Positions 1 to 62,092 of a stretch of DNA of 62,092 nucleotides are shown in pieces. The stretch is from positions 420 through 62,511 of the forward strand of contig MGTD01000002.1 of the NCBI GenBank assembly GCA_001799285.1. Reading direction: 5' to 3'. The DNA is from Deltaproteobacteria bacterium RIFOXYD12_FULL_56_24. Lineage in GTDB: Bacteria; Desulfobacterota; Desulfobulbia; Desulfobulbales; Desulfurivibrionaceae. Numbering within the stretch: the first letter of the stretch is position 1; each line of letters begins with the position of its first letter. The notes below the pieces were generated by a model, which ran no database searches, was not told the origin of the DNA, and worked only from the letters and a program-made list of their open reading frames with translations. Position numbers and translations under genes: made by a program.

Positions 1-335
1 ATGTACCGGGCCGCCGAGGCCTGATCGCCGGTGAAGATGTTGCCGAAGTTGCCCTGCCGGTCGATGAGATAGCCCTTGTTGGCCAGATTGACCAGAGCGG
101 AAAAGATCGAGGCATCGCCGTGGGGGTGGAGCTTCATGCAGTCGCCCACCACGTTGGCCACCTTGTGAAAGCGGCCGTCGTCCATGTTGAACAGAGTCTG
201 GAGGATGCGGCGCTGCACGGGTTTCAAGCCGTCGGCCACGTCGGGGATGGCCCGCTCCCGGATGACGTAGGAGGTGTAGTCGAGAAAATTGGTGTCAAAG
301 AGCTTGTGCAGCTCGCCGTAATGGGAGGTATCCAT
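1..335 (-). CDS. parC: DNA topoisomerase IV subunit A (ParC/GyrA family), N-terminal part
   Basis: This is the first 111 codons of a type IIA topoisomerase A subunit, cut by the window edge. The A subunit carries the catalytic tyrosine that cleaves DNA and works with the ATPase subunit encoded just upstream. The visible part contains the conserved stretch DGLKPVQRRIL and the box HPHGDASIFSALVNLANK, followed by RQGNFGNIFTGDQASAARY, all typical of the A-subunit winged-helix region. The catalytic tyrosine lies beyond the window. The start ATG (333-335) lies 2 nt after the parE stop, so the two genes form an operon. The pairing with a ParE-type rather than GyrB-type partner favours ParC, but GyrA cannot be excluded from this fragment. 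Confidence 0.9.
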   Translation of the reverse strand, partial: MDTSHYGELHKLFDTNFLDYTSYVIRERAIPDVADGLKPVQRRILQTLFNMDDGRFHKVANVVGDCMKLHPHGDASIFSALVNLANKGYLIDRQGNFGNIFTGDQASAARY

Positions 336-337
336 GG

Positions 338-2176
338 TTACACGACCACCAGATGATCCATGATATAATCTTTCCGCTCGGGGGTATTCTTGCCCATGTA
401 AAAGGAGAGTAGCCGGGGCACTTCACTTAAGGTGTCGATATTCACCTGCTGCAAGCGCATGTCCGGGCCGATGAACTGTTTGAATTCCTTGGGCGAAATC
501 TCGCCCAACCCCTTGAAGCGGGTGATCTCCACCGCCTTTTTGCCCTTGGAGCCCAGCTTCTTTTCTGCCGCCTGCCGCTCCTTTTCCGAATAGCAGTAGA
601 TGGTCTCCTCCTTGGTCCGCACCCGGAAGATCGGGGTCTCCAGGATGTAAACATGGCCGCGCTTGACCAGGGCCTCGAAGAAATGCAGAAAGTAGGTAAG
701 CAGCAAGTTACGGATGTGCAGCCCGTCCACATCTGCGTCCGTGGCCATAATCACCTTGTCGTAACGCAGCCCGTCCACCGAATCCTCGATATCGAGGGCC
801 CGCATCATATTGTACATCTCGTCATTTTTATAGAGCAAGGTCATGGGCTGACCGTAGACGTTCATCGGCTTGCCCTTGAGGGAAAAAACCGCCTGGGTCA
901 TGGGGTCGCGGGAGGAAACGATGGAGCCGGAGGCGGACTGGCCCTCGGTGAGAAAAAGCATGTTCTGGCGGTCCGGGCCGGAGGGCTTTTCCGCGCTGGG
1001 GTGGTACTTGCAATCCTTGAGCTGGGGAATCTTGAGCGCCACCTTCTTGGCCTTGGCCTTGGCCTCCTTGCGCACGTGCTGGAGTTCTTTGCGGATCTTG
1101 GCGCTCTGCTGGATCTTGTCGATGATGATCTCGGCCAGCTCGGTATTCTTGTAGAAGAAATCGCAGACAAAGTCCTTGACCTTGTTAACGATATCGCCCC
1201 GAACCTCGGTATTGCCGAGTTTGTTCTTGGTCTGTGACTCAAAAATCGGGTCCTTCACCTTAACCGCTATGGCCCCCACCACCCCTTCCCGCACATCCTC
1301 GCCGGAAAACTTCTTGCCGGAAAAATCGTTGATCCCCTTAAGGATCCCCTCGCGGAAGGCGGAAAGATGGGTGCCGCCCTCGTTGGTGTAGGTGCCGTTG
1401 ACAAAGGAGAAATAGCTCTCGCCATACCCCTCGGTATGGGAAAAGGCGAATTCCAGGGTGGCGTCCTTGGCGTGGATGGGCGCGTAAAGCTGGGTATCGG
1501 CGATCTCCTTGTCCAGCAGGTCGAGCAAGCCGTTTACCGAGTGAAAGCACTCGCCCTCATAGTAGATCTTGAGCCCGGCGTTGAGATAGGCATAGCGCCA
1601 GAAACGTTTGCGCACGAACTCCCGCATGTAGTAGTAGCCTTCAAAGGCATTGGGGTCGGGATGAAAGGAAACCAGGGTGCCGTTTTTTTCGTTGGTGTCG
1701 CCCTGCTCTTCCCCGACCAGCTCGCCATGCGCAAAGGTGGCCCTGGCAAACTTGCCGTCGCGGAAGGAGGTCACCTCGAAACGGTCGGACAGGGCGTTGA
1801 CCGCCTTGGTGCCCACCCCGTTCAACCCCACGGAAAACTGGAACACCTCGGTGTTGTACTTGGCCCCGGTGTTGATCACGCTCACGCACTCAACCAGCTT
1901 GCCCAGGGGGATGCCGCGCCCGAAATCCCGCACCTTGACCACGCCGTCCGCCCCGATATCCACGTTGACCCGCTTGCCCACCCCCATGATGAACTCGTCC
2001 ACCGCATTGTCCACCACCTCTTTAAGAAGGATGTAGATGCCGTCGTCCGGATGGCTGCCGTTGCCGAGCCGACCGATGTACATGCCGGGCCGCAGCCGGA
2101 TATGCTCCAGGGAACTGAGGGTCTTTATCTTGCTTTCGTCGTAGACGGAAGCGGAATTGGAATTGGGTACGCTCAT
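338..2176 (-). CDS. parE: DNA topoisomerase IV subunit B (ParE-type ATPase)
   Basis: This is the ATPase subunit of a type IIA topoisomerase, which decatenates or relaxes DNA together with the A subunit downstream. Counting from the chosen start there are 612 residues. The GHKL ATPase comes first, with EVVDNAVDE at 53-61 and DFGRGIPLG at 84-92. A transducer domain follows, then TOPRIM motifs TEGQSASGS at 410-418 and MATDADVDG at 477-485. TEGQSASG replaces the EGDSAGG usual in GyrB, which points to the ParE branch. The frame is open to 2296, but the start at 2176 (MSVPNSNS) is preferred because family similarity begins a few residues later. No strong ribosome site precedes either start, and an internal ATG at 2239 is a further option. 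Confidence 0.92.
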   Translation of the reverse strand: MSVPNSNSASVYDESKIKTLSSLEHIRLRPGMYIGRLGNGSHPDDGIYILLKEVVDNAVDEFIMGVGKRVNVDIGADGVVKVRDFGRGIPLGKLVECVSVINTGAKYNTEVFQFSVGLNGVGTKAVNALSDRFEVTSFRDGKFARATFAHGELVGEEQGDTNEKNGTLVSFHPDPNAFEGYYYMREFVRKRFWRYAYLNAGLKIYYEGECFHSVNGLLDLLDKEIADTQLYAPIHAKDATLEFAFSHTEGYGESYFSFVNGTYTNEGGTHLSAFREGILKGINDFSGKKFSGEDVREGVVGAIAVKVKDPIFESQTKNKLGNTEVRGDIVNKVKDFVCDFFYKNTELAEIIIDKIQQSAKIRKELQHVRKEAKAKAKKVALKIPQLKDCKYHPSAEKPSGPDRQNMLFLTEGQSASGSIVSSRDPMTQAVFSLKGKPMNVYGQPMTLLYKNDEMYNMMRALDIEDSVDGLRYDKVIMATDADVDGLHIRNLLLTYFLHFFEALVKRGHVYILETPIFRVRTKEETIYCYSEKERQAAEKKLGSKGKKAVEITRFKGLGEISPKEFKQFIGPDMRLQQVNIDTLSEVPRLLSFYMGKNTPERKDYIMDHLVVV

Positions 2177-2366
2177 CGGGTATCTGGCTGCAAGGTTATG
2201 ATTTAATGGTCGGATCACAGGGGGAAAATTGATCCCCATTTGTATATCGCTCTTTGACTTTGGCCGCAATGATATTTTGCCGGAAGGATATGCCATAGCC
2301 GCTTGCAGGTGACAGGTTATCTATGCAGCCTGGATGATGAATTAGAAGTATCGGTTTCAGAAAAAA

Positions 2367-2412
2367 TCGATGCTCCAATTTATCGTTTATCGATGCTCCA
2401 ATTTATCGTTTA
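2367..2412. repeat. Tandem 23-bp direct repeat (2 copies)
   Basis: Two perfect, immediately adjacent copies of a 23-bp unit that begins TCGATGCTCCAATTTATCG occupy 2367-2389 and 2390-2412. They lie in the AT-rich spacer upstream of parE, next to degraded genes. No function can be assigned. Confidence 0.9.
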
Positions 2413-2432
2413 GTTATCTGTGACCATCAGGT

Positions 2433-2632
2433 TTGCGCATGTTGCATTCTGCCTATCGTATTGTTGGCTCATTCTGTCTAATGCTAATGTCAGCTCTCTC
2501 AGAAAGTGATATGGAAGATTTGAAATTAAAATTTGAAAGGGCAAAGAATTCGCCCGTCAGAGATGAAGAAATCCTCAGCGATCTGAGACGTGTTTCTAGT
2601 ATGCTGAATTCATCCAAGGTCACAGCAGGGCG
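2433..2632 (+). pseudogene. Fragment resembling a homing-endonuclease-associated repeat protein
   Basis: An open frame here contains the segment SPVRDEEILSDLRRVSSML, which resembles the helical homing-endonuclease-associated repeat (a DNA-binding repeat of the form DEELLxDLRRVA). The frame then runs into the next remnant without the aromatic second half of such a repeat. Together with the broken gene behind it, this looks like debris from past insertions. The resemblance was judged by eye, and the stretch may not be a gene at all. Confidence 0.25.
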
Positions 2633-2916
2633 GTGGAACTATCCAGGCAGCGCGATTTGTCGGAACTGGAACAGCAGGGAGTGATTCAGGGGTTTGAGTT
2701 TACCCACGAACTTGCCTGGAATGTGTTGAAGGATTATCTCGAAAAACAGAGGTTTGCAAGCATCGTCGGTTCCAGGAATGCAACCCGCGAAGCCTTTATG
2801 CCCCTCACATCGCGGAGGAGGTTGCCAAAGACATTTTGACCCGGTTTCATCCCGCTTTTGTCGCAATGGCCCAACGCTTTGGCGCGCTTGCCGGTCAGCC
2901 GGGAACCAACCCATGA
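2633..2916 (+). pseudogene. Frameshifted HI0074-family nucleotidyltransferase substrate-binding protein (HepT-like)
   Basis: Two reading frames together give most of an HI0074-family protein. The first contains VELSRQRDLSELEQQG followed by FEFTHELAWNVLKDYLE and GSRNATREAF. After a deletion or shift near 2803 the similarity continues in another frame with APHIAEEVAKDILTRFHPAF, ending at the TGA at 2914-2916. The central segment that should link GSRNATREAF to the C-terminal helix is missing. Intact homologues are all-helical partners of minimal nucleotidyltransferases and act as toxin-antitoxin pairs. Its stop overlaps the start of the next remnant, the normal arrangement for such a pair. Confidence 0.7.
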
Positions 2917-3023
2917 ACCATGGCCTGCCAGCGCAGACGGTGGGAAAAACCCACGCTGTATTCAGCCGCTTTCCAGCCATCGAGAAGGCGGTTTTGTACG
3001 GCTCCCGCGCCAAGGGCACATAA
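2913..3023 (+). pseudogene. Truncated minimal nucleotidyltransferase (MntA/HI0073-like)
   Basis: The frame starts at an ATG overlapping the stop of the preceding remnant and encodes 36 residues ending KAVLYGSRAKGT, then TAA. Intact family members continue past GSRA.G with the two catalytic aspartates of the polymerase-beta fold, which are absent here. This is the N-terminal stub of the partner gene. The pair is judged inactive. Confidence 0.65.
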
Positions 3024-3104
3024 TAAAATGCCCTAGCTTGCTCAGAGATGCGCATGAACACCAAAACAGGCAACGAAAGTCAGAGACGCACTCAGCACCA
3101 TCTT

Positions 3105-4181
3105 TCACCCCCCTATTCGTGACATCTGCCCGTGACAATCCCCTGCGCTGTCCGGCGAAATGGTATGTCCTTTCGGCTTGTTCAGGATAGCCGCGATGAT
3201 CAAAGCCCGGATTTCTTCATCGCTTGCCCCGCTGCGCAGGCTCCCCCTGAGATCGGTTTCCTGGTCGGAGAGAAGGCAGGAACGCAACCTGCCTTCCGAT
3301 GTGAGCCGTAAACGGTTGCACCGATCGCAGAAGTGGTGGCTGATGGGGCTGATAAAACCGACACTGCCGACTGCCCCGGCCAGCCGGTAAACACGGGCCG
3401 GGCCGTCCATGCGCTTGGCCTCCACCGGCGCAAGCGGCCCCAGAGGCTTAAGCAGTTCCATGATCTCCTGGGAGCTGATGTATTTACTTTTGTCCCAAAG
3501 GGCCGATGCCCCAATGGGCATGAACTCGATAAAGCGAATCTGCAACGGCTCCGTAAGGGTCAGCCTGGCAAAGTCGATGAATTCGTCATCGTTTATCCCT
3601 TTCAGGGCAACGATATTCAATTTGATCGGGTTAAAGCCAAGCTCCCGGGCCTTGCTGATTCCGCCCCAGACTTTGGCAAACGCATCAACCCCGGTTATTT
3701 GCTGGAAACGCTCCGGAATCAGGGTGTCAAGGCTGATATTCAGCTTGCTGATCCCTGCATCCCGCAAGGCCTCGGCGTGGTCGGCCAGCAGGACGCCGTT
3801 GGTGGTAAGGCGGATATCGTTAAGCCCCGGGATTTGCGCCAACTCCCTGATGAAAGAGAGAACCTCCCGCCGCACCAGGGGTTCGCCGCCGGTCAGTCGG
3901 ACCTTTTCAATACCGAGGGAAACGGCAAGCCGCACCACCCGAAGAATCTCCTCGTAGCGCAGCAATTCCTCGCTGGCCAGCTTGATCCGCCCTTCCTTTG
4001 GGGTGCAGTACTGACAGCGCAGATTGCAATGGTCGGTGAGAGAGATCCGCAGATAGCTGATGGAGCGGGCAAACATGTCCGTCAGGCGTTCCCCCTGGGA
4101 TTGACCGGGAAGAGGCATATCCGGCAAATTTTCGAAAGTTTCCGGCTGCGGTAAAGCCTGTTGTTCGTGGTTTGTTGTCAT
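3105..4181 (-). CDS. moaA: GTP 3',8-cyclase MoaA (molybdenum cofactor biosynthesis)
   Basis: MoaA is a radical-SAM enzyme that converts GTP to 3',8-cyclo-7,8-dihydro-GTP, the first step of molybdopterin synthesis. The radical-SAM cluster motif is CNLRCQYC, preceded by YLRISLTDH. The second cluster is marked by FCDRCNRLRLTSEGRLRSC, and the protein ends in the Gly-Gly tail typical of MoaA. The frame is open to 4241 with a GTG. The ATG at 4181 and another at 4118 are alternatives, and none has a convincing ribosome site. The gene stands alone on this strand. The molybdoenzyme at 46-48 kb is a likely consumer of the cofactor. Confidence 0.93.
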   Translation of the reverse strand: MTTNHEQQALPQPETFENLPDMPLPGQSQGERLTDMFARSISYLRISLTDHCNLRCQYCTPKEGRIKLASEELLRYEEILRVVRLAVSLGIEKVRLTGGEPLVRREVLSFIRELAQIPGLNDIRLTTNGVLLADHAEALRDAGISKLNISLDTLIPERFQQITGVDAFAKVWGGISKARELGFNPIKLNIVALKGINDDEFIDFARLTLTEPLQIRFIEFMPIGASALWDKSKYISSQEIMELLKPLGPLAPVEAKRMDGPARVYRLAGAVGSVGFISPISHHFCDRCNRLRLTSEGRLRSCLLSDQETDLRGSLRSGASDEEIRALIIAAILNKPKGHTISPDSAGDCHGQMSRIGG

Positions 4182-4488
4182 ATCTTCATCATAGGTAATA
4201 TCTTCACAGGAAGCGGCCGGCGGGAAATTGCTACGAATCACGCGGGCTTTAGATGCGTTTGCAACAATCTTTGATTTTTTCCGGCTTTCCTGCTACATAG
4301 TGGAGGACGCAAGAATACGATGCCAGTGAGCATCCGTCAATCGTCATTTCACAAAAATGCCCTTTAGAATTTAGACGCTGTTTGGGAATGGTCAATGCTT
4401 TTTAACCACTCCCTTGCAGCTCCTCATGCCGTTCTTGCATAAAAAAAAGCAAGTTTTGCTTTAGCGGCTCACCTTGGGAAAATCGCGC
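4182..4488. other. Divergent moaA/tsaD spacer
   Basis: This 307-nt spacer must hold the promoters for moaA (leftward) and tsaD (rightward). A small inverted repeat, CTTGC at 4434-4438 and GCAAG at 4449-4453 with a loop containing eight A residues, lies about 35 nt before tsaD. No molybdenum-cofactor riboswitch was recognised upstream of moaA. Confidence 0.4.
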
Positions 4489-5553
4489 ATGCTCATCCTC
4501 GGCATTGAAAGCTCCTGCGACGAAACAGCCGCGGCGGTTCTCCGCGATGGCAATACTCTGCTGAGCAATGTCATCAACTCCCAGGTGGCCGTACACAGCC
4601 CATACGGCGGCGTGGTTCCTGAGCTTGCCTCCCGGAAGCATCTGGAAAACATCTATCCGGTGGTAGAATCGGCCCTGAGCCTGGCAGGCATCAGCCTGGA
4701 CGATCTGGACGGTCTGGCCGTCACCCAGGGCCCTGGTCTGGTTGGCTCGCTGCTCGTCGGTCTTTCCTTTGCCAAGGCCATATCCGCGGTGAAAGGCCTC
4801 CCCTATGTGGGGGTCGATCATATTGTCGGCCATCTCCTCTCCCCTTTTCTGGAAAAGGAGCAGCCGACATTTCCCTATATCGCCCTGGTTGCTTCCGGCG
4901 GCCATTCAAGCATCTTTCTGGTCCGTGACCACACCTCCATCCAACTGCTGGGCAGAACCCGCGATGATGCGGCCGGGGAGGCCTTTGACAAAGTGGGCAA
5001 GATGCTTGGCCTCGAATATCCGGGCGGCCCGGTCATCAGCCGACTGGCCGAAGGGGGAAACCCCGCGGCGATCCCTTTCCCCCGCGCCTGGCTTGCTCCG
5101 GACAGTCTCGATTTCAGCTTCAGCGGCCTGAAAACCGCAGTGGCCAACTACCTCCACCAACGCCAACAGAAAAATGAGCCGTTCAATATCCCGGATGTCT
5201 GCGCTTCTTTTCAGGAAGCGGTGGTGGAAGTGTTATGCGAAAAAGTACTCAAGGCCGCCAAAATCCACCAGATCTCCACCGTCGCCCTGGCTGGAGGAGT
5301 AGCGGCCAACGCCCGATTGCGCGCCTCTCTTCAAAATCTTGGCGCCCAGCGGGGAATCAAAATCTTCATGCCTTCTTTTGAGCTGTGTACGGATAATGCG
5401 GCGATGATCGCCCTGGCTGGCTTTTATCATTTTTCCACCCAAGCCACGACCTCCTTTGACACGGATGCCTACTCCCGCTCGCCGATTTTACAGCCGGGAT
5501 CTGCTTTCGCCGACAATTCTCCGCCCCCGGCAAAAGTCAGCGCCGCGCCATGA
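4489..5553 (+). CDS. tsaD: tRNA N6-adenosine threonylcarbamoyltransferase TsaD
   Basis: TsaD transfers the threonylcarbamoyl group to A37 of ANN-decoding tRNAs, acting with TsaB and TsaE in the cytoplasm. The 354-residue product opens with MLILGIESSCDETAAAV and carries the metal-binding HIVGH (His111 and His115) after GLVGSLLVGLSFAKAIS. Further family motifs are ASGGHSSIFLV, DDAAGEAFDKVGK and ALAGGVAANARLR. The frame could begin at a TTG at 4474, but the ATG at 4489 fits family N-termini and has GGGA upstream. It starts a tightly packed run: its stop overlaps the next start by 4 nt. Confidence 0.95.
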   Translation: MLILGIESSCDETAAAVLRDGNTLLSNVINSQVAVHSPYGGVVPELASRKHLENIYPVVESALSLAGISLDDLDGLAVTQGPGLVGSLLVGLSFAKAISAVKGLPYVGVDHIVGHLLSPFLEKEQPTFPYIALVASGGHSSIFLVRDHTSIQLLGRTRDDAAGEAFDKVGKMLGLEYPGGPVISRLAEGGNPAAIPFPRAWLAPDSLDFSFSGLKTAVANYLHQRQQKNEPFNIPDVCASFQEAVVEVLCEKVLKAAKIHQISTVALAGGVAANARLRASLQNLGAQRGIKIFMPSFELCTDNAAMIALAGFYHFSTQATTSFDTDAYSRSPILQPGSAFADNSPPPAKVSAAP

Positions 5554-6050
5554 AGCCAAAGCGCGCCGCAAAATACTATTACCTGAAATTTCTCCGCTTG
5601 CAGGGAGACCCGCATTCCCTGGCCATGGGGGTGGCCATTGGCATCTTTGTAGGCATTACCCCGACTGTCCCTCTGCATACCGCGCTTATCCTTATCCTGG
5701 CCTGGCCTCTGCGGGGCAACATCCTGGCTGCCTTGATCGCAGCCACCGCGGTCAGCAATCCCCTCACCTGGCTGCCGCAATATTATTTTTCCTGGCGGCT
5801 GGGGAGCTGGCTGCTGCCCGGACAGCTTTCCTGGGAACGAATTCAAGCCCTGCTGGGGCTGTTTACCTCAGGGGCAAGCTTCAAACAAAGCCTTATCCTC
5901 CTCGGACAGCTTGGCCTCGAAGCTGCTGCGGTCATGTTGCTGGGCGGGGTTCTCCTGGCAATCCCCTTTAGCTGCGCCGGATACATGCTCACCTTAAAAT
6001 TCTTCCGCGCCATTCGCAAAAAGCGAATGGAAAAGCACATCCTCGACTGA
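5550..6050 (+). CDS. DUF2062 membrane protein
   Basis: This 166-residue protein belongs to the DUF2062 family of small inner-membrane proteins of unknown function. The family signature is the opening region LQGDPHSLAMGVAIGIFVG with TPTVPLHTAL, followed by SNPLTWLPQYYFSWRLG. Hydrophobic segments lie at about 25-60, 65-85 and 115-150. The start ATG overlaps the tsaD stop (ATGA), implying coupled translation, and rsmA follows after 5 nt. Neighbours in tRNA and rRNA modification do not by themselves indicate a role. Confidence 0.88.
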   Translation: MKPKRAAKYYYLKFLRLQGDPHSLAMGVAIGIFVGITPTVPLHTALILILAWPLRGNILAALIAATAVSNPLTWLPQYYFSWRLGSWLLPGQLSWERIQALLGLFTSGASFKQSLILLGQLGLEAAAVMLLGGVLLAIPFSCAGYMLTLKFFRAIRKKRMEKHILD

Positions 6051-6055
6051 AAACC

Positions 6056-6925
6056 ATGAGCAACGACCTGCGCATAAAAAAAATCCTGAGCGACCGCCAG
6101 CTGGCCCCCAGCAAAAAACTTGGACAAAACTTCCTGGTTCACCGGCAGACCGCGGAACGCATTGTTGATCTTTCCGGGGTCACCCCGGAAGATTCCGTGC
6201 TGGAACTGGGGGTGGGCCTGGGTTCCCTTACCCTGCCCCTGGCCGAGCGAGTCCGGCAGGTAATCGGCTTGGAGCTCGATGCCGGCATCATTGCCTACCA
6301 TCAGGAGCACCAGTCTCTGCCGGCCAACGTCACCCTCATCCACCAGGATCTTCTCAAGGCCGACTTTGGCGAACTTGCCCGCCAGACCAATGGCCCGCTG
6401 AAAATCCTGGCCAACCTCCCTTACTCCATCTCCAACCTGCTTCTCTTCAAACTGGTCGAAAATCACGAATCACTGGACCGGGCCGTACTCATGCTGCAAA
6501 AAGAGGTGGGCCAGCGCCTCACCGCCAAGGTGGGCTCGAAAGAATACGGGGTGCTCTCCGTCCTGCTCGCCGGCTGCGCCTCGGTGAAAACCATAATGCA
6601 GGTCGGCCCGGAGCAGTTTCATCCGCGACCCAAGATTGACTCCGTGGTGGTGCGGATTACTTTCCAGCCGGTGCCGGAAAGGGTGGCGCAACTCCCTGCC
6701 CATGACCGGCAGCTGCTCCGGCGCATCGTCAATGCCGCTTTTGGCCAGCGTCGCAAGACCCTGCGCAACTCCTTGAGCGCCGGGATGATCAACGGCTTGT
6801 CACGGGAGCGGCTTTCCACCCTGTTGCATCAATCAGGGATCAACCCGGAAACCAGGGCGGAGCGGCTGACCATCGAGGATTTTGTCCGCCTGACCAACGC
6901 CGTCTCCGCCTGCTCTTCAGGCTGA
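6056..6925 (+). CDS. rsmA: 16S rRNA dimethyladenosine transferase RsmA (KsgA)
   Basis: RsmA dimethylates two adjacent adenines in the loop of helix 45 of 16S rRNA late in 30S assembly. The 289-residue protein begins with the diagnostic SKKLGQNFLVHRQTAERIV. It has the SAM-binding segment VLELGVGLGSLTLPL and the catalytic motif NLPYSISNLLLFKL. FHPRPKIDSVVVRI and FGQRRKTLRNSL mark the C-terminal domain. It sits between DUF2062 (5 nt) and the alcohol dehydrogenase (4 nt), so the whole run is probably one transcript. Confidence 0.96.
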   Translation: MSNDLRIKKILSDRQLAPSKKLGQNFLVHRQTAERIVDLSGVTPEDSVLELGVGLGSLTLPLAERVRQVIGLELDAGIIAYHQEHQSLPANVTLIHQDLLKADFGELARQTNGPLKILANLPYSISNLLLFKLVENHESLDRAVLMLQKEVGQRLTAKVGSKEYGVLSVLLAGCASVKTIMQVGPEQFHPRPKIDSVVVRITFQPVPERVAQLPAHDRQLLRRIVNAAFGQRRKTLRNSLSAGMINGLSRERLSTLLHQSGINPETRAERLTIEDFVRLTNAVSACSSG

Positions 6926-6929
6926 TTCC

Positions 6930-8093
6930 GTGCGGGACTTTGTCTTTTACAATCCGACCAGGATCATCTTCGGCAGGGGAGTCCTTGCCCAGGCAGGCGG
7001 GCAGGCCGCGGCCTTTGGCAGCAAAGCAATGCTTGTCTCAGGCAAGGGGAGCCTGAAAAGACTGGGAGTTTACCAGAATGTTTTCCAATCCTTGCGCCAG
7101 GACGGAATCGAGGTCATCGAGCATGAGGGGGTGCAGCCGAACCCCATCTTAAGCCATGTCCGCCAGGGCGTTGCCTTGGCGCAAAAAAACGGGATCGAGG
7201 TTATCGTCGCCTTAGGGGGAGGGAGCGTTATTGACAGCGCCAAGGCTATTGCGGCCGGAGCCCTGGCGGGCCACGATGTCTGGGGGTTTTTCAAGGGAAA
7301 GAAAAGCATCCGGGAGGCCCTGCCGGTTATCGCCCTGCCCACCGTCGCCGGCTCTGGCTCGGAAAGCAACAACGGCATGGTACTCGGCAACGAGGCAACC
7401 GGGCAGAAGATCGGCATCGGCAACCGGCATCTGTTCCCGAAAATCGCCATTCTGGACCCGACCGTCACCTTCAGCGTTCCGCCATCCACCACCGCTTTCG
7501 GGGCCGTGGATGCTTTCAGCCATCTGCTGGAATTTTACCTGTTCCGGGAAGAATCTTTTTCCCCTTTACAGGATCACTACAGCGCCGGGCTGATGCAAAC
7601 CCTGATGGCCGCTGGCGAGACCGCCCTGGCCACCCCCCTGGATTACCAAAGCCGCGCCGAGCTCATGTGGGCAAGCAGTCTGGCCTTAAACGGCATCAGC
7701 TCCGCAGGGCTGGGGCGGGTCGGTTTCCCCTGCCACCTGATCGAACACTCCCTCAGCGCCCTGCACAATATCCCCCACGGCGCCGGACTCGCGGCCATCC
7801 TGCCGGGGGTCCTGGCCTATATGGCCAGAAAAGACCCAGCCCGTCTGGCCATTTTTGCCGCGCAGGTTTTTGGCTTACTCGAGGATGATCAGCAACTCCT
7901 CGCCCAGAAAGGGATTCTTCTCTTTACCGAATGGTTGCGAAAAATAGCTGCCCCCACCTCGCTTGCCGACCTGAATCTCTCAAAAAAGGATATCCCCGCC
8001 CTTGCCAGCAACACCAGGGCGCAGGCACGTTTGTGGCGACTCAGCGAGTATCCTCCGGAGATTGTCGAGGCGATTCTTTGGGAGTGTTTATAA
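6930..8093 (+). CDS. Iron-containing alcohol dehydrogenase (butanol dehydrogenase-like)
   Basis: This 387-residue protein is a group III, metal-dependent alcohol dehydrogenase that interconverts an aldehyde and an alcohol with NAD(P)H. It opens with the family motif FYNPTRIIFGRG. The nucleotide-binding GGGSVIDSAKAIAAGAL and TVAGSGSESN follow. Metal ligands are provided by AVDAFSHLLE and by HLIEHSLSALHNIPHGAGLA. These features resemble the YqhD/BdhA branch, but the substrate cannot be read from sequence. The start is a GTG 4 nt after rsmA. Its 3' end overlaps the convergent DUF3108 gene by 53 bp. Confidence 0.9.
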   Translation: MRDFVFYNPTRIIFGRGVLAQAGGQAAAFGSKAMLVSGKGSLKRLGVYQNVFQSLRQDGIEVIEHEGVQPNPILSHVRQGVALAQKNGIEVIVALGGGSVIDSAKAIAAGALAGHDVWGFFKGKKSIREALPVIALPTVAGSGSESNNGMVLGNEATGQKIGIGNRHLFPKIAILDPTVTFSVPPSTTAFGAVDAFSHLLEFYLFREESFSPLQDHYSAGLMQTLMAAGETALATPLDYQSRAELMWASSLALNGISSAGLGRVGFPCHLIEHSLSALHNIPHGAGLAAILPGVLAYMARKDPARLAIFAAQVFGLLEDDQQLLAQKGILLFTEWLRKIAAPTSLADLNLSKKDIPALASNTRAQARLWRLSEYPPEIVEAILWECL

Positions 8094-8967
8094 GGCGGAA
8101 ATTTCCGGCTTGGCCAGAATATTCGACCAGCTCCGCGGTCAAGGAACCAATGATAATCTTCGCCTGAATCCTGATGGGGATTCGCCAGGCGTCATCGGTA
8201 AGCCAGACAAGAGGATCTCCTATCTTTTCATAAAGTCCCTTGAAGGTCAGATGCGGCTGAACCTTGATGGTTTTTTTCTTACCCAGCACACTTTCCTGCT
8301 CTTCCTTTCCCTGCACGACGACAACCACCTCATGCCGCTTTTTATCGGCAAAGGTAGGGACGATCATCGGAGCATCCCCGGTAAAAGACAAAGCCCGCAT
8401 GAAGAAAAACGAGGAAAACTCGTTATGCATCGGGCCGTTTAGCTGATATACATGCGCTGGCTCATCATTTTTACGGTAGGAGACGCGAAACCTATCTTGG
8501 TCATATTTGGTAACCTTGTTATTGACTCGGCGCCCCTCTTTCTGCTGCATTTCATGACGGCTTGGCAAGCGCATCGGCCCGTTCACGATGGTACGAAAAT
8601 GGTCCTCCACCGGGTAAAACACCTCAAGCAGCCCGGCGCTTCTGGCGGTAACTTCAAGGGCAAAAGCCTCATGGCTGTCGGCAATCTTGCGAATCCGCAT
8701 GACGATTTCTCCCGCCTCTATGCCAAGCCAGCTGACCGTATAGCGCAAGGTCTCCCCACCGGCATAGGCGGTTTGCAGCAGCGCCTCATCCGGTTTTGTT
8801 CCGGGATTAACCATCTCGGTTGCGCGAGGGGGCGCCGCGCGCACAATGAGAAACCCATCGGCGTCAAGAAGTGCCTCGCTGCGGACAAGGGAAGAAACAA
8901 GCAGGCTGCAGAAGACAAAAAAAACAACCATGCCTGCTCGGAGATCAGCGCTGTTTTTGCCCAGCAT
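8041..8967 (-). CDS. DUF3108 exported protein
   Basis: This is a DUF3108-family protein of unknown function with an N-terminal signal (hydrophobic MVVFFVFCSLLVSSLV, then a likely cleavage after RSEA). The mature part contains the family hallmarks ETLRYTVSWLGIEAGEI and VEDHFRTIVNG, and ends with PIRIQAKIIIGSLTAEL. Such proteins are predicted to be periplasmic. Three starts are possible: 9012, 8967 and 8931. 8967 or 8931 give a sensible signal peptide. The last 53 bp overlap the convergent dehydrogenase gene. Confidence 0.82.
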   Translation of the reverse strand: MLGKNSADLRAGMVVFFVFCSLLVSSLVRSEALLDADGFLIVRAAPPRATEMVNPGTKPDEALLQTAYAGGETLRYTVSWLGIEAGEIVMRIRKIADSHEAFALEVTARSAGLLEVFYPVEDHFRTIVNGPMRLPSRHEMQQKEGRRVNNKVTKYDQDRFRVSYRKNDEPAHVYQLNGPMHNEFSSFFFMRALSFTGDAPMIVPTFADKKRHEVVVVVQGKEEQESVLGKKKTIKVQPHLTFKGLYEKIGDPLVWLTDDAWRIPIRIQAKIIIGSLTAELVEYSGQAGNFRLINTPKESPRQSPEDTR

Positions 8968-9152
8968 TATCCGCACGAAATCTTCTCCTGAAAGATTGTC
9001 CCACCGCGCCATCCACGCGGGGCGATTTTCTTGCTCAATTTTTTGCTGTTTTCACTTAACTCTTCTGTGGTAAACAGTTACGAGAACACTATGGCCAAAG
9101 CAATCCAGCAAAGCAGATTCATGCCTTAGCACGAAAAAACAGAGAGAAGACC

Positions 9153-9503
9153 ATGTCCTTTGCCCTCAGTAAACAGTATGTACAATTTACCGCGGTCATG
9201 CATAGGGAATACGAACAGGCTGTAAAAAAAATGCGGGAGGAACTGTCCAAGGGCCGGACATATGACCAAGCCTGTAATACCTTGGCCGATATCAGTCAGG
9301 AGATAAAGGCTTTTATCAGGGAAGATTTTCTCAAAATCATCATTGCGGAAGAACATTTCGGGGCAGGAATCGAAATCTCCGACATCGCCATGTTTCTTGA
9401 GCTTCCGTACGAAAAAGTCGAATCCGCCCGATTGACCTTGGTCAATGACATGGCGCAGGAAGCAGAATACCATCTGGAACGGCAGACCGGAAAAATCAAC
9501 TGA
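9153..9503 (+). CDS. Small conserved-looking protein, function unknown
   Basis: This is a 116-residue acidic, mostly helical cytoplasmic protein with no signal peptide or transmembrane segment. I do not recognise the family. The ATG at 9153 is preceded by AGAGAGAAG at a good distance, and the reading frame is clean. It is divergent from the DUF3108 gene and has no obvious operon partner. Confidence 0.65.
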   Translation: MSFALSKQYVQFTAVMHREYEQAVKKMREELSKGRTYDQACNTLADISQEIKAFIREDFLKIIIAEEHFGAGIEISDIAMFLELPYEKVESARLTLVNDMAQEAEYHLERQTGKIN

Positions 9504-9636
9504 CTACCGGGGGCCTTACTGCATAAAGGGCGGGCTAATGACAACCCAGCCAGCAACCATCCGGATTGCAGACAAAAAACAGTAACTAATCACGGGGCAA
9601 ACTCACAAAGGTCAAATAACCACGGAATCACCCTTC

Positions 9637-9680
9637 GGGTATAAGTTTCGTTTTGAGCAGACAAGCTGCTCAACTCAGCT
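9637..9680 (+). repeat. 44-bp dispersed repeat, copy A
   Basis: The segment starts GGGTATAAGTTTCG and ends CTGCTCAACTCAGCT. It is nearly identical to 28145-28187. Both copies contain a short hairpin with arms GAGCAG and CTGCTC. Copy A ends 2 bp before the 108-bp element. Confidence 0.85.
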
Positions 9681-9682
9681 AA

Positions 9683-9790
9683 AAGCGGTCACATGGTGCC
9701 GCAGGTTTCGGCAAGCGGGGCGGCGAAGCGTACATCTTGTACGTGAGACGGGCCGATCGCCGCAAGATCTGGTGTCCTGTGATCGCTTAC
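9683..9790 (+). repeat. 108-bp palindromic element, copy 1
   Basis: One of three related elements. Outer arms are GCGGTCACATGG (9685-9696) and CCTGTGATCGC (9776-9786). The centre is a small hairpin with CGTACA (9729-9734) and TGTACG (9738-9743). The core between arms matches copies 2 and 3 at most positions. It ends exactly at the A-tract of the adjacent terminator. Confidence 0.85.
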
Positions 9791-9825
9791 AAAAAAACAG
9801 GTGGGCCTCAACAAAGAAGCCCACC
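9791..9825 (-). terminator. Rho-independent terminator of the ZraP-like gene
   Basis: On the minus strand GGTGGGCTTC pairs with GAGGCCCACC across a 6-nt loop and is followed by TGTTTTTTTG. It lies 28 nt downstream of the stop of the leftward gene at 9853. Confidence 0.88.
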
Positions 9826-9852
9826 CGAAAAAATGACAACCATCACTACCTC

Positions 9853-10308
9853 TTACTGCCGAGAAGCACGACGCTGATGGCCATAACCCATGTCCATACC
9901 CATACCCATGCCCATACCCATGCCCATACCCGGTCCGCCACAACTGAAGCCACCCTTGGTCAAGCCGGCATCCTGAGCCTTCTTGTGCATCTGGCCACGA
10001 AGATCAAACAACTCCTCGGAGAGCCTTGCCGCCTTTTTCTCATCCGGATTGTCACCGCGCATCACCGCCGCAATCTCCGTTTTCTTGGAAACCATCTTCT
10101 TGCGCAAGTCTGTTGTCTCGTCAAAGAATTTCTCCCTGGCTTTCAAGTCCTGTTCACTCATTTGCCCTTGACCTTGTCCCTGGCCGCCCATCATTGCGCA
10201 GCCAGGCCCCATGCCTGGCCCGCCTCCCATGGGTCTCGCCTCGGCAAGCTGATATCCGGCCAAGCCAAACGCGGCTACCGCTACAACTGCAAGTAATGTC
10301 TTTTTCAT
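9853..10308 (-). CDS. ZraP/Spy-like periplasmic metal-responsive protein
   Basis: This 151-residue secreted protein resembles the ZraP/Spy/CpxP group of periplasmic chaperones and heavy-metal sensors. A signal peptide (MKKTLLAVVAVAAFGLAGYQ, then AEA) precedes a Gly/Met/Gln-rich stretch. A helical core follows (KAREKFFDETTDLRKKMV and KKAARLSEELFDLRGQM). The tail is a run of Gly-Met dipeptides and a His/Arg end, and may bind metal. The ATG at 10308 has a perfect AGGAGG ribosome site. A sigma-54-like promoter lies upstream, a terminator follows, and a ZraS-like kinase is divergent next door, which supports an envelope-stress role. Confidence 0.85.
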   Translation of the reverse strand: MKKTLLAVVAVAAFGLAGYQLAEARPMGGGPGMGPGCAMMGGQGQGQGQMSEQDLKAREKFFDETTDLRKKMVSKKTEIAAVMRGDNPDEKKAARLSEELFDLRGQMHKKAQDAGLTKGGFSCGGPGMGMGMGMGMGMDMGYGHQRRASRQ

Positions 10309-10377
10309 CTTTTGCCTCCTGAACAAATGTTGTTTAGTTGAAGGGTTGTAATGGTCCCTCTGTATATTTTGTTCCAG

Positions 10378-10394
10378 TTACAACAACCATGCCA
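10378..10394 (-). promoter_or_regulatory. Sigma-54-like promoter of the ZraP-like gene
   Basis: On the minus strand the sequence TGGCATGGTTGTTGTA matches the consensus TGGCACG-N4-TTGCW, with C to T changes in the -24 and the -12 elements. The -12 element lies about 70 nt upstream of the start codon. ZraP genes elsewhere are activated by the NtrC-family regulator ZraR with sigma-54, so the position makes sense. The -12 GT instead of GC weakens the call. Confidence 0.5.
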
Positions 10395-10487
10395 ACAGAG
10401 GATAAAAAAGATAACATACTGAAATAACATAATTTTTACTAACCAAAATGACAGGGACTCGCACCGGAGCATAATACAGGCTGCGGA

Positions 10488-10535
10488 CTGGATATTTTTT
10501 ATCCAAGCGCAGAGATCATATCTGGATATTTTTTA
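10488..10535. repeat. Pair of 14-bp direct repeats (possible activator sites)
   Basis: CTGGATATTTTTTA occurs at 10488-10501 and 10522-10535, 34 bp apart centre to centre. The first copy lies within a palindrome, TGGATA-N5-TATCCA. Their place between divergent stress genes suggests regulator binding sites, which is an inference. Confidence 0.5.
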
Positions 10536-10727
10536 CTCAACCAAAAATCATCAAGGAGGTGGTGCCGTCATTCCCGCAACAAAAACGATTGCGGAACATA
10601 GCTATATCCGAACCGCCAAACCGTAACTAGTGCGGAACAATAATTGCTTGTGCATCATAATCGTGGTTTCATAAAAACGAACCCGTACTCCATGCCGATA
10701 AAGATTTTTCTTCTGGATAAAGGCCTC

Positions 10728-12530
10728 ATGAAAAAAAGCGAAATTGTTACCTCCCCTTTTGCCTATGCCTCCCCTTGGATTTTGGCCACAGCCATAGGCA
10801 TGCTCATTGCCATTGTTTATTTCTTCGCGGCTAATAACCTGCAGCGGGAAAAACGAATCATGACCGACAGTCTCTTCAACAAGGGACAGGCCATAATCCG
10901 TTTTGTCGGCGCAGGAACCAGGGCCTCGATGATGATGATGGGGGCACCCGATACCCGGCAATTCCAGCACCTGATCGAACAGGCCGCAGGAGAATCAAGC
11001 ATTATCTATATCGCGGTGACAGATCGCACGGGCAAAATCGTGGCCCACAGCACTCCCGGCCTGGTGGGGACCGACCTTGACCATTCCCTGTTTGCCGACA
11101 GCGAGCTTGCGCCGGTCGGCAAATACCAGATTATAAGCGACCGAAAAACGAACCAGAAGGTTTTTGAAATTGTAGCGCCATTCAAACCGTTCATGCGCGG
11201 ACGTGGTTTTTTCAGGAGGCACATGCAGGAAAGGCAGCAGGCCGGGAAAACGGACTGCCTGGTGGGGGAAAATGCGCCAGGCCCGTCGGTTGGGCAATCT
11301 TTTCCAGACAATGTTTCCTGGCTGCCCGGGGATAATCTATCTATTATTGTCGGTCTCGACATGACGGAGCAGGACAAGATTATCCAGCAGGACCGGTACC
11401 AGATGCTCTATATGTCCATCGCCATGCTGCTGGTGGCGATGGGCGGGTGGATCGCCTTGCTGACCGCGCAAAGCTACCGCTCCTCCCAAAAAACCCTCAT
11501 GAACATGCGGGCCTTTACCGACCTGCTTATCTCCCGCCTGCCCGTGGGCATCATCGCCACCAATGCCGAAGGACATATCCAGACCTTCAACAGCTCTGCT
11601 GCAAAATTCACCGGGAAAACCCCGTCCCAGACCATCGGCCATCTTCAGACTGCGGTTCTGCCGGAGATCCAGCAGTTTATCCCCTTGGGAGAACAGGAAC
11701 GGGAGGTCATCGATCGAGAGATTATTATGCCTCCGGATTCTCCAACCCCCAGTCACTTGAACGTCACTTCCCTGCCCATCACCGATGGCCAGGACAACAC
11801 CCTGGGCCGGGTCATGCTCATGTATGATATCACGGAGATCAAAAAACTCGAAGCTCAGGTCCGGCGTCACGACCGCCTTGTCGCCTTGGGCAAAATGGCC
11901 GCCGGGGTGGCCCATGAGGTCCGCAATCCGTTGAGCTCCATCAAGGGTTTCGCCATCCTGCTCGGTTCCCGTTTTCCTGTGGAAAGCGAGGAAGGCGAAG
12001 CCGCCAGGTTGTTGATCAGCGAAGTGGAACGGCTCAACCGCAGCATTACCGAGCTGCTCACCTACGCCCGCCCCTTGCCCCTAGCCATCAGCGAGGTGGA
12101 GATCGAGCCGTTTATCGAGGCATCCCTCAAGCTTATCCAGAGCGACGCCAGGGAACTGGGGGTGGTCGTGTACCAGGAGATCGCCCTGCCGCGCCGTCAG
12201 GTGCGTCTGGACAAGGACCGCCTCAATCAGGTTCTGCTGAATCTCTACCTCAACAGCATGCAGGCCATGGATCACGGCGGGGAATTAAAGGTTTCGGTGC
12301 ATGAGGGGGATCGGCCCGGAACCGTGGAAATAAGTGTGCGGGACACGGGCTGCGGAATCGCGGCAAATATTCTGGAACGGGTCATGGACCCGTATTTTAC
12401 GACCAAACCGGAGGGCACCGGTCTGGGATTGGCCATGGTCTATAAAATCATCGACGAACACGGAGGCACGATCAGGATCGCGAGCCAGGAAGGGGAAGGC
12501 ACCACCGTAACCATTATCCTGCCGGGATGA
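10728..12530 (+). CDS. ZraS-like sensor histidine kinase
   Basis: This 600-residue membrane sensor kinase would phosphorylate an NtrC-type regulator. Transmembrane segments lie at about 13-36 and 227-247 and bracket a periplasmic sensing domain. A PAS domain spans about 258-370. The HisKA H-box GVAHEVRNPLSSIKGF places the phospho-histidine at 396. ATPase boxes are LLNLYLNSMQA near 503, DTGCGIA at 539 and GTGLGLAM at 563. The frame is open back to a TTG at 10644, but the ATG at 10728 has AAAGG upstream and starts just before the first membrane helix. No regulator gene adjoins. The NtrC-type regulator at 25081 is the only candidate partner in this window. Confidence 0.9.
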   Translation: MKKSEIVTSPFAYASPWILATAIGMLIAIVYFFAANNLQREKRIMTDSLFNKGQAIIRFVGAGTRASMMMMGAPDTRQFQHLIEQAAGESSIIYIAVTDRTGKIVAHSTPGLVGTDLDHSLFADSELAPVGKYQIISDRKTNQKVFEIVAPFKPFMRGRGFFRRHMQERQQAGKTDCLVGENAPGPSVGQSFPDNVSWLPGDNLSIIVGLDMTEQDKIIQQDRYQMLYMSIAMLLVAMGGWIALLTAQSYRSSQKTLMNMRAFTDLLISRLPVGIIATNAEGHIQTFNSSAAKFTGKTPSQTIGHLQTAVLPEIQQFIPLGEQEREVIDREIIMPPDSPTPSHLNVTSLPITDGQDNTLGRVMLMYDITEIKKLEAQVRRHDRLVALGKMAAGVAHEVRNPLSSIKGFAILLGSRFPVESEEGEAARLLISEVERLNRSITELLTYARPLPLAISEVEIEPFIEASLKLIQSDARELGVVVYQEIALPRRQVRLDKDRLNQVLLNLYLNSMQAMDHGGELKVSVHEGDRPGTVEISVRDTGCGIAANILERVMDPYFTTKPEGTGLGLAMVYKIIDEHGGTIRIASQEGEGTTVTIILPG

Positions 12531-12585
12531 CGCAAAACTCACCAAAAACAAAAAAATGGCTCGATCTCTGTATGATCTCTGTATT

Positions 12586-12686
12586 GTAAACGTGCAGCAG
12601 TATCACAAATGCGCGGAAGAGGCCTGCGATAGAGCGCACATGCGCAGGCCGATGCAGCTGCTGCGGTGCTGCTGCTGCACGTTTAC
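12586..12686. repeat. Nested palindrome between convergent genes
   Basis: A perfect 15-bp inverted repeat, GTAAACGTGCAGCAG (12586-12600) and its complement (12672-12686), encloses a second inverted repeat with arms GGCCTGCG and CGCAGGCC. It fills the gap between the ZraS-like kinase and the murA stop. It could terminate both transcripts, but there is no clear U-tract, and the size suggests a small inserted element. Confidence 0.8.
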
Positions 12687-12693
12687 AGAGGAG

Positions 12694-13950
12694 TCACTCC
12701 TTTTCGCGCCGGATCCTGGCCCCGGCCGCAGAAAGTTTACCCACAAGATTATCATAACCCCGGTCCAGATGGTAGACCCGGGAAATATGGGTTTCCCCCT
12801 CGGCGGCAAGGGCCGCGATCACCAGGGAAGCGCTGGCCCGCAAGTCCGTGGCCATCACCGGTGCCCCGCTCAAGCGGCCGGTGCCGGTGACGATGGCGCT
12901 GTGGCCATCCACCTTGATGTCGGCCCCCATGCGGTCCAACTCGGCCACATGCATGAAGCGGTTTTCGAAGATGGTTTCGGCAATCACGCTCAAGCCCTCG
13001 CTCAAGGTCATCAAGGCCATGATCTGAGCTTGCAGATCGGTAGGGAAGCCGGGATATGGCATGGTCTTGATGTCCACGCTCCGCAGAGGCCCCTTGCGGG
13101 CGACATGAATACAGCCCTGCCCTTCCACAATAGACAACCCTGCAGCTCGTAATTTTTCCAGCAAGGAGGGCAGATGCTGCGGGTTGCACTGCGTCAACGT
13201 GGCCTCGCCTCCAACCGCACCGACCGCGATGAGATATGTACCTGCCTCGATCCGGTCGGGGATGACCTCCATTTCAGTGCCGTGTAGTTTCTTCACCCCC
13301 TCAACAACCAGGGTATCGGAATCCTTACCCTTGATCCGCGCCCCCATGGCAATGAGCAGATCGACAAGGTTGCCGATTTCCGGCTCTCGGGCCGCATTCT
13401 TGATCACGCTGACGCCCTCGGCCAGGGTCGCAGCCATGAGGATATTCTCCGTCCCGGTGACCGAAGGGATATCGAAACAGACAGTGCCTCCCTGCAACCT
13501 GCCCTCGGCCTTGGCCTCGACATACCCCTGGCTCAATTCATACCGGGAGCCAAGTTTTTCCAGACCCTGAAGGTGGAAATTGATGGGGCGGGCGCCGATG
13601 GCGCAACCCCCGGGCAGGGAAACCCGGGCCGTGCCCATGCGAGCCAGAAGGGGCCCCAGAACCAGCACCGAGGCCCGCATGGTTTTCACCAGTTCATAGG
13701 AAGCCTCGCAGCTGGTGATCGTTGAGGCATCAAGCACCAGCGTCGTGCCGTCTTTCTGCCACTTGACTCCGAAAGACTCCAGCAGTGAAAGAAAGGTTCG
13801 AACATCCCGGAGATCCGGGACATTGCGCAGAATGATCGGCTCACCGCTCAGCAGACAGGCGGCCATCAACGGCAGGGCCGCATTTTTAGCGCCGCTCACC
13901 GCAATTTCACCATGCAGGGGGTAGCCACCTTCAATAACTATCTTGTCCAT
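12694..13950 (-). CDS. murA: UDP-N-acetylglucosamine 1-carboxyvinyltransferase MurA
   Basis: MurA adds enolpyruvate to UDP-GlcNAc, the first committed step of peptidoglycan synthesis. The 418-residue protein starts [16 protein letters not shown] with the conserved [12 protein letters not shown]. The catalytic cysteine is present in GGCAIGARP (Cys116), so the enzyme has the fosfomycin-targeted form rather than an Asp variant. A GTG three codons upstream (13959) is an alternative start. It is the last gene of the rho-rpmE-prfA-prmC-murA run and ends at the nested palindrome. Confidence 0.96.
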
Positions 13951-14090
13951 ACGGCTCACTCTTTTATAGAAAAATGGGGCAGCTACTCACTTGAGATTCA
14001 GGATTCGGGATAATGTTGTCACAGGCTTCATCATGCTGATTTTTAAATTCGCAATTCCAACACCAGAGGAGGTCAATGCTCCGTTACGAC

Positions 14091-14948
14091 TCAACAACGA
14101 CGGGCCTGGAAAATACGCGGCAAACCAGCCAGATCAAAATGGACCTGCAACCTATCATATTCCCGAAAGGAAGCAAAGATTTTCAGCACCGCCTCATGCT
14201 GATCCGAGCCGATCTCCATGAAAAACAGGCCACCGGTCAGCATTACCTGATGAACTTGCGCCGCCAGGGCACGGATTTCGGAGAGGCCGTCAGCGCCTCC
14301 GCTCAAGGCGCGATGGGGCTCGAAATCCCGTACCTCCGGCTGCAGGGTGCCCAGGGTAGTTACGTCGATGTATGGCGGGTTGGAGACAACCAGGGCAAAT
14401 TTTCTTTCCTGCTTGATGGCAGTCAACCAGTCGCTGTTTACTAAACAAATCCTCGATTGTACCTGATGTCGAACAATATTTTCCTTGGCAACCAGGAGGG
14501 CATTCAGCGAAAGATCAACCCCGAAAACCTGCCGTTCCGGGAGTTCGCGAGCTAGAACAACGGTGATTGCACCACTGCCGACACCCAGATCCAGCAGCGG
14601 CCCAGGCGGCAGGCTATACTGCTGTAACGTGGCAAAAATCTTTTCCAAAAGTTCTTCTGTCTCCGGCCTGGGGATGAGAACCTGACGGGAAACCGTGAAT
14701 GGCAACGACCAGAATTCCTGCTCCCCAGTGATGTAAGCCAACGGTTCCCTGGAGAGACGCCGGAAAAGGAGCGAATTAAAAAGGGCAAGGTGCGGCTGAG
14801 AGATTTCCTGCTCCAAGGCAAGGAAAAACTGGGTGCGGGAATAGCCCAGGACATGCCCCAGCAAAAGCGCGGCTTCCACTTCCGGCTCAGCAACGCCGAC
14901 ATCGGCAAGACGCTGGACGCTCTCAAGATATAGCTGGTTGAGAATCAT
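14091..14948 (-). CDS. prmC: Release factor glutamine methyltransferase PrmC
   Basis: PrmC methylates the glutamine of the GGQ motif in release factors 1 and 2, which speeds peptide release. The 285-residue protein has an N-terminal helical domain, then the SAM-binding segment LLDLGVGSGAITVVLA and the catalytic VVSNPPYID. It is encoded directly downstream of prfA, one of its substrates. Its leader is a diverged duplicate of the prfA leader, with a short upstream reading frame ending 48 nt before this start. Confidence 0.95.
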   Translation of the reverse strand: MILNQLYLESVQRLADVGVAEPEVEAALLLGHVLGYSRTQFFLALEQEISQPHLALFNSLLFRRLSREPLAYITGEQEFWSLPFTVSRQVLIPRPETEELLEKIFATLQQYSLPPGPLLDLGVGSGAITVVLARELPERQVFGVDLSLNALLVAKENIVRHQVQSRICLVNSDWLTAIKQERKFALVVSNPPYIDVTTLGTLQPEVRDFEPHRALSGGADGLSEIRALAAQVHQVMLTGGLFFMEIGSDQHEAVLKIFASFREYDRLQVHFDLAGLPRIFQARRC

Positions 14949-14996
14949 GATGTACTATCAAAAGAAAGAAAAAGTTAACAGGATCGTGACACAAAA

Positions 14997-15056
14997 TCAG
15001 AGAGTTACCAACGAATACCCGTTGAAATCGCGGCTTTTTGCGATTTCAACAATCAT
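14997..15056 (-). promoter_or_regulatory. Leader reading frame and hairpin upstream of prmC
   Basis: A 19-codon frame, MIVEIAKSRDFNGYSLVTL then TGA, begins at 15056 in the prfA-prmC gap. Its first part forms a hairpin with a perfect 11-bp stem (GTTGAAATCGC, 15040-15050 and 15021-15031). A sister frame of the same length precedes prfA. No good ribosome site precedes this ATG, so translation is unproven. Confidence 0.6.
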
Positions 15057-15109
15057 GGGCGATTTTACGGGCCGGGAAAAAACGGAAGAGCTCCTCCCCG
15101 AAGCATGCC

Positions 15110-16177
15110 TTATTGCATAATTTGCAAGGCTTCTGTCTGGAAATGGACAATAAGAGGTTCGATGAGATCGTCAAGTTTTCCCGCGATGATTTCATCAAGC
15201 TGATACAGGGTGAGATTGATCCGATGTTCGCTGACCCTGCCTTGCGGAAAATTATAGGTCCTGATGCGTTCACTTCGATCGCCGCTGCCCACCTGACTCT
15301 TACGGTCTGCGGACATCTTCTCGTCCTGTTCGCGCTGCATCTTGTCGAGAAGCCGGGCACGGAGTACCTGCAATGCCTTGGCCTTGTTCTTGTGCTGGGA
15401 TTTTTCATCCTGACAGGTTACCACCAGGCCGGTGGGCAAATGGGTAACCCGAACCGCTGAATCTGTGGTATTAACGCTCTGCCCGCCTGAACCGGTGGAA
15501 CGGTAAACATCAAACCGCAGTTCGTTGGGGCTGATATCCAATTCAACCTCTTCCGCCTCCGGCATAACCGCCACGGTAACAGCGGAGGTATGGATCCGCC
15601 CCTGGGTTTCGGTATCGGGAACCCGTTGCACCCGGTGAGTCCCTGATTCATATTTCAATCTGCTGTAGACCTGCTCGCCGCTGATCAGGGCGATGATTTC
15701 CTTGAATCCCCCTATCCCCGTGGGATTGCTGGTCAGCACCTCAACCTTCCACCCCTGCATCTCGGCGTATCGGCTGTACATCCTGAACAGATCACTGACA
15801 AACAGGGCGGCCTCGTCCCCGCCGGTACCGGCCCTGATTTCGAGAAGGGTATTCTTGTCATCGTTGGGGTCCCTGGGGAGCAAGGCAACCCTAAGCGCCT
15901 TGATCAATTCATCCTGACTGATTTCCAGCTCGGTAAGGTCAGCCCGGACAAGCTCCCGGAGTTCACTGTCATCTTCTTCCTGAAGCAGGAGACGATTCTC
16001 CGCGATCTCCTTATTTACCTTCTTGTAGTTGCTGTACAGATCATCAAGTTTTGCCAGATTGGCATGCTCCTTGGCAACTCGACGAAATTCGGCCTGATCA
16101 CTTGCCAATTGCGGCTCTGAAAGTCTGGCTTCAAGAGCCAGCTTGCGCTCTGCAACATTTTCAAGTTGGGCAAACAT
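15110..16177 (-). CDS. prfA: Peptide chain release factor 1 (RF1)
   Basis: RF1 terminates translation at UAA and UAG. From the chosen start [12 protein letters not shown] the protein has 355 residues. The PxT codon-recognition motif is PDT (187-189) within [17 protein letters not shown]. The catalytic GGQ lies at 231-233 in [11 protein letters not shown]. The frame is open to 16246, but the extra residues are unlike the family and overlap the duplicated leader. rpmE lies upstream and prmC downstream on the same strand. Confidence 0.96.
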
Positions 16178-16224
16178 GATGAACTCGCAATAAGGGAAAA
16201 AGGCCACAGGTCCATAACACAAAA

Positions 16225-16284
16225 TCAAATGGCGGCAAAATGGCAACCGTTGAAATCGCGGCTTCTTGCGATTTCAACAAACAT
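16225..16284 (-). promoter_or_regulatory. Leader reading frame and hairpin upstream of prfA
   Basis: A 19-codon frame, [19 protein letters not shown] then TGA, starts at 16284 in the rpmE-prfA gap and ends 47 nt before the prfA start. It shares 11 of 19 residues with the frame before prmC, and the rest are mostly similar residues. The same 11-bp stem hairpin is present (16268-16278 with 16249-16259). An in-frame ATG at 16320 could extend it to 31 codons, with GGGGAG immediately before it, which is too close for a normal ribosome site. Confidence 0.6.
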
Positions 16285-16374
16285 GATCAGCCCGTCAAAA
16301 AAGGAACGCCCCTGAGCCATCTCCCCTAACAGGGATGGTCCAAAGGCGTCAGCAACTCATACAACAAGTTTTTC

Positions 16375-16587
16375 TTATTTGGCTGCCTGCGTCTTGCCAT
16401 ATTTTTTATTGAACTTCTCAATCCGGCCGGCAGAGTCAATCAGCTTTTGCTTACCGGTGAAAAACGGGTGGCAGGCTGAACAGATTTCCACTTTTATTGC
16501 AGAAAGAACCGAACCAAGTTCAACTGCATTGCCACAGGCACAGACGGCATCGATTTTATGATATTCGGGATGCACACCTTCTTTCAT
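16375..16587 (-). CDS. rpmE: 50S ribosomal protein L31 (zinc-binding type)
   Basis: This 70-residue ribosomal protein L31 has zinc ligands Cys16, Cys18, Cys36 and Cys39 (VCACGN and ICSACHPF), followed by [18 protein letters not shown]. The cysteines identify the zinc-containing form rather than the zinc-independent paralogue. It lies between rho and prfA, a common order in related bacteria. AGGTTCTGTCC precedes the ATG and gives a moderate ribosome site. Confidence 0.96.
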
Positions 16588-16727
16588 GGACAGAACCTCC
16601 GATAAATTAACAAAAACCCATTACACACGGTCCTAACGGGCCAATTTTTCCAACAAACAAGTGAAAAACGTTGAACTATATCTATATATTCTGTTTTTTG
16701 CAAGCCGGAATTGCGCGGCAAGTAAAA

Positions 16728-17987
16728 TCAACCGCCTTTCATGGAATCAAAAAAATCAGCGTTAGAGCGAGTTCCCTTCATCTTGGCCAGAAAAAATTCT
16801 ATGGCGTCCACCGGGTTCATGGAACCAAGAAGTTTACGCAAGATCCAGACCTTGTTCAACTCGTCCGGCGTAAGCAGCAGATCTTCTTTCCTGGTTCCAG
16901 AGCGGGCAATGTCTATGGCAGGAAAAATTCTCCGGTCCGAGATCTTGCGATCCAGGACAAGCTCCATATTACCGGTCCCCTTGAACTCCTCAAAGATAAC
17001 CTCATCCATACGACTGCCGGTCTCGACCAATGCGGTGGCAATAATGGTCAGGCTTCCTCCCTCTTCGATATTCCGCGCCGCGCCGAAAAACCGCTTGGGA
17101 CGGTGCAAGGCGTTGGAATCAACCCCGCCGGAAAGAATCTTGCCGCTGGGCGGCACCACAGTATTATAGGCCCTGGCCAGTCTGGTAATGCTATCGAGCA
17201 GGATAACCACATCCTTCTTGTGCTCCACCAGCCGACGGGCCTTGTCAAGAACCATCTCGGCCACCTGAATATGACGCTGGGGGGGCTCATCAAAGGTGGA
17301 GCTGATCACCTCGGCATTGACGCTCCTGGCCATATCGGTGACTTCTTCCGGCCGCTCGTCGATAAGCAGAACGATAAGAATGATCTCCTTATGATTCTTG
17401 GTGATGCTGTTGGCGATATCCTTCATCAATACAGTTTTGCCAGTCCGAGGCGGAGCGACGATCAGGCCGCGCTGCCCCTTCCCGATGGGAGCCATGATAT
17501 CCATAATCCGCATGGAGTAGTTGTCAGAATCCCGCTCAAGATGGATGCGCTCTTGAGGGTGCAAGGGGGTAAGATTGGAGAAAAGAGTTTTGTCTCTAGC
17601 CTTTTCCGGCGGGTCAAAATTGACGCTGTCAACCTTGAGCAAAGCGAAATAACGTTCGCCTTCCTTGGGAGTCCGCACCGGCCCTTCAATGGTATCGCCA
17701 GTGCGTAAGTTAAGACGCCTGATCTGGGAAGGCGAAACATAAATGTCGTCTGGCCCGGGCAGATAATTGTAATACGGCGCCCGCAGAAAACCAAAGCCAT
17801 CGGGCAAGACCTCAAGCACGCCGCTACCCCAGTTCTCGCCGTTTTTTTCGGCCTGACCGCCTGCGGCCTGCAGAATGGCAAAAATCAGCTCCTGCTTACG
17901 CATGGCGCTGTAATCTTCAATCCGGTGATCCTTGGCGAGCTTGGTGAGCTCGGTGATTTTCATCAATTTAAGTTCAGATAAGTTCAT
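16728..17987 (-). CDS. rho: Transcription termination factor Rho
   Basis: Rho is the hexameric RNA helicase that terminates transcription. From [19 protein letters not shown] it has 419 residues. The N-terminal helical domain is followed by the RNA-binding cold-shock fold, with [16 protein letters not shown] and [19 protein letters not shown]. The ATPase has the P-loop APPRTGKT and the Walker B region [16 protein letters not shown]. The frame extends to 18059, but residues before 17987 are not family-like, and GGAG precedes this ATG. It is the first gene of the leftward operon. Confidence 0.96.
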
Positions 17988-18593
17988 GCAATCACTTTCT
18001 CCATCTCCCTTATGCTGCTTCTCATAATAGTAAGCGTCAACCGTGGTTGCCCCAGGCAATCTTTAAAAAGAATTAAAATCAGGCATGACTCGAAAACGTG
18101 AAAGCGAAACATCCAATCCCGACGCCATCACAACAGAAAAAATCTGAAATGAAAACCCTTGAAATGTTTTCACAGGACCACGAAAACACTAGGAAAACCG
18201 CCACGATATAACCGGCGGATGTACCCCAATATTCTCAACGAAGCGGAAATTTTACAGAGAGCAATATTGTGAAATTGAACCGTTGTTTTTCGAGAAAATG
18301 GTTAGCGCTGATATATCTTCTCAGATAATCTTGATTTTACTTAAGCAAGGGAGGATATGTACATGACTTTTTCGAATACGATGCGCAATACTATTGGCTA
18401 ATCCGCTCAGTGTCAACATTTTTTTCGCAAAAAAATCCCCCCGACAAAAAACATCCAATTATTTTATGCTCACTTTTGCTTGCCATAACCTTATATAATT
18501 TGTATATTAACAAGTTTTCTGCTTCCGTAATATCAAAATCCGGTATTTGCCGGCAACAGTAACGAAAATCTTGAAACCAGGAGAGGTTAGCCA
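17988..18593. other. Divergent spacer between rho and the sigma factor gene
   Basis: This 606-nt AT-rich spacer carries the promoters for rho (leftward) and the sigma factor (rightward). TATATAATTTG at about 18491-18501 is a plausible -10 region for the rightward gene, with no clear -35. GGGAGG at 18349-18354 precedes a 12-codon frame (18363-18401, MTFSNTMRNTIG). No larger gene is visible. Confidence 0.4.
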
Positions 18594-19946
18594 GTGCCTG
18601 CCGACATAAAAGCCAGACTACTCGAAGCCGGAAAAGATGAAGGATGCGTAACCCTCAATTTCCTGAACGACCTGATTCCGGAAGGCAATGACGCTGACGC
18701 CATCGATGGCATTTTCGATTTTCTCAATGAAAACAATATAGAAATCGTCAGCCAAGAGAAGTCCGGTAAGAAAAAAACCCTTGACGGCAAAAACTGGGAA
18801 GGCGGCGGAGATGGCCAGCACGAGGAATCGGCCATGGACGATGACGATGACAAGCTCATGGACGCCGCGGCCCTTGTTTCCAAGGAGGATAGCCCGGAAC
18901 CGGAAGAAACCACTACCACCTATCTCCGAGAGATGGGCCGATTCGAGCTGCTCACCCCGCAGGAAGAAGAGAAATACAGCAAGACGATCCGCGAAGGATT
19001 TGACGGAATAATCCGCTCGGTTCGCCAGGATCAGCATGGAACCGAAGAACTGACCATACTTGTTGAACGCATTGACCTGTGGGAAAAACGTGACCCGACT
19101 CTGAAGCCTAAAAAGCAACATCTCAATTTTATGATGCGCGCGATTGCCGGCGCCTGCCAGACCCACCCTGCCAACAAAAAGCTTCAGGAAATGCAGTGCA
19201 AGCTGGAGATGTTTCACCGCTCAATCGAGGTTGCCAAGGACGCCATGATCAAGGCCAACCTTCGCCTGGTGGTCAGCATCGCCAAACGTTACATGCACCA
19301 GGGTCTTACCTTGGCCGACCTTATCCAAGAAGGCAATCTCGGCCTGATGCGGGCCGTATTCCGCTTTGATTACACCAAGGGCAACAAATTCAGCACCTAT
19401 GCCAGCTGGTGGATCAGACAAGCGATCACCAGGGCCATTCTGGACAAGACCAGAACCATCCGGCTGCCAGTCCATTTTCTGGAGCTCAGAAGCCAGTTTT
19501 TCAAGGCGTTTTACTCGCTCCTCAAGGAACTGGGGCGTGAGCCAACCCCCATTGAAATTTCCGAGAAAACCGGATTGCCGATGGACAAAATCTTGGCAAT
19601 TCTCGAAGCTTCCAGGGAACCTATTTCCCTGGAAACCCCGGTTGGCGACGACGACAGCACTCTGGGAGATTTTCTGGAAAACCAGGAATCTATTTCACCT
19701 TACGAGGCGGTGCAGAACCAGCAACTCTCCGACCGGGTTACCAGCATTCTCAACACCCTGAGCACCCGGGAAGAAAAGATCATCCGCCTGCGTTTCGGCA
19801 TCGGTGAAGACGCGGAATACACCCTGGAAGAGATCGGCAAACGGTTCAACGTTTCGCGCGAGCGCATCCGACAGATCGAAAAGAAAGCGCTCAATCGCTT
19901 GCGCCATTCAAGCAGACGGGAAAAGCTCAAACATTTTCTGGACTAA
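18594..19946 (+). CDS. RpoD-family sigma-70 factor (possibly an alternative paralogue)
   Basis: This 450-residue sigma factor directs RNA polymerase to promoters. Region 1.1 is visible (IKARLLEAGKDEGCVTLNFL), then an acidic linker and region 1.2 (TTYLREMGRFELLTPQEEEKY). Region 2 follows with NLRLVVSIAKRYMHQGLTLADLIQEGN and KFSTYASWWIRQAITRAI. Region 4 has VSRERIRQIEKKALNRLRH. The non-conserved insert is short, and the region 3 start reads LRSQFFKAFYSLLKELGREPT, which differs from typical housekeeping RpoD. It may be a second RpoD-like factor rather than the primary one. The start is GTG with AGGAGAGG upstream. Confidence 0.88.
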   Translation: MPADIKARLLEAGKDEGCVTLNFLNDLIPEGNDADAIDGIFDFLNENNIEIVSQEKSGKKKTLDGKNWEGGGDGQHEESAMDDDDDKLMDAAALVSKEDSPEPEETTTTYLREMGRFELLTPQEEEKYSKTIREGFDGIIRSVRQDQHGTEELTILVERIDLWEKRDPTLKPKKQHLNFMMRAIAGACQTHPANKKLQEMQCKLEMFHRSIEVAKDAMIKANLRLVVSIAKRYMHQGLTLADLIQEGNLGLMRAVFRFDYTKGNKFSTYASWWIRQAITRAILDKTRTIRLPVHFLELRSQFFKAFYSLLKELGREPTPIEISEKTGLPMDKILAILEASREPISLETPVGDDDSTLGDFLENQESISPYEAVQNQQLSDRVTSILNTLSTREEKIIRLRFGIGEDAEYTLEEIGKRFNVSRERIRQIEKKALNRLRHSSRREKLKHFLD

Positions 19947-20107
19947 AGAGCCCCGGTTTCATTTTTCAACACCGCGCCTGCAACAACACGCTGCATAAAC
20001 AGGTCCGCACAATTTTACCGAATTCTTCTCAGCCGAAAGCCGTCATAACAAAATATTGCCGGTATCCGGATGATTCAAGCGGCTCCTAAAGGCCGCAGAC
20101 CAAACAC

Positions 20108-22594
20108 ATGCTGCCTCAGACAGACCGCAACCCACTCCTGCCCGCGCTCCTGGCCTTTGCCGCCGGGGCCATAACCGCAGGGGCCGACTGGCTGCCAACC
20201 GTCACCCACCTTTGGCTGCCAGCTGTCCTGATCGCGGCACTGGCTGCCCTCACTCTGCTCAGGTGGCCGCAAGCTCGAGCCGGATTCCTTGGCCTGCTGC
20301 TGACTCTGCTCTTTCTCTGCGGCCTGCTTTACACCGCCTCATTCCTGGCACCCAAACTGCGTGCTCATCATCTCGCCCGCCTCATCCCGGAAAAACAGGA
20401 GGTCAGCCTGACCGGGAAATTGATCCGCAAACCTGTCTTCAAGAATGATATAACCCAGATCATTCTTGAAACGGACAGCATTCTGTTCCCTTCTGCCCAA
20501 GCACCCCTGGCGACCACGGGCCGCATCTCCCTCACGGTCAACGCCCCACTGCTTAAAGGATTCGTTCCCGGCCAGGACTATCTGGTACGCGCCCGGCTTT
20601 CCCTCCCGGACAAGCCGGCAACCCCTGGCTCTTTTGACTATGCCGGCTATCTTGCCGCCGAAGAGATCATGGTCAAGGGCTGGGTTGCCACGCCCCTTTT
20701 CATTCAACCCATCTCTCCACCTGCCGACAGCCGTCTTACCATGCCGGACCCATATTTTCTTGAGCGATTCCGCCAACAATTCGAGGGCTTTCTCCATGCC
20801 AACCTAGCCCCGGTCAACGCCGCATTGTACCAGGCCCTCCTCCTTGGCGATAGGAGCGCTCTCTCCCCGGAAGTCACGGAGAACTATCGGGCAACCGGCA
20901 TCATGCACATCCTTGCCATTTCCGGGAGCCATCTCGTGGTGGTGGCTTTCCTGACCACGGTTTTGTTCCGTTTTCTGGTCAGCCGTTTCCCCTGGCTGCT
21001 GCTTAGATTGCCCGCAGTCAAGATATCCCTGACTCTCTCCTTTCCCGTCCTCTTGCTCTATGCCGGCCTTGCCGGTTTTCAGCCACCGGTGGTGCGGGCC
21101 CTGATCATGGCCGGAGTTTTCATGACGGCCATTCTCCTGGACCGCCAGTGGTCAAGCCTTAACAACCTGGCCATTGCTGCTTTCTGCATCCTCCTGGCAA
21201 ACCCGCTCAGCATTCACACCGCCTCCTTCCAACTCTCCTTTGTTGCCGCCGCGGCAATAATCCTCGCCATGCCACGGGTTGCGGCCTGGCGCCCAGAGAC
21301 GGAGCAGCGTTCCCCCTGGCAGACCCTGCGCTATTTCCTCATCTCAGGGCTTTTCATCTCAGGCGCCGCCTTTCTCGCTACCGCGCCCCTCGCCCTGTTC
21401 CACTTCAACAGGATCTCCCTGCTTGGCCCCATCACCACCCTGCTGATCACGCCTTTCCTCTGTTTCTGGACCCTGCCCATGGGTCTGATTGCCATTATCA
21501 CCCAGCCCTTTGCCCCCTTGCCCGCAGTGTTTTTTCTACAGGCAGGTGCTCTTGGCATCCAGGTTTCCCACGGGCTGACAGGTTTCCTGGCCGGGCTGCC
21601 GTTCTCCTCTATCTGGCTCCCCACGCCGCCTATTCCCTTATTGATTATTTCCTACTTGCTCCTCATCCTGATCCTCCACGGCAGACGCCCGCTTCCCGTC
21701 CTGGCCATGCTTGCCTGCTTCTCCCTGCTGCTTTCCGGTTATCCGGCGCTGACGAAATGGCACCCCCATTCGGCCCACATTTCTTTTCTGGCCGTGGGTA
21801 ACGGTAGCGCTACAGTAGTGGAACAACCCGACAATCGCGTCATCCTCATCGACGGCGGTGGCCCCCCCAACGATCTTTTCAACGTGGGAGAACGGATAAT
21901 CGCCCCGTTTTTATGGCACCGGCAGATCAGAAAGGTGGAACAAATTATCCTCACCCATACCCATGCCGATCATTTTAACGGCCTGCCCTGGATCATCAAA
22001 AGATTTCAGCCCAAGATTCTCTGGCTCAGCGAAACCAGCAGCATGGAACCTGGTTTTGCAGCATTATTGCAAGAAGCCAATCTGGCCGGTTGCCAGGTAC
22101 GAATTGCCAGGGCTGGAGAAGTGCTGATCGCCGAAAGCAATGGTTTTGCTGTCATCTGCCTGGCCAACCTTGCCCTGACCGGAGACCAACAATCGCTTAC
22201 GGAGGGGGGGAAAATTCCGGACAACCCGAACAACCGGGGGCTGGTCCTGCGCCTGAGCAACGGCGACAACACCTTTCTTTTTCCCGGGGATCTCGAAAAG
22301 GAATACGAAGAATACATCTTGGGAAAGGAGTACCAACTCAAGGCCGATGTCCTCCTCCTGCCCCATCATGGGCTGAATTCCTCTGGCAGCGCCAGGTTCA
22401 TGGAGGCGGTCAAGCCGCTCTACTATGTGGTGTCAACGGGTAAGAAGGAGCCGTTTCCCCCGCCGCAATATATGAATACAGATGCAGGCATCTTTTCCAC
22501 AGCCCGGCACGGAAGCATTCTTTTCCTGTCCGACGGAAAAAAAATTACCGCTCACCCTTATCGAGCTACCACTCATGGGGAGGATGCCTTATGA
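20108..22594 (+). CDS. comEC: ComEC/Rec2 competence channel protein
   Basis: This 828-residue inner-membrane protein is the likely channel for uptake of single-stranded DNA. An N-terminal domain with several hydrophobic segments and an OB-like region (about 80-210) is followed by the polytopic Competence domain (about 230-500), with IMHILAISGSHLVVVAFL. The C-terminal metallo-beta-lactamase domain has HISFLAVGNGSATVVEQP and the metal site THTHADHFNGLPW. Later motifs are FPGDLEKE and LLLPHHGLNSS. No strong ribosome site precedes the ATG. The convergent neighbour is pilT, and type IV pili often feed this channel. Confidence 0.93.
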   Translation: MLPQTDRNPLLPALLAFAAGAITAGADWLPTVTHLWLPAVLIAALAALTLLRWPQARAGFLGLLLTLLFLCGLLYTASFLAPKLRAHHLARLIPEKQEVSLTGKLIRKPVFKNDITQIILETDSILFPSAQAPLATTGRISLTVNAPLLKGFVPGQDYLVRARLSLPDKPATPGSFDYAGYLAAEEIMVKGWVATPLFIQPISPPADSRLTMPDPYFLERFRQQFEGFLHANLAPVNAALYQALLLGDRSALSPEVTENYRATGIMHILAISGSHLVVVAFLTTVLFRFLVSRFPWLLLRLPAVKISLTLSFPVLLLYAGLAGFQPPVVRALIMAGVFMTAILLDRQWSSLNNLAIAAFCILLANPLSIHTASFQLSFVAAAAIILAMPRVAAWRPETEQRSPWQTLRYFLISGLFISGAAFLATAPLALFHFNRISLLGPITTLLITPFLCFWTLPMGLIAIITQPFAPLPAVFFLQAGALGIQVSHGLTGFLAGLPFSSIWLPTPPIPLLIISYLLLILILHGRRPLPVLAMLACFSLLLSGYPALTKWHPHSAHISFLAVGNGSATVVEQPDNRVILIDGGGPPNDLFNVGERIIAPFLWHRQIRKVEQIILTHTHADHFNGLPWIIKRFQPKILWLSETSSMEPGFAALLQEANLAGCQVRIARAGEVLIAESNGFAVICLANLALTGDQQSLTEGGKIPDNPNNRGLVLRLSNGDNTFLFPGDLEKEYEEYILGKEYQLKADVLLLPHHGLNSSGSARFMEAVKPLYYVVSTGKKEPFPPPQYMNTDAGIFSTARHGSILFLSDGKKITAHPYRATTHGEDAL

Positions 22595-22613
22595 ACCTGC
22601 GAACCGCCAAACT

Positions 22614-23699
22614 CTAAGCAGCATCGGTAAAATCCGTGGGCGGCTTCTTGAGAAACTGAACAAACTTGCTCTTGTCAATACAGTTTATGTAGGCGTCATC
22701 CCCGGAAATCCAGCCTTTCTTAATCAGATGCATGATCGCGTCATCCAGGGTCTGCATCCCGTATTTTTTGCCGGTCTGCATGGCGGAGGGGATCTGATAG
22801 GTCTTGCCTTCGCGAATCAGATTCCGCACCGCCGGGGTGCAAATAAGAATCTCCAGGGCGGCGCAGCGCCCCTTGATATCGACCCGCTTGAAAAGGGTCT
22901 GGGAAACTACGGCCTTAAGGGCATCCGCCAGAGTGGAACGGACCTGGGCTTGCTGGCTGGCCGGGAATATCTCGATGATCCTGTCCACGGTCTTGTTGGC
23001 GTTCAGGGTATGCAGGGTGCCGAATACCAGATGGCCGGTCATGGCCGCTTCCATGGCCAGGGCAATGGTTTCCAGATCGCGCATTTCGCCGACCATAATG
23101 ATGTCCGGGTCTTCACGGAGCGCCCCGCGCAGGGCCGCGGAAAAAGACTTGGTATGCAGTCCCACCTCCCGGTGGTTGACGATGCAGTTTTGGCTCTTGT
23201 GCACGAACTCGATGGGGTCTTCGATGGTCAGGATATGATCCTTGCGCAGCTTGTTGGCCTGATCGACAATGGCGGCCAGAGTAGTCGATTTGCCGCTGCC
23301 GGTGGGGCCGGTCACGAGAACCATTCCCTTGGGCAGAGTGGCAAGCTGCGAAACAACCGTGGGCAACCCCAGCTGCTCGCAACCCAGGATATTGCTGGGA
23401 ATCTCGCGAAATACCGCACCGATCCCGTATTTCTGCATGAAGAGATTGCCGCGGTAACGTGCCAGCCCGGGAATTTCGTAACCGAAATCCACATCGCCGG
23501 TTTCTTCGAAAACTTTCACCTTTTCTTCGGAAACAACCTCATAGAGCATGGCCTTGAGCTCATCGTTGCCTAGAACCCGGTACTTGACCCGCTCCATCTC
23601 ACCCCTGATGCGAAGGATCGGCTGCTGCCCGGAAACCATATGGAGATCCGAGGCGCCCTGCTCGTTCATAAGTTTAAAAAAAGCATCAATCTGAGCCAT
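22614..23699 (-). CDS. pilT: Type IV pilus retraction ATPase PilT
   Basis: PilT is the hexameric ATPase that retracts type IV pili. The 361-residue protein starts MAQIDAFFKLMNEQGASDLH, with AGGAG 8 nt before the ATG. The P-loop is GPTGSGKSTTLAAI. The Asp box and Walker B region are ILTIEDPIEFVH and DPDIIMVGEMRD, and the His box is GHLVFGTLHTLNA. The C-terminus varies from classical PilT, so a PilU-like role remains possible. Upstream lie repeat element copy 2 and a loose copy of its end. Confidence 0.9.
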   Translation of the reverse strand: MAQIDAFFKLMNEQGASDLHMVSGQQPILRIRGEMERVKYRVLGNDELKAMLYEVVSEEKVKVFEETGDVDFGYEIPGLARYRGNLFMQKYGIGAVFREIPSNILGCEQLGLPTVVSQLATLPKGMVLVTGPTGSGKSTTLAAIVDQANKLRKDHILTIEDPIEFVHKSQNCIVNHREVGLHTKSFSAALRGALREDPDIIMVGEMRDLETIALAMEAAMTGHLVFGTLHTLNANKTVDRIIEIFPASQQAQVRSTLADALKAVVSQTLFKRVDIKGRCAALEILICTPAVRNLIREGKTYQIPSAMQTGKKYGMQTLDDAIMHLIKKGWISGDDAYINCIDKSKFVQFLKKPPTDFTDAA

Positions 23700-24029
23700 A
23701 AAAAAAACTCCTGCAATCAACAAGTTGAAATTCACATGACGAGCCGCCCCTCAAATGGGCCTCTGCCATACAGCAGTTATTCATCAATAATGCTACTATA
23801 TAGAATCGAGGCAAATTACTCCACGCAAAAAAAAAAACAAACCCATAGGCAAATAGTATTTCTTGAAAATGACCGTAACTATCCAGCTCAATGCCGGAAA
23901 TGACTAAAACCACCAAACCGTAACTATTCAGCAGTGCCCCAGGTTGCGGTAAGCGGGACGATGAAGCGTACATCTGGTACGTGAGCCGGCCCGATCGCCG
24001 CAAGATGGGGTGCTGCTGGATAGTTACAA
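23700..24029. other. Spacer between pilT and the PHP gene, with repeat ends
   Basis: No gene is visible. It contains the promoter region of pilT, a loose copy of the repeat end (CCGTAACTATCCAGC at about 23874-23888) and the full 108-bp element copy 2, which ends 2 nt before the PHP start codon. Confidence 0.5.
23920..24027 (+). repeat. 108-bp palindromic element, copy 2
   Basis: The core matches copies 1 and 3. The outer arms are different but still complementary to each other: GTAACTATTCAGC (23920-23932) and GCTGGATAGTTAC (24015-24027). The central hairpin is CGTAC-N5-GTACG. The right end supplies the sequence just upstream of the next start codon. Confidence 0.85.
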
Positions 24030-24908
24030 ATGACCATGTTCATAGATCTGCATACCCACTCAACCTGTTCGGACGGACTGCTGACCCCGTCCGCCCTGTT
24101 GAACCTTGCCGCCCGCCGAAAGCTTGCGGCGATTGCCCTGACCGATCACGACACCGTTGCGGGGCTTCCCGAAGCTTTTGCCCACGGCAAAATCACCGGG
24201 GTCGAGGTTATCTCAGGAATCGAAATCAGCAGTAATCTCGAAGGGGTAGCCCTCCATATTCTTGGCTATGGCTTCAACCATGAACACCCCGCCCTCCTTC
24301 CCTTTATTACCAGGCTGCAACAGGCTCGGCACAACCGCAACCAAGGTATTCTGGAGCGTCTCCAGGTTCTGGGCATCTCCATAACCCGGGAGGAATTGGC
24401 CCAGATTGCCGGAGGCCAGGCAGGCCGCCCCCACTTCGCCCGCCTGCTTGTCCAAAAAGGCCGGGCCAAAAAGATCCAGGACGCGTTCAGTCTCTACCTC
24501 AAACGCGGCGCTCCCGCCTTTGTTGAACATGTCAAGCCTCAAGCGGCGGAAGTAATCAGCTGCATTACCGAGGCCGGTGGTCTGGCGGTACTCGCCCACC
24601 CAGCCTGTTCAGATCCCGGCCTTGAAAGAATCCCCTCCCTGGTGGCCCAGCTTAAGGATTACGGGCTGGCCGGGATTGAGACCTTCTATCCCACCCATTC
24701 AAAAAAAGTATGCCGCTTCTTGCAGCAGCTTGCTGCAAAACACAGCCTGCTTCTAAGCGGCGGTACAGATTATCATGGCGACTCCCACTCTACCACCCCT
24801 TTGGGAGGCAACGCCAAAACCATGCGCGTCCCTCTTCAGCTTTTGCATGATATCAAACAGCGACTGGCCTCTGCCGCTGTGACGCCTCCACAAAATCAGG
24901 CTGGTTGA
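24030..24908 (+). CDS. PHP-domain phosphoesterase (RNase AM/YciV-like)
   Basis: This 292-residue PHP-domain metalloenzyme is of the type that hydrolyses nucleoside 3',5'-bisphosphates or RNA 5' ends. Metal-binding motifs are FIDLHTHSTCSDG near the N-terminus, LTDHDTVAGL, ISGIEIS, LAVLAHP, and GGTDYHGD near the C-terminus. The exact substrate is inferred from family resemblance only. The start is the ATG at 24030, or 24036, which would give MFIDLHTH. Its upstream ribosome-binding region is formed by the end of repeat copy 2 (GGATAG). Confidence 0.87.
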   Translation: MTMFIDLHTHSTCSDGLLTPSALLNLAARRKLAAIALTDHDTVAGLPEAFAHGKITGVEVISGIEISSNLEGVALHILGYGFNHEHPALLPFITRLQQARHNRNQGILERLQVLGISITREELAQIAGGQAGRPHFARLLVQKGRAKKIQDAFSLYLKRGAPAFVEHVKPQAAEVISCITEAGGLAVLAHPACSDPGLERIPSLVAQLKDYGLAGIETFYPTHSKKVCRFLQQLAAKHSLLLSGGTDYHGDSHSTTPLGGNAKTMRVPLQLLHDIKQRLASAAVTPPQNQAG

Positions 24909-25080
24909 AACAGAAGCCATCCCGCTTGCCGGAGATGAAAACATCCTCCCGCGCCTTGCAGAAAATATCTGCATCGCATATGATGACAAAATCCTGGGCA
25001 ACACATATCAGGCATGCTTTCACCCCGAAACATCCCTGTCGTTTCCCAAAAAAAATTCACTGCGGCAAGGCTGCCTACCC
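24883..25080 (+). other. Open stretch resembling the C-terminus of a PdxT-type amidotransferase
   Basis: The frame of the following regulator stays open upstream to 24883 but lacks a start codon. It reads LAENICIAYDDKILGN then TYQACFHPETS, which resembles the FHPE catalytic-histidine segment of PdxT or HisH glutaminases. It may be a gene fragment or chance. Confidence 0.2.
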
Positions 25081-26466
25081 ATGAATACCATCCTGATTGT
25101 TGACGATGAGCCGAACTATCTGATAGTCCTTTCCGAGTTGCTCAGCGAAGAAGGTTTCGGGATCTTTACCGCCGGGAACGGGGAAGAAGCCCTCAAAATC
25201 TTGGGCGAGACCGACATCGACCTGATTATCACCGATATGTGCATGCCTGAGCTTGACGGCCTTGGCCTGCTCAAGGCGGCAAAGACTCTCAACCCGGATC
25301 TGCCCCTGATCATGATCACCGCTTTCGGCGAGGTGGAAATGGCGGTGGCCGCCATGAAAGCCGGGGCCTTCAACTATCTCACCAAGCCTTTCAACAACGA
25401 TGAGCTGATCCTGAACGCCGGCAAGGCCTTGGAGCATTACGCCTTACGCCGCGAAAACATGCGGCTGCGGGAGGAAATGCGTTCCCGCACCTCTTTTGCC
25501 AACATGGTCGGCAAAAACCAGAAGATGCAGACCATCTTCAACCTCATCGAAAAGGTGGCCCCGACCTCGACTTCGGTTCTGATCACCGGCGAATCCGGCA
25601 CCGGTAAGGAGCTGGTGGCCAGGGCCATCCATTGCCGCAGCCCCAGGGAAAAGGCCCCCTTCATCTCCCTGAACTGCGCCGGCCTGCCGGAAAATCTCCT
25701 GGAAAGCGAGCTCTTCGGCCATGAGAAGGGCGCCTTTACCGGAGCCATCGCCCTGCGCAGGGGCCGCTTCGAGCTGGCCGACACCGGCAGTCTTTTCCTC
25801 GACGAGGTCGGCGAGATGGCCATGCCGCTTCAGGCTAAACTGCTGCGCGTTCTCCAGGAACGCAGCTTTGAACGGGTCGGCGGCAGCCAGACCCTGCGGG
25901 TTGATGTCCGGATCATTGCCGCGACCAACAGGGATCTCAAGGATGAGGTGGACAAAGGCCACTTCCGGGAAGATCTCTATTACCGGCTCAATGTGCTGCA
26001 TATTCATCTCCCCCCCCTGCGGGAACGCACCGATGACATTCCCATGCTGGTCGCCCATTTCGTCAGCAAATACGCCGCACAGCTCGATAAGCCAAAGCTG
26101 GAGATTGCCCCGGAAACCGTGCGCTTTCTCATGAGCCTGCCCTGGGAAGGCAACATTCGGGAGTTGGAAAACACCATCGAGCGGGCGGCCATCCTCTGCG
26201 ACAGAAACCTGATCCTCCCGGAAGATGTGCAACCCGAGACCATGACCGACAAAAAACCACTGCCGTGGCTGAATGGCCTTGATCTTGAGCAGACGATTCC
26301 GGCCAACACCCCCCTGCCCGATGTACTTGACGGCATTGAAAAGAAGATGATTCTCGCCGCCCTGAACAAGGCTAACTACGTTCAGACAAAAGCGGCGGAT
26401 GCACTGGGGATCACCAAGAGCCTGCTCCAGTATAAGATGAAGAAACACGGAATCCTCAAACGCTGA
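25081..26466 (+). CDS. NtrC-family sigma-54-dependent response regulator (ZraR/AtoC-like)
   Basis: This 461-residue activator has a receiver domain (ILIVDDEPN, phospho-Asp in LIITDMCMPELDG, TKPF near 100). A AAA+ sigma-54 activation domain follows, with Walker A GESGTGKE, the sigma-54 contact loop GAFTGA in FGHEKGAFTGAIA, and Walker B LFLDEVGEM. A Fis-type helix-turn-helix ends it (TKAADALGITKSLLQYKMKK). It would activate sigma-54 promoters when phosphorylated. No kinase adjoins. The orphan ZraS-like kinase at 10728 is the natural candidate, an inference from type alone. Confidence 0.93.
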   Translation: MNTILIVDDEPNYLIVLSELLSEEGFGIFTAGNGEEALKILGETDIDLIITDMCMPELDGLGLLKAAKTLNPDLPLIMITAFGEVEMAVAAMKAGAFNYLTKPFNNDELILNAGKALEHYALRRENMRLREEMRSRTSFANMVGKNQKMQTIFNLIEKVAPTSTSVLITGESGTGKELVARAIHCRSPREKAPFISLNCAGLPENLLESELFGHEKGAFTGAIALRRGRFELADTGSLFLDEVGEMAMPLQAKLLRVLQERSFERVGGSQTLRVDVRIIAATNRDLKDEVDKGHFREDLYYRLNVLHIHLPPLRERTDDIPMLVAHFVSKYAAQLDKPKLEIAPETVRFLMSLPWEGNIRELENTIERAAILCDRNLILPEDVQPETMTDKKPLPWLNGLDLEQTIPANTPLPDVLDGIEKKMILAALNKANYVQTKAADALGITKSLLQYKMKKHGILKR

Positions 26467-26544
26467 ATTATTCCCGAATGGTTGCGAAGACTCAGTCCGG
26501 CCGTCTGGATCATTGCCCAGCAACCCACAACAGGTTTTCCCGCC

Positions 26545-26724
26545 ATGAGCTTTTCCTGCAAGAACTATGACTACAACGATGACAAGTGCCTGATGCTCAA
26601 GCAGGATTGCATTCCCGGTCGGCCGGGGTGTGTGCTTGAAGGGAGGGTAGTCTTGAGCGAGGCGCTCCTAGACCGGATCAAGGAGCTGGAGCAAAAGCCT
26701 CCCCCACGGAAGAAGACCAGGTAA
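26545..26724 (+). CDS. Small Cys-rich protein, function unknown
   Basis: This 59-residue protein has four cysteines in the first half (SFSCKNY, DDKCLMLKQDC, GRPGCVLEG) and a basic proline-rich tail. The pattern suggests a metal-binding or disulfide-stabilised small domain. I do not recognise the family. The frame is open from 26482, but the ATG at 26545 removes an N-terminus with no distinguishing features. It lies 7 nt before the flavoprotein gene and is probably co-transcribed with it. Confidence 0.6.
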   Translation: MSFSCKNYDYNDDKCLMLKQDCIPGRPGCVLEGRVVLSEALLDRIKELEQKPPPRKKTR

Positions 26725-26731
26725 TCCCGCC

Positions 26732-27979
26732 ATGAGAGATGAGACCAGGGTGGCGGTGGTCGGTTGCGGCCCGGCCGGGCTCATGGCCGCCACCGTCCTA
26801 AGCGAAGCAGGCCTTGCGGTAGATATCTTCGACGCCAAGGGTTCAGCCGGCCGCAAATTTCTGATTGCCGGCCGCGGCGGGCTGAATCTCACTCATGCGG
26901 AACCATTCGAGACTTTTGTCGACCGCTACGGAAACCACGCGCAAATATTCAAAAATATCCTTGCCGGTTTTTCACCTGAAGATCTGCGCGTCTGGCTGCA
27001 CGGCCTCGGGATAGAAACCTTTGTCGGCACCAGCGGTCGGGTGTTCCCCAAAGACGCCGCTGCCCCCGAGATATTAAAAATATGGCTTGAGACTCTGGAC
27101 AAGCGCGGGGTTGTCTTTCACTACCGACATCGCTGGCAGGGGTTTTCGGCAACGAACGCCCCGCTCTTTCTTGCCGAAAGCGGAAAACTCCTCGAATTTA
27201 CAGCCAAGGGGGTTATTCTTGCCTTGGGGGGGGCAAGCTGGCCCCAAACCGGCTCCGATGGAAGCTGGACCTCACTCCTCGCTGGCAGAGGCATCCACCT
27301 TGCGCCATTCCGTCCGGCAAACTGCGGGATTGAGGTAGCCTGGTCCGAGTATTTCCGTAATCGCTTCAGCGGCAAGCCTATAAAAAATCTTCTGCTTTCC
27401 TGCGGCGATCGGCAGGCCACCGGCGATGTGGTGGTGACCGCCCATGGTCTTGAAGGAGGGCCGGTCTATGCTTTGAGCGGGGTGATCCGCGACCAGCTGG
27501 AAAAAGGCAGCCCGGTTCACCTTTTTCTCGATCTAAAGCGCGATCTTCCACTGGAACGGATTAGGGAAAAGCTCGAACAGCGACGGGGCAAGGAAAGCCT
27601 CGCCAATTCCCTCCGCAAGGGTCTGCACCTCACCGGCCCGGCCTATTCGCTGCTCCAGGAATTCTGCCCCCCGGAAGAGCTGACAAATCCGGCCCTCCTT
27701 GCCGGACACCTCAAAAGACTCATGCTCCCCATCAGCAGCACCAGGCCTCTGGCCGAGGCAATTTCCTCGGCCGGAGGCGTTACTTTCCCGGAAGTGGACG
27801 CAGACCTCATGCTTCGCAAGCTTCCGGGAGTGTTCGTGGCCGGGGAGATGCTGGACTGGGAAGCGCCAACCGGCGGCTACCTGTTGCAGGGCGCCTTCAG
27901 CACCGGCTACCAGGCGGCGCAAGGTCTCCTGAAATGGCTGGGCACACTCAACGGACAGACTGCGTATCCTTCAGCATAG
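26732..27979 (+). CDS. FAD-dependent oxidoreductase of the HI0933/BaiN family
   Basis: This 415-residue flavoprotein opens with a Rossmann dinucleotide motif VAVVGCGPAGLMAA. The family-specific GRKFLIAGRGGLNLTH follows, then FVGTSGRVFPKDAAAPEIL and ILALGGASWPQTGSDG. The C-terminal FAD contact is VFVAGEMLDWEAPTGGYLLQGAFSTG. These features fit the TIGR03862-type branch. The physiological substrate is unknown. It may share a transcript with the Cys-rich protein upstream. Confidence 0.85.
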   Translation: MRDETRVAVVGCGPAGLMAATVLSEAGLAVDIFDAKGSAGRKFLIAGRGGLNLTHAEPFETFVDRYGNHAQIFKNILAGFSPEDLRVWLHGLGIETFVGTSGRVFPKDAAAPEILKIWLETLDKRGVVFHYRHRWQGFSATNAPLFLAESGKLLEFTAKGVILALGGASWPQTGSDGSWTSLLAGRGIHLAPFRPANCGIEVAWSEYFRNRFSGKPIKNLLLSCGDRQATGDVVVTAHGLEGGPVYALSGVIRDQLEKGSPVHLFLDLKRDLPLERIREKLEQRRGKESLANSLRKGLHLTGPAYSLLQEFCPPEELTNPALLAGHLKRLMLPISSTRPLAEAISSAGGVTFPEVDADLMLRKLPGVFVAGEMLDWEAPTGGYLLQGAFSTGYQAAQGLLKWLGTLNGQTAYPSA

Positions 27980-28061
27980 CTGAGCGCCTGCCTCTTGCCC
28001 TCTGTCGATTTAAGCAACCTTTCCCCTGTAAGAAACCCTGCGTCTTCGTTACCCATTGCAT

Positions 28062-28104
28062 AAAAAAAAACACTGGCCAAAAGACGGGCGTCCTTTGACC
28101 AGTG
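28062..28104 (-). terminator. Rho-independent terminator of the fhs operon
   Basis: On the minus strand CACTGGTCAAAGGACG pairs with CGTCTTTTGGCCAGTG around a 2-4 nt loop (two wobble or mismatch positions), followed by nine T residues. It lies about 85 nt beyond the fhs stop. Confidence 0.93.
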
Positions 28105-28144
28105 CTGACGGAAAAGATTGGTAAGCGGTTGTTTTGCACCCAGG

Positions 28145-28187
28145 GGGTATAAGTTTCGCAAGAGCAGGCAAGCTGCTCAACTCAGCT
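28145..28187 (+). repeat. 44-bp dispersed repeat, copy B
   Basis: This is a near-identical copy of 9637-9680, one base shorter and with changes in the CAAG stretch. It abuts the fhs stop codon, between that gene and its terminator. Confidence 0.85.
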
Positions 28188-29951
28188 TTAGAACAGCCCG
28201 GAAACCTTCCCGGTTTCCGGGTCAACATCGATCCGGCGAAAGGCCGGATTCGAGCTGGTGCCCGGCATCAGGCTGATCGTTCCCGCACAGGGACAGAGGA
28301 ACTTGGCGCCGGAATAGATCAAGATATCCCGCACCGGCAACCGCCAGCCCTTGGGCACGCCCTTGAGGGTCGGGTCATGCGTCAGGCTCAGGTGGCTCTT
28401 GACCATCATCGTGGCATAGTCGGCATACTGGGGATCGTTCTCCAGCATCTTGGCCTTGGTCAAGGCCTCCGGCGACCAATCCACCCCGTCGCCGCCGTAG
28501 ACTTCCTTGGTGATCAACTCAACCCGGTCGCGCAGCTTCATCTCCAGCGGGTAGAGGAACTTGAAGTCGTTCTCTTCGTTGCAGGCATCGATTACCGCAT
28601 CGGCAAACTCAAGCGCTCCGTCGCCGCCCAGCTCCCAATGCTTGGATTCGGCGCAACGGGCCCCGGCCGCCTCGGCGATCCGTCGCACTACCCTGCACTC
28701 TTCGTCGGTGTCGGAATAGAAACGGTTGATGCAGACCACCGGGTTGATCCCGGCTTTGCGGATCACGTTGATCAAATGCACCATGTTCTCGCAACCCTTC
28801 TCGACCAGCCCGATGTTCTCCTTGGTATAGGCAGCATCGAGAGGCTTGCCCGGCACGACCTTCGGGCCGCCGCCATGCATCTTCAGGGCGCGGATGGTGG
28901 CGGTGAGCACGGAGACGTGCGGCTTGAGGCCGGAGTAACGGCATTTGACGTTCCAGAATTTCTCGAAACCGATATCGGCGGCAAAGCCGGACTCAGTGAC
29001 GTTGTATTCAAAGAGTTTCAGGGCCACCCGGTCTGCGATGATCGAAGACTGACCGACTGCTATATTGGCAAAAGGTCCGGCGTGAACCAGGCAGGGGTTG
29101 TACTCGGCGGTGCACATCAGGGTCGGGTTGATAGTGTTGCGCATGAAGGCGGCCATGGCGTTGCCGACTTCCAGGTCGCGGCAAGTGACCGGCTTGCCGC
29201 TCTTGTCAAAGGCCACGGTAATGTCGTTGATCCGTTCCTTCAGATCGGCCAGGTCAGTGGCAATGGCGAGGATGGCCATAAGCTCCGAACCCACGGCGAT
29301 GCCGAATTTGGACTGCATGGTGTACCCGTCCGTCCGGCCGCCGAGGCCGATGACGATATTGCGCAGGGCCTGGGCACAGAAATCGATAACCCAGCCAAAT
29401 TCCACCCGGGTGGGATCGATGTCCAGCCGCCGCATGCCGGTCAACCTGGCCAGCTGCTCATCGTTATAGTTCCGCTCGTGCTGCATCCGGGAGGTCATGG
29501 CCACCATGCCCAGGTTATGGGCGTTCATGATGTCGTTGATATCCCCGGTCAATCCTAAGGAGAACTCGGTCATCGGGATCAAGAGGGAGTTGCCGCCGCC
29601 GGCCGCCGTCCCCTTGACGTTCATGGTCGGGCCGCCGGAAGGCTGGCGCAGGGAACCGCCGGCAAGTTTACCGCGTTTGCCCAGACCTTCCATCAGGCCG
29701 CAGGAGGTGGTGGACTTCCCTTCGCCAAGGGGGGTCGGGGTAATCGCGGTTACCTCGATGTACTTGCCGTCCGGCTTGTCTTTGAGACGGTTGATGATTT
29801 TAAGGAAATCGAGCTTGGCCAACCGGCCCATGGGGAGAATTTCGTCTTTCTCGAGTCCCAATCTATCCCGCCACTCCTCAGGGGTGGGCATGTTCTTTTC
29901 GGCAGCCTCGGAAATCTGCCAATCCGCCATATTCACCGCATCAAAAGCCAT
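28188..29951 (-). CDS. fhs: Formate-tetrahydrofolate ligase
   Basis: This enzyme makes 10-formyl-tetrahydrofolate from formate, ATP and tetrahydrofolate, and serves the methyl branch of the Wood-Ljungdahl pathway or C1 supply. From [19 protein letters not shown] it has 587 residues. It has the P-loop TPLGEGKST, the FTHFS signature [20 protein letters not shown], and later [16 protein letters not shown]. The ATG at 29951 has AAGGAGAGAGAG upstream. The frame to 30029 adds residues unlike the family. It is the last gene of the nifU-nifS-thyX-fhs run and has a clear terminator. Confidence 0.96.
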
Positions 29952-30049
29952 CTCTCTCTCCTTCTTAATAAGTTGTTCTCGATTTCTCTGGATCAACAAA
30001 AACATGGGGCGCCAGGCTCTGGCCCGCACTCCGGATTTTCTCTCATTTT

Positions 30050-31006
30050 CTACTCAGTCGCAAAGGAGGCATCGGCAAAAACAGCCGGAAATCTCTCCTT
30101 AAAGGCCCCGGCCAGCGGGATCATCACCTCGCGCATGGAAGGCTCGGCATTCTTGGGGGTGCGCAGCTTAAAGATATGCAGCCACTCCAGCAGATTGGCA
30201 AAGACGATGATCTCGGTCTTGCACGAGTTGGGCAGCACGGTGCGGGCAGCCTGGGGCGAAGAGGTAGCCAGGAGTTTCAGGTAGATCTTCTCCGTCTCCA
30301 GCATCGCTTTTTCCCAGAGCTTGTATTCCTTGCTCCCCAAGCTAAAAAACATCGGGGCTATAAAGGTGATTTCGTTGCCGAACTTGTCATCGGCATACCG
30401 GCAATAGCGCTGGCTTTCCTGCAAAAAGGAACAGGGCCGGTGCCGGACCAGTTCATGGGTCACGGCCCGATTGGTGATAAAGCGCACCGCCACATAGCGG
30501 TGCTTGGCCAGCAGATCCGCGGACAAGGCCTCGACCTCGGCCAGCGGCAGCCGGGTGACGGCAACTCCGTCCTGGGGAATCCAGCCGCGTTTTGGGGCCA
30601 GATCAAAAAAGAAGAGCGGATACGAGGCGGCCAAATGCCCGGCTATTCCCTTGATCAGCTTGACCTTGCCGTAATCGCGGGTCAGCTCCCGGAAGGCCCG
30701 GATCGTCCCGGTAATGAGCAGCACCTTTTTCTCCAGCCGGTCAAACTGGATGAATTTTGGGATCACGCTTAAAAACTGGGTCACCAGCGATTCGCTGTCG
30801 ATCTCAACCCGCAGGGTCAAAGCCGCCATCTCCAGAACCGAATTATGGCCGTGCTTGACGATTCCCTTGATAAAAGGTTCCGCCGAGTCCTCGCTGATCT
30901 TGTCCTCGGATTTATAGCACAGCCGCCCGCACGCCTCAATGCGCACCGCCAGGGACTGATGGTCAAGTTCCTCAAGGATCTGAAACGAAGCCGGTATAAC
31001 CTTCAT
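30050..31006 (-). CDS. thyX: Flavin-dependent thymidylate synthase ThyX
   Basis: ThyX methylates dUMP using methylene-tetrahydrofolate, FAD and NADPH. The signature [13 protein letters not shown] is at 188-200. [10 protein letters not shown] near 52-61 and LPNSCKTEI near the C-terminus are further conserved segments. At 318 residues it is longer than the roughly 220-250 of many ThyX proteins, with extra sequence in the middle. It lies between nifS (24 nt) and fhs (98 nt); fhs also acts in folate one-carbon metabolism. Confidence 0.93.
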
Positions 31007-31030
31007 GTTGTTATCCTTATCGCGCTGCGG

Positions 31031-32245
31031 TTAGGAACAGCTGCACTTGCATTGACTACCGCCGGTCTTGCCCCGGTGTTCACTCTTCCAGAACGGCGAC
31101 ATCTCCCGGAGCTGGGCGATGATCGGGGGCAATTTTTCCAGGACAAAATCCACCTCGGCCTCGGTATTGTACACGCTGAGGCTCAAGCGGATCGAGCCGT
31201 GCGCCGCGGTAAAAGGCACACCCATGGCCCGCATCACGTGCGAAGGCTCCAGCGACCCGGAGGTACAGGCGGAACCGGAAGAGGCGCAGATCCCAAAACG
31301 GTCGAGATGGAGCAGAATCGCCTCGCCCTCCACATACTCAAAGCTGATATTGGTCGTATTGGGCAGCCGCATGGTCTTATGCCCGTTGAGCAGGGAGCTG
31401 GGAATCGTGGCCAGCAGCCCATTTTCCAGCTTGTCCCGCAACGTCTTTACCTTGGTGTTTTCTGCGTGCATCTGCCGGGCCGCCAACTCACAGGCCTTGC
31501 CCAGGCCGACGATGGAGGCGACGTTTTCCGTGCCGCCCCGACGGCCGTGTTCCTGATGCCCGCCGATGATAAAGGGGACAAAGGGCGTACCCTTGCGAAC
31601 ATAGAGAACGCCGATCCCCTTGGGAGCATGTAATTTATGACCGGAAAGCGAGAGGAAATCAATCGGTACTTGTGACAGGTCGATGGGAATTTTCCCCACC
31701 GCCTGCACCGCATCAGTGTGAAACAGGATGCCCCGGCTCTTGGCAATCCGGGCCATCTCCTTGATGGGAAAGATCACCCCGGTCTCGTTGTTGGCCCACA
31801 TGGCGCTGACAATGGCGGTCTCGTCGCCGAGGCTCTCTTCGTAGAGGGCCAGATCCAGGGTGCCGTCGCTGTTCACCGGCAGCTGGGTAATCCGGTGCTT
31901 GTGGCCGGTGAGTTTATCCAGGCTTTCGCAAAGATTTTTCACCGCCGGATGCTCGACCCGGGTGGTGACGATGTGCCGCTTTTCCGGGAATGATTGCAGG
32001 GCGGAGAGAATGGCCGTGGAGTCACTTTCGGTACCGCAGCTGGTAAAAATAATTTCGTCTGGCCGGGCGCCAAGGAGCGAGGCGATTTTGCCCCTGGCCT
32101 CTTCCACCACCCGGCCTACCTGGCCGCCGAAGGTGTGCATGCTGGAAGGGTTGCCGTACAGCTCGGAATAATAAGGGAGCATAACCTCAACCACCTCCGG
32201 GGCAACCCGGGTGGTGGCGTTGTTGTCCATATAGACTGTGTTCAT
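31031..32245 (-). CDS. nifS: Cysteine desulfurase, NifS type
   Basis: NifS removes sulfur from cysteine for iron-sulfur cluster assembly on NifU. The PLP lysine is Lys204 in LSGHKLHAPKG and the catalytic cysteine is Cys327 in SSGSACTSG, the group I form. VYMDNNATTRVAPEV opens the 404-residue protein. The C-terminus has an unusual short tail SQCKCSCS with three cysteines. The start overlaps the nifU stop by one base (TAATG), so translation is probably coupled. Confidence 0.95.
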   Translation of the reverse strand: MNTVYMDNNATTRVAPEVVEVMLPYYSELYGNPSSMHTFGGQVGRVVEEARGKIASLLGARPDEIIFTSCGTESDSTAILSALQSFPEKRHIVTTRVEHPAVKNLCESLDKLTGHKHRITQLPVNSDGTLDLALYEESLGDETAIVSAMWANNETGVIFPIKEMARIAKSRGILFHTDAVQAVGKIPIDLSQVPIDFLSLSGHKLHAPKGIGVLYVRKGTPFVPFIIGGHQEHGRRGGTENVASIVGLGKACELAARQMHAENTKVKTLRDKLENGLLATIPSSLLNGHKTMRLPNTTNISFEYVEGEAILLHLDRFGICASSGSACTSGSLEPSHVMRAMGVPFTAAHGSIRLSLSVYNTEAEVDFVLEKLPPIIAQLREMSPFWKSEHRGKTGGSQCKCSCS

Positions 32246-33078
32246 TATTTCCCCTCCTCGACAATCAGGGTATCGAGCACCTGTTCGCGCAGCTTCTTTT
32301 CCACGTATTCCTTGAGGGTGGTCTGGGATTTCTTGCAGGTGCCGCAGGCCCCGCGCAGGGAGACGATAACATAATCGCCGTCCACATCGATCAGCTCGAT
32401 ATCGCCGCCATCCTTGCGCAAGGCGGGCCGGACCTCACGTTCGAGAAGCTCCTCGATCCGCTTGATCTTCTGGAGGGTGGTAAGCCGACCAGGCCGCTGG
32501 TCAAGGATCAGCGGCTTCGTCTCATGCCGGGCCTCCCGCAGGATCTCTTCCAGGCGGGGGAGGCATTTCCCGCAGCCGCCGCCGGCCTTGGTGAAGTTGG
32601 TGATTTCCTCCACGCTCTGGAGCTTGTTTTCCTCGATGGCCCGCTTGACCTCAAGATCGGTGACCCCGAAGCATTCGCAGACCACCTCCCCTTCCGCCAT
32701 GGGCAGGGGAATGCCGCGGTAGTTGGCAATTGCCGCTTCGAGCGCCTCCCGACCCATCACCGAGCAGTGCATCTTCTCCTTGGGCAGACCGCCGAGGTAT
32801 TCGGCAATATCCTGATTGGTAACCTTGGCCGCCTCGTCTAGGGGCAGCCCCGTGATCATCTCGGTAAGGGCCGAGGATGAGGCAATGGCGCTGGCGCAGC
32901 CGAAGGTCTGAAACTTGGCCTCGACAATCCGGTCGTTGTCGTCCACCTTGAGAAAAAGCTTGAGGGCGTCGCCGCAGGCCAGGGAGCCGACCTCTCCGAC
33001 CCCATCCGCATTGGCAATCTCCCCTACATTCCTGGGATTCATGAAATGATCCCGAACCTTATCCGTATATTCCCACAT
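32245..33078 (-). CDS. nifU: Iron-sulfur cluster assembly scaffold NifU (three-domain)
   Basis: This 277-residue modular scaffold works with NifS. The N-terminal IscU-like domain has cysteines 35, 61 and 105. The central BFD-type [2Fe-2S] domain has Cys134, Cys136, Cys169 and Cys172 (VCECFG and GGCGKC). The C-terminal Nfu domain has CGTC (245-248). The ATG at 33078 has GGGAG at a good distance. The longer frame to 33156 lacks family similarity. No nitrogenase genes are visible, so the pair may serve general anaerobic cluster assembly. Confidence 0.95.
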   Translation of the reverse strand: MWEYTDKVRDHFMNPRNVGEIANADGVGEVGSLACGDALKLFLKVDDNDRIVEAKFQTFGCASAIASSSALTEMITGLPLDEAAKVTNQDIAEYLGGLPKEKMHCSVMGREALEAAIANYRGIPLPMAEGEVVCECFGVTDLEVKRAIEENKLQSVEEITNFTKAGGGCGKCLPRLEEILREARHETKPLILDQRPGRLTTLQKIKRIEELLEREVRPALRKDGGDIELIDVDGDYVIVSLRGACGTCKKSQTTLKEYVEKKLREQVLDTLIVEEGK

Positions 33079-33432
33079 AGTATTTTCTCCCGGCAAGCAA
33101 AGCAAAAGATGCGGATCGTGCGTCAGGCAAACATCCCGCCCGCACCCGCCATCCAAGTTTATCGTTCGTCCAGCAAGGTGGTATCCGCTAGCACTTTACA
33201 TGAAACTCCCCCTCCCTCGACGGGAGGGGGCTGGGGGGTGGGTGAACCTGACGATTGCATCACACCAAGCGCCTTCCCCCTCACCCTATCCCTCTCCCGC
33301 AAGGGAAGAGGGGACTTTCTTGCGATCAGCAATTTTTCAGCCGGACAATGCTGGTAAGTTTCAGAATTGAGCAATTTAGTTTTTCAAGGTTCAAAAAGCA
33401 AGAATTATCATTATGCCTTCAGTCTTCAGTCT
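33079..33432. other. Spacer upstream of nifU with C-rich/G-rich palindromes
   Basis: No gene is visible in 354 nt. It holds the nifU promoter region and two palindromes of the CCCTC/GAGGG type: CCCCCTCCC (33208-33216) with GGGAGGGGG (33222-33230), and CCCTCTCCC (33290-33298) with GGGAAGAGGGG just after it. Similar palindromes flank the DUF559 gene at 59 kb. Confidence 0.6.
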
Positions 33433-35262
33433 TCAGCCATCAGCCTTATTTTCATGCAGATGCTGCCAGATCTGCGCGGCCAGGGCCGGGCCTATCCCCG
33501 CCACCGCAGCAAGCTCCCCCACGCCGGCCTGAGCAATACGCTGCCTGCTGCCGAGCTCCCGCAGCAACAACTCCGTGCGCGCTTTGCCCACCCCGGGAAT
33601 CTGCGTAAGCGATGAGGTCAACCCCTCTTTTGCCCGCAATCTCCGGTGGATGGTTATGCCGTAGCGGTGCGCCTCGTCCCTGATCCGCATGAGATAGAGC
33701 AACACCAGGGAATGCCGCTCCAGGATGATCGGGTTTTTCCGTCCCGGCCGGTACAGTTTCTCCCCTTCCTCCACCTTCTCCTTGGCAATGCCGGCCAGCT
33801 CAACCGTACCGGGGATACCGAGATCGGCCAAGGCCTGCATGGCCACGCCTAGCTGCCCCTTTCCGCCGTCCACCAGGAGAAGATCGGGCATATCCCCTTC
33901 CGTCAGCCCCTTGGCAAATCGCCGCCCCAAAACCTCGTCCATCATGGCGTAATCGTCCGGCCCCTCCACGGTATGGATTCCATAATGGCGGTAGCGATCC
34001 TTGGCCGGCTCCCCACCGACAAAGCAGACCAGGGAACCCACTGCCTGCTTGCCATTAAGATTCGAGATATCAAGACACTCGATCCGCTCCGGCAACCGTG
34101 CCAGACCTAGGACTTTTTGCAGTCCCCCGGCCAGCCCCTGCCAGGAGGTCTGCCTTGTTTTTCTTGCGACCAAGAGCTGCCGGGCATTCGCCTCGGCCAT
34201 CTCCAGCAACCGCACCCTGTCGCCCCGCTGCGGGCAGGCAATGGCCACCGAGCCGCCCCGCTGTTCGCTCAGCCAGTCCGCCAGGAGCTGATCATCGGTG
34301 CCGGCAAAAGGTAGCAGAATCTCTTGGGGAAGATACCGCCCCTCCTCCCAATAAAACCGGGAAAGTACCTCCGTCAGCACCTCCGCGTCCGTGCCCACCG
34401 GATCGGCGAGATAAAAGGCTTGCTGGCCGCTGATCACCCCCTTGCGGATAAAAAGCAGGGCCACGGCCACGGAAGCCTCCTGGCGGGCAAAGCCCAGCAC
34501 ATCCTGATCCTTGCCATGCGCGGCCACCACCTGCTGTTTTTCCAGGGTCTTGTTCAGGGAGTTGATCCGGTCCCGCAGCTGGGCCGCCTCCTCAAAGCGC
34601 AGTTCCGCCGAGGCCTGCGCCATCTTCCGGGACAACTCCTTGACCAGTTGCTGGTTCTTCCCATCCAGCACCAAAAGGACATTATCGACCAGCTCCCGGT
34701 ACTCCTCGCGGCTCACCTTGTCCGCGCAGGGGGCAAGACAGCGGCCCATCTGGTGATTGAGGCAGGGCCGGGACTTGGGCTTGAGACTTTTTTCCTTGCA
34801 GCGGCGCAGGGGGAAGAGCGAGTTGAGATAGCGGATGGTTTCCCACATGGCCGAGGGAGAAGAAAACGGCCCGAAATACCGGGCCCCGTCCTTCACCCGC
34901 CGCCGGGTCATCACCAGCCGGGGCCACTGTTCCTGCACCGTCACCTTCAAAAGCGGGTAGCTCTTGTCATCGCGGAGGATGACATTGTACTTGGGCCGGT
35001 GCTGCTTGATCAGCGAGGACTCAAGGATCAAGGCCTCTTTCTCCGTATTGGTGACAATGGTCTCTATCAGACGCACCTGGGAGAGCAGCATCGCGGTTTT
35101 GCCGTGCAGGGCCTGATCGATGCGGGCGTAGGAGGATAGCCGCTTGCGCAGTTCTCTGGCCTTGCCGACATAGAGTACCTCACCCGCCCGGCTCTTCATC
35201 AGATAGACGCCGGGCTGCAAGGGAACGGTCGGGAGAAATTCTTTGAAAGCAAATGGGGGCAT
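33433..35262 (-). CDS. uvrC: Excinuclease ABC subunit C (UvrC)
   Basis: UvrC makes both incisions in nucleotide excision repair. From MPPFAFKEFLPTVPLQPGVYLM the protein has 609 residues. The GIY-YIG domain has GVYLMKSRAGEVLYVGKARELRKR. A zinc-type Cys motif (CLNHQMGRCLAPC) and the UVR motif region (ELRFEEAAQLRDRINSL) follow. The RNase-H-like C-terminal nuclease has ECLDISNLNGKQAVGS and LLLVDGGKGQL, then helix-hairpin-helix motifs. The frame runs to 35346, with starts at 35274 and 35262 both possible. Confidence 0.95.
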   Translation of the reverse strand: MPPFAFKEFLPTVPLQPGVYLMKSRAGEVLYVGKARELRKRLSSYARIDQALHGKTAMLLSQVRLIETIVTNTEKEALILESSLIKQHRPKYNVILRDDKSYPLLKVTVQEQWPRLVMTRRRVKDGARYFGPFSSPSAMWETIRYLNSLFPLRRCKEKSLKPKSRPCLNHQMGRCLAPCADKVSREEYRELVDNVLLVLDGKNQQLVKELSRKMAQASAELRFEEAAQLRDRINSLNKTLEKQQVVAAHGKDQDVLGFARQEASVAVALLFIRKGVISGQQAFYLADPVGTDAEVLTEVLSRFYWEEGRYLPQEILLPFAGTDDQLLADWLSEQRGGSVAIACPQRGDRVRLLEMAEANARQLLVARKTRQTSWQGLAGGLQKVLGLARLPERIECLDISNLNGKQAVGSLVCFVGGEPAKDRYRHYGIHTVEGPDDYAMMDEVLGRRFAKGLTEGDMPDLLLVDGGKGQLGVAMQALADLGIPGTVELAGIAKEKVEEGEKLYRPGRKNPIILERHSLVLLYLMRIRDEAHRYGITIHRRLRAKEGLTSSLTQIPGVGKARTELLLRELGSRQRIAQAGVGELAAVAGIGPALAAQIWQHLHENKADG

Positions 35263-35670
35263 GATCGCTGTCATCCGGCGCTGTTTTTGAGGCAGAAAGG
35301 CCAAGGACTTTGCGATATGACTACCCTTACCGGGGGATTTTGTCAAACAGGACGGGATGCTTTCTTGAAATCATGCCTGTTTCTGCTTGGCCTGACATAA
35401 AATGGTTTGACAAGCGCAGGCTATTTCCTTACACCTTATGCATGCTTCATTTTGATTAGTTTAAGAGGATTCTCGATTTCATCACCCATCGGGGAACTAT
35501 AAAATATGATTTTTCAAGGCCACGATGACTTCCGAAGTGGCCCCAGCTAATGCCATTCGAGATAGTCGGGGTAGAGGTGGCAGAAGGTGCAATAGAAAAA
35601 TAGATAAGGATGCCCGCCACATTCTTGGGCACTAATTGATTCCTGATTGATTCTACTAGCCGGAATTCAG
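35263..35670. other. Gene-poor spacer downstream of the barrel gene
   Basis: This 408-nt stretch lies between the uvrC start and the stop of the leftward barrel gene and holds the uvrC promoter. Short frames on both strands between 35510 and 35640 look like possible gene debris, but I cannot assign them. Nothing else was seen. Confidence 0.35.
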
Positions 35671-36579
35671 TCAGAAAGATCTGCTAAGTCCGATCCCGCT
35701 GGTCCAGTCCGGGGCGGCGTTGCTGAGACCTGCGGCGAAGGCGGCCCAAGTTCGCCATCCCCTGCCCATCCGCCACTCCAGGGAGAGCGAAGTTTCGTGG
35801 AAGTCGTCGGCCGTATCCGTGATTTTTTGTCGGAAAGAGTAGGCCCCGGTCGCGTCGAGGTATTTGCCGAGGATGAGGGTGGCTCCCAGGGAACCGTACG
35901 GGACGTCATTGAGGGTCATCAGGCTGGTGTCGCCGGTGATGGTGTAACCCAGCTGGACAAAGGGTTGGAACCGGCCGGCTGGTAATGACACCGCTGCCTG
36001 GGCGCTGTAGTCTGCCTTGCCGGTGCCAAGGCCTTTGTCTTCGTCTGCGGTGGGGAATTTTATTCTGCCGCTGATTTCGACGAGAACGCCGGAGTCCCCA
36101 AAGGTGAAAAAGCCGTAGCCCGCTTCAGCGCTGAGATCACCGAGGCCGGAAACCGTCGACCGTTGCTGTTGGCAGGTCGTGGCGGTTCCCATGTTTGAGC
36201 CGGGTGAGGAATTGCTGCCGGGGCCATTTCCGCCGCTCGGCGGGGCCGAGGTTCCGGCACCGGCGCCGCCGACCATCGCCCCGACCGCAGCACTGTTGAT
36301 CTGGATCGGGCCATCGGCGCCCATGGTCACGTTGCCGAAGCCGCTGAGTCGGACTGAGGGAATGGATAGCGAGGCGAACCACGGACCCCGGGCATAGTCG
36401 ACGGTGAGAGGAATCAGGTCGATACGGGTGTCGTTCTCAAGACCGTACGTCCCGGAGGAATGGGTGTACGACACCGAAAGTCCGAGCAGTCCTTCCTTTG
36501 TTTCCGCGGCGCCCACCGGGACGGATGAAACCAGCCAGGCAACGGCTAGGGCCGCAAGGCCGGTTCGCATACGCCGCAT
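35671..36579 (-). CDS. Putative outer-membrane beta-barrel protein (module gene 3)
   Basis: From MRRMRTGLAALAVAWLVSS the product has 302 residues with a signal peptide cleaved after VGAA. The mature chain alternates polar and hydrophobic residues in amphipathic strands (GLLGLSVSYTHSSGTYGLE, FQPFVQLGYTITGD) and ends in Phe, a typical outer-membrane assembly signal. A low-complexity Gly/Ser/Pro loop occupies about 105-135. It resembles generic transporter-like barrels. The longer frame to 36825 overlaps the upstream barrel gene and is not credible. It is the last gene of a three-gene leftward unit. Confidence 0.7.
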   Translation of the reverse strand: MRRMRTGLAALAVAWLVSSVPVGAAETKEGLLGLSVSYTHSSGTYGLENDTRIDLIPLTVDYARGPWFASLSIPSVRLSGFGNVTMGADGPIQINSAAVGAMVGGAGAGTSAPPSGGNGPGSNSSPGSNMGTATTCQQQRSTVSGLGDLSAEAGYGFFTFGDSGVLVEISGRIKFPTADEDKGLGTGKADYSAQAAVSLPAGRFQPFVQLGYTITGDTSLMTLNDVPYGSLGATLILGKYLDATGAYSFRQKITDTADDFHETSLSLEWRMGRGWRTWAAFAAGLSNAAPDWTSGIGLSRSF

Positions 36580-36640
36580 GACATGATTTCGGGGGATAAA
36601 TTCCCCCCGCTCGCTGATCGAGAAAAAGTCGGCTGGGCGT

Positions 36641-37825
36641 TCAGAAGAACTCAATGCGGAGAGCCGCCTGGAGGAAATATTCCTCGTCGCGGTCGCCCCC
36701 GCTTTCGTGCGCGTAACGGGTTCTGACATCAAAGAAGAATCGGTCCCCCATATCCCAGCTGCATAACAGACTGCCCTCGTTGAGCAATGAATCGTCGTTT
36801 TCCGAGTACTCCATCTGGTATTCAATTTGAACGCTCATTGGGGGAAGGGGTCGCCACTGATGGGCAATGGCCAGATTGTAGATCTTTTCCTCTTCTTCCG
36901 TATAATAACCGCTACCGATGCTGATCCGCAAGCCCTGTAGAAAGAGGGGCCAATGGCTGAGCTGGACGTTGGCGTTCCACTGGGTCGGCCGCGCGGTGCC
37001 ATATTGCTCGTGGTAGAGGCTGCCGCCGATCTCCCAGTTGTCGGCCAGCATGAACCCCGAGGCCAGACCGCTGAGTTCTTTAGCACGAATGTTAAGGGCC
37101 GCACGGTTGTTTGCGAAGTCGTACTCCGGGTCGGTTTCCCGTTCCCTGGTATAATTGGCCGCAGCCCAGAAACCTTTCCCCAGATAATTGATGGCCAGGT
37201 AGCCGGTGGCGAGATGGGTATCGTCGTTGATCCGATAAAAGCCTGAGTCATCCCGATCGGTGAAGCGTTCGTCGCGGACCCTGAGGTTCAGGCGCAGGGA
37301 TGGCGGCAGAGCCAGATCGTAGTCGAAAAATGGTCCCTGGCGCTGGAGGTTGAAATCGGTGTCGTTGAAAAGGTTATTTTCCTGACTGATACGACCATCA
37401 AACCAACCCAGGGACACCGTGTGTCCCTGGCGCAGAGGAAGGCTCAGCCTGGTTTGCATGGTCGTTTCCGACCAGGTGGAAAGAACGTCTCCGTAAACAG
37501 GGTGGAAATCCTCGTGGCCGTACAGTGACAGGTAGGAGCTGAGGGATGCCGACCTCTTCTGACTTTCAGGTTGGCTCCGTTTTTCTGCCCGGCCGACCGC
37601 CTGGCCGCTGCTTGAGGAGAGCGATGGAAGGCCGCTTTCCTCAAGATCAAGGACCCATGACGACATTGAGAGGATTTCCTCGGTGCTCTGCGGCGGATCC
37701 GGAATCGCGCTTGCTTGGTTTTCCGGGTCGGTTGCGGCCTGGGCCCGCAGTACAGCCACAGGGGTCAGCGAAACGGCGAACAGAAAGAGTGAGAAAAAGA
37801 TGAGTTCAGGGGCACGGTTGCGCAT
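36641..37825 (-). CDS. Putative outer-membrane beta-barrel protein (module gene 2)
   Basis: This 394-residue protein has a signal peptide (LIFFSLFLFAVSLTPVAVLRAQA) and a Ser/Pro-rich linker to about residue 90. About 300 residues of amphipathic strands follow, rich in aromatic residues (HTVSLGWFDGRI, LATGYLAINYLGKGFW). It ends ALRIEFF, with the terminal Phe expected of a barrel. I do not recognise a named family. It lies between the calcium-repeat gene (89 nt) and the second barrel (61 nt). Confidence 0.7.
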   Translation of the reverse strand: MRNRAPELIFFSLFLFAVSLTPVAVLRAQAATDPENQASAIPDPPQSTEEILSMSSWVLDLEESGLPSLSSSSGQAVGRAEKRSQPESQKRSASLSSYLSLYGHEDFHPVYGDVLSTWSETTMQTRLSLPLRQGHTVSLGWFDGRISQENNLFNDTDFNLQRQGPFFDYDLALPPSLRLNLRVRDERFTDRDDSGFYRINDDTHLATGYLAINYLGKGFWAAANYTRERETDPEYDFANNRAALNIRAKELSGLASGFMLADNWEIGGSLYHEQYGTARPTQWNANVQLSHWPLFLQGLRISIGSGYYTEEEEKIYNLAIAHQWRPLPPMSVQIEYQMEYSENDDSLLNEGSLLCSWDMGDRFFFDVRTRYAHESGGDRDEEYFLQAALRIEFF

Positions 37826-37914
37826 GGAATGTTTGGTCCGAAGAGAGATGAAAGCCGGGGGCGGGACACGCCACCCGGCTTTCTGTTTTTATGGGAGGAT
37901 TATGGTCGGGAGGG

Positions 37915-38292
37915 TTACCGGCGACCTCTGCCGCCGAAGCCTGATCCCATCAAGCCTGTTCCGGCAGGCACACCGAGGGGGGGAGTGCCCAGCGGCTGAC
38001 CGGTGAGGTCATTGATGCCGTCGCCGTTGGCGTCCATATTGTCGTTGTGCCCATCACCGTTGGCGTCGACAAAGGCAATCCCTTTACCGGTTCCCAGGGG
38101 AAGTCCGGTATAGTCGTTGATCCCGTCCTGGTTAGCATCCATCCGAGCGACGCCAATGCCTGGACCGCTGACCGCGCCTGGGCTGGCGGCGCCGCGGAAT
38201 CTGGCCGCCTGGGAGTCCACCGCGGTCAGCGACAGCATGGTTGCCGCCAGAACTGCACAGGACAGAGAAAAACGCATCAGTTTCTTTTTCAT
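37915..38292 (-). CDS. Exported protein with calcium-binding DxNxDG repeats (module gene 1)
   Basis: This 125-residue protein has a clear signal peptide (MKKKLMRFSLSCAVLAATML to DSQA). Three Asp-rich repeats follow: DANQDGINDYTG, DANGDGHNDNMD and DANGDGINDLTG. They resemble thrombospondin type 3 or EF-hand-like calcium loops. The tail is Gly-rich and ends in Arg. AGAGG precedes the ATG. It is the promoter-proximal gene of the leftward unit, divergent from the DUF6502 gene. Confidence 0.75.
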   Translation of the reverse strand: MKKKLMRFSLSCAVLAATMLSLTAVDSQAARFRGAASPGAVSGPGIGVARMDANQDGINDYTGLPLGTGKGIAFVDANGDGHNDNMDANGDGINDLTGQPLGTPPLGVPAGTGLMGSGFGGRGRR

Positions 38293-38486
38293 GGTCGTAC
38301 CTCTTTTGTTGGGGTTTATTTGTGCGGGAAAAATTCCCACGGATTTGATTTTAGAATACGTGTATTTTTTTCCCACGTCAAATTATTTTTTGTGGTATGG
38401 TAAAAAAAATCTCCGGGAGAGGACGCACCTCTTCCGGGGGTGTTTCCTTCCCGGCCTTGACGCATATATCAGAACGAGAGAATCAA
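38293..38486. promoter_or_regulatory. Shared divergent regulatory region of the envelope module
   Basis: 194 nt separate the two opposite units. It contains the palindrome GGGAA-N3-TTCCC followed by ACG, and a second TTTCCCACG about 30 nt further, which could form an operator. The region is strongly AT-rich around 38345-38405. Confidence 0.4.
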
Positions 38487-39323
38487 ATGAACGAAACCCA
38501 GGGTCCTCAACTTCCCGAGTCATTGGTGACGGCGCTTTCGCGACTGCTTGAACCCCTGGTCCGGCTGCTCATCGGACGCGGCGTGACCTACCCGATGCTC
38601 TGCGAACTTCTGAAAAAGTCTTACGTGGGCGTGGCTGAAGAACGTTTTCCGCTGTCCGGAAAACAACAGACCGACAGCCGTATCCACATCCTCACCGCGG
38701 TACATCGCAAGGACGTGAAAAGGCTGCGGGCTGAGCGCATGGCTACTGTTCCCAGGGCGGTGGCAACCAGTTCTCTGGGGGCGCTGCTGGTTTCCCGTTG
38801 GACCGGCTCCCCCCGCTATCTTGATGACCAGGGTCGCCCGCGGCCGCTATCTGTTGCCGCCACCAAGGGGGAATCTCCTTCCTTTGCCGATCTGATGGAG
38901 GAGGTTAGCACCAATGTTCGGCCGCGGGCTGTTCTGGACGAGTGGCTCCGGCTGGGGGTGGTCCGGCTTGGCGACGATAGGAAGGTCTATCTGAACACGG
39001 AGGCCTTTGTGCCGGAACAGGGCTTTGAGGAGAAGTGCTATTTCCTCGGCGAGAACGTTCGCGCTCACCTGGAGGCCTGTGTCAACAATCTCCAGCAGGA
39101 GGGGGCCACGGCGCCGGAGCGCAATGTCTTCTATGACGAACTTTCCGCAAGCTCGGTGGAAGAACTGCGGGGCATGGCCGCTCAGGAGGGCATGCGGGCG
39201 CTCCAGGCGATCAACCGGCGCGCCCTCGAACTGCAACAAAAGGATGCCGACGCAGAGGAAGCAAACCAGCAGATCCGTTTCGGTTTTTACTGGCATCAGG
39301 AACAGGAAGGGTACGAACAATGA
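38487..39323 (+). CDS. DUF6502 family protein (putative DNA-binding regulator)
   Basis: This 278-residue cytoplasmic protein matches the DUF6502 pattern: an N-terminal helical segment LLEPLVRLLIGRGVTYPML then ELLKKSYVGVAEERF, followed by GKQQTDSRIHILTAVHRKDVKRL, which looks like a winged-helix recognition region. The middle has VLDEWLRLGVVRLGDD. Its function is unknown; a regulatory role is inferred from the fold-like pattern and its divergent position. The ATG at 38487 is preferred over the frame start at 38397. Its stop overlaps the DUF5666 start by 4 nt. Confidence 0.75.
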   Translation: MNETQGPQLPESLVTALSRLLEPLVRLLIGRGVTYPMLCELLKKSYVGVAEERFPLSGKQQTDSRIHILTAVHRKDVKRLRAERMATVPRAVATSSLGALLVSRWTGSPRYLDDQGRPRPLSVAATKGESPSFADLMEEVSTNVRPRAVLDEWLRLGVVRLGDDRKVYLNTEAFVPEQGFEEKCYFLGENVRAHLEACVNNLQQEGATAPERNVFYDELSASSVEELRGMAAQEGMRALQAINRRALELQQKDADAEEANQQIRFGFYWHQEQEGYEQ

Positions 39324-40432
39324 AGAAGATCCGAACCGGCTGCGCCCTGTTTTTCCTGTTGCTGTTTGCCTCCTGTGTGCCGGCGGACTATTCCGGCTCC
39401 CTGGCCGATCGGGGGGAGTCCGGGATCGGCGGTACCGGCCAGCTGGCCGACAAGAAGACCGGCATCGGCGGCACCGGATTTTTAGCCGGAAACGATGGGG
39501 AGGTTTTAGGCATCGTTGGCCGGATCACCGGTTTCGGCAGCATCCTGGTCAATGGGGTCAAGGTGGAGTTCAAGTCGGCCACCCCGGTCTTCCTGGCCGG
39601 GCGCCAGGCCACCTCTGCGGATTTGTCGGTGGGCCAGGTGGTCGAAGTGCTGGCGGTGAACAGCAATGGCACGGTCCGGGCTGAATCGATCGCCATCCGG
39701 CCCGAGGTCGTTGGTCGGATCAGCTCCCCTGCCCCCGATAAAACGGCCTTTCAAATCCTTGGTCAACAGGTGGTGATCGGGGCCGATACCATTCTCCCCG
39801 CCACCTGGTCAAACGGTCCTCCGGCCGGCGCCACCGTGCGGGTGGGCGGTTTCCGCGATGCACAGGGACGGATTTTCGCCAGCCGTATCGAAGAAGGTCT
39901 GCCCGATGAAGCGGATTTTCTCATCGGGGTGGTCCAGGCCAGGTCCGCCGGGGGTGCGGTGGTGGACGGCCTGCCGGTGACTTTTGCCGGAGCGGCCGAT
40001 GATCTCCAGGTTGGCGATATTGTCAGGATCCGCGGTGAGTACCGCCAGGGAACCCTGGTCGCCCAGACCGTGGAGAGGGACAGGCCGGGTTTGTTTCAGG
40101 TCCGGGTGGACCGGCTCCTGGTCGAGGCCGTTCCGGTTGTCGGTCCCGGCGGAGGTTTCAGGTTGGGAACCCTGCCCTTCCGAGTAAAGGAAATGTCCGA
40201 TCTCGATCTTGACCGTCCGCAGGTGGAGGGAATGCCGCTTTTGTTCATGGGCGTTATGGACGCCGATGGCGGATTCAATTTGCAACGCATATCGATGGGA
40301 TCGGCAATAAGCCGTGGCGCAGCTCCCGCCGCGATGGGGCAAGGGAGATCGACGGGGTCATCTTCCACCGGCAAGGCTCCCGTCCGTTCGCCCTTGAGTG
40401 GACCTGGGGCAATCCGTCGAATGGGCCGGTGA
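39320..40432 (+). CDS. DUF5666 lipoprotein
   Basis: This 370-residue protein has a lipoprotein signal (CALFFLLLFASC) that would anchor it to a membrane. Next come two copies of a GIGGTG motif (SGIGGTGQLADKKTGIGGTG). Repeated beta-rich DUF5666 units follow, with VGRITGFGSILVNGVKVEF, LSVGQVVEVLA, VGRISSPAPD and LIGVVQARSAGGAVVDGLP. The C-terminal 40 residues are low complexity. DUF5666 has no established function. Coupled translation with the DUF6502 gene implies a shared role. Confidence 0.78.
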   Translation: MKKIRTGCALFFLLLFASCVPADYSGSLADRGESGIGGTGQLADKKTGIGGTGFLAGNDGEVLGIVGRITGFGSILVNGVKVEFKSATPVFLAGRQATSADLSVGQVVEVLAVNSNGTVRAESIAIRPEVVGRISSPAPDKTAFQILGQQVVIGADTILPATWSNGPPAGATVRVGGFRDAQGRIFASRIEEGLPDEADFLIGVVQARSAGGAVVDGLPVTFAGAADDLQVGDIVRIRGEYRQGTLVAQTVERDRPGLFQVRVDRLLVEAVPVVGPGGGFRLGTLPFRVKEMSDLDLDRPQVEGMPLLFMGVMDADGGFNLQRISMGSAISRGAAPAAMGQGRSTGSSSTGKAPVRSPLSGPGAIRRMGR

Positions 40433-40437
40433 CCGCA

Positions 40438-40457
40438 TATTGGGGTATACCCTGTGA
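40438..40457. repeat. 20-bp palindromic repeat, copy 1
   Basis: TATTGGGGTATACCCTGTGA is centred on a near-perfect palindrome (GGGGTATACCC). An 18-of-20 match occurs at 55087-55106. Both sit near gene ends. Confidence 0.6.
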
Positions 40458-40708
40458 TGAGGTTGATGCGCCTGGCGCTGTCCACCAGTTGCTGAATCCT
40501 GGTCCGACCCAGGGTCAGACCGACCGGGACCCCACCTTCCTGCCGTTTCCACAATACCATTAACAAACCTGGGTTATGCAGTATCACTCCGTCCCTCTCA
40601 TCTCTCCTTCCCCGCAATGATACCCTCTATGCGAAGCTCAAGGATAGCCCACCCAGGCTTCACCAAAAATACTTTTGACGTCACGTGTACAAATAGTATG
40701 ATTGCTTT

Positions 40709-40852
40709 ATGATCAAAAGCTTCAAGGACAAGAAAACCCTAAAACTGCCCAAAGGGAAATGCACCGGCTTTTTTTAAGCCTTTTGCAGACAGGCGGAGAA
40801 GCAACTGCGCGTCCTTGATGCCGCCGGCATCATTAAAGGTGACCAAAATGAA
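40709..40852 (+). pseudogene. Broken higB-type (RelE family) toxin gene
   Basis: The start MIKSFKDKKTLKL resembles HigB toxins, but the frame hits a stop after 22 codons, within a T-rich run. Similarity resumes in another frame with EKQLRVLDAAGIIK and then runs straight into higA. The central and C-terminal catalytic part of the toxin is missing. The toxin is therefore judged inactive. Confidence 0.65.
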
Positions 40853-41144
40853 CAGATTTCCCATACACCCCGGCAAAATTCTCGCCGAGGAACTTGCCGA
40901 ACTCAATATAACCGCCACCGAACTGGCCAAGAATATCCATGTGCCGCCCAACCGGATCTCCCAGATTTTGGCGGGGAAACGCTCCATCACCGTCGAGACC
41001 GCGCTGAGACTCGGGAAATGGTTTGGCACCGGTCCACATATCTGGTTGAACCTCCAGCACACCTATGATCTTGACCTCATCCAGCTGGATCTAAAGCCAA
41101 CCCTTGACGAGATAAAAACCAGAGTGGCTACACCTGCAGCGTGA
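40848..41144 (+). CDS. higA: HigA-type antitoxin (XRE-family DNA-binding protein)
   Basis: This 98-residue antitoxin of the VapI/HigA type reads FPIHPGKILAEELAELNITATELAKNIHVPPNRISQILAGKRSI across about residues 4-47. A family-typical segment follows, TVETALRLGKWFGTGPHIWLNLQ. The helix-turn-helix is intact. AAAGGTGA precedes the ATG at 40848. Its toxin partner upstream is broken, so this is an orphan that may still act as a repressor. Confidence 0.85.
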   Translation: MNRFPIHPGKILAEELAELNITATELAKNIHVPPNRISQILAGKRSITVETALRLGKWFGTGPHIWLNLQHTYDLDLIQLDLKPTLDEIKTRVATPAA

Positions 41145-41185
41145 GGATTCACATGATTTAATGTACTAAAGGAGTTTCACTGAAC

Positions 41186-44100
41186 ATGCTGACCTCGCCC
41201 TACCCCATCATCTTAATTCTTACCCTTTCGATTGGCATCCAGGCCGCCGCAGCTATCATGGCTTTCAGGCTGATCGGCATCACGGGCCGACGAAAGGCGT
41301 GGAGTCTCATCGCTATAGCATTGACGCTCATGGCGGTGCGCCGCGTGGTTCCGCTCTACCGTCTCATTACCGGTGACCTGTCGATTTTACCGGATCCGTT
41401 GAATGAGATTATTGGCCTTGCGCTGTCGGCGGCCATGGCAGCAGGCATCGCATTCATTGCCCCACTTTTTATCGAGCGCAAACAGCGGGAGGATGCTTTG
41501 GCCGAGAGGGTGATGCTGGCGGAGTTGTCCGCGGATATTGGCTTGGCTATGGTAAAACAGGATAATCTCCGGAGCATCCTGGATGCATGCGCCGAAGCCA
41601 TGGTCCGCCACCTCGATGCGGCCTTTGCACGGATCTGGACCTTGAATTCCGCTGAAGATGTCCTGGAAATGCAGGCAAGCTCCGGGATGTACACGAGGAT
41701 CGACGGCTCTCACCAACGGATTCCGGTTGGCAAGTTCAAGATAGGGCTGATCGCCGAAGAACGCAAACCGCACATTACGAATGCGGTCATAGGAGACCCA
41801 CGGGTCCACGATCAGGAATGGGCGAAACGGGAAGAGATGGTGGCCTTTGCCGGACATCCGCTCACCATCGGCGACAAACTCATCGGCGTCATGGCGATGT
41901 TCTCCCGCCACCCTCTGAGCGAGGTAACCCTTAAGGCCTTGGCTGCGGTTTCCAGCGAAATCGCGGTCGGTATCGACCGCAAGCTTGCCGAGGAGCAACT
42001 GCATCGACTGAATCGGCAACTGCGAGCCATCAGCGACTGTAACCAGACCTTGATGCGGGCCGAGGACGAGCAATCCTTGCTTGTCGATATCTGCCGGATC
42101 GTTTGCGACGAGGCCGGCTACCGGATGGCCTGGGTGGGATATGCTGAAAACGATGCCCCCGGAACCATCCGCCCAGTTGCCTGGGCCGGGGTCGAGGAGG
42201 GGTACCTCGAACAGGTCGGGCTCACCGGGAATGACATGACACGAGACCGAGGCCCAGGCCCAGGCATAACCGCCCCCCTCGCGATTGGCGAGGGCATCTG
42301 CATCCAGGATATCAGCACCGACCCCCAAGCCGCCCCGTGGCGGGACAGCGCCTTGCAGCGAGGGTATCGCTCGAGTATCGTCCTTCCCCTGCAGGACGAA
42401 AGCAAAAACAACTTCGGCATTCTCGGCATCTATTCTGCTGAGCCAAATGCCTTTCCCCCTGATGAAATTCGGCTCATGGAAGAACTGGCAGGCGATCTGG
42501 CGTTCGGCATCATGGTCCTGCGCACTCGCAGCGAACGCAAGCGCACCGAGCAGGAACGCCTGGACCATCTTCGGTTTGTCGAAATCATGGATCAGATCAA
42601 CCGGGTCATCCAGGGAACAGATGACATTCAGAAGATGATGAGTGATGTTCTTGACGCAGTGCTTGAGATCTTCGATTGCGACCGGGCATGGCTCCTCTAT
42701 CCCTGCGACCCTGAGGCCGCTTCATGGTCGGTGCCGATGGAACGCACCAAGCCGGAATATCCGGGTGCTAATGTGCAGGGGCGGGTGTTACCGATGGAGC
42801 CGGAGGTCCAAAGAATGTTCCGAATCCAGAGGGACACGGACAGCCCGGTTTCCTGGGGCCCGGGGTCCGACTATTCGTACCCCCAATGGCTAACGGAGCA
42901 ATTCGGGGTTCAATCCCAGTTGAGCGTTGCCACCTACCCCAAAACAGGGCAACCCTGGCAGTTCGGCATGCACCAGTGCTCTCATACCCGAGTATGGCAG
43001 CAGGAAGAGCTGGTCCTCTTTCAGGAAATCAACAGGCGTCTGGCCGATGGCCTGACCGGGCTGTTGGCTTACCGTGACTTGCAGGAAAGCGAGACAAAAT
43101 ACCGCCGCATCGTGGAAACGGCTACTGAAGGGATCTGGATGCTCGGGCCGGACAACATGACCACCTTTGTCAACGCCAGAATAGCCGACTTGCTCGGCTA
43201 CTCCGCTGAAGAGATGATTGGCCGACCGGTGACCGACTTCATGTTCGAGGAGGATGTGGACGATCATCTGAGCAAGATGGATAACCGTGGTCAGGGAATA
43301 TCGGAGTACTATGAACGCCGCTTCCGCTGCAATAACGGCCAGACCGTCTGGGCTCTTGCTTCCGCTACACCCATCATTGATGATGAACAGCGTTACCAGG
43401 GCTCTTTTGCGATGTTCACCGATATCACCGAGCGCAAGCAGTCGGTCGAAATACTCCGGGAGAGGGAGGCCTTCATCCGCAATATCCTCGATTCGGTCGA
43501 TGAGGGCTTCATCGTTGTCGATCCCCAGTACCGGATCATCTCGGTGAACCGGGCCTTCTGCAAAATGATGCAATTAGCCGAGGAGCAGGTGCTGGGCCGC
43601 TTCTGCTACGAGATTTCCCATCAGGCCAACCGCCCCTGTTTCGAACAGGGCGAGGACTGCGCCGTCCGGCGCAGCTTTGAGTCCGGCAAGGCGCATGCCG
43701 CCTTGCATTCCCATGTCGATTCCTCAGGAGCGAAACACCACATGGAGTTGAAGTCCTTTCCCATCACCGATGGGGATGGCATGGTGGTTTCGGTTATCGA
43801 AACCCTCAACGACGTGACCGAAAAGGTGAAGCTCGAAGAGCAGTTGCGGCAGGCCCAGAAGATGGAGGCAATCGGCACTTTGGCCGGCGGAGTGTCCCAC
43901 GACTTCAACAACATGCTGAGCGTAATCATCGGCCATGCGGAAATGGCCCTGCGGAAGGTGGACCCGACCGATCCGTTTTTTGCCAGTCTCCAGGAAATCA
44001 GGAAAGCAGCCGGGCGTTCCGCCGACCTGACCCGGCAACTGCTGGCCTTTGCCCGCAAGCAGACCGTCGTCCCCAAGGTCCTCGACCTCAATGTAACCCT

Positions 44101-44980
44101 GGAAGGAATGCTCAAGATGCTGCGGCGCCTGATCGGCGAGGATATCGATCTTGCCTGGTTGCCGGGGTCCGGTTTGTGGCCGGTCCTGATGGACCCCTCC
44201 CAGATCGATCAGATTCTAGCCAATCTCTGCGTCAATGCCCGCGATGCCATCGCGGGGGTTGGCAAGGTCACCATCGAAACCCGTAACGCCGTCATCGATG
44301 AGGGCTATTGCGCCGAGCACCCGGAGGTTGTTGCCGGCGAATACCTGTTGCTGAGCGTAAGCGACAACGGCTGCGGCATGGACCGCCTGACCGCCGGCAA
44401 GGTGTTCGAGCCGTTTTTCACCACCAAGGAATTGGGCAGGGGCACCGGGCTTGGCTTGTCCACGGTCTACGGGATCGTCAAGCAGAACAACGGCTTTGTC
44501 AACGTCTACAGCGAGCCGGGACACGGCTCAACCTTCAATGTCTACCTGCCCCGGCATGATGCCAAAATCGAGGAGATCCCGCAGGAAAGCCGGGCTTTGC
44601 CGATGGCGGGGGGGCATGAAACCATCCTGCTGGTCGAAGATGAGGCCGCTATTTTAGACATGACCAGGCAAATGCTGGAAGGAATCGGCTATCGGGTGCT
44701 GATCGCTTCGACTCCGGCGGAGGCGATCCAACTGGCTAAGAAGCACCCCGGCGAGATCCGGCTTCTGCTGACCGACGTGGTTATGCCGGAGATGAACGGC
44801 CAGGAACTCGCCAAAACCCTGCTCGGACTGTATCCGGGAATCAGGCCTCTGTTCATGTCCGGTTATGCGGGCAATATTATTCAGCGCCACGGCGAGCTTG
44901 ATGAGGGGGACAATTTTATCCAGAAGCCGTTCTCGATTCGGGCTCTGGCCGCCAAAATCCGGGAGGTGCTGGATACTTAA
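41186..44980 (+). CDS. Hybrid sensor histidine kinase with GAF, PAS and receiver domains
   Basis: This 1264-residue sensor has hydrophobic segments near 5-27, 38-56 and 75-95. Three GAF-like domains follow at about 105-275, 285-455 and 470-640, then two PAS domains at about 645-770 and 775-895. The H-box GGVSHDFNNMLSVIIGH puts the phospho-histidine at 905. ATPase boxes start near 1011, with DNGCGMD and GTGLGLSTVYGI. The C-terminal receiver has its acceptor aspartate at 1197 in LLLTDVVMPEMNG. The signal is unknown. AAAGGAG precedes the ATG. There is no adjacent output regulator; the molybdoenzyme operon is convergent. Confidence 0.92.
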   Translation: MLTSPYPIILILTLSIGIQAAAAIMAFRLIGITGRRKAWSLIAIALTLMAVRRVVPLYRLITGDLSILPDPLNEIIGLALSAAMAAGIAFIAPLFIERKQREDALAERVMLAELSADIGLAMVKQDNLRSILDACAEAMVRHLDAAFARIWTLNSAEDVLEMQASSGMYTRIDGSHQRIPVGKFKIGLIAEERKPHITNAVIGDPRVHDQEWAKREEMVAFAGHPLTIGDKLIGVMAMFSRHPLSEVTLKALAAVSSEIAVGIDRKLAEEQLHRLNRQLRAISDCNQTLMRAEDEQSLLVDICRIVCDEAGYRMAWVGYAENDAPGTIRPVAWAGVEEGYLEQVGLTGNDMTRDRGPGPGITAPLAIGEGICIQDISTDPQAAPWRDSALQRGYRSSIVLPLQDESKNNFGILGIYSAEPNAFPPDEIRLMEELAGDLAFGIMVLRTRSERKRTEQERLDHLRFVEIMDQINRVIQGTDDIQKMMSDVLDAVLEIFDCDRAWLLYPCDPEAASWSVPMERTKPEYPGANVQGRVLPMEPEVQRMFRIQRDTDSPVSWGPGSDYSYPQWLTEQFGVQSQLSVATYPKTGQPWQFGMHQCSHTRVWQQEELVLFQEINRRLADGLTGLLAYRDLQESETKYRRIVETATEGIWMLGPDNMTTFVNARIADLLGYSAEEMIGRPVTDFMFEEDVDDHLSKMDNRGQGISEYYERRFRCNNGQTVWALASATPIIDDEQRYQGSFAMFTDITERKQSVEILREREAFIRNILDSVDEGFIVVDPQYRIISVNRAFCKMMQLAEEQVLGRFCYEISHQANRPCFEQGEDCAVRRSFESGKAHAALHSHVDSSGAKHHMELKSFPITDGDGMVVSVIETLNDVTEKVKLEEQLRQAQKMEAIGTLAGGVSHDFNNMLSVIIGHAEMALRKVDPTDPFFASLQEIRKAAGRSADLTRQLLAFARKQTVVPKVLDLNVTLEGMLKMLRRLIGEDIDLAWLPGSGLWPVLMDPSQIDQILANLCVNARDAIAGVGKVTIETRNAVIDEGYCAEHPEVVAGEYLLLSVSDNGCGMDRLTAGKVFEPFFTTKELGRGTGLGLSTVYGIVKQNNGFVNVYSEPGHGSTFNVYLPRHDAKIEEIPQESRALPMAGGHETILLVEDEAAILDMTRQMLEGIGYRVLIASTPAEAIQLAKKHPGEIRLLLTDVVMPEMNGQELAKTLLGLYPGIRPLFMSGYAGNIIQRHGELDEGDNFIQKPFSIRALAAKIREVLDT

Positions 44981-45086
44981 TAAATGCTGACAATTTGCCC
45001 TGACCGTTTTTCTGAATCCCCGTGATTCTGAAATGAGGCTCGTAATACACTTGCAATTTGAATTCACACTGGCAGACGAGCGGAGC

Positions 45087-45126
45087 AAAAAAAATCCCCC
45101 GGCACCTTGCGGCATCGAGGGATTTT
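45087..45126 (-). terminator. Rho-independent terminator of the molybdoenzyme operon
   Basis: On the minus strand AAAATCCC pairs with GGGATTTT, with an imperfect inner stem closed by a GCAA tetraloop. The stem is followed by a run of eight T residues. It lies about 27 nt past the ferredoxin-subunit stop. Confidence 0.85.
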
Positions 45127-45152
45127 CATACCCAGAAATAACGCGAGATTAA

Positions 45153-45968
45153 TTATTGCTTGTCATCTTCGCTCAAACCTTTGGCAATCACCACTCCAGC
45201 CAGCCCGAGCATCCCGAGATTCTTTACCTGATCCATGGCCGGCTTCAGCATCCGGGCCATAATGGTCCGCCGCAGATTGGCCTGGGGCATGGTCTTCGGG
45301 ATTGAGGTGGTAGTCAGCAGGTGCATGTCCCTTTTGTTAGCGTAATAACGGACATTGGGACCGATCTTCACCTTGGCGTTTTCCAGCTTTACCGCGCCTT
45401 TCTGAACATACTTGGCCACCTCGGAATTAGGATCGGAGAGATCACCGAATATCCGCGCCCTGGCCAGACAGGTTTGCACGCAGGCCGGCTCCAGCCCCTG
45501 GGCCAGACGCTCTACGCAGAAGGTGCATTTGTCAGCCTTGGGCTCGCCGCCTTCCTCGTTTACATAGCGGGCGCTGTACGGACAGGCATCGGCGCAGGCG
45601 CCGCAACCGAGGCAGCGCTCCTTGTCGATCTGCACCGTGCCGTTGAATGGATCCTTCCAGGTGGCGGCCACCTGCATGGTCTTGGTCGCCCCGCTTTTAG
45701 GATCGGTAAAGGTGGCCTCGACCTTGTCCGCCGGGCAGACATCCACGCAGGCCGGCTTGTCGCAGTGGTTGCACAGGCCGGGATAGTAGGTGGAAGCCAT
45801 GCCCTGTGGGGTCTTGCTCGGCCCGAGGCGCAAAACCCAGTTTCTTCTTCGTTCCCGCTGGGCCGAATCCTTGCCCGTGGGAACCTCCCACTCGGCCCGG
45901 CAAGCTATGGCGCAGGCATGGCAGCCCACGCATTTCTCAAGATCTATAATCATTCCGTATTGACTCAC
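45153..45968 (-). CDS. Four-cluster ferredoxin electron-transfer subunit of a molybdoenzyme
   Basis: This 271-residue protein resembles PsrB/PhsB/TtrB. Cysteine groups for four [4Fe-4S] clusters are present: C13, C16, C19 and C23 (CVGCHACAIAC); C66, C69, C74 and C78 (CNHCDKPACVDVC); CLGCGACADACP; and CTFC with CVQTC. It lacks its own signal peptide, so export would be with the Tat-exported catalytic subunit. The C-terminus has only one weakly hydrophobic stretch (LGMLGLAGVVIAKGL). No NrfD-type membrane anchor follows; the operon ends here at a terminator. Confidence 0.93.
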   Translation of the reverse strand: MSQYGMIIDLEKCVGCHACAIACRAEWEVPTGKDSAQRERRRNWVLRLGPSKTPQGMASTYYPGLCNHCDKPACVDVCPADKVEATFTDPKSGATKTMQVAATWKDPFNGTVQIDKERCLGCGACADACPYSARYVNEEGGEPKADKCTFCVERLAQGLEPACVQTCLARARIFGDLSDPNSEVAKYVQKGAVKLENAKVKIGPNVRYYANKRDMHLLTTTSIPKTMPQANLRRTIMARMLKPAMDQVKNLGMLGLAGVVIAKGLSEDDKQ

Positions 45969-46035
45969 GGCATACCTCCATAATGCAAATTGGTTAATTT
46001 TCCTGCGGTATCGTCACGCTGACCGCGCTTATTTC

Positions 46036-48291
46036 TCAGGCGGGAATGCTCAACACCTTGCCGTTCTTGATGAACTTGACGAAGTTGTTCCGCATGCCGT
46101 GCGCCCCGGTTTCCGGATCGACCGCCAACCTGGTGATCAGACTCTGGTCGTCGATACCCTTACCGGACGCCACGGTCATGGCCTTATTCATCGTGCCGTA
46201 GCCATGGGCCATGTAGATGGTATCCTTGCGGATGCCGGGGGTAACCTTGACCACGGAAGAGGTCCGCGACTTCACCCCGTCCTGATTGACCAGTTCGATG
46301 GTGTCACCTTCTTTCAGTCCCATCTTTTTGGCGGACTCATCGTTAAGCCAGACTGGATTGTTCGGCATCTCGTTGTGCAGCCAGGCATTGTTCTGCGTCC
46401 GGTTGAAGGTGTGGACCGGGGAGCGGCCATAAACCAGACGGGCAAATCCCTTGGGCGGTTCCGGCACCGGAACATAGGTGGGAATGGCCGAGTAACCTGC
46501 CTCCGCCAGCTCCGCGCTGTAAAACTCCACATCCAGGGCCTTGCCGTAGGGATCAGCGCCGGGCTGGAGATGAATCCCCTCTTCCTTTACCAGTTGCCCG
46601 ATGGAGAGATTAACCCCGGCCAAAATCTTCTCAACCATCTCTTCGGCGCTCTTGACCTTGATATGCTCGCCATATCCCATCCGCTTGGCCAGCTCATTGA
46701 TGATCCAGATGGAGTCCTTGCGCTCATGGTCGGTCGCAATCGGAGATACCAGCGGCAGCCGTGGGGCGATGAACTGCTGCTGCGGGTCGGCAAAGTTCCA
46801 CTGCGTCCCCTTGTGAATATAGCCGTCATAACGTTCCAGATAGGACAGCTCGGGGAGGAGAATGTCGGCGTACATGGTGATGTCAGTGGGCATGACATCA
46901 CAGACCATGACAAAATCCATCTGTTCCAGCATCTTGATGGTCAAAGCCTGATCCGGGATGGTCTGGATGGGGTTCTGCCCCCAGCCGACATAGCCCTTGA
47001 TCGCATAGGGCTTGCCGGTAACGGCGGTATTGCGGATAAGATCGGTGGGGGTGCCGGGAGGAGAAAATTTATATAGCTTGGCCATCGTATGAAGGGCAAA
47101 CTGCTCGGCATGTTCACTCATGAGCTTCGGCCAACCCACCTTTCCGACTTTCGGGCCTTTGCCCGGTACAAACCCACCTTTAACCCCGATGGTGCCAAGG
47201 AGACCGGTCAGGCAAGCAAGGGCCCGCTCCCGCTGGAAGTCGTTGCCGTTCCAACTCACATGACGGCCCGGATGGATGGAAACATTGGGAGCATTGGCGG
47301 CCAGGGTGTCGGCAACCTGTTTGATCTGTTTTTCCGGCACATCACAGGTCTTTGCCGCCCATTTAAGAGAGGAATGGCTGATGCCCTTGGCAAATTCGCC
47401 AAAACCCTTGCCGTGCTCGGCCACGTATTTCTTGTCGTATTTGCCTTCCTTGATCAGGTAATTCATGATCGCCAGCAAAAAGGCGGTATCGGTGCCGGGC
47501 TTGATCCTGACCCAGATATCCGCCTTAGACACGGAGGCGGAAAAGCGGGGGTCAACTACGATCAGCTTGGCGCCGTTCTCAAGCCCTTTCAGATAGCGCT
47601 TCAGGTGGGAGACGTGGACGTTCTCGCCAAAATGACCGCCCAAAAGAAAGATCGCCTTGGCATTGGCCATATCAACATTTTCACCGGGGGGTACGCCAAG
47701 GGTGGCGACATAGGCGGTGTCGCGAATCCCGCGGCACTGGAAGAAAGAGGCTTCGGAGTTGTTGGGGGTGCCGACCACATTCTCGAAAAAGTTCATCGGA
47801 TAGGTTGCCGAGCATCCATGGGGGAAAATAGCGATGCCTTGGGGGCCGTACTTGTCGATAACCCCCTTGAGCCTGGTGGCGCACTCGTCCAGAGCCTCAT
47901 CCCAGGAGATTCGCTTCCATTCAGGAGCGCCACGCTTGCCCACGTTTTTCATCGGGAATTTCAAGCGATCCGGATCGTAGAGCAGCTTGACTCCGGCATT
48001 GCCGCGGGCGCAGATGCTCACTCCGTTGTCGATGCTCTTGGGGTTGCCCTCAAGCTTGACCAGTCTGCCATCCCGCACCTTGCCCACCAGCTGACAGCGC
48101 CAGAAGCACATCTCGCAGATCCCGCCCGTCACGGTCTTGGTGTCGGCAAAGCTGCCGGGCGCGGCAAATGGTTTCTTGACAAACGGGGTGCCCGCCTTCG
48201 CCCTGTCGGCAAAACAGCCGGACATTGCTGCCGTGGCTGCCGCAAGAGATGCGGTTTGCAAAAATTTACGTCTCGTAAGATTCAAAGCCAT
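46036..48291 (-). CDS. Molybdopterin oxidoreductase catalytic subunit (polysulfide/thiosulfate reductase-like)
   Basis: This 751-residue Mo/W-bisPGD enzyme has a Tat signal (LTRRKFLQTASLAAATAAM, Arg7-Arg8). Cys59, Cys62, Cys66 and Cys94 bind an N-terminal [4Fe-4S] cluster (CEMCFWRC and SICARG). The probable Mo ligand is Cys186 in ASFFQCRG. Motifs such as IFLLGGHFGENVHVSH, VVDPRFSASVSKADIW and YGTMNKAMT fit the PsrA/PhsA/TtrA group. The substrate may be polysulfide, thiosulfate, tetrathionate or another oxyanion and cannot be fixed from sequence. GGGAGGAAA precedes the ATG. It lies between the chaperone (1 nt) and the ferredoxin subunit. Confidence 0.9.
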   Translation of the reverse strand: MALNLTRRKFLQTASLAAATAAMSGCFADRAKAGTPFVKKPFAAPGSFADTKTVTGGICEMCFWRCQLVGKVRDGRLVKLEGNPKSIDNGVSICARGNAGVKLLYDPDRLKFPMKNVGKRGAPEWKRISWDEALDECATRLKGVIDKYGPQGIAIFPHGCSATYPMNFFENVVGTPNNSEASFFQCRGIRDTAYVATLGVPPGENVDMANAKAIFLLGGHFGENVHVSHLKRYLKGLENGAKLIVVDPRFSASVSKADIWVRIKPGTDTAFLLAIMNYLIKEGKYDKKYVAEHGKGFGEFAKGISHSSLKWAAKTCDVPEKQIKQVADTLAANAPNVSIHPGRHVSWNGNDFQRERALACLTGLLGTIGVKGGFVPGKGPKVGKVGWPKLMSEHAEQFALHTMAKLYKFSPPGTPTDLIRNTAVTGKPYAIKGYVGWGQNPIQTIPDQALTIKMLEQMDFVMVCDVMPTDITMYADILLPELSYLERYDGYIHKGTQWNFADPQQQFIAPRLPLVSPIATDHERKDSIWIINELAKRMGYGEHIKVKSAEEMVEKILAGVNLSIGQLVKEEGIHLQPGADPYGKALDVEFYSAELAEAGYSAIPTYVPVPEPPKGFARLVYGRSPVHTFNRTQNNAWLHNEMPNNPVWLNDESAKKMGLKEGDTIELVNQDGVKSRTSSVVKVTPGIRKDTIYMAHGYGTMNKAMTVASGKGIDDQSLITRLAVDPETGAHGMRNNFVKFIKNGKVLSIPA

Positions 48292-48292
48292 T

Positions 48293-48859
48293 TCACATTT
48301 CCTCCCTTGTAAAGAAATCAATTAGATTGACTATAACCCGGTAAAAATGATGGCGAGTCTCGCAAACAACCCGCGCCTTAAACTTGGGAAACCACGGCCT
48401 GAAATGGTGGGCAAGAAAAAACTCTTCCTCGTCGCTCTTGCCTTCCTCAACCAGAAGAGCAAGAAATTCCAGCTCAAAGGTAAGATGATCGGGGATATCC
48501 GCCTCGCCCACCAGGTCGAAACCCTGCTCGTGATAAAATAGTTTTGTTTTTTCAGCGCTGGGTCCATAGAGCATGCCGTCATCGCTGAGGTAGACCGAGC
48601 CATATGGCGGAGCGATTACCGCGGGAACCGCATTGACAAACAGCCGGGTGTGCTCCACCTGCAGGGGCTCAAGCCAGTCAGCGCTTTCGGAGATTGACCG
48701 CCGGATGGACGCCGCCTCGGCATCCCATCCCAGCCCGACAAGAAAGGCATCGAGAGCGGAAAAATACTCCGCCTGCAGCCAGCTGGAGTCGGGATAGCGC
48801 AGGGATTGAGCGAGAAAGCGGTAGATATCCGCCATGTTGCTTGAGGTGGATTGGGCCAT
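48293..48859 (-). CDS. TorD/DmsD-family molybdoenzyme chaperone
   Basis: This 188-residue all-helical protein should bind the Tat signal and help insert the cofactor into the catalytic subunit encoded next. The family motif is EHTRLFVNAVPAVIAPPYGSVY, followed by DHLTFELEFLALL and FLAHHFRPWFPKF. The ATG at 48859 has GGAG at a good distance; the frame to 48934 adds an unlikely N-terminus. It is the first gene of the operon, 1 nt before the catalytic subunit. Confidence 0.9.
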   Translation of the reverse strand: MAQSTSSNMADIYRFLAQSLRYPDSSWLQAEYFSALDAFLVGLGWDAEAASIRRSISESADWLEPLQVEHTRLFVNAVPAVIAPPYGSVYLSDDGMLYGPSAEKTKLFYHEQGFDLVGEADIPDHLTFELEFLALLVEEGKSDEEEFFLAHHFRPWFPKFKARVVCETRHHFYRVIVNLIDFFTREEM

Positions 48860-48976
48860 GGCCTCACTCCCACAAAAAATATCGTTAAAAGCGAAAACTC
48901 CCCAAATGCTATGTCTCTCGCATCCGGATGCCACCGCCCTATGCCCCGGAAAGGCATCTCGAAGAATATTAGCACG

Positions 48977-49041
48977 AAGGAAAATAATTAAATACTATAG
49001 CACCAGGTTTCCCTGATGCAAAGGAAAATAATTAAATACTA
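48977..49041 (-). repeat. Direct 21-bp repeats carrying duplicated -10 regions
   Basis: AAGGAAAATAATTAAATACTA occurs at 48977-48997 and 49021-49041. On the minus strand each gives TAGTATTTAATTATTTTCCTT, that is a -10-like TAGTAT plus the start of the transcript. Confidence 0.8.
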
Positions 49042-49064
49042 CAATTCCCTGTCCCACTTGGCAA
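49036..49064 (-). promoter_or_regulatory. Sigma-70-type promoter of the torD-molybdoenzyme operon (P1)
   Basis: On the minus strand TTGCCA (49064-49059) and TAGTAT (49041-49036) are separated by exactly 17 bp. A second, similar promoter (TTGCAT, 18-bp spacer, TAGTAT) lies at about 48992-49021. Both read toward the chaperone gene. Confidence 0.6.
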
Positions 49065-49086
49065 ATGCGGCAATTTGTCGCATTTG
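49062..49086. promoter_or_regulatory. Inverted repeat overlapping the -35 region (possible operator)
   Basis: CAAATGCG (49062-49069) and CGCATTTG (49079-49086) form a perfect 8-bp inverted repeat with a 9-nt spacer, overlapping the upstream edge of P1. The binding protein is unknown. Confidence 0.5.
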
Positions 49087-49391
49087 AAAACAAATAAACG
49101 AAACGCTGTTTTCTACACCACCGGACTTCCCCCGGAAGTGCCCGCTTTACATATGAAGTGACAGCGATAGTCTGTGGGGGTTGAGAATTATGAAATGAGC
49201 TTCAGGCAGCGTGTCAGGGAGTTGAAGTAGTTTTTCGTTTGCAACATGCCAAACTCGACCAACTATTTCATGGGATCCGGCAGGGAAATATTAAAGGAGG
49301 TCATGGCACCACCTCCTGTTAAAAAGATGATCTTTTCGACAATCTTTTTCAAGAAAAAGGACCGCCGGGATAGTCTTGTCACATCTCTCCC

Positions 49392-50735
49392 CTACTCCCG
49401 CTCCAACCTCACCATGGTTTCCTGATGGGCAGTCTGCGGGAACATATCCACCAACCTAACTTCGGTCAGCCGGTAACCGGCCTGGGTAAGTCCGACCAGA
49501 TCACGGGCCAGGGTGGCGGGGTCGCAGGAGATGTAGATGATCTGTTGGGCGTTAAGGCCGGGCAGCAGGGGGATGAGTTCGGCACAGCCGGAACGGGGCG
49601 GGTCAAGGAGGAGGAAGTCAAAGGTGGCCTTTTCGGCGAGCAGGCGCTTGGTCGCCTTGATGGCGCTTTCCTGACTGAAGCGGCAGCGGTCGGCAAGCCC
49701 GGCAATCTCGGCGTTGCGCACCGCACTGCGGATGGTGGAACGCTGCATGTCCATGCCGGTTACCTCCCAACCCTTCCCGGCCAGAGGAAGAGAGAAATTG
49801 CCCATGCCGCAGAAGAGATCCAGCGCCTTGGCGGGCTCCATCTTTCGGGTCCAGTCCAGCAGCAGCTTAATGCAGTTTTCATTCTGTCCGAGATTCACCT
49901 GGCAGAAGCCCCCCGGCTCCAGGGCAAGGGTCAAGGGGTGGCCGCACAGTTCGGCAGGCAGGGAAAACTCCACCAGCAGCTCGCTGGGCTGAACCTCCCC
50001 TTTTTCGGTGAAGCACGGCCCCTTGGCCTGGTCTTCCACGCTGAAGAGCACTGCTGCGAGCCTGGGCAGGGACTGACAGATGAGTTTGGCGGCCTGATGC
50101 TCGGCAGGCCGGGTCTTTCTGGTGTAGTGGATGAGCAGGATGACCGAGTTATGGGCGGGATTTTCGAGCAGTTCAATGGCCGAAGCCAGATTCAGAATGG
50201 ACTGAAACTGTCTGCTTTTTAAAAGCTCGACAAGCAACGAGTTGATACCCTCCCCGGCCAGGGGGCACCGGGAAACAGGGACCAGGCTGTGGCTCTGACG
50301 GCCGAAATATCCCACCCTGCCCTCAGCCACCTGCAACCTGATCCGTTGCCGGTATCCTGATGTTTCAGGCGAGGCCACGGGGGCTCCCATAAGGGCGGCA
50401 AGTTCCTCCTCCCGGCACAAACCGGCCCGACAGATGGTCTCCCCGAGAACAGCGTTTTTCAGGCGAAGCTGTTCTTCGTAAACCACATGCTGAAAATCAC
50501 AGCCGCCACAGGTGTCGTACACCGGACAGCTCGGAGCAACGCGCTGATCTGAGGCCACAAGCACCTCCAGCAAATCCGCTTCCTGATACTGCTTGTGCCC
50601 TCGGCGCAAACGAACCAGCACCCGTTCCCCAGGCAGCACGCGCGGCACCATGACCACCTGGCCATCGGGCAGACGCCCCAGACCGAGGCCCCCCTTGATT
50701 ACCTTGTCAACCGTGAGTTCCACGGATTTGCTCAT
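49392..50735 (-). CDS. rlmD: 23S rRNA (uracil-C5)-methyltransferase RlmD/RumA-like
   Basis: This 447-residue enzyme methylates C5 of a uracil in 23S rRNA. It has an N-terminal TRAM domain (SVELTVDKVIKGGLGLGRL). The [4Fe-4S] cysteines are in CPVYDTCGGCDFQH and SRCPLAG. The SAM fold has LDLFCGMGNFSLPLA, and the catalytic cysteine is in IYISCDPATLARDL. Whether the site is U1939 or U747 cannot be told from sequence, so the symbol is provisional. The frame to 50816 is longer, but family similarity begins at 50735. Confidence 0.88.
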   Translation of the reverse strand: MSKSVELTVDKVIKGGLGLGRLPDGQVVMVPRVLPGERVLVRLRRGHKQYQEADLLEVLVASDQRVAPSCPVYDTCGGCDFQHVVYEEQLRLKNAVLGETICRAGLCREEELAALMGAPVASPETSGYRQRIRLQVAEGRVGYFGRQSHSLVPVSRCPLAGEGINSLLVELLKSRQFQSILNLASAIELLENPAHNSVILLIHYTRKTRPAEHQAAKLICQSLPRLAAVLFSVEDQAKGPCFTEKGEVQPSELLVEFSLPAELCGHPLTLALEPGGFCQVNLGQNENCIKLLLDWTRKMEPAKALDLFCGMGNFSLPLAGKGWEVTGMDMQRSTIRSAVRNAEIAGLADRCRFSQESAIKATKRLLAEKATFDFLLLDPPRSGCAELIPLLPGLNAQQIIYISCDPATLARDLVGLTQAGYRLTEVRLVDMFPQTAHQETMVRLERE

Positions 50736-51086
50736 CGGCTGTTCCGCACAAAAAAATGATTCATCAGGAAATCCGGAGAATTCCACCTTTCCCCCATTTG
50801 TCCTGCCGCGCCTCACAGGCGAGGGCGGAAAAGACGCGGGAACTGTTTGAGGGCGAAGCCCGAGTTATTCCGCGTCCCGCCCTTGGCGAGAAGTAAGGGA
50901 AGCCCGCAGGGCCAGGACTGGCTGGGGTGCCTTTTTCTTGTTTCTTCTTTTGGGCACGCAAAAGAAGAAAGAGAGAACGACAGAAGAGGCTTTTTTGTTC
51001 CCCCGAAATTTCCGGATAAACAAAAAAGCCGGCACAGAGCGACCACCCCATACCGGCATTCCGGGTGTAAATCTCCCGGTTAAAAC
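50736..51086. other. Hairpin-rich spacer between leuD and rlmD
   Basis: No gene is credible in 351 nt. Two perfect 12-bp inverted repeats occur. TTTCTTCTTTTG (50941-50952) with its complement (50959-50970) has a 6-nt loop. GGCTTTTTTGTT (50988-50999) with its complement (51019-51030) has a 19-nt loop; it lies just past the leuD stop and could act as its terminator. Confidence 0.6.
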
Positions 51087-51602
51087 CTAATAGTTTTTAT
51101 CAGCATAAGCCAACCAACCGCCTGCTTCCACGAGATTTTTATCAAATTCATTAAGGATAAAGGGGATAACCACCTTTTTGTCCCCGTGAACCGTGAGGGT
51201 GCAACCAACAAGATCCACCCCGATCTCCACCTCCTCCCCCAGAGTGAAAAGAGTCTCGATATCCTTTTTCGGCAGCTCGATGGCCAGCATGCCGCAGTTG
51301 TACATGTTCTGCCTAAAGATGCGGGCAAAGCTCTCGGCGATGACCACATTGATGTCGTTGACCTCGAATACCCAGACCGCGTGCTCCCTGGAGGAGCCGC
51401 AGCCGAAATTGGCCCGGGTGATGATAACCCCCTTGCCCTCGATGTCCCGGCGCGGATCAAACCCCCCCAATTTTAGGTCTTCAAGAATATAGGACTGCAG
51501 GGCCAGTTTGGTGTTTTCGGTCAGATACTTGGCCGGGATGATCTCGTCGGTATTTATATCGCTTCGGTCAAGAAACAGCGCTTTGCCGCCGAACTCTTTC
51601 AT
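51087..51602 (-). CDS. leuD: 3-isopropylmalate dehydratase small subunit
   Basis: This 171-residue swivel-domain subunit of the isopropylmalate isomerase that works with LeuC has DRSDINTDEIIPAKYL at the N-terminus. The family box ANFGCGSSREHAVW is followed by the segment ESFARIFRQNMYNCGMLAIEL. The size and pattern fit the archaeal-type LeuD/HacB group, so a related 2-alkylmalate dehydratase is possible. leuC is upstream on the same strand, separated by 129 nt with a 9-bp inverted repeat (51631-51639 and 51674-51682). Confidence 0.9.
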   Translation of the reverse strand: MKEFGGKALFLDRSDINTDEIIPAKYLTENTKLALQSYILEDLKLGGFDPRRDIEGKGVIITRANFGCGSSREHAVWVFEVNDINVVIAESFARIFRQNMYNCGMLAIELPKKDIETLFTLGEEVEIGVDLVGCTLTVHGDKKVVIPFILNEFDKNLVEAGGWLAYADKNY

Positions 51603-51731
51603 TATCTTTCACTCCATTATTGTTTGGTTTAGGGGCCGTTCAGAAATAATTTGTACAATTTCGACTCGCCTTTACGGCCCCTTATGCCATTTTTGGCTTT
51701 AAGAAAGTCGTGGTTAATTTTGTACAATGGC

Positions 51732-53015
51732 TTAGATGAGCTTTCGCGGGTCGGTGATATGCCCCTTTACGGCTGTGGCCGCGGCGGTGAGCGGGCTCAT
51801 CAGATGGACGATGCCGCCCTTGCCCATCCGGCCATTAAAGTTCCGGTTGGTAGTGGAGGCACAGATCTCCCCTTCGGCCAGAACCCCGTTGCTCATACCC
51901 AGGCAGGCGCCGCAAGTCGGGTTGGTCACGCAAAAACCCGCTTCCATAAAGATGGCGATGAGCCCCTCTTCCAGGGCCTGGGAATAAACCTTGGGAGTGG
52001 CCGGAGAAAGAATGCCGCGCACATTGGCGGCGATCTTTTTCCCTTTCAGGATTCGGGCCGCGGAACGGAGATCCTCGATGCGGCCATTGGTGCAGGAACC
52101 GATATACACCTGATCCACCGGGGTGCCCTCCATTTCGACAACGCTTTTCACCTCGTCGGGCTTGTAGCCGAAGGTCACCTGGGGCGCCAGCTTGGAGACA
52201 TCAAGGGTCATCTCCTGCACATAGCTCGCATCAGGATCGGAATGCCACCTAAGAAAATCCTCCACCGCCACATCAATGGAGGCATACTTATGGTTGAGAA
52301 ACGGCCAGAGATATTTGGCGGTCACCCGGTCCGGCAGGCAGATGCCGCAGGTGGCTCCGGCCTCGATGGCCATGTTGCACAGGGTCATCCGCGCTTCCAT
52401 GCTCATCTTATCCACCACCGGGCCGACAAACTCCATGACCTTGTCGGTGGCCCCGTTGACGGTAAGTTCCTTGATGATAAAGAGAATCACGTCCTTGGCA
52501 GAGACGCCGTCCTGCAAGGTGCCGGTGATGGTGATCCGCATGGTTTCCGGGGTGCGAAACGAACAAACCCCCTTCAGGATACCCACCTCCAGATCGGTGG
52601 TGCCGACGCCAGCGGCAAAGGCGCCGAAGGCTCCGTGGGTGCAGGTGTGGGAATCACCCATGATCACCGTGTAGCCGGGGCGAATAAAGCCCTTTTCCGG
52701 GAAGAGCGCATGGCAGACCCCGTTGGCGCCGATGTCGAAAAAATCCCGGATCTTGTGCCGCCTGGCCCAGTCGCGGAGGATCTTGCCCTGGGTGGCGGTC
52801 TTGGAATCCTTTGCCGGGGTGACATGGTCGATGACCGCCTTGATCTTGGTGGTGTCAAAGACCCGGTCCATGTCGCGGGCCTCCAGATCGGTGATGGCGA
52901 TGGGCGTGGTGATTTCGTGACACAAGACCACATCAAGGTTGAGGATGACGTTCTCAGGGGTCGGGGTGTCGCGCAGATGCGCGGCAAAAATCTTTTCAGC
53001 TATGGTTTTACCCAT
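51732..53015 (-). CDS. leuC: 3-isopropylmalate dehydratase large subunit
   Basis: This 427-residue [4Fe-4S] aconitase-family subunit isomerises 2- and 3-isopropylmalate in leucine synthesis. It starts MGKTIAEKIFAAHLRD, with GGAGG about 10 nt upstream of the ATG. MGDSHTCTHGAFGAFAAGVG and the cluster cysteines in YIGSCTNGR and NPTCGACLG are present. The length matches the shorter archaeal-type LeuC. No leuA or leuB is in view, so homoaconitase-like or methylmalate activity is not excluded. Confidence 0.9.
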   Translation of the reverse strand: MGKTIAEKIFAAHLRDTPTPENVILNLDVVLCHEITTPIAITDLEARDMDRVFDTTKIKAVIDHVTPAKDSKTATQGKILRDWARRHKIRDFFDIGANGVCHALFPEKGFIRPGYTVIMGDSHTCTHGAFGAFAAGVGTTDLEVGILKGVCSFRTPETMRITITGTLQDGVSAKDVILFIIKELTVNGATDKVMEFVGPVVDKMSMEARMTLCNMAIEAGATCGICLPDRVTAKYLWPFLNHKYASIDVAVEDFLRWHSDPDASYVQEMTLDVSKLAPQVTFGYKPDEVKSVVEMEGTPVDQVYIGSCTNGRIEDLRSAARILKGKKIAANVRGILSPATPKVYSQALEEGLIAIFMEAGFCVTNPTCGACLGMSNGVLAEGEICASTTNRNFNGRMGKGGIVHLMSPLTAAATAVKGHITDPRKLI

Positions 53016-53059
53016 TGGTAATGAGCCTCCGTACGGGGATTGTCTGAGTATTTTTGGGC

Positions 53060-53080
53060 GGTGTTGCTGGATAGTTACGG
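53060..53080. repeat. Isolated end of the 108-bp element family
   Basis: The segment ending GTTGCTGGATAGTTACGG matches the right end of element copy 2 at 18 of 19 shared positions. No core follows. It lies upstream of leuC, and 195 nt before the HD-domain gene. Confidence 0.6.
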
Positions 53081-53275
53081 TTTTTTTTACCACATTCCGG
53101 CAGCCCTTAGCCACGATAAATGCAGAGCCCGTCCGAAAAATTACCGAAAATATTAAGTAAACACTGTTTTTTCATACTTTGCGTTTGACCTGGGTTCCCA
53201 TGCTGGATATCATGCTTTAAAATTTATTGTTGCTGTCAAAGCGCGCAAATTTTTTTGTAAGGATATAGCAGGCAT

Positions 53276-54949
53276 ATGGCACAAACGAAAACCATAACTC
53301 CTGACCGGCAATTGTCTGCTAACCAGAGCGATAATCAGCAAACCATCGAGCTTATAATCGCCGTTTCCCGCGCTGAATACGGAAAGGTCCTTCCCCGTCT
53401 TGCCGAACTGCTCGCGGATGTGGCCGATCTGTACGCCGGTCGCTGGCCGAGCCACGAAGCCTGCACCGTCAACTATCATAATTTCAGCCATGCCCTGGAT
53501 GTCTGTCTTGCCGCCGCCCGGATGGTTTCCGGCTGGAACAAGATGGAGGCGGGGCAGTCCCTGGACGCTGGCTACTTTCAGCTTGGCATGGCCGCAAGTG
53601 TGTTCCATGACGCCGGCTATATCAAGGACAAGGGCGATCTGGCCGGAGCGGGCGGCAAATTCACCCTGATCCATGTCAAACGAAGCATGGATATCGCCCG
53701 GGAATATCTGACCCGAAGACATTGGCCCGAGTCCGATGTGGATGCGGTCTGCCGGATAATTTCCATCACCGACTACACAAATCTGCCGGATTTAGCCCCC
53801 CTGTTCAAGGAGGAGCGACTCAAGGCCTTGGCCCGGATAGTGGCCACCGCCGACCTGGTCGCCCAGATGGCGGATACCGACTATATCCAGCGCATGGATG
53901 ATCTCTTTGCCGAGTTCAAGGAGGTCTACGAGTTTGAAAACCGCGAGAACCTGATCAAGAAAGGGACCAAGATTTTCAAGACCGTGCAGGAGATCAAGGA
54001 CGGCACCCTTGCCTTTTATGAGCAGTTCATCGTGCCGACCCTGGCAAAACTCGGACGCATGGACCGTTATCTGACCGTTTTTTTTGGCGACGGCAGGAAC
54101 CCCTATCAGGAAAACATCGTCGCCAATCTTTCCGGGCATCTCATGGATGTCCGTTCCCAGTGGCGGCGGCTCGGCGATATTCTCACTGACTTGGGGCTGG
54201 CCTCCGAAGAGGAGATTGCCTCCGCCCTGGCCAGACAGAAGAGCCTGGCCGGGCAAAAAATCGACTCCGCCAAAAACTTCAACGTTCTGCTCCGGGCGCA
54301 TCTACAGCCTTGGTTTACCGCCCGTTTCAAGGAAGAGCGCTGTCTTGGCGGTATCCTCATGGAGATGCAGACGGTGGAGCCGAAATCCCTGGCCAAAGGA
54401 TTGCTGGCCCAGAGGCTGCCCGATTCCCTGTGTGAGTCGCTTTCTCCCCGTCAGCTGCACTTCCTGCTCCAGGCCGCGATCCTCTTGCAGAATATCGGTA
54501 AGGATCCGTGGATTATGGAGGTGGTCCTGGAAATGGCCAATGAAATCCTCGACTGCGAAGCGAGCTCAATCCTGATCGCGGATCTCGAGGGAAAGGAGCT
54601 GCTGGTCGCCCTGCCCACCGGCCCCAAGAAAAACCTGATCTACGGCAAGACTATTCCCATGGACAAAGGACTTGCCGGCTGGGTCTATCGCAACGGCCAG
54701 TCGGCCCTGGCGAGCAATGCCGGCACCGACGCCCGCTTTGACAACGGTATGGACAGGAATGCCGATTTTGTCACCCGCTCCATCCTCGCCGTGCCCCTCC
54801 ATGTAAACGGAGAATGCATCGGCGCGGTGCAGGCGCTGAACAAATGCGATGATAATTTCACCCAGCACGATGTGAATGTGCTTTCCATACTTGCCAATAT
54901 GCTGGCCAATGTCATGGCCGGGGTGTTAGGCAGTCGAGCGAGCCATTGA
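53276..54949 (+). CDS. HD-domain phosphodiesterase-like protein with C-terminal GAF domain
   Basis: This 557-residue cytoplasmic protein has an HD metal site spread over NYHNFSHALDV (His68, His72), FHDAGY (His111-Asp112), His133 and Asp193. The order HN-x2-H-x2-DV followed by FHD is the pattern of class I cyclic-nucleotide phosphodiesterases rather than HD-GYP proteins. A helical middle region (about 260-400) precedes a GAF domain at about 410-550, with LDCEASSILIADLEGKELL and SILAVPLHVNGECIGAVQAL. Substrate and ligand are unknown. It appears to be transcribed alone and ends 11 nt before element copy 3. Confidence 0.75.
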   Translation: MAQTKTITPDRQLSANQSDNQQTIELIIAVSRAEYGKVLPRLAELLADVADLYAGRWPSHEACTVNYHNFSHALDVCLAAARMVSGWNKMEAGQSLDAGYFQLGMAASVFHDAGYIKDKGDLAGAGGKFTLIHVKRSMDIAREYLTRRHWPESDVDAVCRIISITDYTNLPDLAPLFKEERLKALARIVATADLVAQMADTDYIQRMDDLFAEFKEVYEFENRENLIKKGTKIFKTVQEIKDGTLAFYEQFIVPTLAKLGRMDRYLTVFFGDGRNPYQENIVANLSGHLMDVRSQWRRLGDILTDLGLASEEEIASALARQKSLAGQKIDSAKNFNVLLRAHLQPWFTARFKEERCLGGILMEMQTVEPKSLAKGLLAQRLPDSLCESLSPRQLHFLLQAAILLQNIGKDPWIMEVVLEMANEILDCEASSILIADLEGKELLVALPTGPKKNLIYGKTIPMDKGLAGWVYRNGQSALASNAGTDARFDNGMDRNADFVTRSILAVPLHVNGECIGAVQALNKCDDNFTQHDVNVLSILANMLANVMAGVLGSRASH

Positions 54950-54960
54950 GCGCTTTTTCC

Positions 54961-55067
54961 GTAAGCGATCACAGGGTACCACATCTTGCGGCGATCGGTC
55001 CGGCTCACGTACAAAAGTACGCATCGCCGTCCCGCTTGCCGCAACCTGCACCACCCTGTGACCGTTT
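54961..55067 (-). repeat. 108-bp palindromic element, copy 3 (inverted)
   Basis: It is oriented opposite to copies 1 and 2. Arms GCGATCACAGGG and CCCTGTGACCG pair with each other. The central hairpin is CGTAC-N4-GTACG. It lies between the HD-domain gene and yejA. Confidence 0.85.
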
Positions 55068-55086
55068 GTTTCGTGGTTACTTGACC

Positions 55087-55106
55087 TATTGGGGCATACC
55101 CCGTGA
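55087..55106. repeat. 20-bp palindromic repeat, copy 2
   Basis: TATTGGGGCATACCCCGTGA matches 40438-40457 at 18 of 20 positions. It contains a near-palindrome (GGGGCATACCCC) and lies 33 nt upstream of the yejA start. Confidence 0.6.
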
Positions 55107-55139
55107 CCCGTTACCTTTTTCCGCTTTACAGTACTGCCG

Positions 55140-56951
55140 ATGAAAATCCTCTTTCCCGCCCTGCTGGCTCTCGCCCTCGCCCTGCCCGCGTCCGCCCTCG
55201 CCGCCCAGGGGATCAGCATCGACGGCAAGGTTAAGTACCCGCAGGGTTTCAACAAGTTCGACTATGCTTCCGACCAGGCCCGGAAGGGCGGCCAGCTGGT
55301 GCTCCATGATCTGGGCAGCTTTGACAAGCTCAACCCCTTTACCCTAAAAGGTACTCCCCCGGCGGGGCTTGACGAGCTGGTTTTTGAGACCCTTGCCGTG
55401 CCGAGTCTGGATGAGCCCTTTGCCTCCTATGGCCTGATCGCCAAAGATATTACCCTGGCAGCGGACAAATTATCAGTCACCTTCACCATCCACGAACAGG
55501 CCAGGTTTTCCGACGGCACTCCGATTACCCCGGAAGATGTGAAATTTTCGTTGGATACCCTGAAAAGCCCGGAGGTAAGCCCCTCGTACCAGATCTATTT
55601 TCAGGATATCTCCTCCGCCGAGGTTCTTGACCAGCATCGGGTCCGCTTCCATTTTTCCCAGCGCAATCGTGAGCTGCACATGATCGCCGCCCAGCTGCCG
55701 GTATTATCCAAAAAATTCTACACCGCCCACCCTTTTGCCTCCCCGGGCATGACCCCGCCGGTCGGCTCCGGTCCCTATCTGATCAAAGAAGTCATCCCCG
55801 GCAAAGCCATCACCTATGTGCGCAACCCGCAGTACTGGGCCAGGGATCTCAACGTGCGGCGCGGGATGTTCAACTTCGACACCATCATCTACAAATATTT
55901 CAAGGACCAGATCGTGGCGGTGGAGGCCTTCAAGGCCGGAGAATTCGATTTCATGCCGGTCAATATCGCCAAGCAATGGGCCCGCGACCTGGACGGCCCC
56001 AGGTTCAAGCGCGGCGAGCTGGCCAAGGAAACCCTGCCCCACAGGAATAACGCCGGGATGCAGGCCTTTGTCTTCAATCTGCGCAAGCCGGTTTTCCAGA
56101 ACCCCCAAGTCCGCAAAGCCCTCTCCCTGGCCTTTGATTTTGAATGGACCAACGCGGCCCTCTTTTTTGACCAATACACCCGCTGTGACAGTTTTTTTAG
56201 CAATTCAGCCCTGAGCGCCAAGGGAGTGCCGACAGGCCTTGAGCTGTCCTATCTTGAACCATTTCGCTCTCACCTGCCCCCGGAGGTGTTCACTACTCCG
56301 CCCGCCCCGTTCAGCACCAGGCCGCCGGCCAGCCTGCGCGCCAATCTGCTTGCGGCCAAAAAAATTCTCAACCAGGCAGGCTGGACTGTGAAAAACGGGG
56401 TGTTGACCAACCGCACCGGACAAGTGCTGGAGTTTGAAATTCTTTTGGTCGGCGCGGGTTTTGAACGGGTGATGGAGCCTTACATCAACAACCTGAAAAA
56501 ACTCGGGGTGCGCGTGCACTCGCGGGTCATCGACCCGGCCCTCTACAGCCGCCGGCTGGATAATTTTGATTTCGACATGACGGTTTCCGTCTTTGGCCAG
56601 GCCCAATCACCGGGCAATGAACAGCGGAATTACTGGCATTCGACGGTTGCGGATCGCAAGGGCTCGCGGAATCTCATCGGCATCAAGGAGCCTGCGGTGG
56701 ATCACCTGGTGGAGAAGATCATCTATGCCCAGACCCAGGAGGAGCTGCATGCCGCTTGCAAGGCCCTGGACCGGGTACTCTGGTACGGCTATTATGTGGT
56801 GCCCAACTGGTATCTGGCCCAGCACCGGGTCGCCTATCGCACCATCTTCGCCAGGCCGAAAACCCTGCCCCTGTATTACTCTCCCTTTCAGGCCCTGATG
56901 ACCTGGTGGCGGATGCCGGAAAGGCAACAGCAAGGAGCGTTTAGGAAATAA
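55140..56951 (+). CDS. yejA: Peptide ABC transporter substrate-binding protein (YejA-like)
   Basis: This 603-residue periplasmic family 5 solute-binding protein has a signal peptide (MKILFPALLALALALPASAL, cleaved near AAQG). Motifs include GGQLVLHDLGSFDKLNPF, FSDGTPITPEDVKFSLDTL and PPVGSGPYLIKEVIPGKAITYVRN. The segment AFVFNLRKPVFQNPQVRKALS fits the YejA branch, which imports oligopeptides, including microcin C-type compounds in enterobacteria. The ATG lies just after the signal-less spacer and has no strong ribosome site. yejB follows after 1 nt. Confidence 0.9.
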   Translation: MKILFPALLALALALPASALAAQGISIDGKVKYPQGFNKFDYASDQARKGGQLVLHDLGSFDKLNPFTLKGTPPAGLDELVFETLAVPSLDEPFASYGLIAKDITLAADKLSVTFTIHEQARFSDGTPITPEDVKFSLDTLKSPEVSPSYQIYFQDISSAEVLDQHRVRFHFSQRNRELHMIAAQLPVLSKKFYTAHPFASPGMTPPVGSGPYLIKEVIPGKAITYVRNPQYWARDLNVRRGMFNFDTIIYKYFKDQIVAVEAFKAGEFDFMPVNIAKQWARDLDGPRFKRGELAKETLPHRNNAGMQAFVFNLRKPVFQNPQVRKALSLAFDFEWTNAALFFDQYTRCDSFFSNSALSAKGVPTGLELSYLEPFRSHLPPEVFTTPPAPFSTRPPASLRANLLAAKKILNQAGWTVKNGVLTNRTGQVLEFEILLVGAGFERVMEPYINNLKKLGVRVHSRVIDPALYSRRLDNFDFDMTVSVFGQAQSPGNEQRNYWHSTVADRKGSRNLIGIKEPAVDHLVEKIIYAQTQEELHAACKALDRVLWYGYYVVPNWYLAQHRVAYRTIFARPKTLPLYYSPFQALMTWWRMPERQQQGAFRK

Positions 56952-56952
56952 G

Positions 56953-58014
56953 ATGACTGCCTATATTATAAGACGCCTGCTGCTCATGATCCCCACCATC
57001 TTCGGGATCATGCTGGTCACCTTTGCCGTCACCCAGTTCGTGCCGGGCGGGCCGGTGGAGCGGATGCTCGCCCAGTTGCAGGGCCATGACCGGGCGGGCG
57101 GCGAGGTCCGCGCCAGTCGCAGCCTGGATCTGTACCAGGGCGACAAGGGACTCGACGAGGAGCGGGTCGCCCAGCTCACCAAGCTCTACGGCTTTGACAA
57201 GCCGCCGGCGGAGCGATTCCTTACCATGATGAAAAACTATCTGGTTTTCGATTTCGGCACCAGCTATTACCACCACAACAGCGTGGCGGCCCTGGTCATC
57301 TCCAAGCTGCCCGTTTCCATGTCCCTGGGGTTGTGGTCTTTTCTCATCGTCTACGGGGTCTGCATCCCGCTCGGTATCGCCAAGGCCATGCGGGAGGGCT
57401 CCCGCTTCGATGTTCTCACTACCACCGCAATCCTGATCGGCTACGCCATTCCCGGCTTCGTCCTGGCCATCGCCCTGATCGTTCTTTTTGGCGGCGGCAG
57501 TTTTTTCAGCATCTTCCCGCTGCGCGGCCTGGTCTCCGACAACTGGGGTGAGCTGAGCCTGGCCGCCAAGGTGGCGGACTACCTCTGGCACATGGTCCTG
57601 CCGGTGCTCTCTTCCACGCTGGGCAGCCTGGCGGTGATGACCCTGCTGACCAAGAACAGCTTTCTCGAAGAGATCCGCAAGCAGTACGTGCTCACCGCCC
57701 GGGCCAAGGGGTTGAGCGAAGGCCAGGTTCTGTACCGGCATGTGTTCCGCAACGCCATCATCCCCATCATCACCGGTTTTCCCGGCTCCTTCATCACCGC
57801 CTTTTTCACCGGCAGCCTGCTGATCGAAACCATCTTCTCCCTGGACGGCATGGGGTTGCTGGCCTACGAATCCATTCTCAACCGCGATTATCCGGTGGTG
57901 CTTGGCACCCTCTATTTTTTCACCATCATCGGCCTGATCTCCCGGCTGCTCTCGGACTTAAGCTATGTGGTGGTGGATCCGCGCATCAGCTTTGAAAGCG
58001 TGGAGTCCCGTTGA
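56953..58014 (+). CDS. yejB: Peptide ABC transporter permease (YejB-like)
   Basis: This 353-residue inner-membrane permease begins MTAYIIRRLLLMIPTIFGIM and has about six transmembrane segments. The coupling motif is in YVLTARAKGLSEGQVLYRHVFRNAIIPI. An insertion at about 40-75 (rich in Arg, Asp and Glu) is typical of the YejB branch. It overlaps the yejE start (TGATG). Confidence 0.92.
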   Translation: MTAYIIRRLLLMIPTIFGIMLVTFAVTQFVPGGPVERMLAQLQGHDRAGGEVRASRSLDLYQGDKGLDEERVAQLTKLYGFDKPPAERFLTMMKNYLVFDFGTSYYHHNSVAALVISKLPVSMSLGLWSFLIVYGVCIPLGIAKAMREGSRFDVLTTTAILIGYAIPGFVLAIALIVLFGGGSFFSIFPLRGLVSDNWGELSLAAKVADYLWHMVLPVLSSTLGSLAVMTLLTKNSFLEEIRKQYVLTARAKGLSEGQVLYRHVFRNAIIPIITGFPGSFITAFFTGSLLIETIFSLDGMGLLAYESILNRDYPVVLGTLYFFTIIGLISRLLSDLSYVVVDPRISFESVESR

Positions 58015-59042
58015 TGAACCCGAAACCACAGAAACTCTCTTCCCGGCGCTGGCGGCGTTTTAAGGCCAACAAGAGGGGCTACTACAGCCTGATCCTCTTT
58101 TCCCTTTGCTTTCTCTTCAGCCTGGGCGCGGAGCTCCTCAGCAACGATAAGCCGCTGCTGGTTTCCTACCAGGGAAGCCTCTATTTCCCCCTGCTCAAGG
58201 AATACCCGGAAACCACCTTCGGCGGTGAGTTTGCCACCGAGGCCGATTACCAGGACCCCTTTGTCCGCCACCGGCTCACCAGCAACGCCAACTTCGCCCT
58301 GTTTCCGCCCAACCCGCACAGCTTTGCCTCGATCAACCTCCAGCTCAATCAGCCGGTCCCCTCCCCGCCCGACGGGACCAACTATCTGGGCACCGACGAC
58401 CGGGGCCGCGATGTCCTGGCCCGGCTGCTCTACGGCTTTCGCCTTTCGGTTATTTTTGCCTTTGTCCTCACCTTTATCGGCACGGTCATCGGCATCATAA
58501 CCGGGGCGGTGCAGGGCTATCTCGGCGGGCGCACCGATCTCTTTATGCAGCGCTTCATCGAGATCTGGAGCGCCATGCCCGAGCTGTACCTGCTGATCAT
58601 CTTTGCCTCGATCTTCAAGCCCAGCGTCCTGCTCCTGTTGATCCTCCTGTCGATCTTCGGCTGGATGGGGCTGGCCGATTACGTGCGGGCCGAGTTTCTT
58701 AAAGGGCGCAACCTCGATTATGTCAAGGCGGCCAAGGCGCTGGGCGTGGGCAATATCACCATCATGTTCCGCCACCTGCTCCCCAACGGGATGACCCCGG
58801 TGATCACCTTCCTGCCTTTCCGCCTGAGCGGTTCGATCCTGGCTCTCACCAGCCTCGACTTCCTGGGCCTCGGCGTGCCGCCCCCCACCCCGAGCTTAGG
58901 CGAGCTGCTGGCTCAAGGTAAGAACAACATCGAGGCGTGGTGGCTTTCCCTGACCACCTTCGGGGTGCTGGTCGGCACCCTGGTTCTGTTGATCTTTATT
59001 GGGGAAGCGTTGCGGGAAACCTTTGATCCGAGGAAGGTGTGA
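58014..59042 (+). CDS. yejE: Peptide ABC transporter permease (YejE-like)
   Basis: This 342-residue permease partner of YejB starts MNPKPQKLSSRRWRRFKANKR, a basic N-terminus before the first membrane helix. A long periplasmic loop (about 45-120) leads to YLGTDDRGRDVLARLLYGFRLS, and the coupling region is DYVKAAKALGVGNITIMFRHLLPN. The stop codon overlaps by one base the ATG of the inserted DUF559 gene, so the next transporter gene is 483 nt away instead of adjacent. Confidence 0.92.
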   Translation: MNPKPQKLSSRRWRRFKANKRGYYSLILFSLCFLFSLGAELLSNDKPLLVSYQGSLYFPLLKEYPETTFGGEFATEADYQDPFVRHRLTSNANFALFPPNPHSFASINLQLNQPVPSPPDGTNYLGTDDRGRDVLARLLYGFRLSVIFAFVLTFIGTVIGIITGAVQGYLGGRTDLFMQRFIEIWSAMPELYLLIIFASIFKPSVLLLLILLSIFGWMGLADYVRAEFLKGRNLDYVKAAKALGVGNITIMFRHLLPNGMTPVITFLPFRLSGSILALTSLDFLGLGVPPPTPSLGELLAQGKNNIEAWWLSLTTFGVLVGTLVLLIFIGEALRETFDPRKV

Positions 59043-59476
59043 TGGGGGCGCAAGAGGCTTGCGCCACGGTAAAGAAAATTCCCCTCTCCCCCCGGGAGAG
59101 GGATAGGGAGAGGGCGCCCAAAAAGTTGCTGACCCGGGCTCGCACCTTACGCCGACAATCCAGCGATGCTGAAAAAACACTGTGGGTGCACCTGCGGGCT
59201 CGTCGATTCAATGGGTACAAGTTTCGGCGCCAAGTGATCATCGAGTCTTATATTGTTGATTTCATCTGTGTTGAGGCAAAGCTGATCATTGAGGCCGATG
59301 GGGGACAGCACACGGAACAAAGAGCCTACGATGCCGTGCGGACAGCAAGGCTGGAACATTTGGGATACAGAGTTATCCGCTTCTGGAATCATGAGATACT
59401 GGCTGAGCTTGATGCTGTGCTTGAACGGGTTTTCTCTGTATTGACGGAGCTTCCCTCACCCCAACCCTCTCCCTGA
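59042..59476 (+). CDS. DUF559 (Vsr-like endonuclease fold) protein
   Basis: This 144-residue protein has the DUF559 core RQSSDAEKTLWVHLRARRFNGYKF, then YIVDFICVEAKLIIEADGGQH and YRVIRFWNHEIL. The D-x(n)-E-x-D pattern fits a Vsr-like nuclease fold. Its biological role is not established. The first 25 residues (IPLSPRERDRERAPKK) and the last eight (LPSPQPSP) are translations of the flanking palindromes. The true domain may begin at RARTLRRQ. It splits an otherwise continuous yej operon, which suggests insertion. Confidence 0.85.
   Translation: MGAQEACATVKKIPLSPRERDRERAPKKLLTRARTLRRQSSDAEKTLWVHLRARRFNGYKFRRQVIIESYIVDFICVEAKLIIEADGGQHTEQRAYDAVRTARLEHLGYRVIRFWNHEILAELDAVLERVFSVLTELPSPQPSP
59082..59102. 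repeat. Palindrome at the 5' end of the DUF559 cassette
   Basis: CCCTCTCCC and GGGAGAGGG form a perfect 9-bp stem with a 3-nt loop (CCC), followed by a further GGGAGAGGGCG at 59106-59116. It lies 40 nt into the DUF559 reading frame. Confidence 0.85.
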
Positions 59477-59485
59477 GGGAGAGGG
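59465..59485. repeat. Palindrome at the 3' end of the DUF559 cassette
   Basis: The same 9-bp stem, CCCTCTCCC and GGGAGAGGG, has loop TGA and is preceded by CCTCACCCCAA. The DUF559 stop codon is the loop TGA. The yejF start follows 40 nt later. Confidence 0.85.
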
Positions 59486-59525
59486 CGTTAAGGCCACGAA
59501 TTTGTCTGGAAAAAGGGAATACCCC

Positions 59526-61115
59526 ATGCTGCTTGAGCTGAAAAACCTCACCGCCGGTTTCTACTCGGATCGTGGCTTTACCCCGGTATTGGACAAGGTC
59601 TCCTTTGCCATTGCTCGCGGTGAAACCGCGGCTCTGGTCGGCGAATCCGGGTCCGGCAAATCGGTGACCGCCCTGTCCATCCTGGGACTGCTGGAAAAAG
59701 ATGCGGCCAGGATCGAAGGCCAGGTTCTCTTCAATGGGGAGGATCTGGTCTCCTGCCCGAAAGTCCGGCTGCGCCAGATTCGCGGCAATCGGATCGCCAT
59801 GATTTTTCAGGAGCCCATGACCTCGCTCAATCCGGTCTACTCCATCGGCGCCCAGCTCATCGAACCGCTGATGCTGCATCAGGGGTTTGCCAAAAATGAG
59901 GCGTCGGCCATGGCGGAGAATCTCCTTAAGCGTTGCGGGATTGCCGACGCGGCCCAGCGGCTGAACAGCTTTCCCCACCAGCTCTCCGGCGGCCAGCGCC
60001 AGCGGGTGATGATCGCCATGGCCCTGGCCTGCCGGCCGGACCTCTTGATCGCCGACGAGCCGACCACGGCCCTGGATGTCACCATCCAGGCGCAGATCCT
60101 GGCCATGATCAAGGAGATCCAGCAGGAACTGGGCATGGCTTTGCTGCTCATCACCCACGACCTCAACATGGTGGAAATGATCGCCCAGCGGGTCCATATC
60201 ATGCATGAGGGGAGGATCGTGGAGAGCGGTCCCACCGCCGAGGTGTTCAGCAAGCCGCAAAACCCCTACACCATCCATCTCCTGAACAGCGTGCCACACG
60301 AAGCACCCACCCCCAAGGACAACCCGCCTCCGCTACTTACCGCCGCCAACCTTTCCTGTCATTTCCCGATCAAGGCCGGTTTCCTGCGGCGCACGGTGAA
60401 TACGATCAAGGCGGTAGATGAGGTGAGCTTGACCATCAGGCAGGGTACCACCTTCGGGGTGGTCGGCGAATCAGGCTCGGGCAAAAGCACCCTGGGCATG
60501 TGCCTGCTCAAATTGGTCAACAGCCGGGGTAGCCTGCTCTACGATGGCCGCGATCTGCTGACCCTGTCCAACAGCCAGTGGCGGCCCCTGCGCCGCGATC
60601 TCCAGGTGGTGTTTCAGGATCCCTTCTCCTCCCTATCGCCGAGACTCAACGTGGGCCGGATCGTGGGCGAAGGCTTAAGCGTGCATGGCCTTGGCAACCG
60701 GGAGGAACGCAAAAAACGAGTGGCCGAGGCGCTGATCGAGGTCGGCCTGGAGCCGGAGATGATCGAGCGCTACCCCCACGAGTTTTCCGGGGGCCAGCGG
60801 CAGCGGATCGCCATTGCCAGAGCCGTGGTGCTCAAGCCCCGCTTCCTGGTGCTGGACGAGCCCACCAGCGCCCTGGACATGACCATCCAGGCCCAGATCA
60901 TCGAACTGCTCAAAAACCTGCAAGCCAGGCACAACATCACCTACTTCTTCATCTCCCACGATCTGCGGGTGATCAAAGCCATGGCCGACGAGGTGGCGGT
61001 GATGCAGAACGGCCGCATTGTCGAATCAGGCCCTGCGGCGGAACTCTTTGCCAACCCCTCCCACCCCTATACCCAAAAGCTTTTTTCCGCGGCCTTTGAC
61101 CTGGCGCCGGTTTGA
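59526..61115 (+). CDS. yejF: Peptide ABC transporter ATPase, two-domain (YejF-like)
   Basis: This 529-residue fused ATPase powers the YejB/YejE permease. The first ABC unit has [27 protein letters not shown] and [12 protein letters not shown]. The second has [26 protein letters not shown] and [12 protein letters not shown]. Each is followed by a C-terminal peptide-transporter motif ([12 protein letters not shown] and [12 protein letters not shown]). The ATG at 59526 has AGGGA upstream; a TTG at 59502 is less likely because it lies just past the inserted palindrome. Confidence 0.94.
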
Positions 61116-61164
61116 GGGCCAACTGCATTTTTCGCCCAAGGCATCTGGGGGCAGAAAAGAGTAC

Positions 61165-61193
61165 TTGCCAAACCGTCTTGTTTTACACATAAT
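61165..61193 (+). promoter_or_regulatory. Promoter and possible operator of vapBC
   Basis: TTGCCA (61165-61170) and CATAAT (61188-61193) are 17 bp apart. The inverted half-sites CACAT and ATGTG overlap and follow the -10, as expected for autoregulation by an antitoxin. GGAGGTGA precedes the vapB start. Confidence 0.6.
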
Positions 61194-61227
61194 ATAATGC
61201 AAACGAATGTGTGAACGGAGGTGAGAG

Positions 61228-61428
61228 ATGGCGACGAATCTGGCGATTGATGACAGTCTGATCGAAGAAGCGCGGGTGCTGGGCAAGCAGAAGACCAAGA
61301 AGGCCGTGGTGACCGAGGCGCTGGAGGAATATATCCAGCGCCGGAAGCAAAAGGATATTCTGAATATCTTCGGCAAGGTCGATTACGATCAGGATTACGA
61401 TTACAAGAAACAGCGGCAGGCGGAATGA
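61228..61428 (+). CDS. vapB: VapB-type antitoxin
   Basis: This 66-residue antitoxin reads TNLAIDDSLIEEARVLGKQ, followed by TKKAVVTEALEEYIQRRKQ, the ribbon-helix-helix-like VapB pattern. An acidic aromatic tail (DYDQDYDYKKQ) probably wraps the toxin. It overlaps vapC by 4 nt (ATGA). Confidence 0.9.
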   Translation: MATNLAIDDSLIEEARVLGKQKTKKAVVTEALEEYIQRRKQKDILNIFGKVDYDQDYDYKKQRQAE

Positions 61429-61835
61429 AGATTCTGGTCGATACCTGTGTCTGGTCCCTGGCCTTACGCCGCAACGAGACAGCCGAACACGCTCTGGTCG
61501 AGGAGCTCACCGAGTTGGTGGCCGAACTGCGGGTGCAACTGATCGGCCCGGTCCGGCAGGAACTCCTCTCCGGGGTCAAGACGAAAAAGCAGTTCTCCTC
61601 TCTCAAAAAGTATCTCGCCGCCTTTCACGATCTGCCCTTGGATTCCGCAGACTTCGAATTGGCGGCGGAGTTTTTCAACCTGGCCAGAAGCAAGGGCATC
61701 CAAGGCTCCAACACGGATTATCTCATCTGTGCCGTGGCGCATCGTCACCAGTTACCCATTTTCACCACGGACCAGGATTTCGAACGCTACTCCTCGGTGG
61801 TGCCGATCCGCTTGTACCAGCCGCGCCTGCGGTAG
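61425..61835 (+). CDS. vapC: VapC-type PIN-domain toxin ribonuclease
   Basis: This 136-residue PIN-domain RNase is neutralised by VapB. Catalytic acidic residues are visible in ILVDTCVWSLAL, PVRQELLSG, GSNTDYLICAVA and IFTTDQDFERY, so the active site appears intact. Members cut tRNA or rRNA; the target here is unknown. Confidence 0.93.
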   Translation: MKILVDTCVWSLALRRNETAEHALVEELTELVAELRVQLIGPVRQELLSGVKTKKQFSSLKKYLAAFHDLPLDSADFELAAEFFNLARSKGIQGSNTDYLICAVAHRHQLPIFTTDQDFERYSSVVPIRLYQPRLR

Positions 61836-62068
61836 CGTTTGCGGCAGAAGATTCAATTCTATTGTTGGATGTCCATAAGATTATATTTTTTGATGGGATG
61901 GGGAACAATTAATTGGGGAGCGTCCCGGATTTATTTTCGCCGTAACCGAGACCAAGTTGCGCGAGATCTTCGACCCCGACTTTGCAAAAAAGCTGATTTT
62001 CCAGGCTTGACACCTACGCGAAGCTCAAGAGGGGAAACATTCTTTGACATGATGGCTCCTTAGACAAG
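61836..62068. other. Spacer downstream of vapC
   Basis: No credible gene was recognised. Short open stretches look like debris and cannot be assigned. Confidence 0.3.
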
Positions 62069-62092
62069 ATGAAAAGAATCATCATCGGGTCT
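62069..62092 (+). CDS. Possible start of a further gene (UbiX-like N-terminus), cut by the window edge
   Basis: ATG followed by KRIIIGS resembles the N-terminus of flavin prenyltransferases (MKRIIVG), but eight codons without a clear ribosome site are too little to be sure. Confidence 0.2.

Follow-up and report, generated by a model that had tools for sequence, protein, structure and literature searches.

A DUF6502 gene and its tagged exported partner as a proposed regulatory cassette on a probably acquired block of envelope genes

Comparison of DUF6502 loci indicates that the conserved unit is DUF6502 together with an exported partner protein, and that this unit is widespread. For the locus described here, we consider it likely that DUF6502 is an autoregulator gained by horizontal transfer whose control extends to the envelope genes diverging from it, with the two-gene cassette as the core of the system. 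The locus lies in a contig of Deltaproteobacteria bacterium RIFOXYD12_FULL_56_24; the window is the whole stretch of DNA analysed, 62,092 nucleotides in length. The pairing, the glycine tag of the partner, the palindrome upstream of DUF6502, the match between its spacing class and the regulator lineage, and the block on which the genes lie were each found by comparison.

The five-gene locus and the block that carries it

The layout described in an earlier sequence-only reading was borne out in every feature: the DUF6502 and DUF5666 genes overlap (by exactly 4 nt, ATGA), the remaining three genes diverge from them, the shared intergenic region holds a palindrome and the DUF5666 protein contains tandem GIGGTG motifs (Table 1). 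The start of barrel 2 was kept as listed, the long frame from a TTG at 36825 being judged too long. Barrels 1 and 2 look like outer-membrane barrels in their signals and C-terminal Phe; barrel 2 was also tried as a Pfam outer-membrane protein family and gave no match at E ≤ 1. The three DxNxDG repeats of the repeat protein, a candidate calcium-binding protein of the EF-hand or TSP3-like kind, were recognized by eye, and its matches to EF-hand_5 and FG-GAP_3 fell below the cut-off. PADLOC gave no match to a known defence system at the locus.

Table 1. Positions of the features of the locus in the window
Feature	Position	Strand	Remarks
DUF6502 gene	38487-39323	+	PF20112, E = 9e-33, over its cut-off
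DUF5666 gene	39320-40432	+	PF18914, E = 1.5e-21, three domains
Repeat-protein gene	37915-38292	-	Predicted secreted, 125 aa, three DxNxDGxND repeats
Barrel 1 gene	36641-37825	-	Signal-bearing, 394 aa, C-terminus ..RIEFF; predicted outer-membrane protein
Barrel 2 gene	35671-36579	-	Signal-bearing, 302 aa, C-terminus ..SRSF; predicted outer-membrane protein
Shared divergent intergenic region	38293-38486		194 nt
GIGGTG copy 1	39422-39439	+	Residues 35-40 of DUF5666 protein; seen in sequence, family motif
GIGGTG copy 2	39461-39478	+	Residues 48-53 of DUF5666 protein; aligns with family motif
Operator-like palindrome GGGAAAAATTCCC	38326-38338		13-bp class (TGCGGGA-N5-TCCCACG)
Second operator-like palindrome GGGATAAATTCCC	36593-36605		Gap between barrel 1 and barrel 2
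Sigma70-like promoter of repeat-protein gene	38353-38381	-	TTGACG-17-TATTCT
Block of 5,255 bp	35393-40647		Exactly the five genes; missing between uvrC and higA-like gene in sister species

In a sister species (G015), window position 35392 joins 40648 directly, between uvrC and a higA-like gene, and in another genome (G016) uvrC adjoins higA with the block missing there too, so that the five genes constitute a single presence/absence unit. The linkage assumed in the sequence-only idea of a regulated system is upheld to this extent, as the empty site shows that the five genes came or went together. The GC content of the block is 0.589, the same as that of its left flank. The block was probably acquired horizontally; judging from the DUF6502 tree, it came from another phylum, with Pseudomonadota copies close by, and the nearest plasmid relatives are alphaproteobacterial. 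DUF6502 is rare near the lineage of the window (two of 58 genomes) and is found in 17 of the 395 genomes of the phylum, both counts including the window's own genome. The stretch upstream of uvrC (35305-40838) differs in gene content between nearly all the species examined within the genus (loci L189-L200) and therefore looks like a variable site. A HigA-like antitoxin gene follows at 40839-41144, with no evident HigB partner beside it.

The five genes were not found together elsewhere. The DUF6502-partner pair proposed as part of a conserved envelope module is indeed conserved, but none of the other DUF6502 loci examined contains a homologue of the repeat protein or of either barrel, and the five-gene module was rejected as a conserved system. 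A search of 395 genomes of the phylum and 72,556 plasmids gave no homologue of barrel 1, and the relatives of barrel 2 (37-39%) stand alone elsewhere in the order. DxNxDGxND repeats recur in ten other genomes of the phylum (L212-L222), in proteins of greater length whose open frames span about 460-570 codons; five of these genomes also have a DUF6502 gene, not adjacent where this was checked.

The DUF6502-partner pair and its glycine tag

A scan of GTDB contigs gave 385 DUF6502 relatives, from which 80 loci were kept; genes were called with a self-trained gene caller and the DUF6502 positions were re-derived by a six-frame HMM search. In nearly all of about 91 loci from several phyla, a partner gene lies directly 3' of DUF6502 on the same strand and encodes a DUF5666-type or similar exported protein, the commonest spacing being a 4-nt overlap (26 of 88). 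Among 72 partners, Pfam matches were to DUF5666 in 61, to the OB tRNA_anti-codon profile in seven and to CarboxypepD_reg in three. No other neighbour family recurs at these loci, except for neighbours confined to particular clades and for widespread domains, response regulators among them. The genome studied here carries a second DUF6502-DUF5666 pair on another contig, and this recurrence places the pairing in the window far above chance.

Several loci show variations on this arrangement. A 426-aa lipoprotein with internal repeats (L010, 8384-9664) follows the second pair of this genome, and lipoproteins also stand behind the pair in several loci of the phylum (L055, L060, L064, L066, L073). 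In a Nitrospirota MAG (L115, 5191-5658) and in the Acinetobacter haemolyticus plasmid p4 (L245, 3898-4716), the pair is separated by transposase-like genes. In an open frame of 1071 codons (L067, 7602-10817), DUF6502 is linked through a stretch of low complexity to an exported protein with the tag; this is either a real fusion or two overlapping genes.

The DUF5666 protein of the window matches PF18914 with 76.9 bits (cut-off 27) over three stretches. It has a lipobox-like sequence, FASC, at residues 16-19 (Cys19), with an atypical Phe at position -3, and is probably an exported lipoprotein, judging from its sequence; most relatives have a clear lipobox, while several from alphaproteobacteria have Tat-type or Sec signals without one. 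The predicted structure is a row of β domains with strands from residue 62 onwards, single domains of which gave OB-type matches in Foldseek, preceded by a disordered tail (pLDDT below 50 for residues 17-51) that holds the tag. No solved relative of this protein or of DUF6502 was found by sequence, and in the portions of the literature searched DUF5666 appears only in gene or domain lists.

Partners directly behind DUF6502 share a tag, A[GS]GGIGGTGIS or a variant G-x-x-G-[TS]-G, at a median of ten residues after the lipobox Cys. The latter pattern, which shuffled tails match at about 22%, was present in all 65 partners tested and in two of 18 DUF5666 lipoproteins not directly behind DUF6502, 12 of which came from the same loci (Fisher, 3e-15). 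In the second copy of the window protein, the glycines corresponding to the near-invariant positions of the family are G48, G51 and G53. Synonymous codons of the tag vary, with third positions free, which places the constraint on the peptide and rules out a site at the DNA level. The tag is kept across different ectodomains, namely OB, carboxypeptidase-regulatory-like and PKD-like (GRGTG in the DUF6502-joined long frame, with PKD assigned by eye). It is also kept in partners with Tat-type signals, making a sorting signal specific to lipoproteins unlikely; the alphaproteobacterial partners of this type have a doubled tag, as in the window.

The predicted regulator and its palindromes

The DUF6502 protein of the window matches PF20112 with 113.7 bits (cut-off 27) over profile positions 4-265 of 268, with no other Pfam match and no PDB sequence match. 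Its AF2 model (pLDDT of 86.5) consists of two winged-helix modules, residues 34-90 and 91-174, which superpose on the DNA-binding domains of IclR/PcaR, MarR and DtxR/MntR proteins over approximately 48-67 residues (1.5-2.8 Å, Z of about 5.7-7). No match was found for the full-length fold (best Foldseek E of 0.07; best VIA Z of 8.1 at an r.m.s.d. of 10.7). Z values of this size are common for winged helices, and DNA binding therefore cannot be concluded from the fold by itself. DUF6502 is named in no paper in the literature searched, and the operator, partner and fold of the family are newly proposed here.

Inverted repeats 5' of DUF6502 converge on GGGA-W5/6-TCCC and fall into two classes, one of 14 bp (TTTGGGA-N6-TCCCAAA) and one of 13 bp (GYGGGA-N5-TCCCRC). 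A relaxed form of the pattern, which was derived from the same loci as those counted, occurs within 330 nt upstream at 75 of 96 DUF6502 loci compared with 14 of 549 control genes (Fisher, 1.5e-63). Extending the search to 2.3 kb, in front of the operon, raises the count to 83 of 96, leaving about 13 loci with no palindrome even at this distance. Conservation in the 14-bp class extends to bases outside the search pattern, with T before GGG in 67 of 67 sites and A after CCC in 66 of 67. Most of the strict sites that appeared misplaced either precede a DUF5666 gene adjacent to DUF6502 or fall within a DUF6502 gene that had been called too long. Many cores hold a TATAAT-like box near the start codon, as would be expected if a repressor covered the -10 element, and in Nitrospira the palindrome lies right at the start codon. 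No relevant published occurrence of the palindrome was found in the literature searched.

The spacing of the half-sites follows the DUF6502 tree. Among 97 rows, nine of the 12 copies with 13-bp sites, that of the window included, fall into one clade (ten rows, 100/99) and three are placed outside it; the tree has some long branches, and its bootstrap support is incompletely settled. The second DUF6502 of this genome groups with the 14-bp rows and its own site is of the 14-bp class. Four held-out plasmid copies, from Azospirillum lipoferum 4B (plasmid AZO_p2), Methylocystis iwaonis, Microvirga lotononidis and Pseudoroseomonas cervicalis, all combine an upstream GTGGGA-N5-TCCCAC with a 4-nt overlap and doubled tags. 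This is a small set, and at two of the four sites the core is less rich in AT. Five Rhizobium plasmids (L241, L242, L244, L246, L247) also have a 13-bp site, ATGGGA-N5-TCCCAT, but downstream of the pair, just 3' of the DUF5666 gene and near flagellar or chemotaxis genes.

In the window, the shared-region palindrome lies 34-46 nt upstream of the repeat-protein start codon and 161 nt from DUF6502, nearer to the repeat gene, and just downstream of the sigma70-like promoter of that gene (one promoter found, 0.2 expected). The second palindrome precedes the ATG of barrel 2 by about 14 nt and is weaker because its outer bases are off class (G instead of C/T). A search of the whole genome (3.04 Mb) gave palindromes in about a dozen places; according to our gene calls, which are doubtful around two other sites (L226, L230), the only strong ones outside genes are these two and that upstream of the second DUF6502. 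The leader of the window DUF6502 also contains a candidate GC-rich RNA hairpin (38409-38454 or, more narrowly delimited, 38413-38454), with a z of only -2.2 relative to shuffles.

These results suggest that DUF6502, probably as a dimer, acts in the cytosol as a regulator with two winged helices in tandem; it would bind GGGA-N5/6-TCCC palindromes at the promoter of its own operon, thereby controlling its own synthesis and that of a translationally coupled exported protein. This partner bears a G-x-x-G-[TS]-G tag after the signal peptide and, in most cases, a row of OB-like DUF5666 domains. The earlier suggestion that DUF6502 is a DNA-binding regulator acting on the shared region gains support from the tandem winged-helix model, the conserved palindrome and the agreement of its spacing with the tree. 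The window copy is a member of the subfamily with 13-bp operators, its close relatives being betaproteobacterial copies and copies on alphaproteobacterial plasmids, and lies on a probably acquired 5.26-kb block; its control probably extends to the repeat protein and both outer-membrane proteins, by way of the shared-region palindrome and that before barrel 2. For this genome, the evidence favours a cassette that has recruited three envelope genes, or carried them in with it, with the same palindrome governing them. Of the regulated outer-membrane system envisaged at the outset, the regulated part is consistent with the separate palindrome copy before barrel 2, while a conserved envelope assembly found no support. 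Export, DUF6502 binding, the role of the tag, the regulation with its sign and any function that the exported proteins may share are all inferred, the regulation from sequence comparison; repression is the likelier sign, since many sites lie over or beside a promoter or start codon.

Alternative readings and comparison with known systems

The three divergent genes might instead be unrelated cargo on the same block, with only the two-gene pair as a unit. The lack of homologues of these genes at other DUF6502 loci, the solitary relatives of barrel 2 and the failure to find any relative of barrel 1 all favour such an arrangement, which we regard as a serious possibility, if the less probable one. 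Against it, palindromes of the regulator's class stand in front of two of the three genes and otherwise occur outside called genes only at the second DUF6502 locus. It is also conceivable, but improbable, that the palindrome serves a different conserved regulator, one that controls DUF5666 genes, DUF6502 being itself no more than a target. Some sites do front a DUF5666 paralogue rather than DUF6502, and contact between DUF6502 and the site is itself deduced by comparison; however, site spacing follows the DUF6502 tree, the two DUF6502 copies present in one genome differ in the class of their sites, and no other gene recurs at these loci.

The tag hints at a different role, in which DUF6502 would be a cytosolic partner of the unexported precursor (a chaperone or export pilot) that recognizes the glycines and uses its winged helices for protein contact. 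Such a role would fit the presence of the tag in every tested partner directly behind DUF6502, whatever the ectodomain and whether the signal is of the lipoprotein or Tat type, and its rarity in DUF5666 proteins elsewhere. It seems unlikely, as it leaves the operator and the match of its spacing class to DUF6502 unexplained, but it could hold in addition to autoregulation. More speculatively still, DUF6502 might sense export of its partner, with recognition of the tag of the unexported precursor in the cytosol adjusting DNA binding; this would likewise explain why the tag is independent of ectodomain and signal type and, if true, would couple expression of the envelope protein and of the extra outer-membrane genes to export.

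With autoregulation by DUF6502 as the preferred reading, two uncharacterized families found in several phyla become one testable system, comprising a regulator family, the DNA site predicted for it in two spacings and a partner whose defining feature is a short tag and not the ectodomain. If the tag does something in its own right, it could represent an unrecognized signal on exported bacterial proteins.

Among known systems, single β domains of the partner resemble OB-fold proteins, including the periplasmic metal-binding domains of SilB/SilF, but the partner has no sequence relation to solved structures and is an exported row of such domains. It shares its three-domain match with Pfam DUF5666 (PF18914), whereas DUF5666 lipoproteins that are not behind DUF6502 mostly lack the glycine tag. 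Each DUF6502 module resembles the DNA-binding domains of winged-helix one-component regulators of the IclR/PcaR, MarR and DtxR/MntR types; DUF6502 differs from these in having two winged helices in tandem with flanking helices, and in the absence of full-length sequence or fold similarity. With Pfam DUF6502 (PF20112), the window protein shares a full-length match and the conserved SRxxxLTGLxRKEVxRL region.
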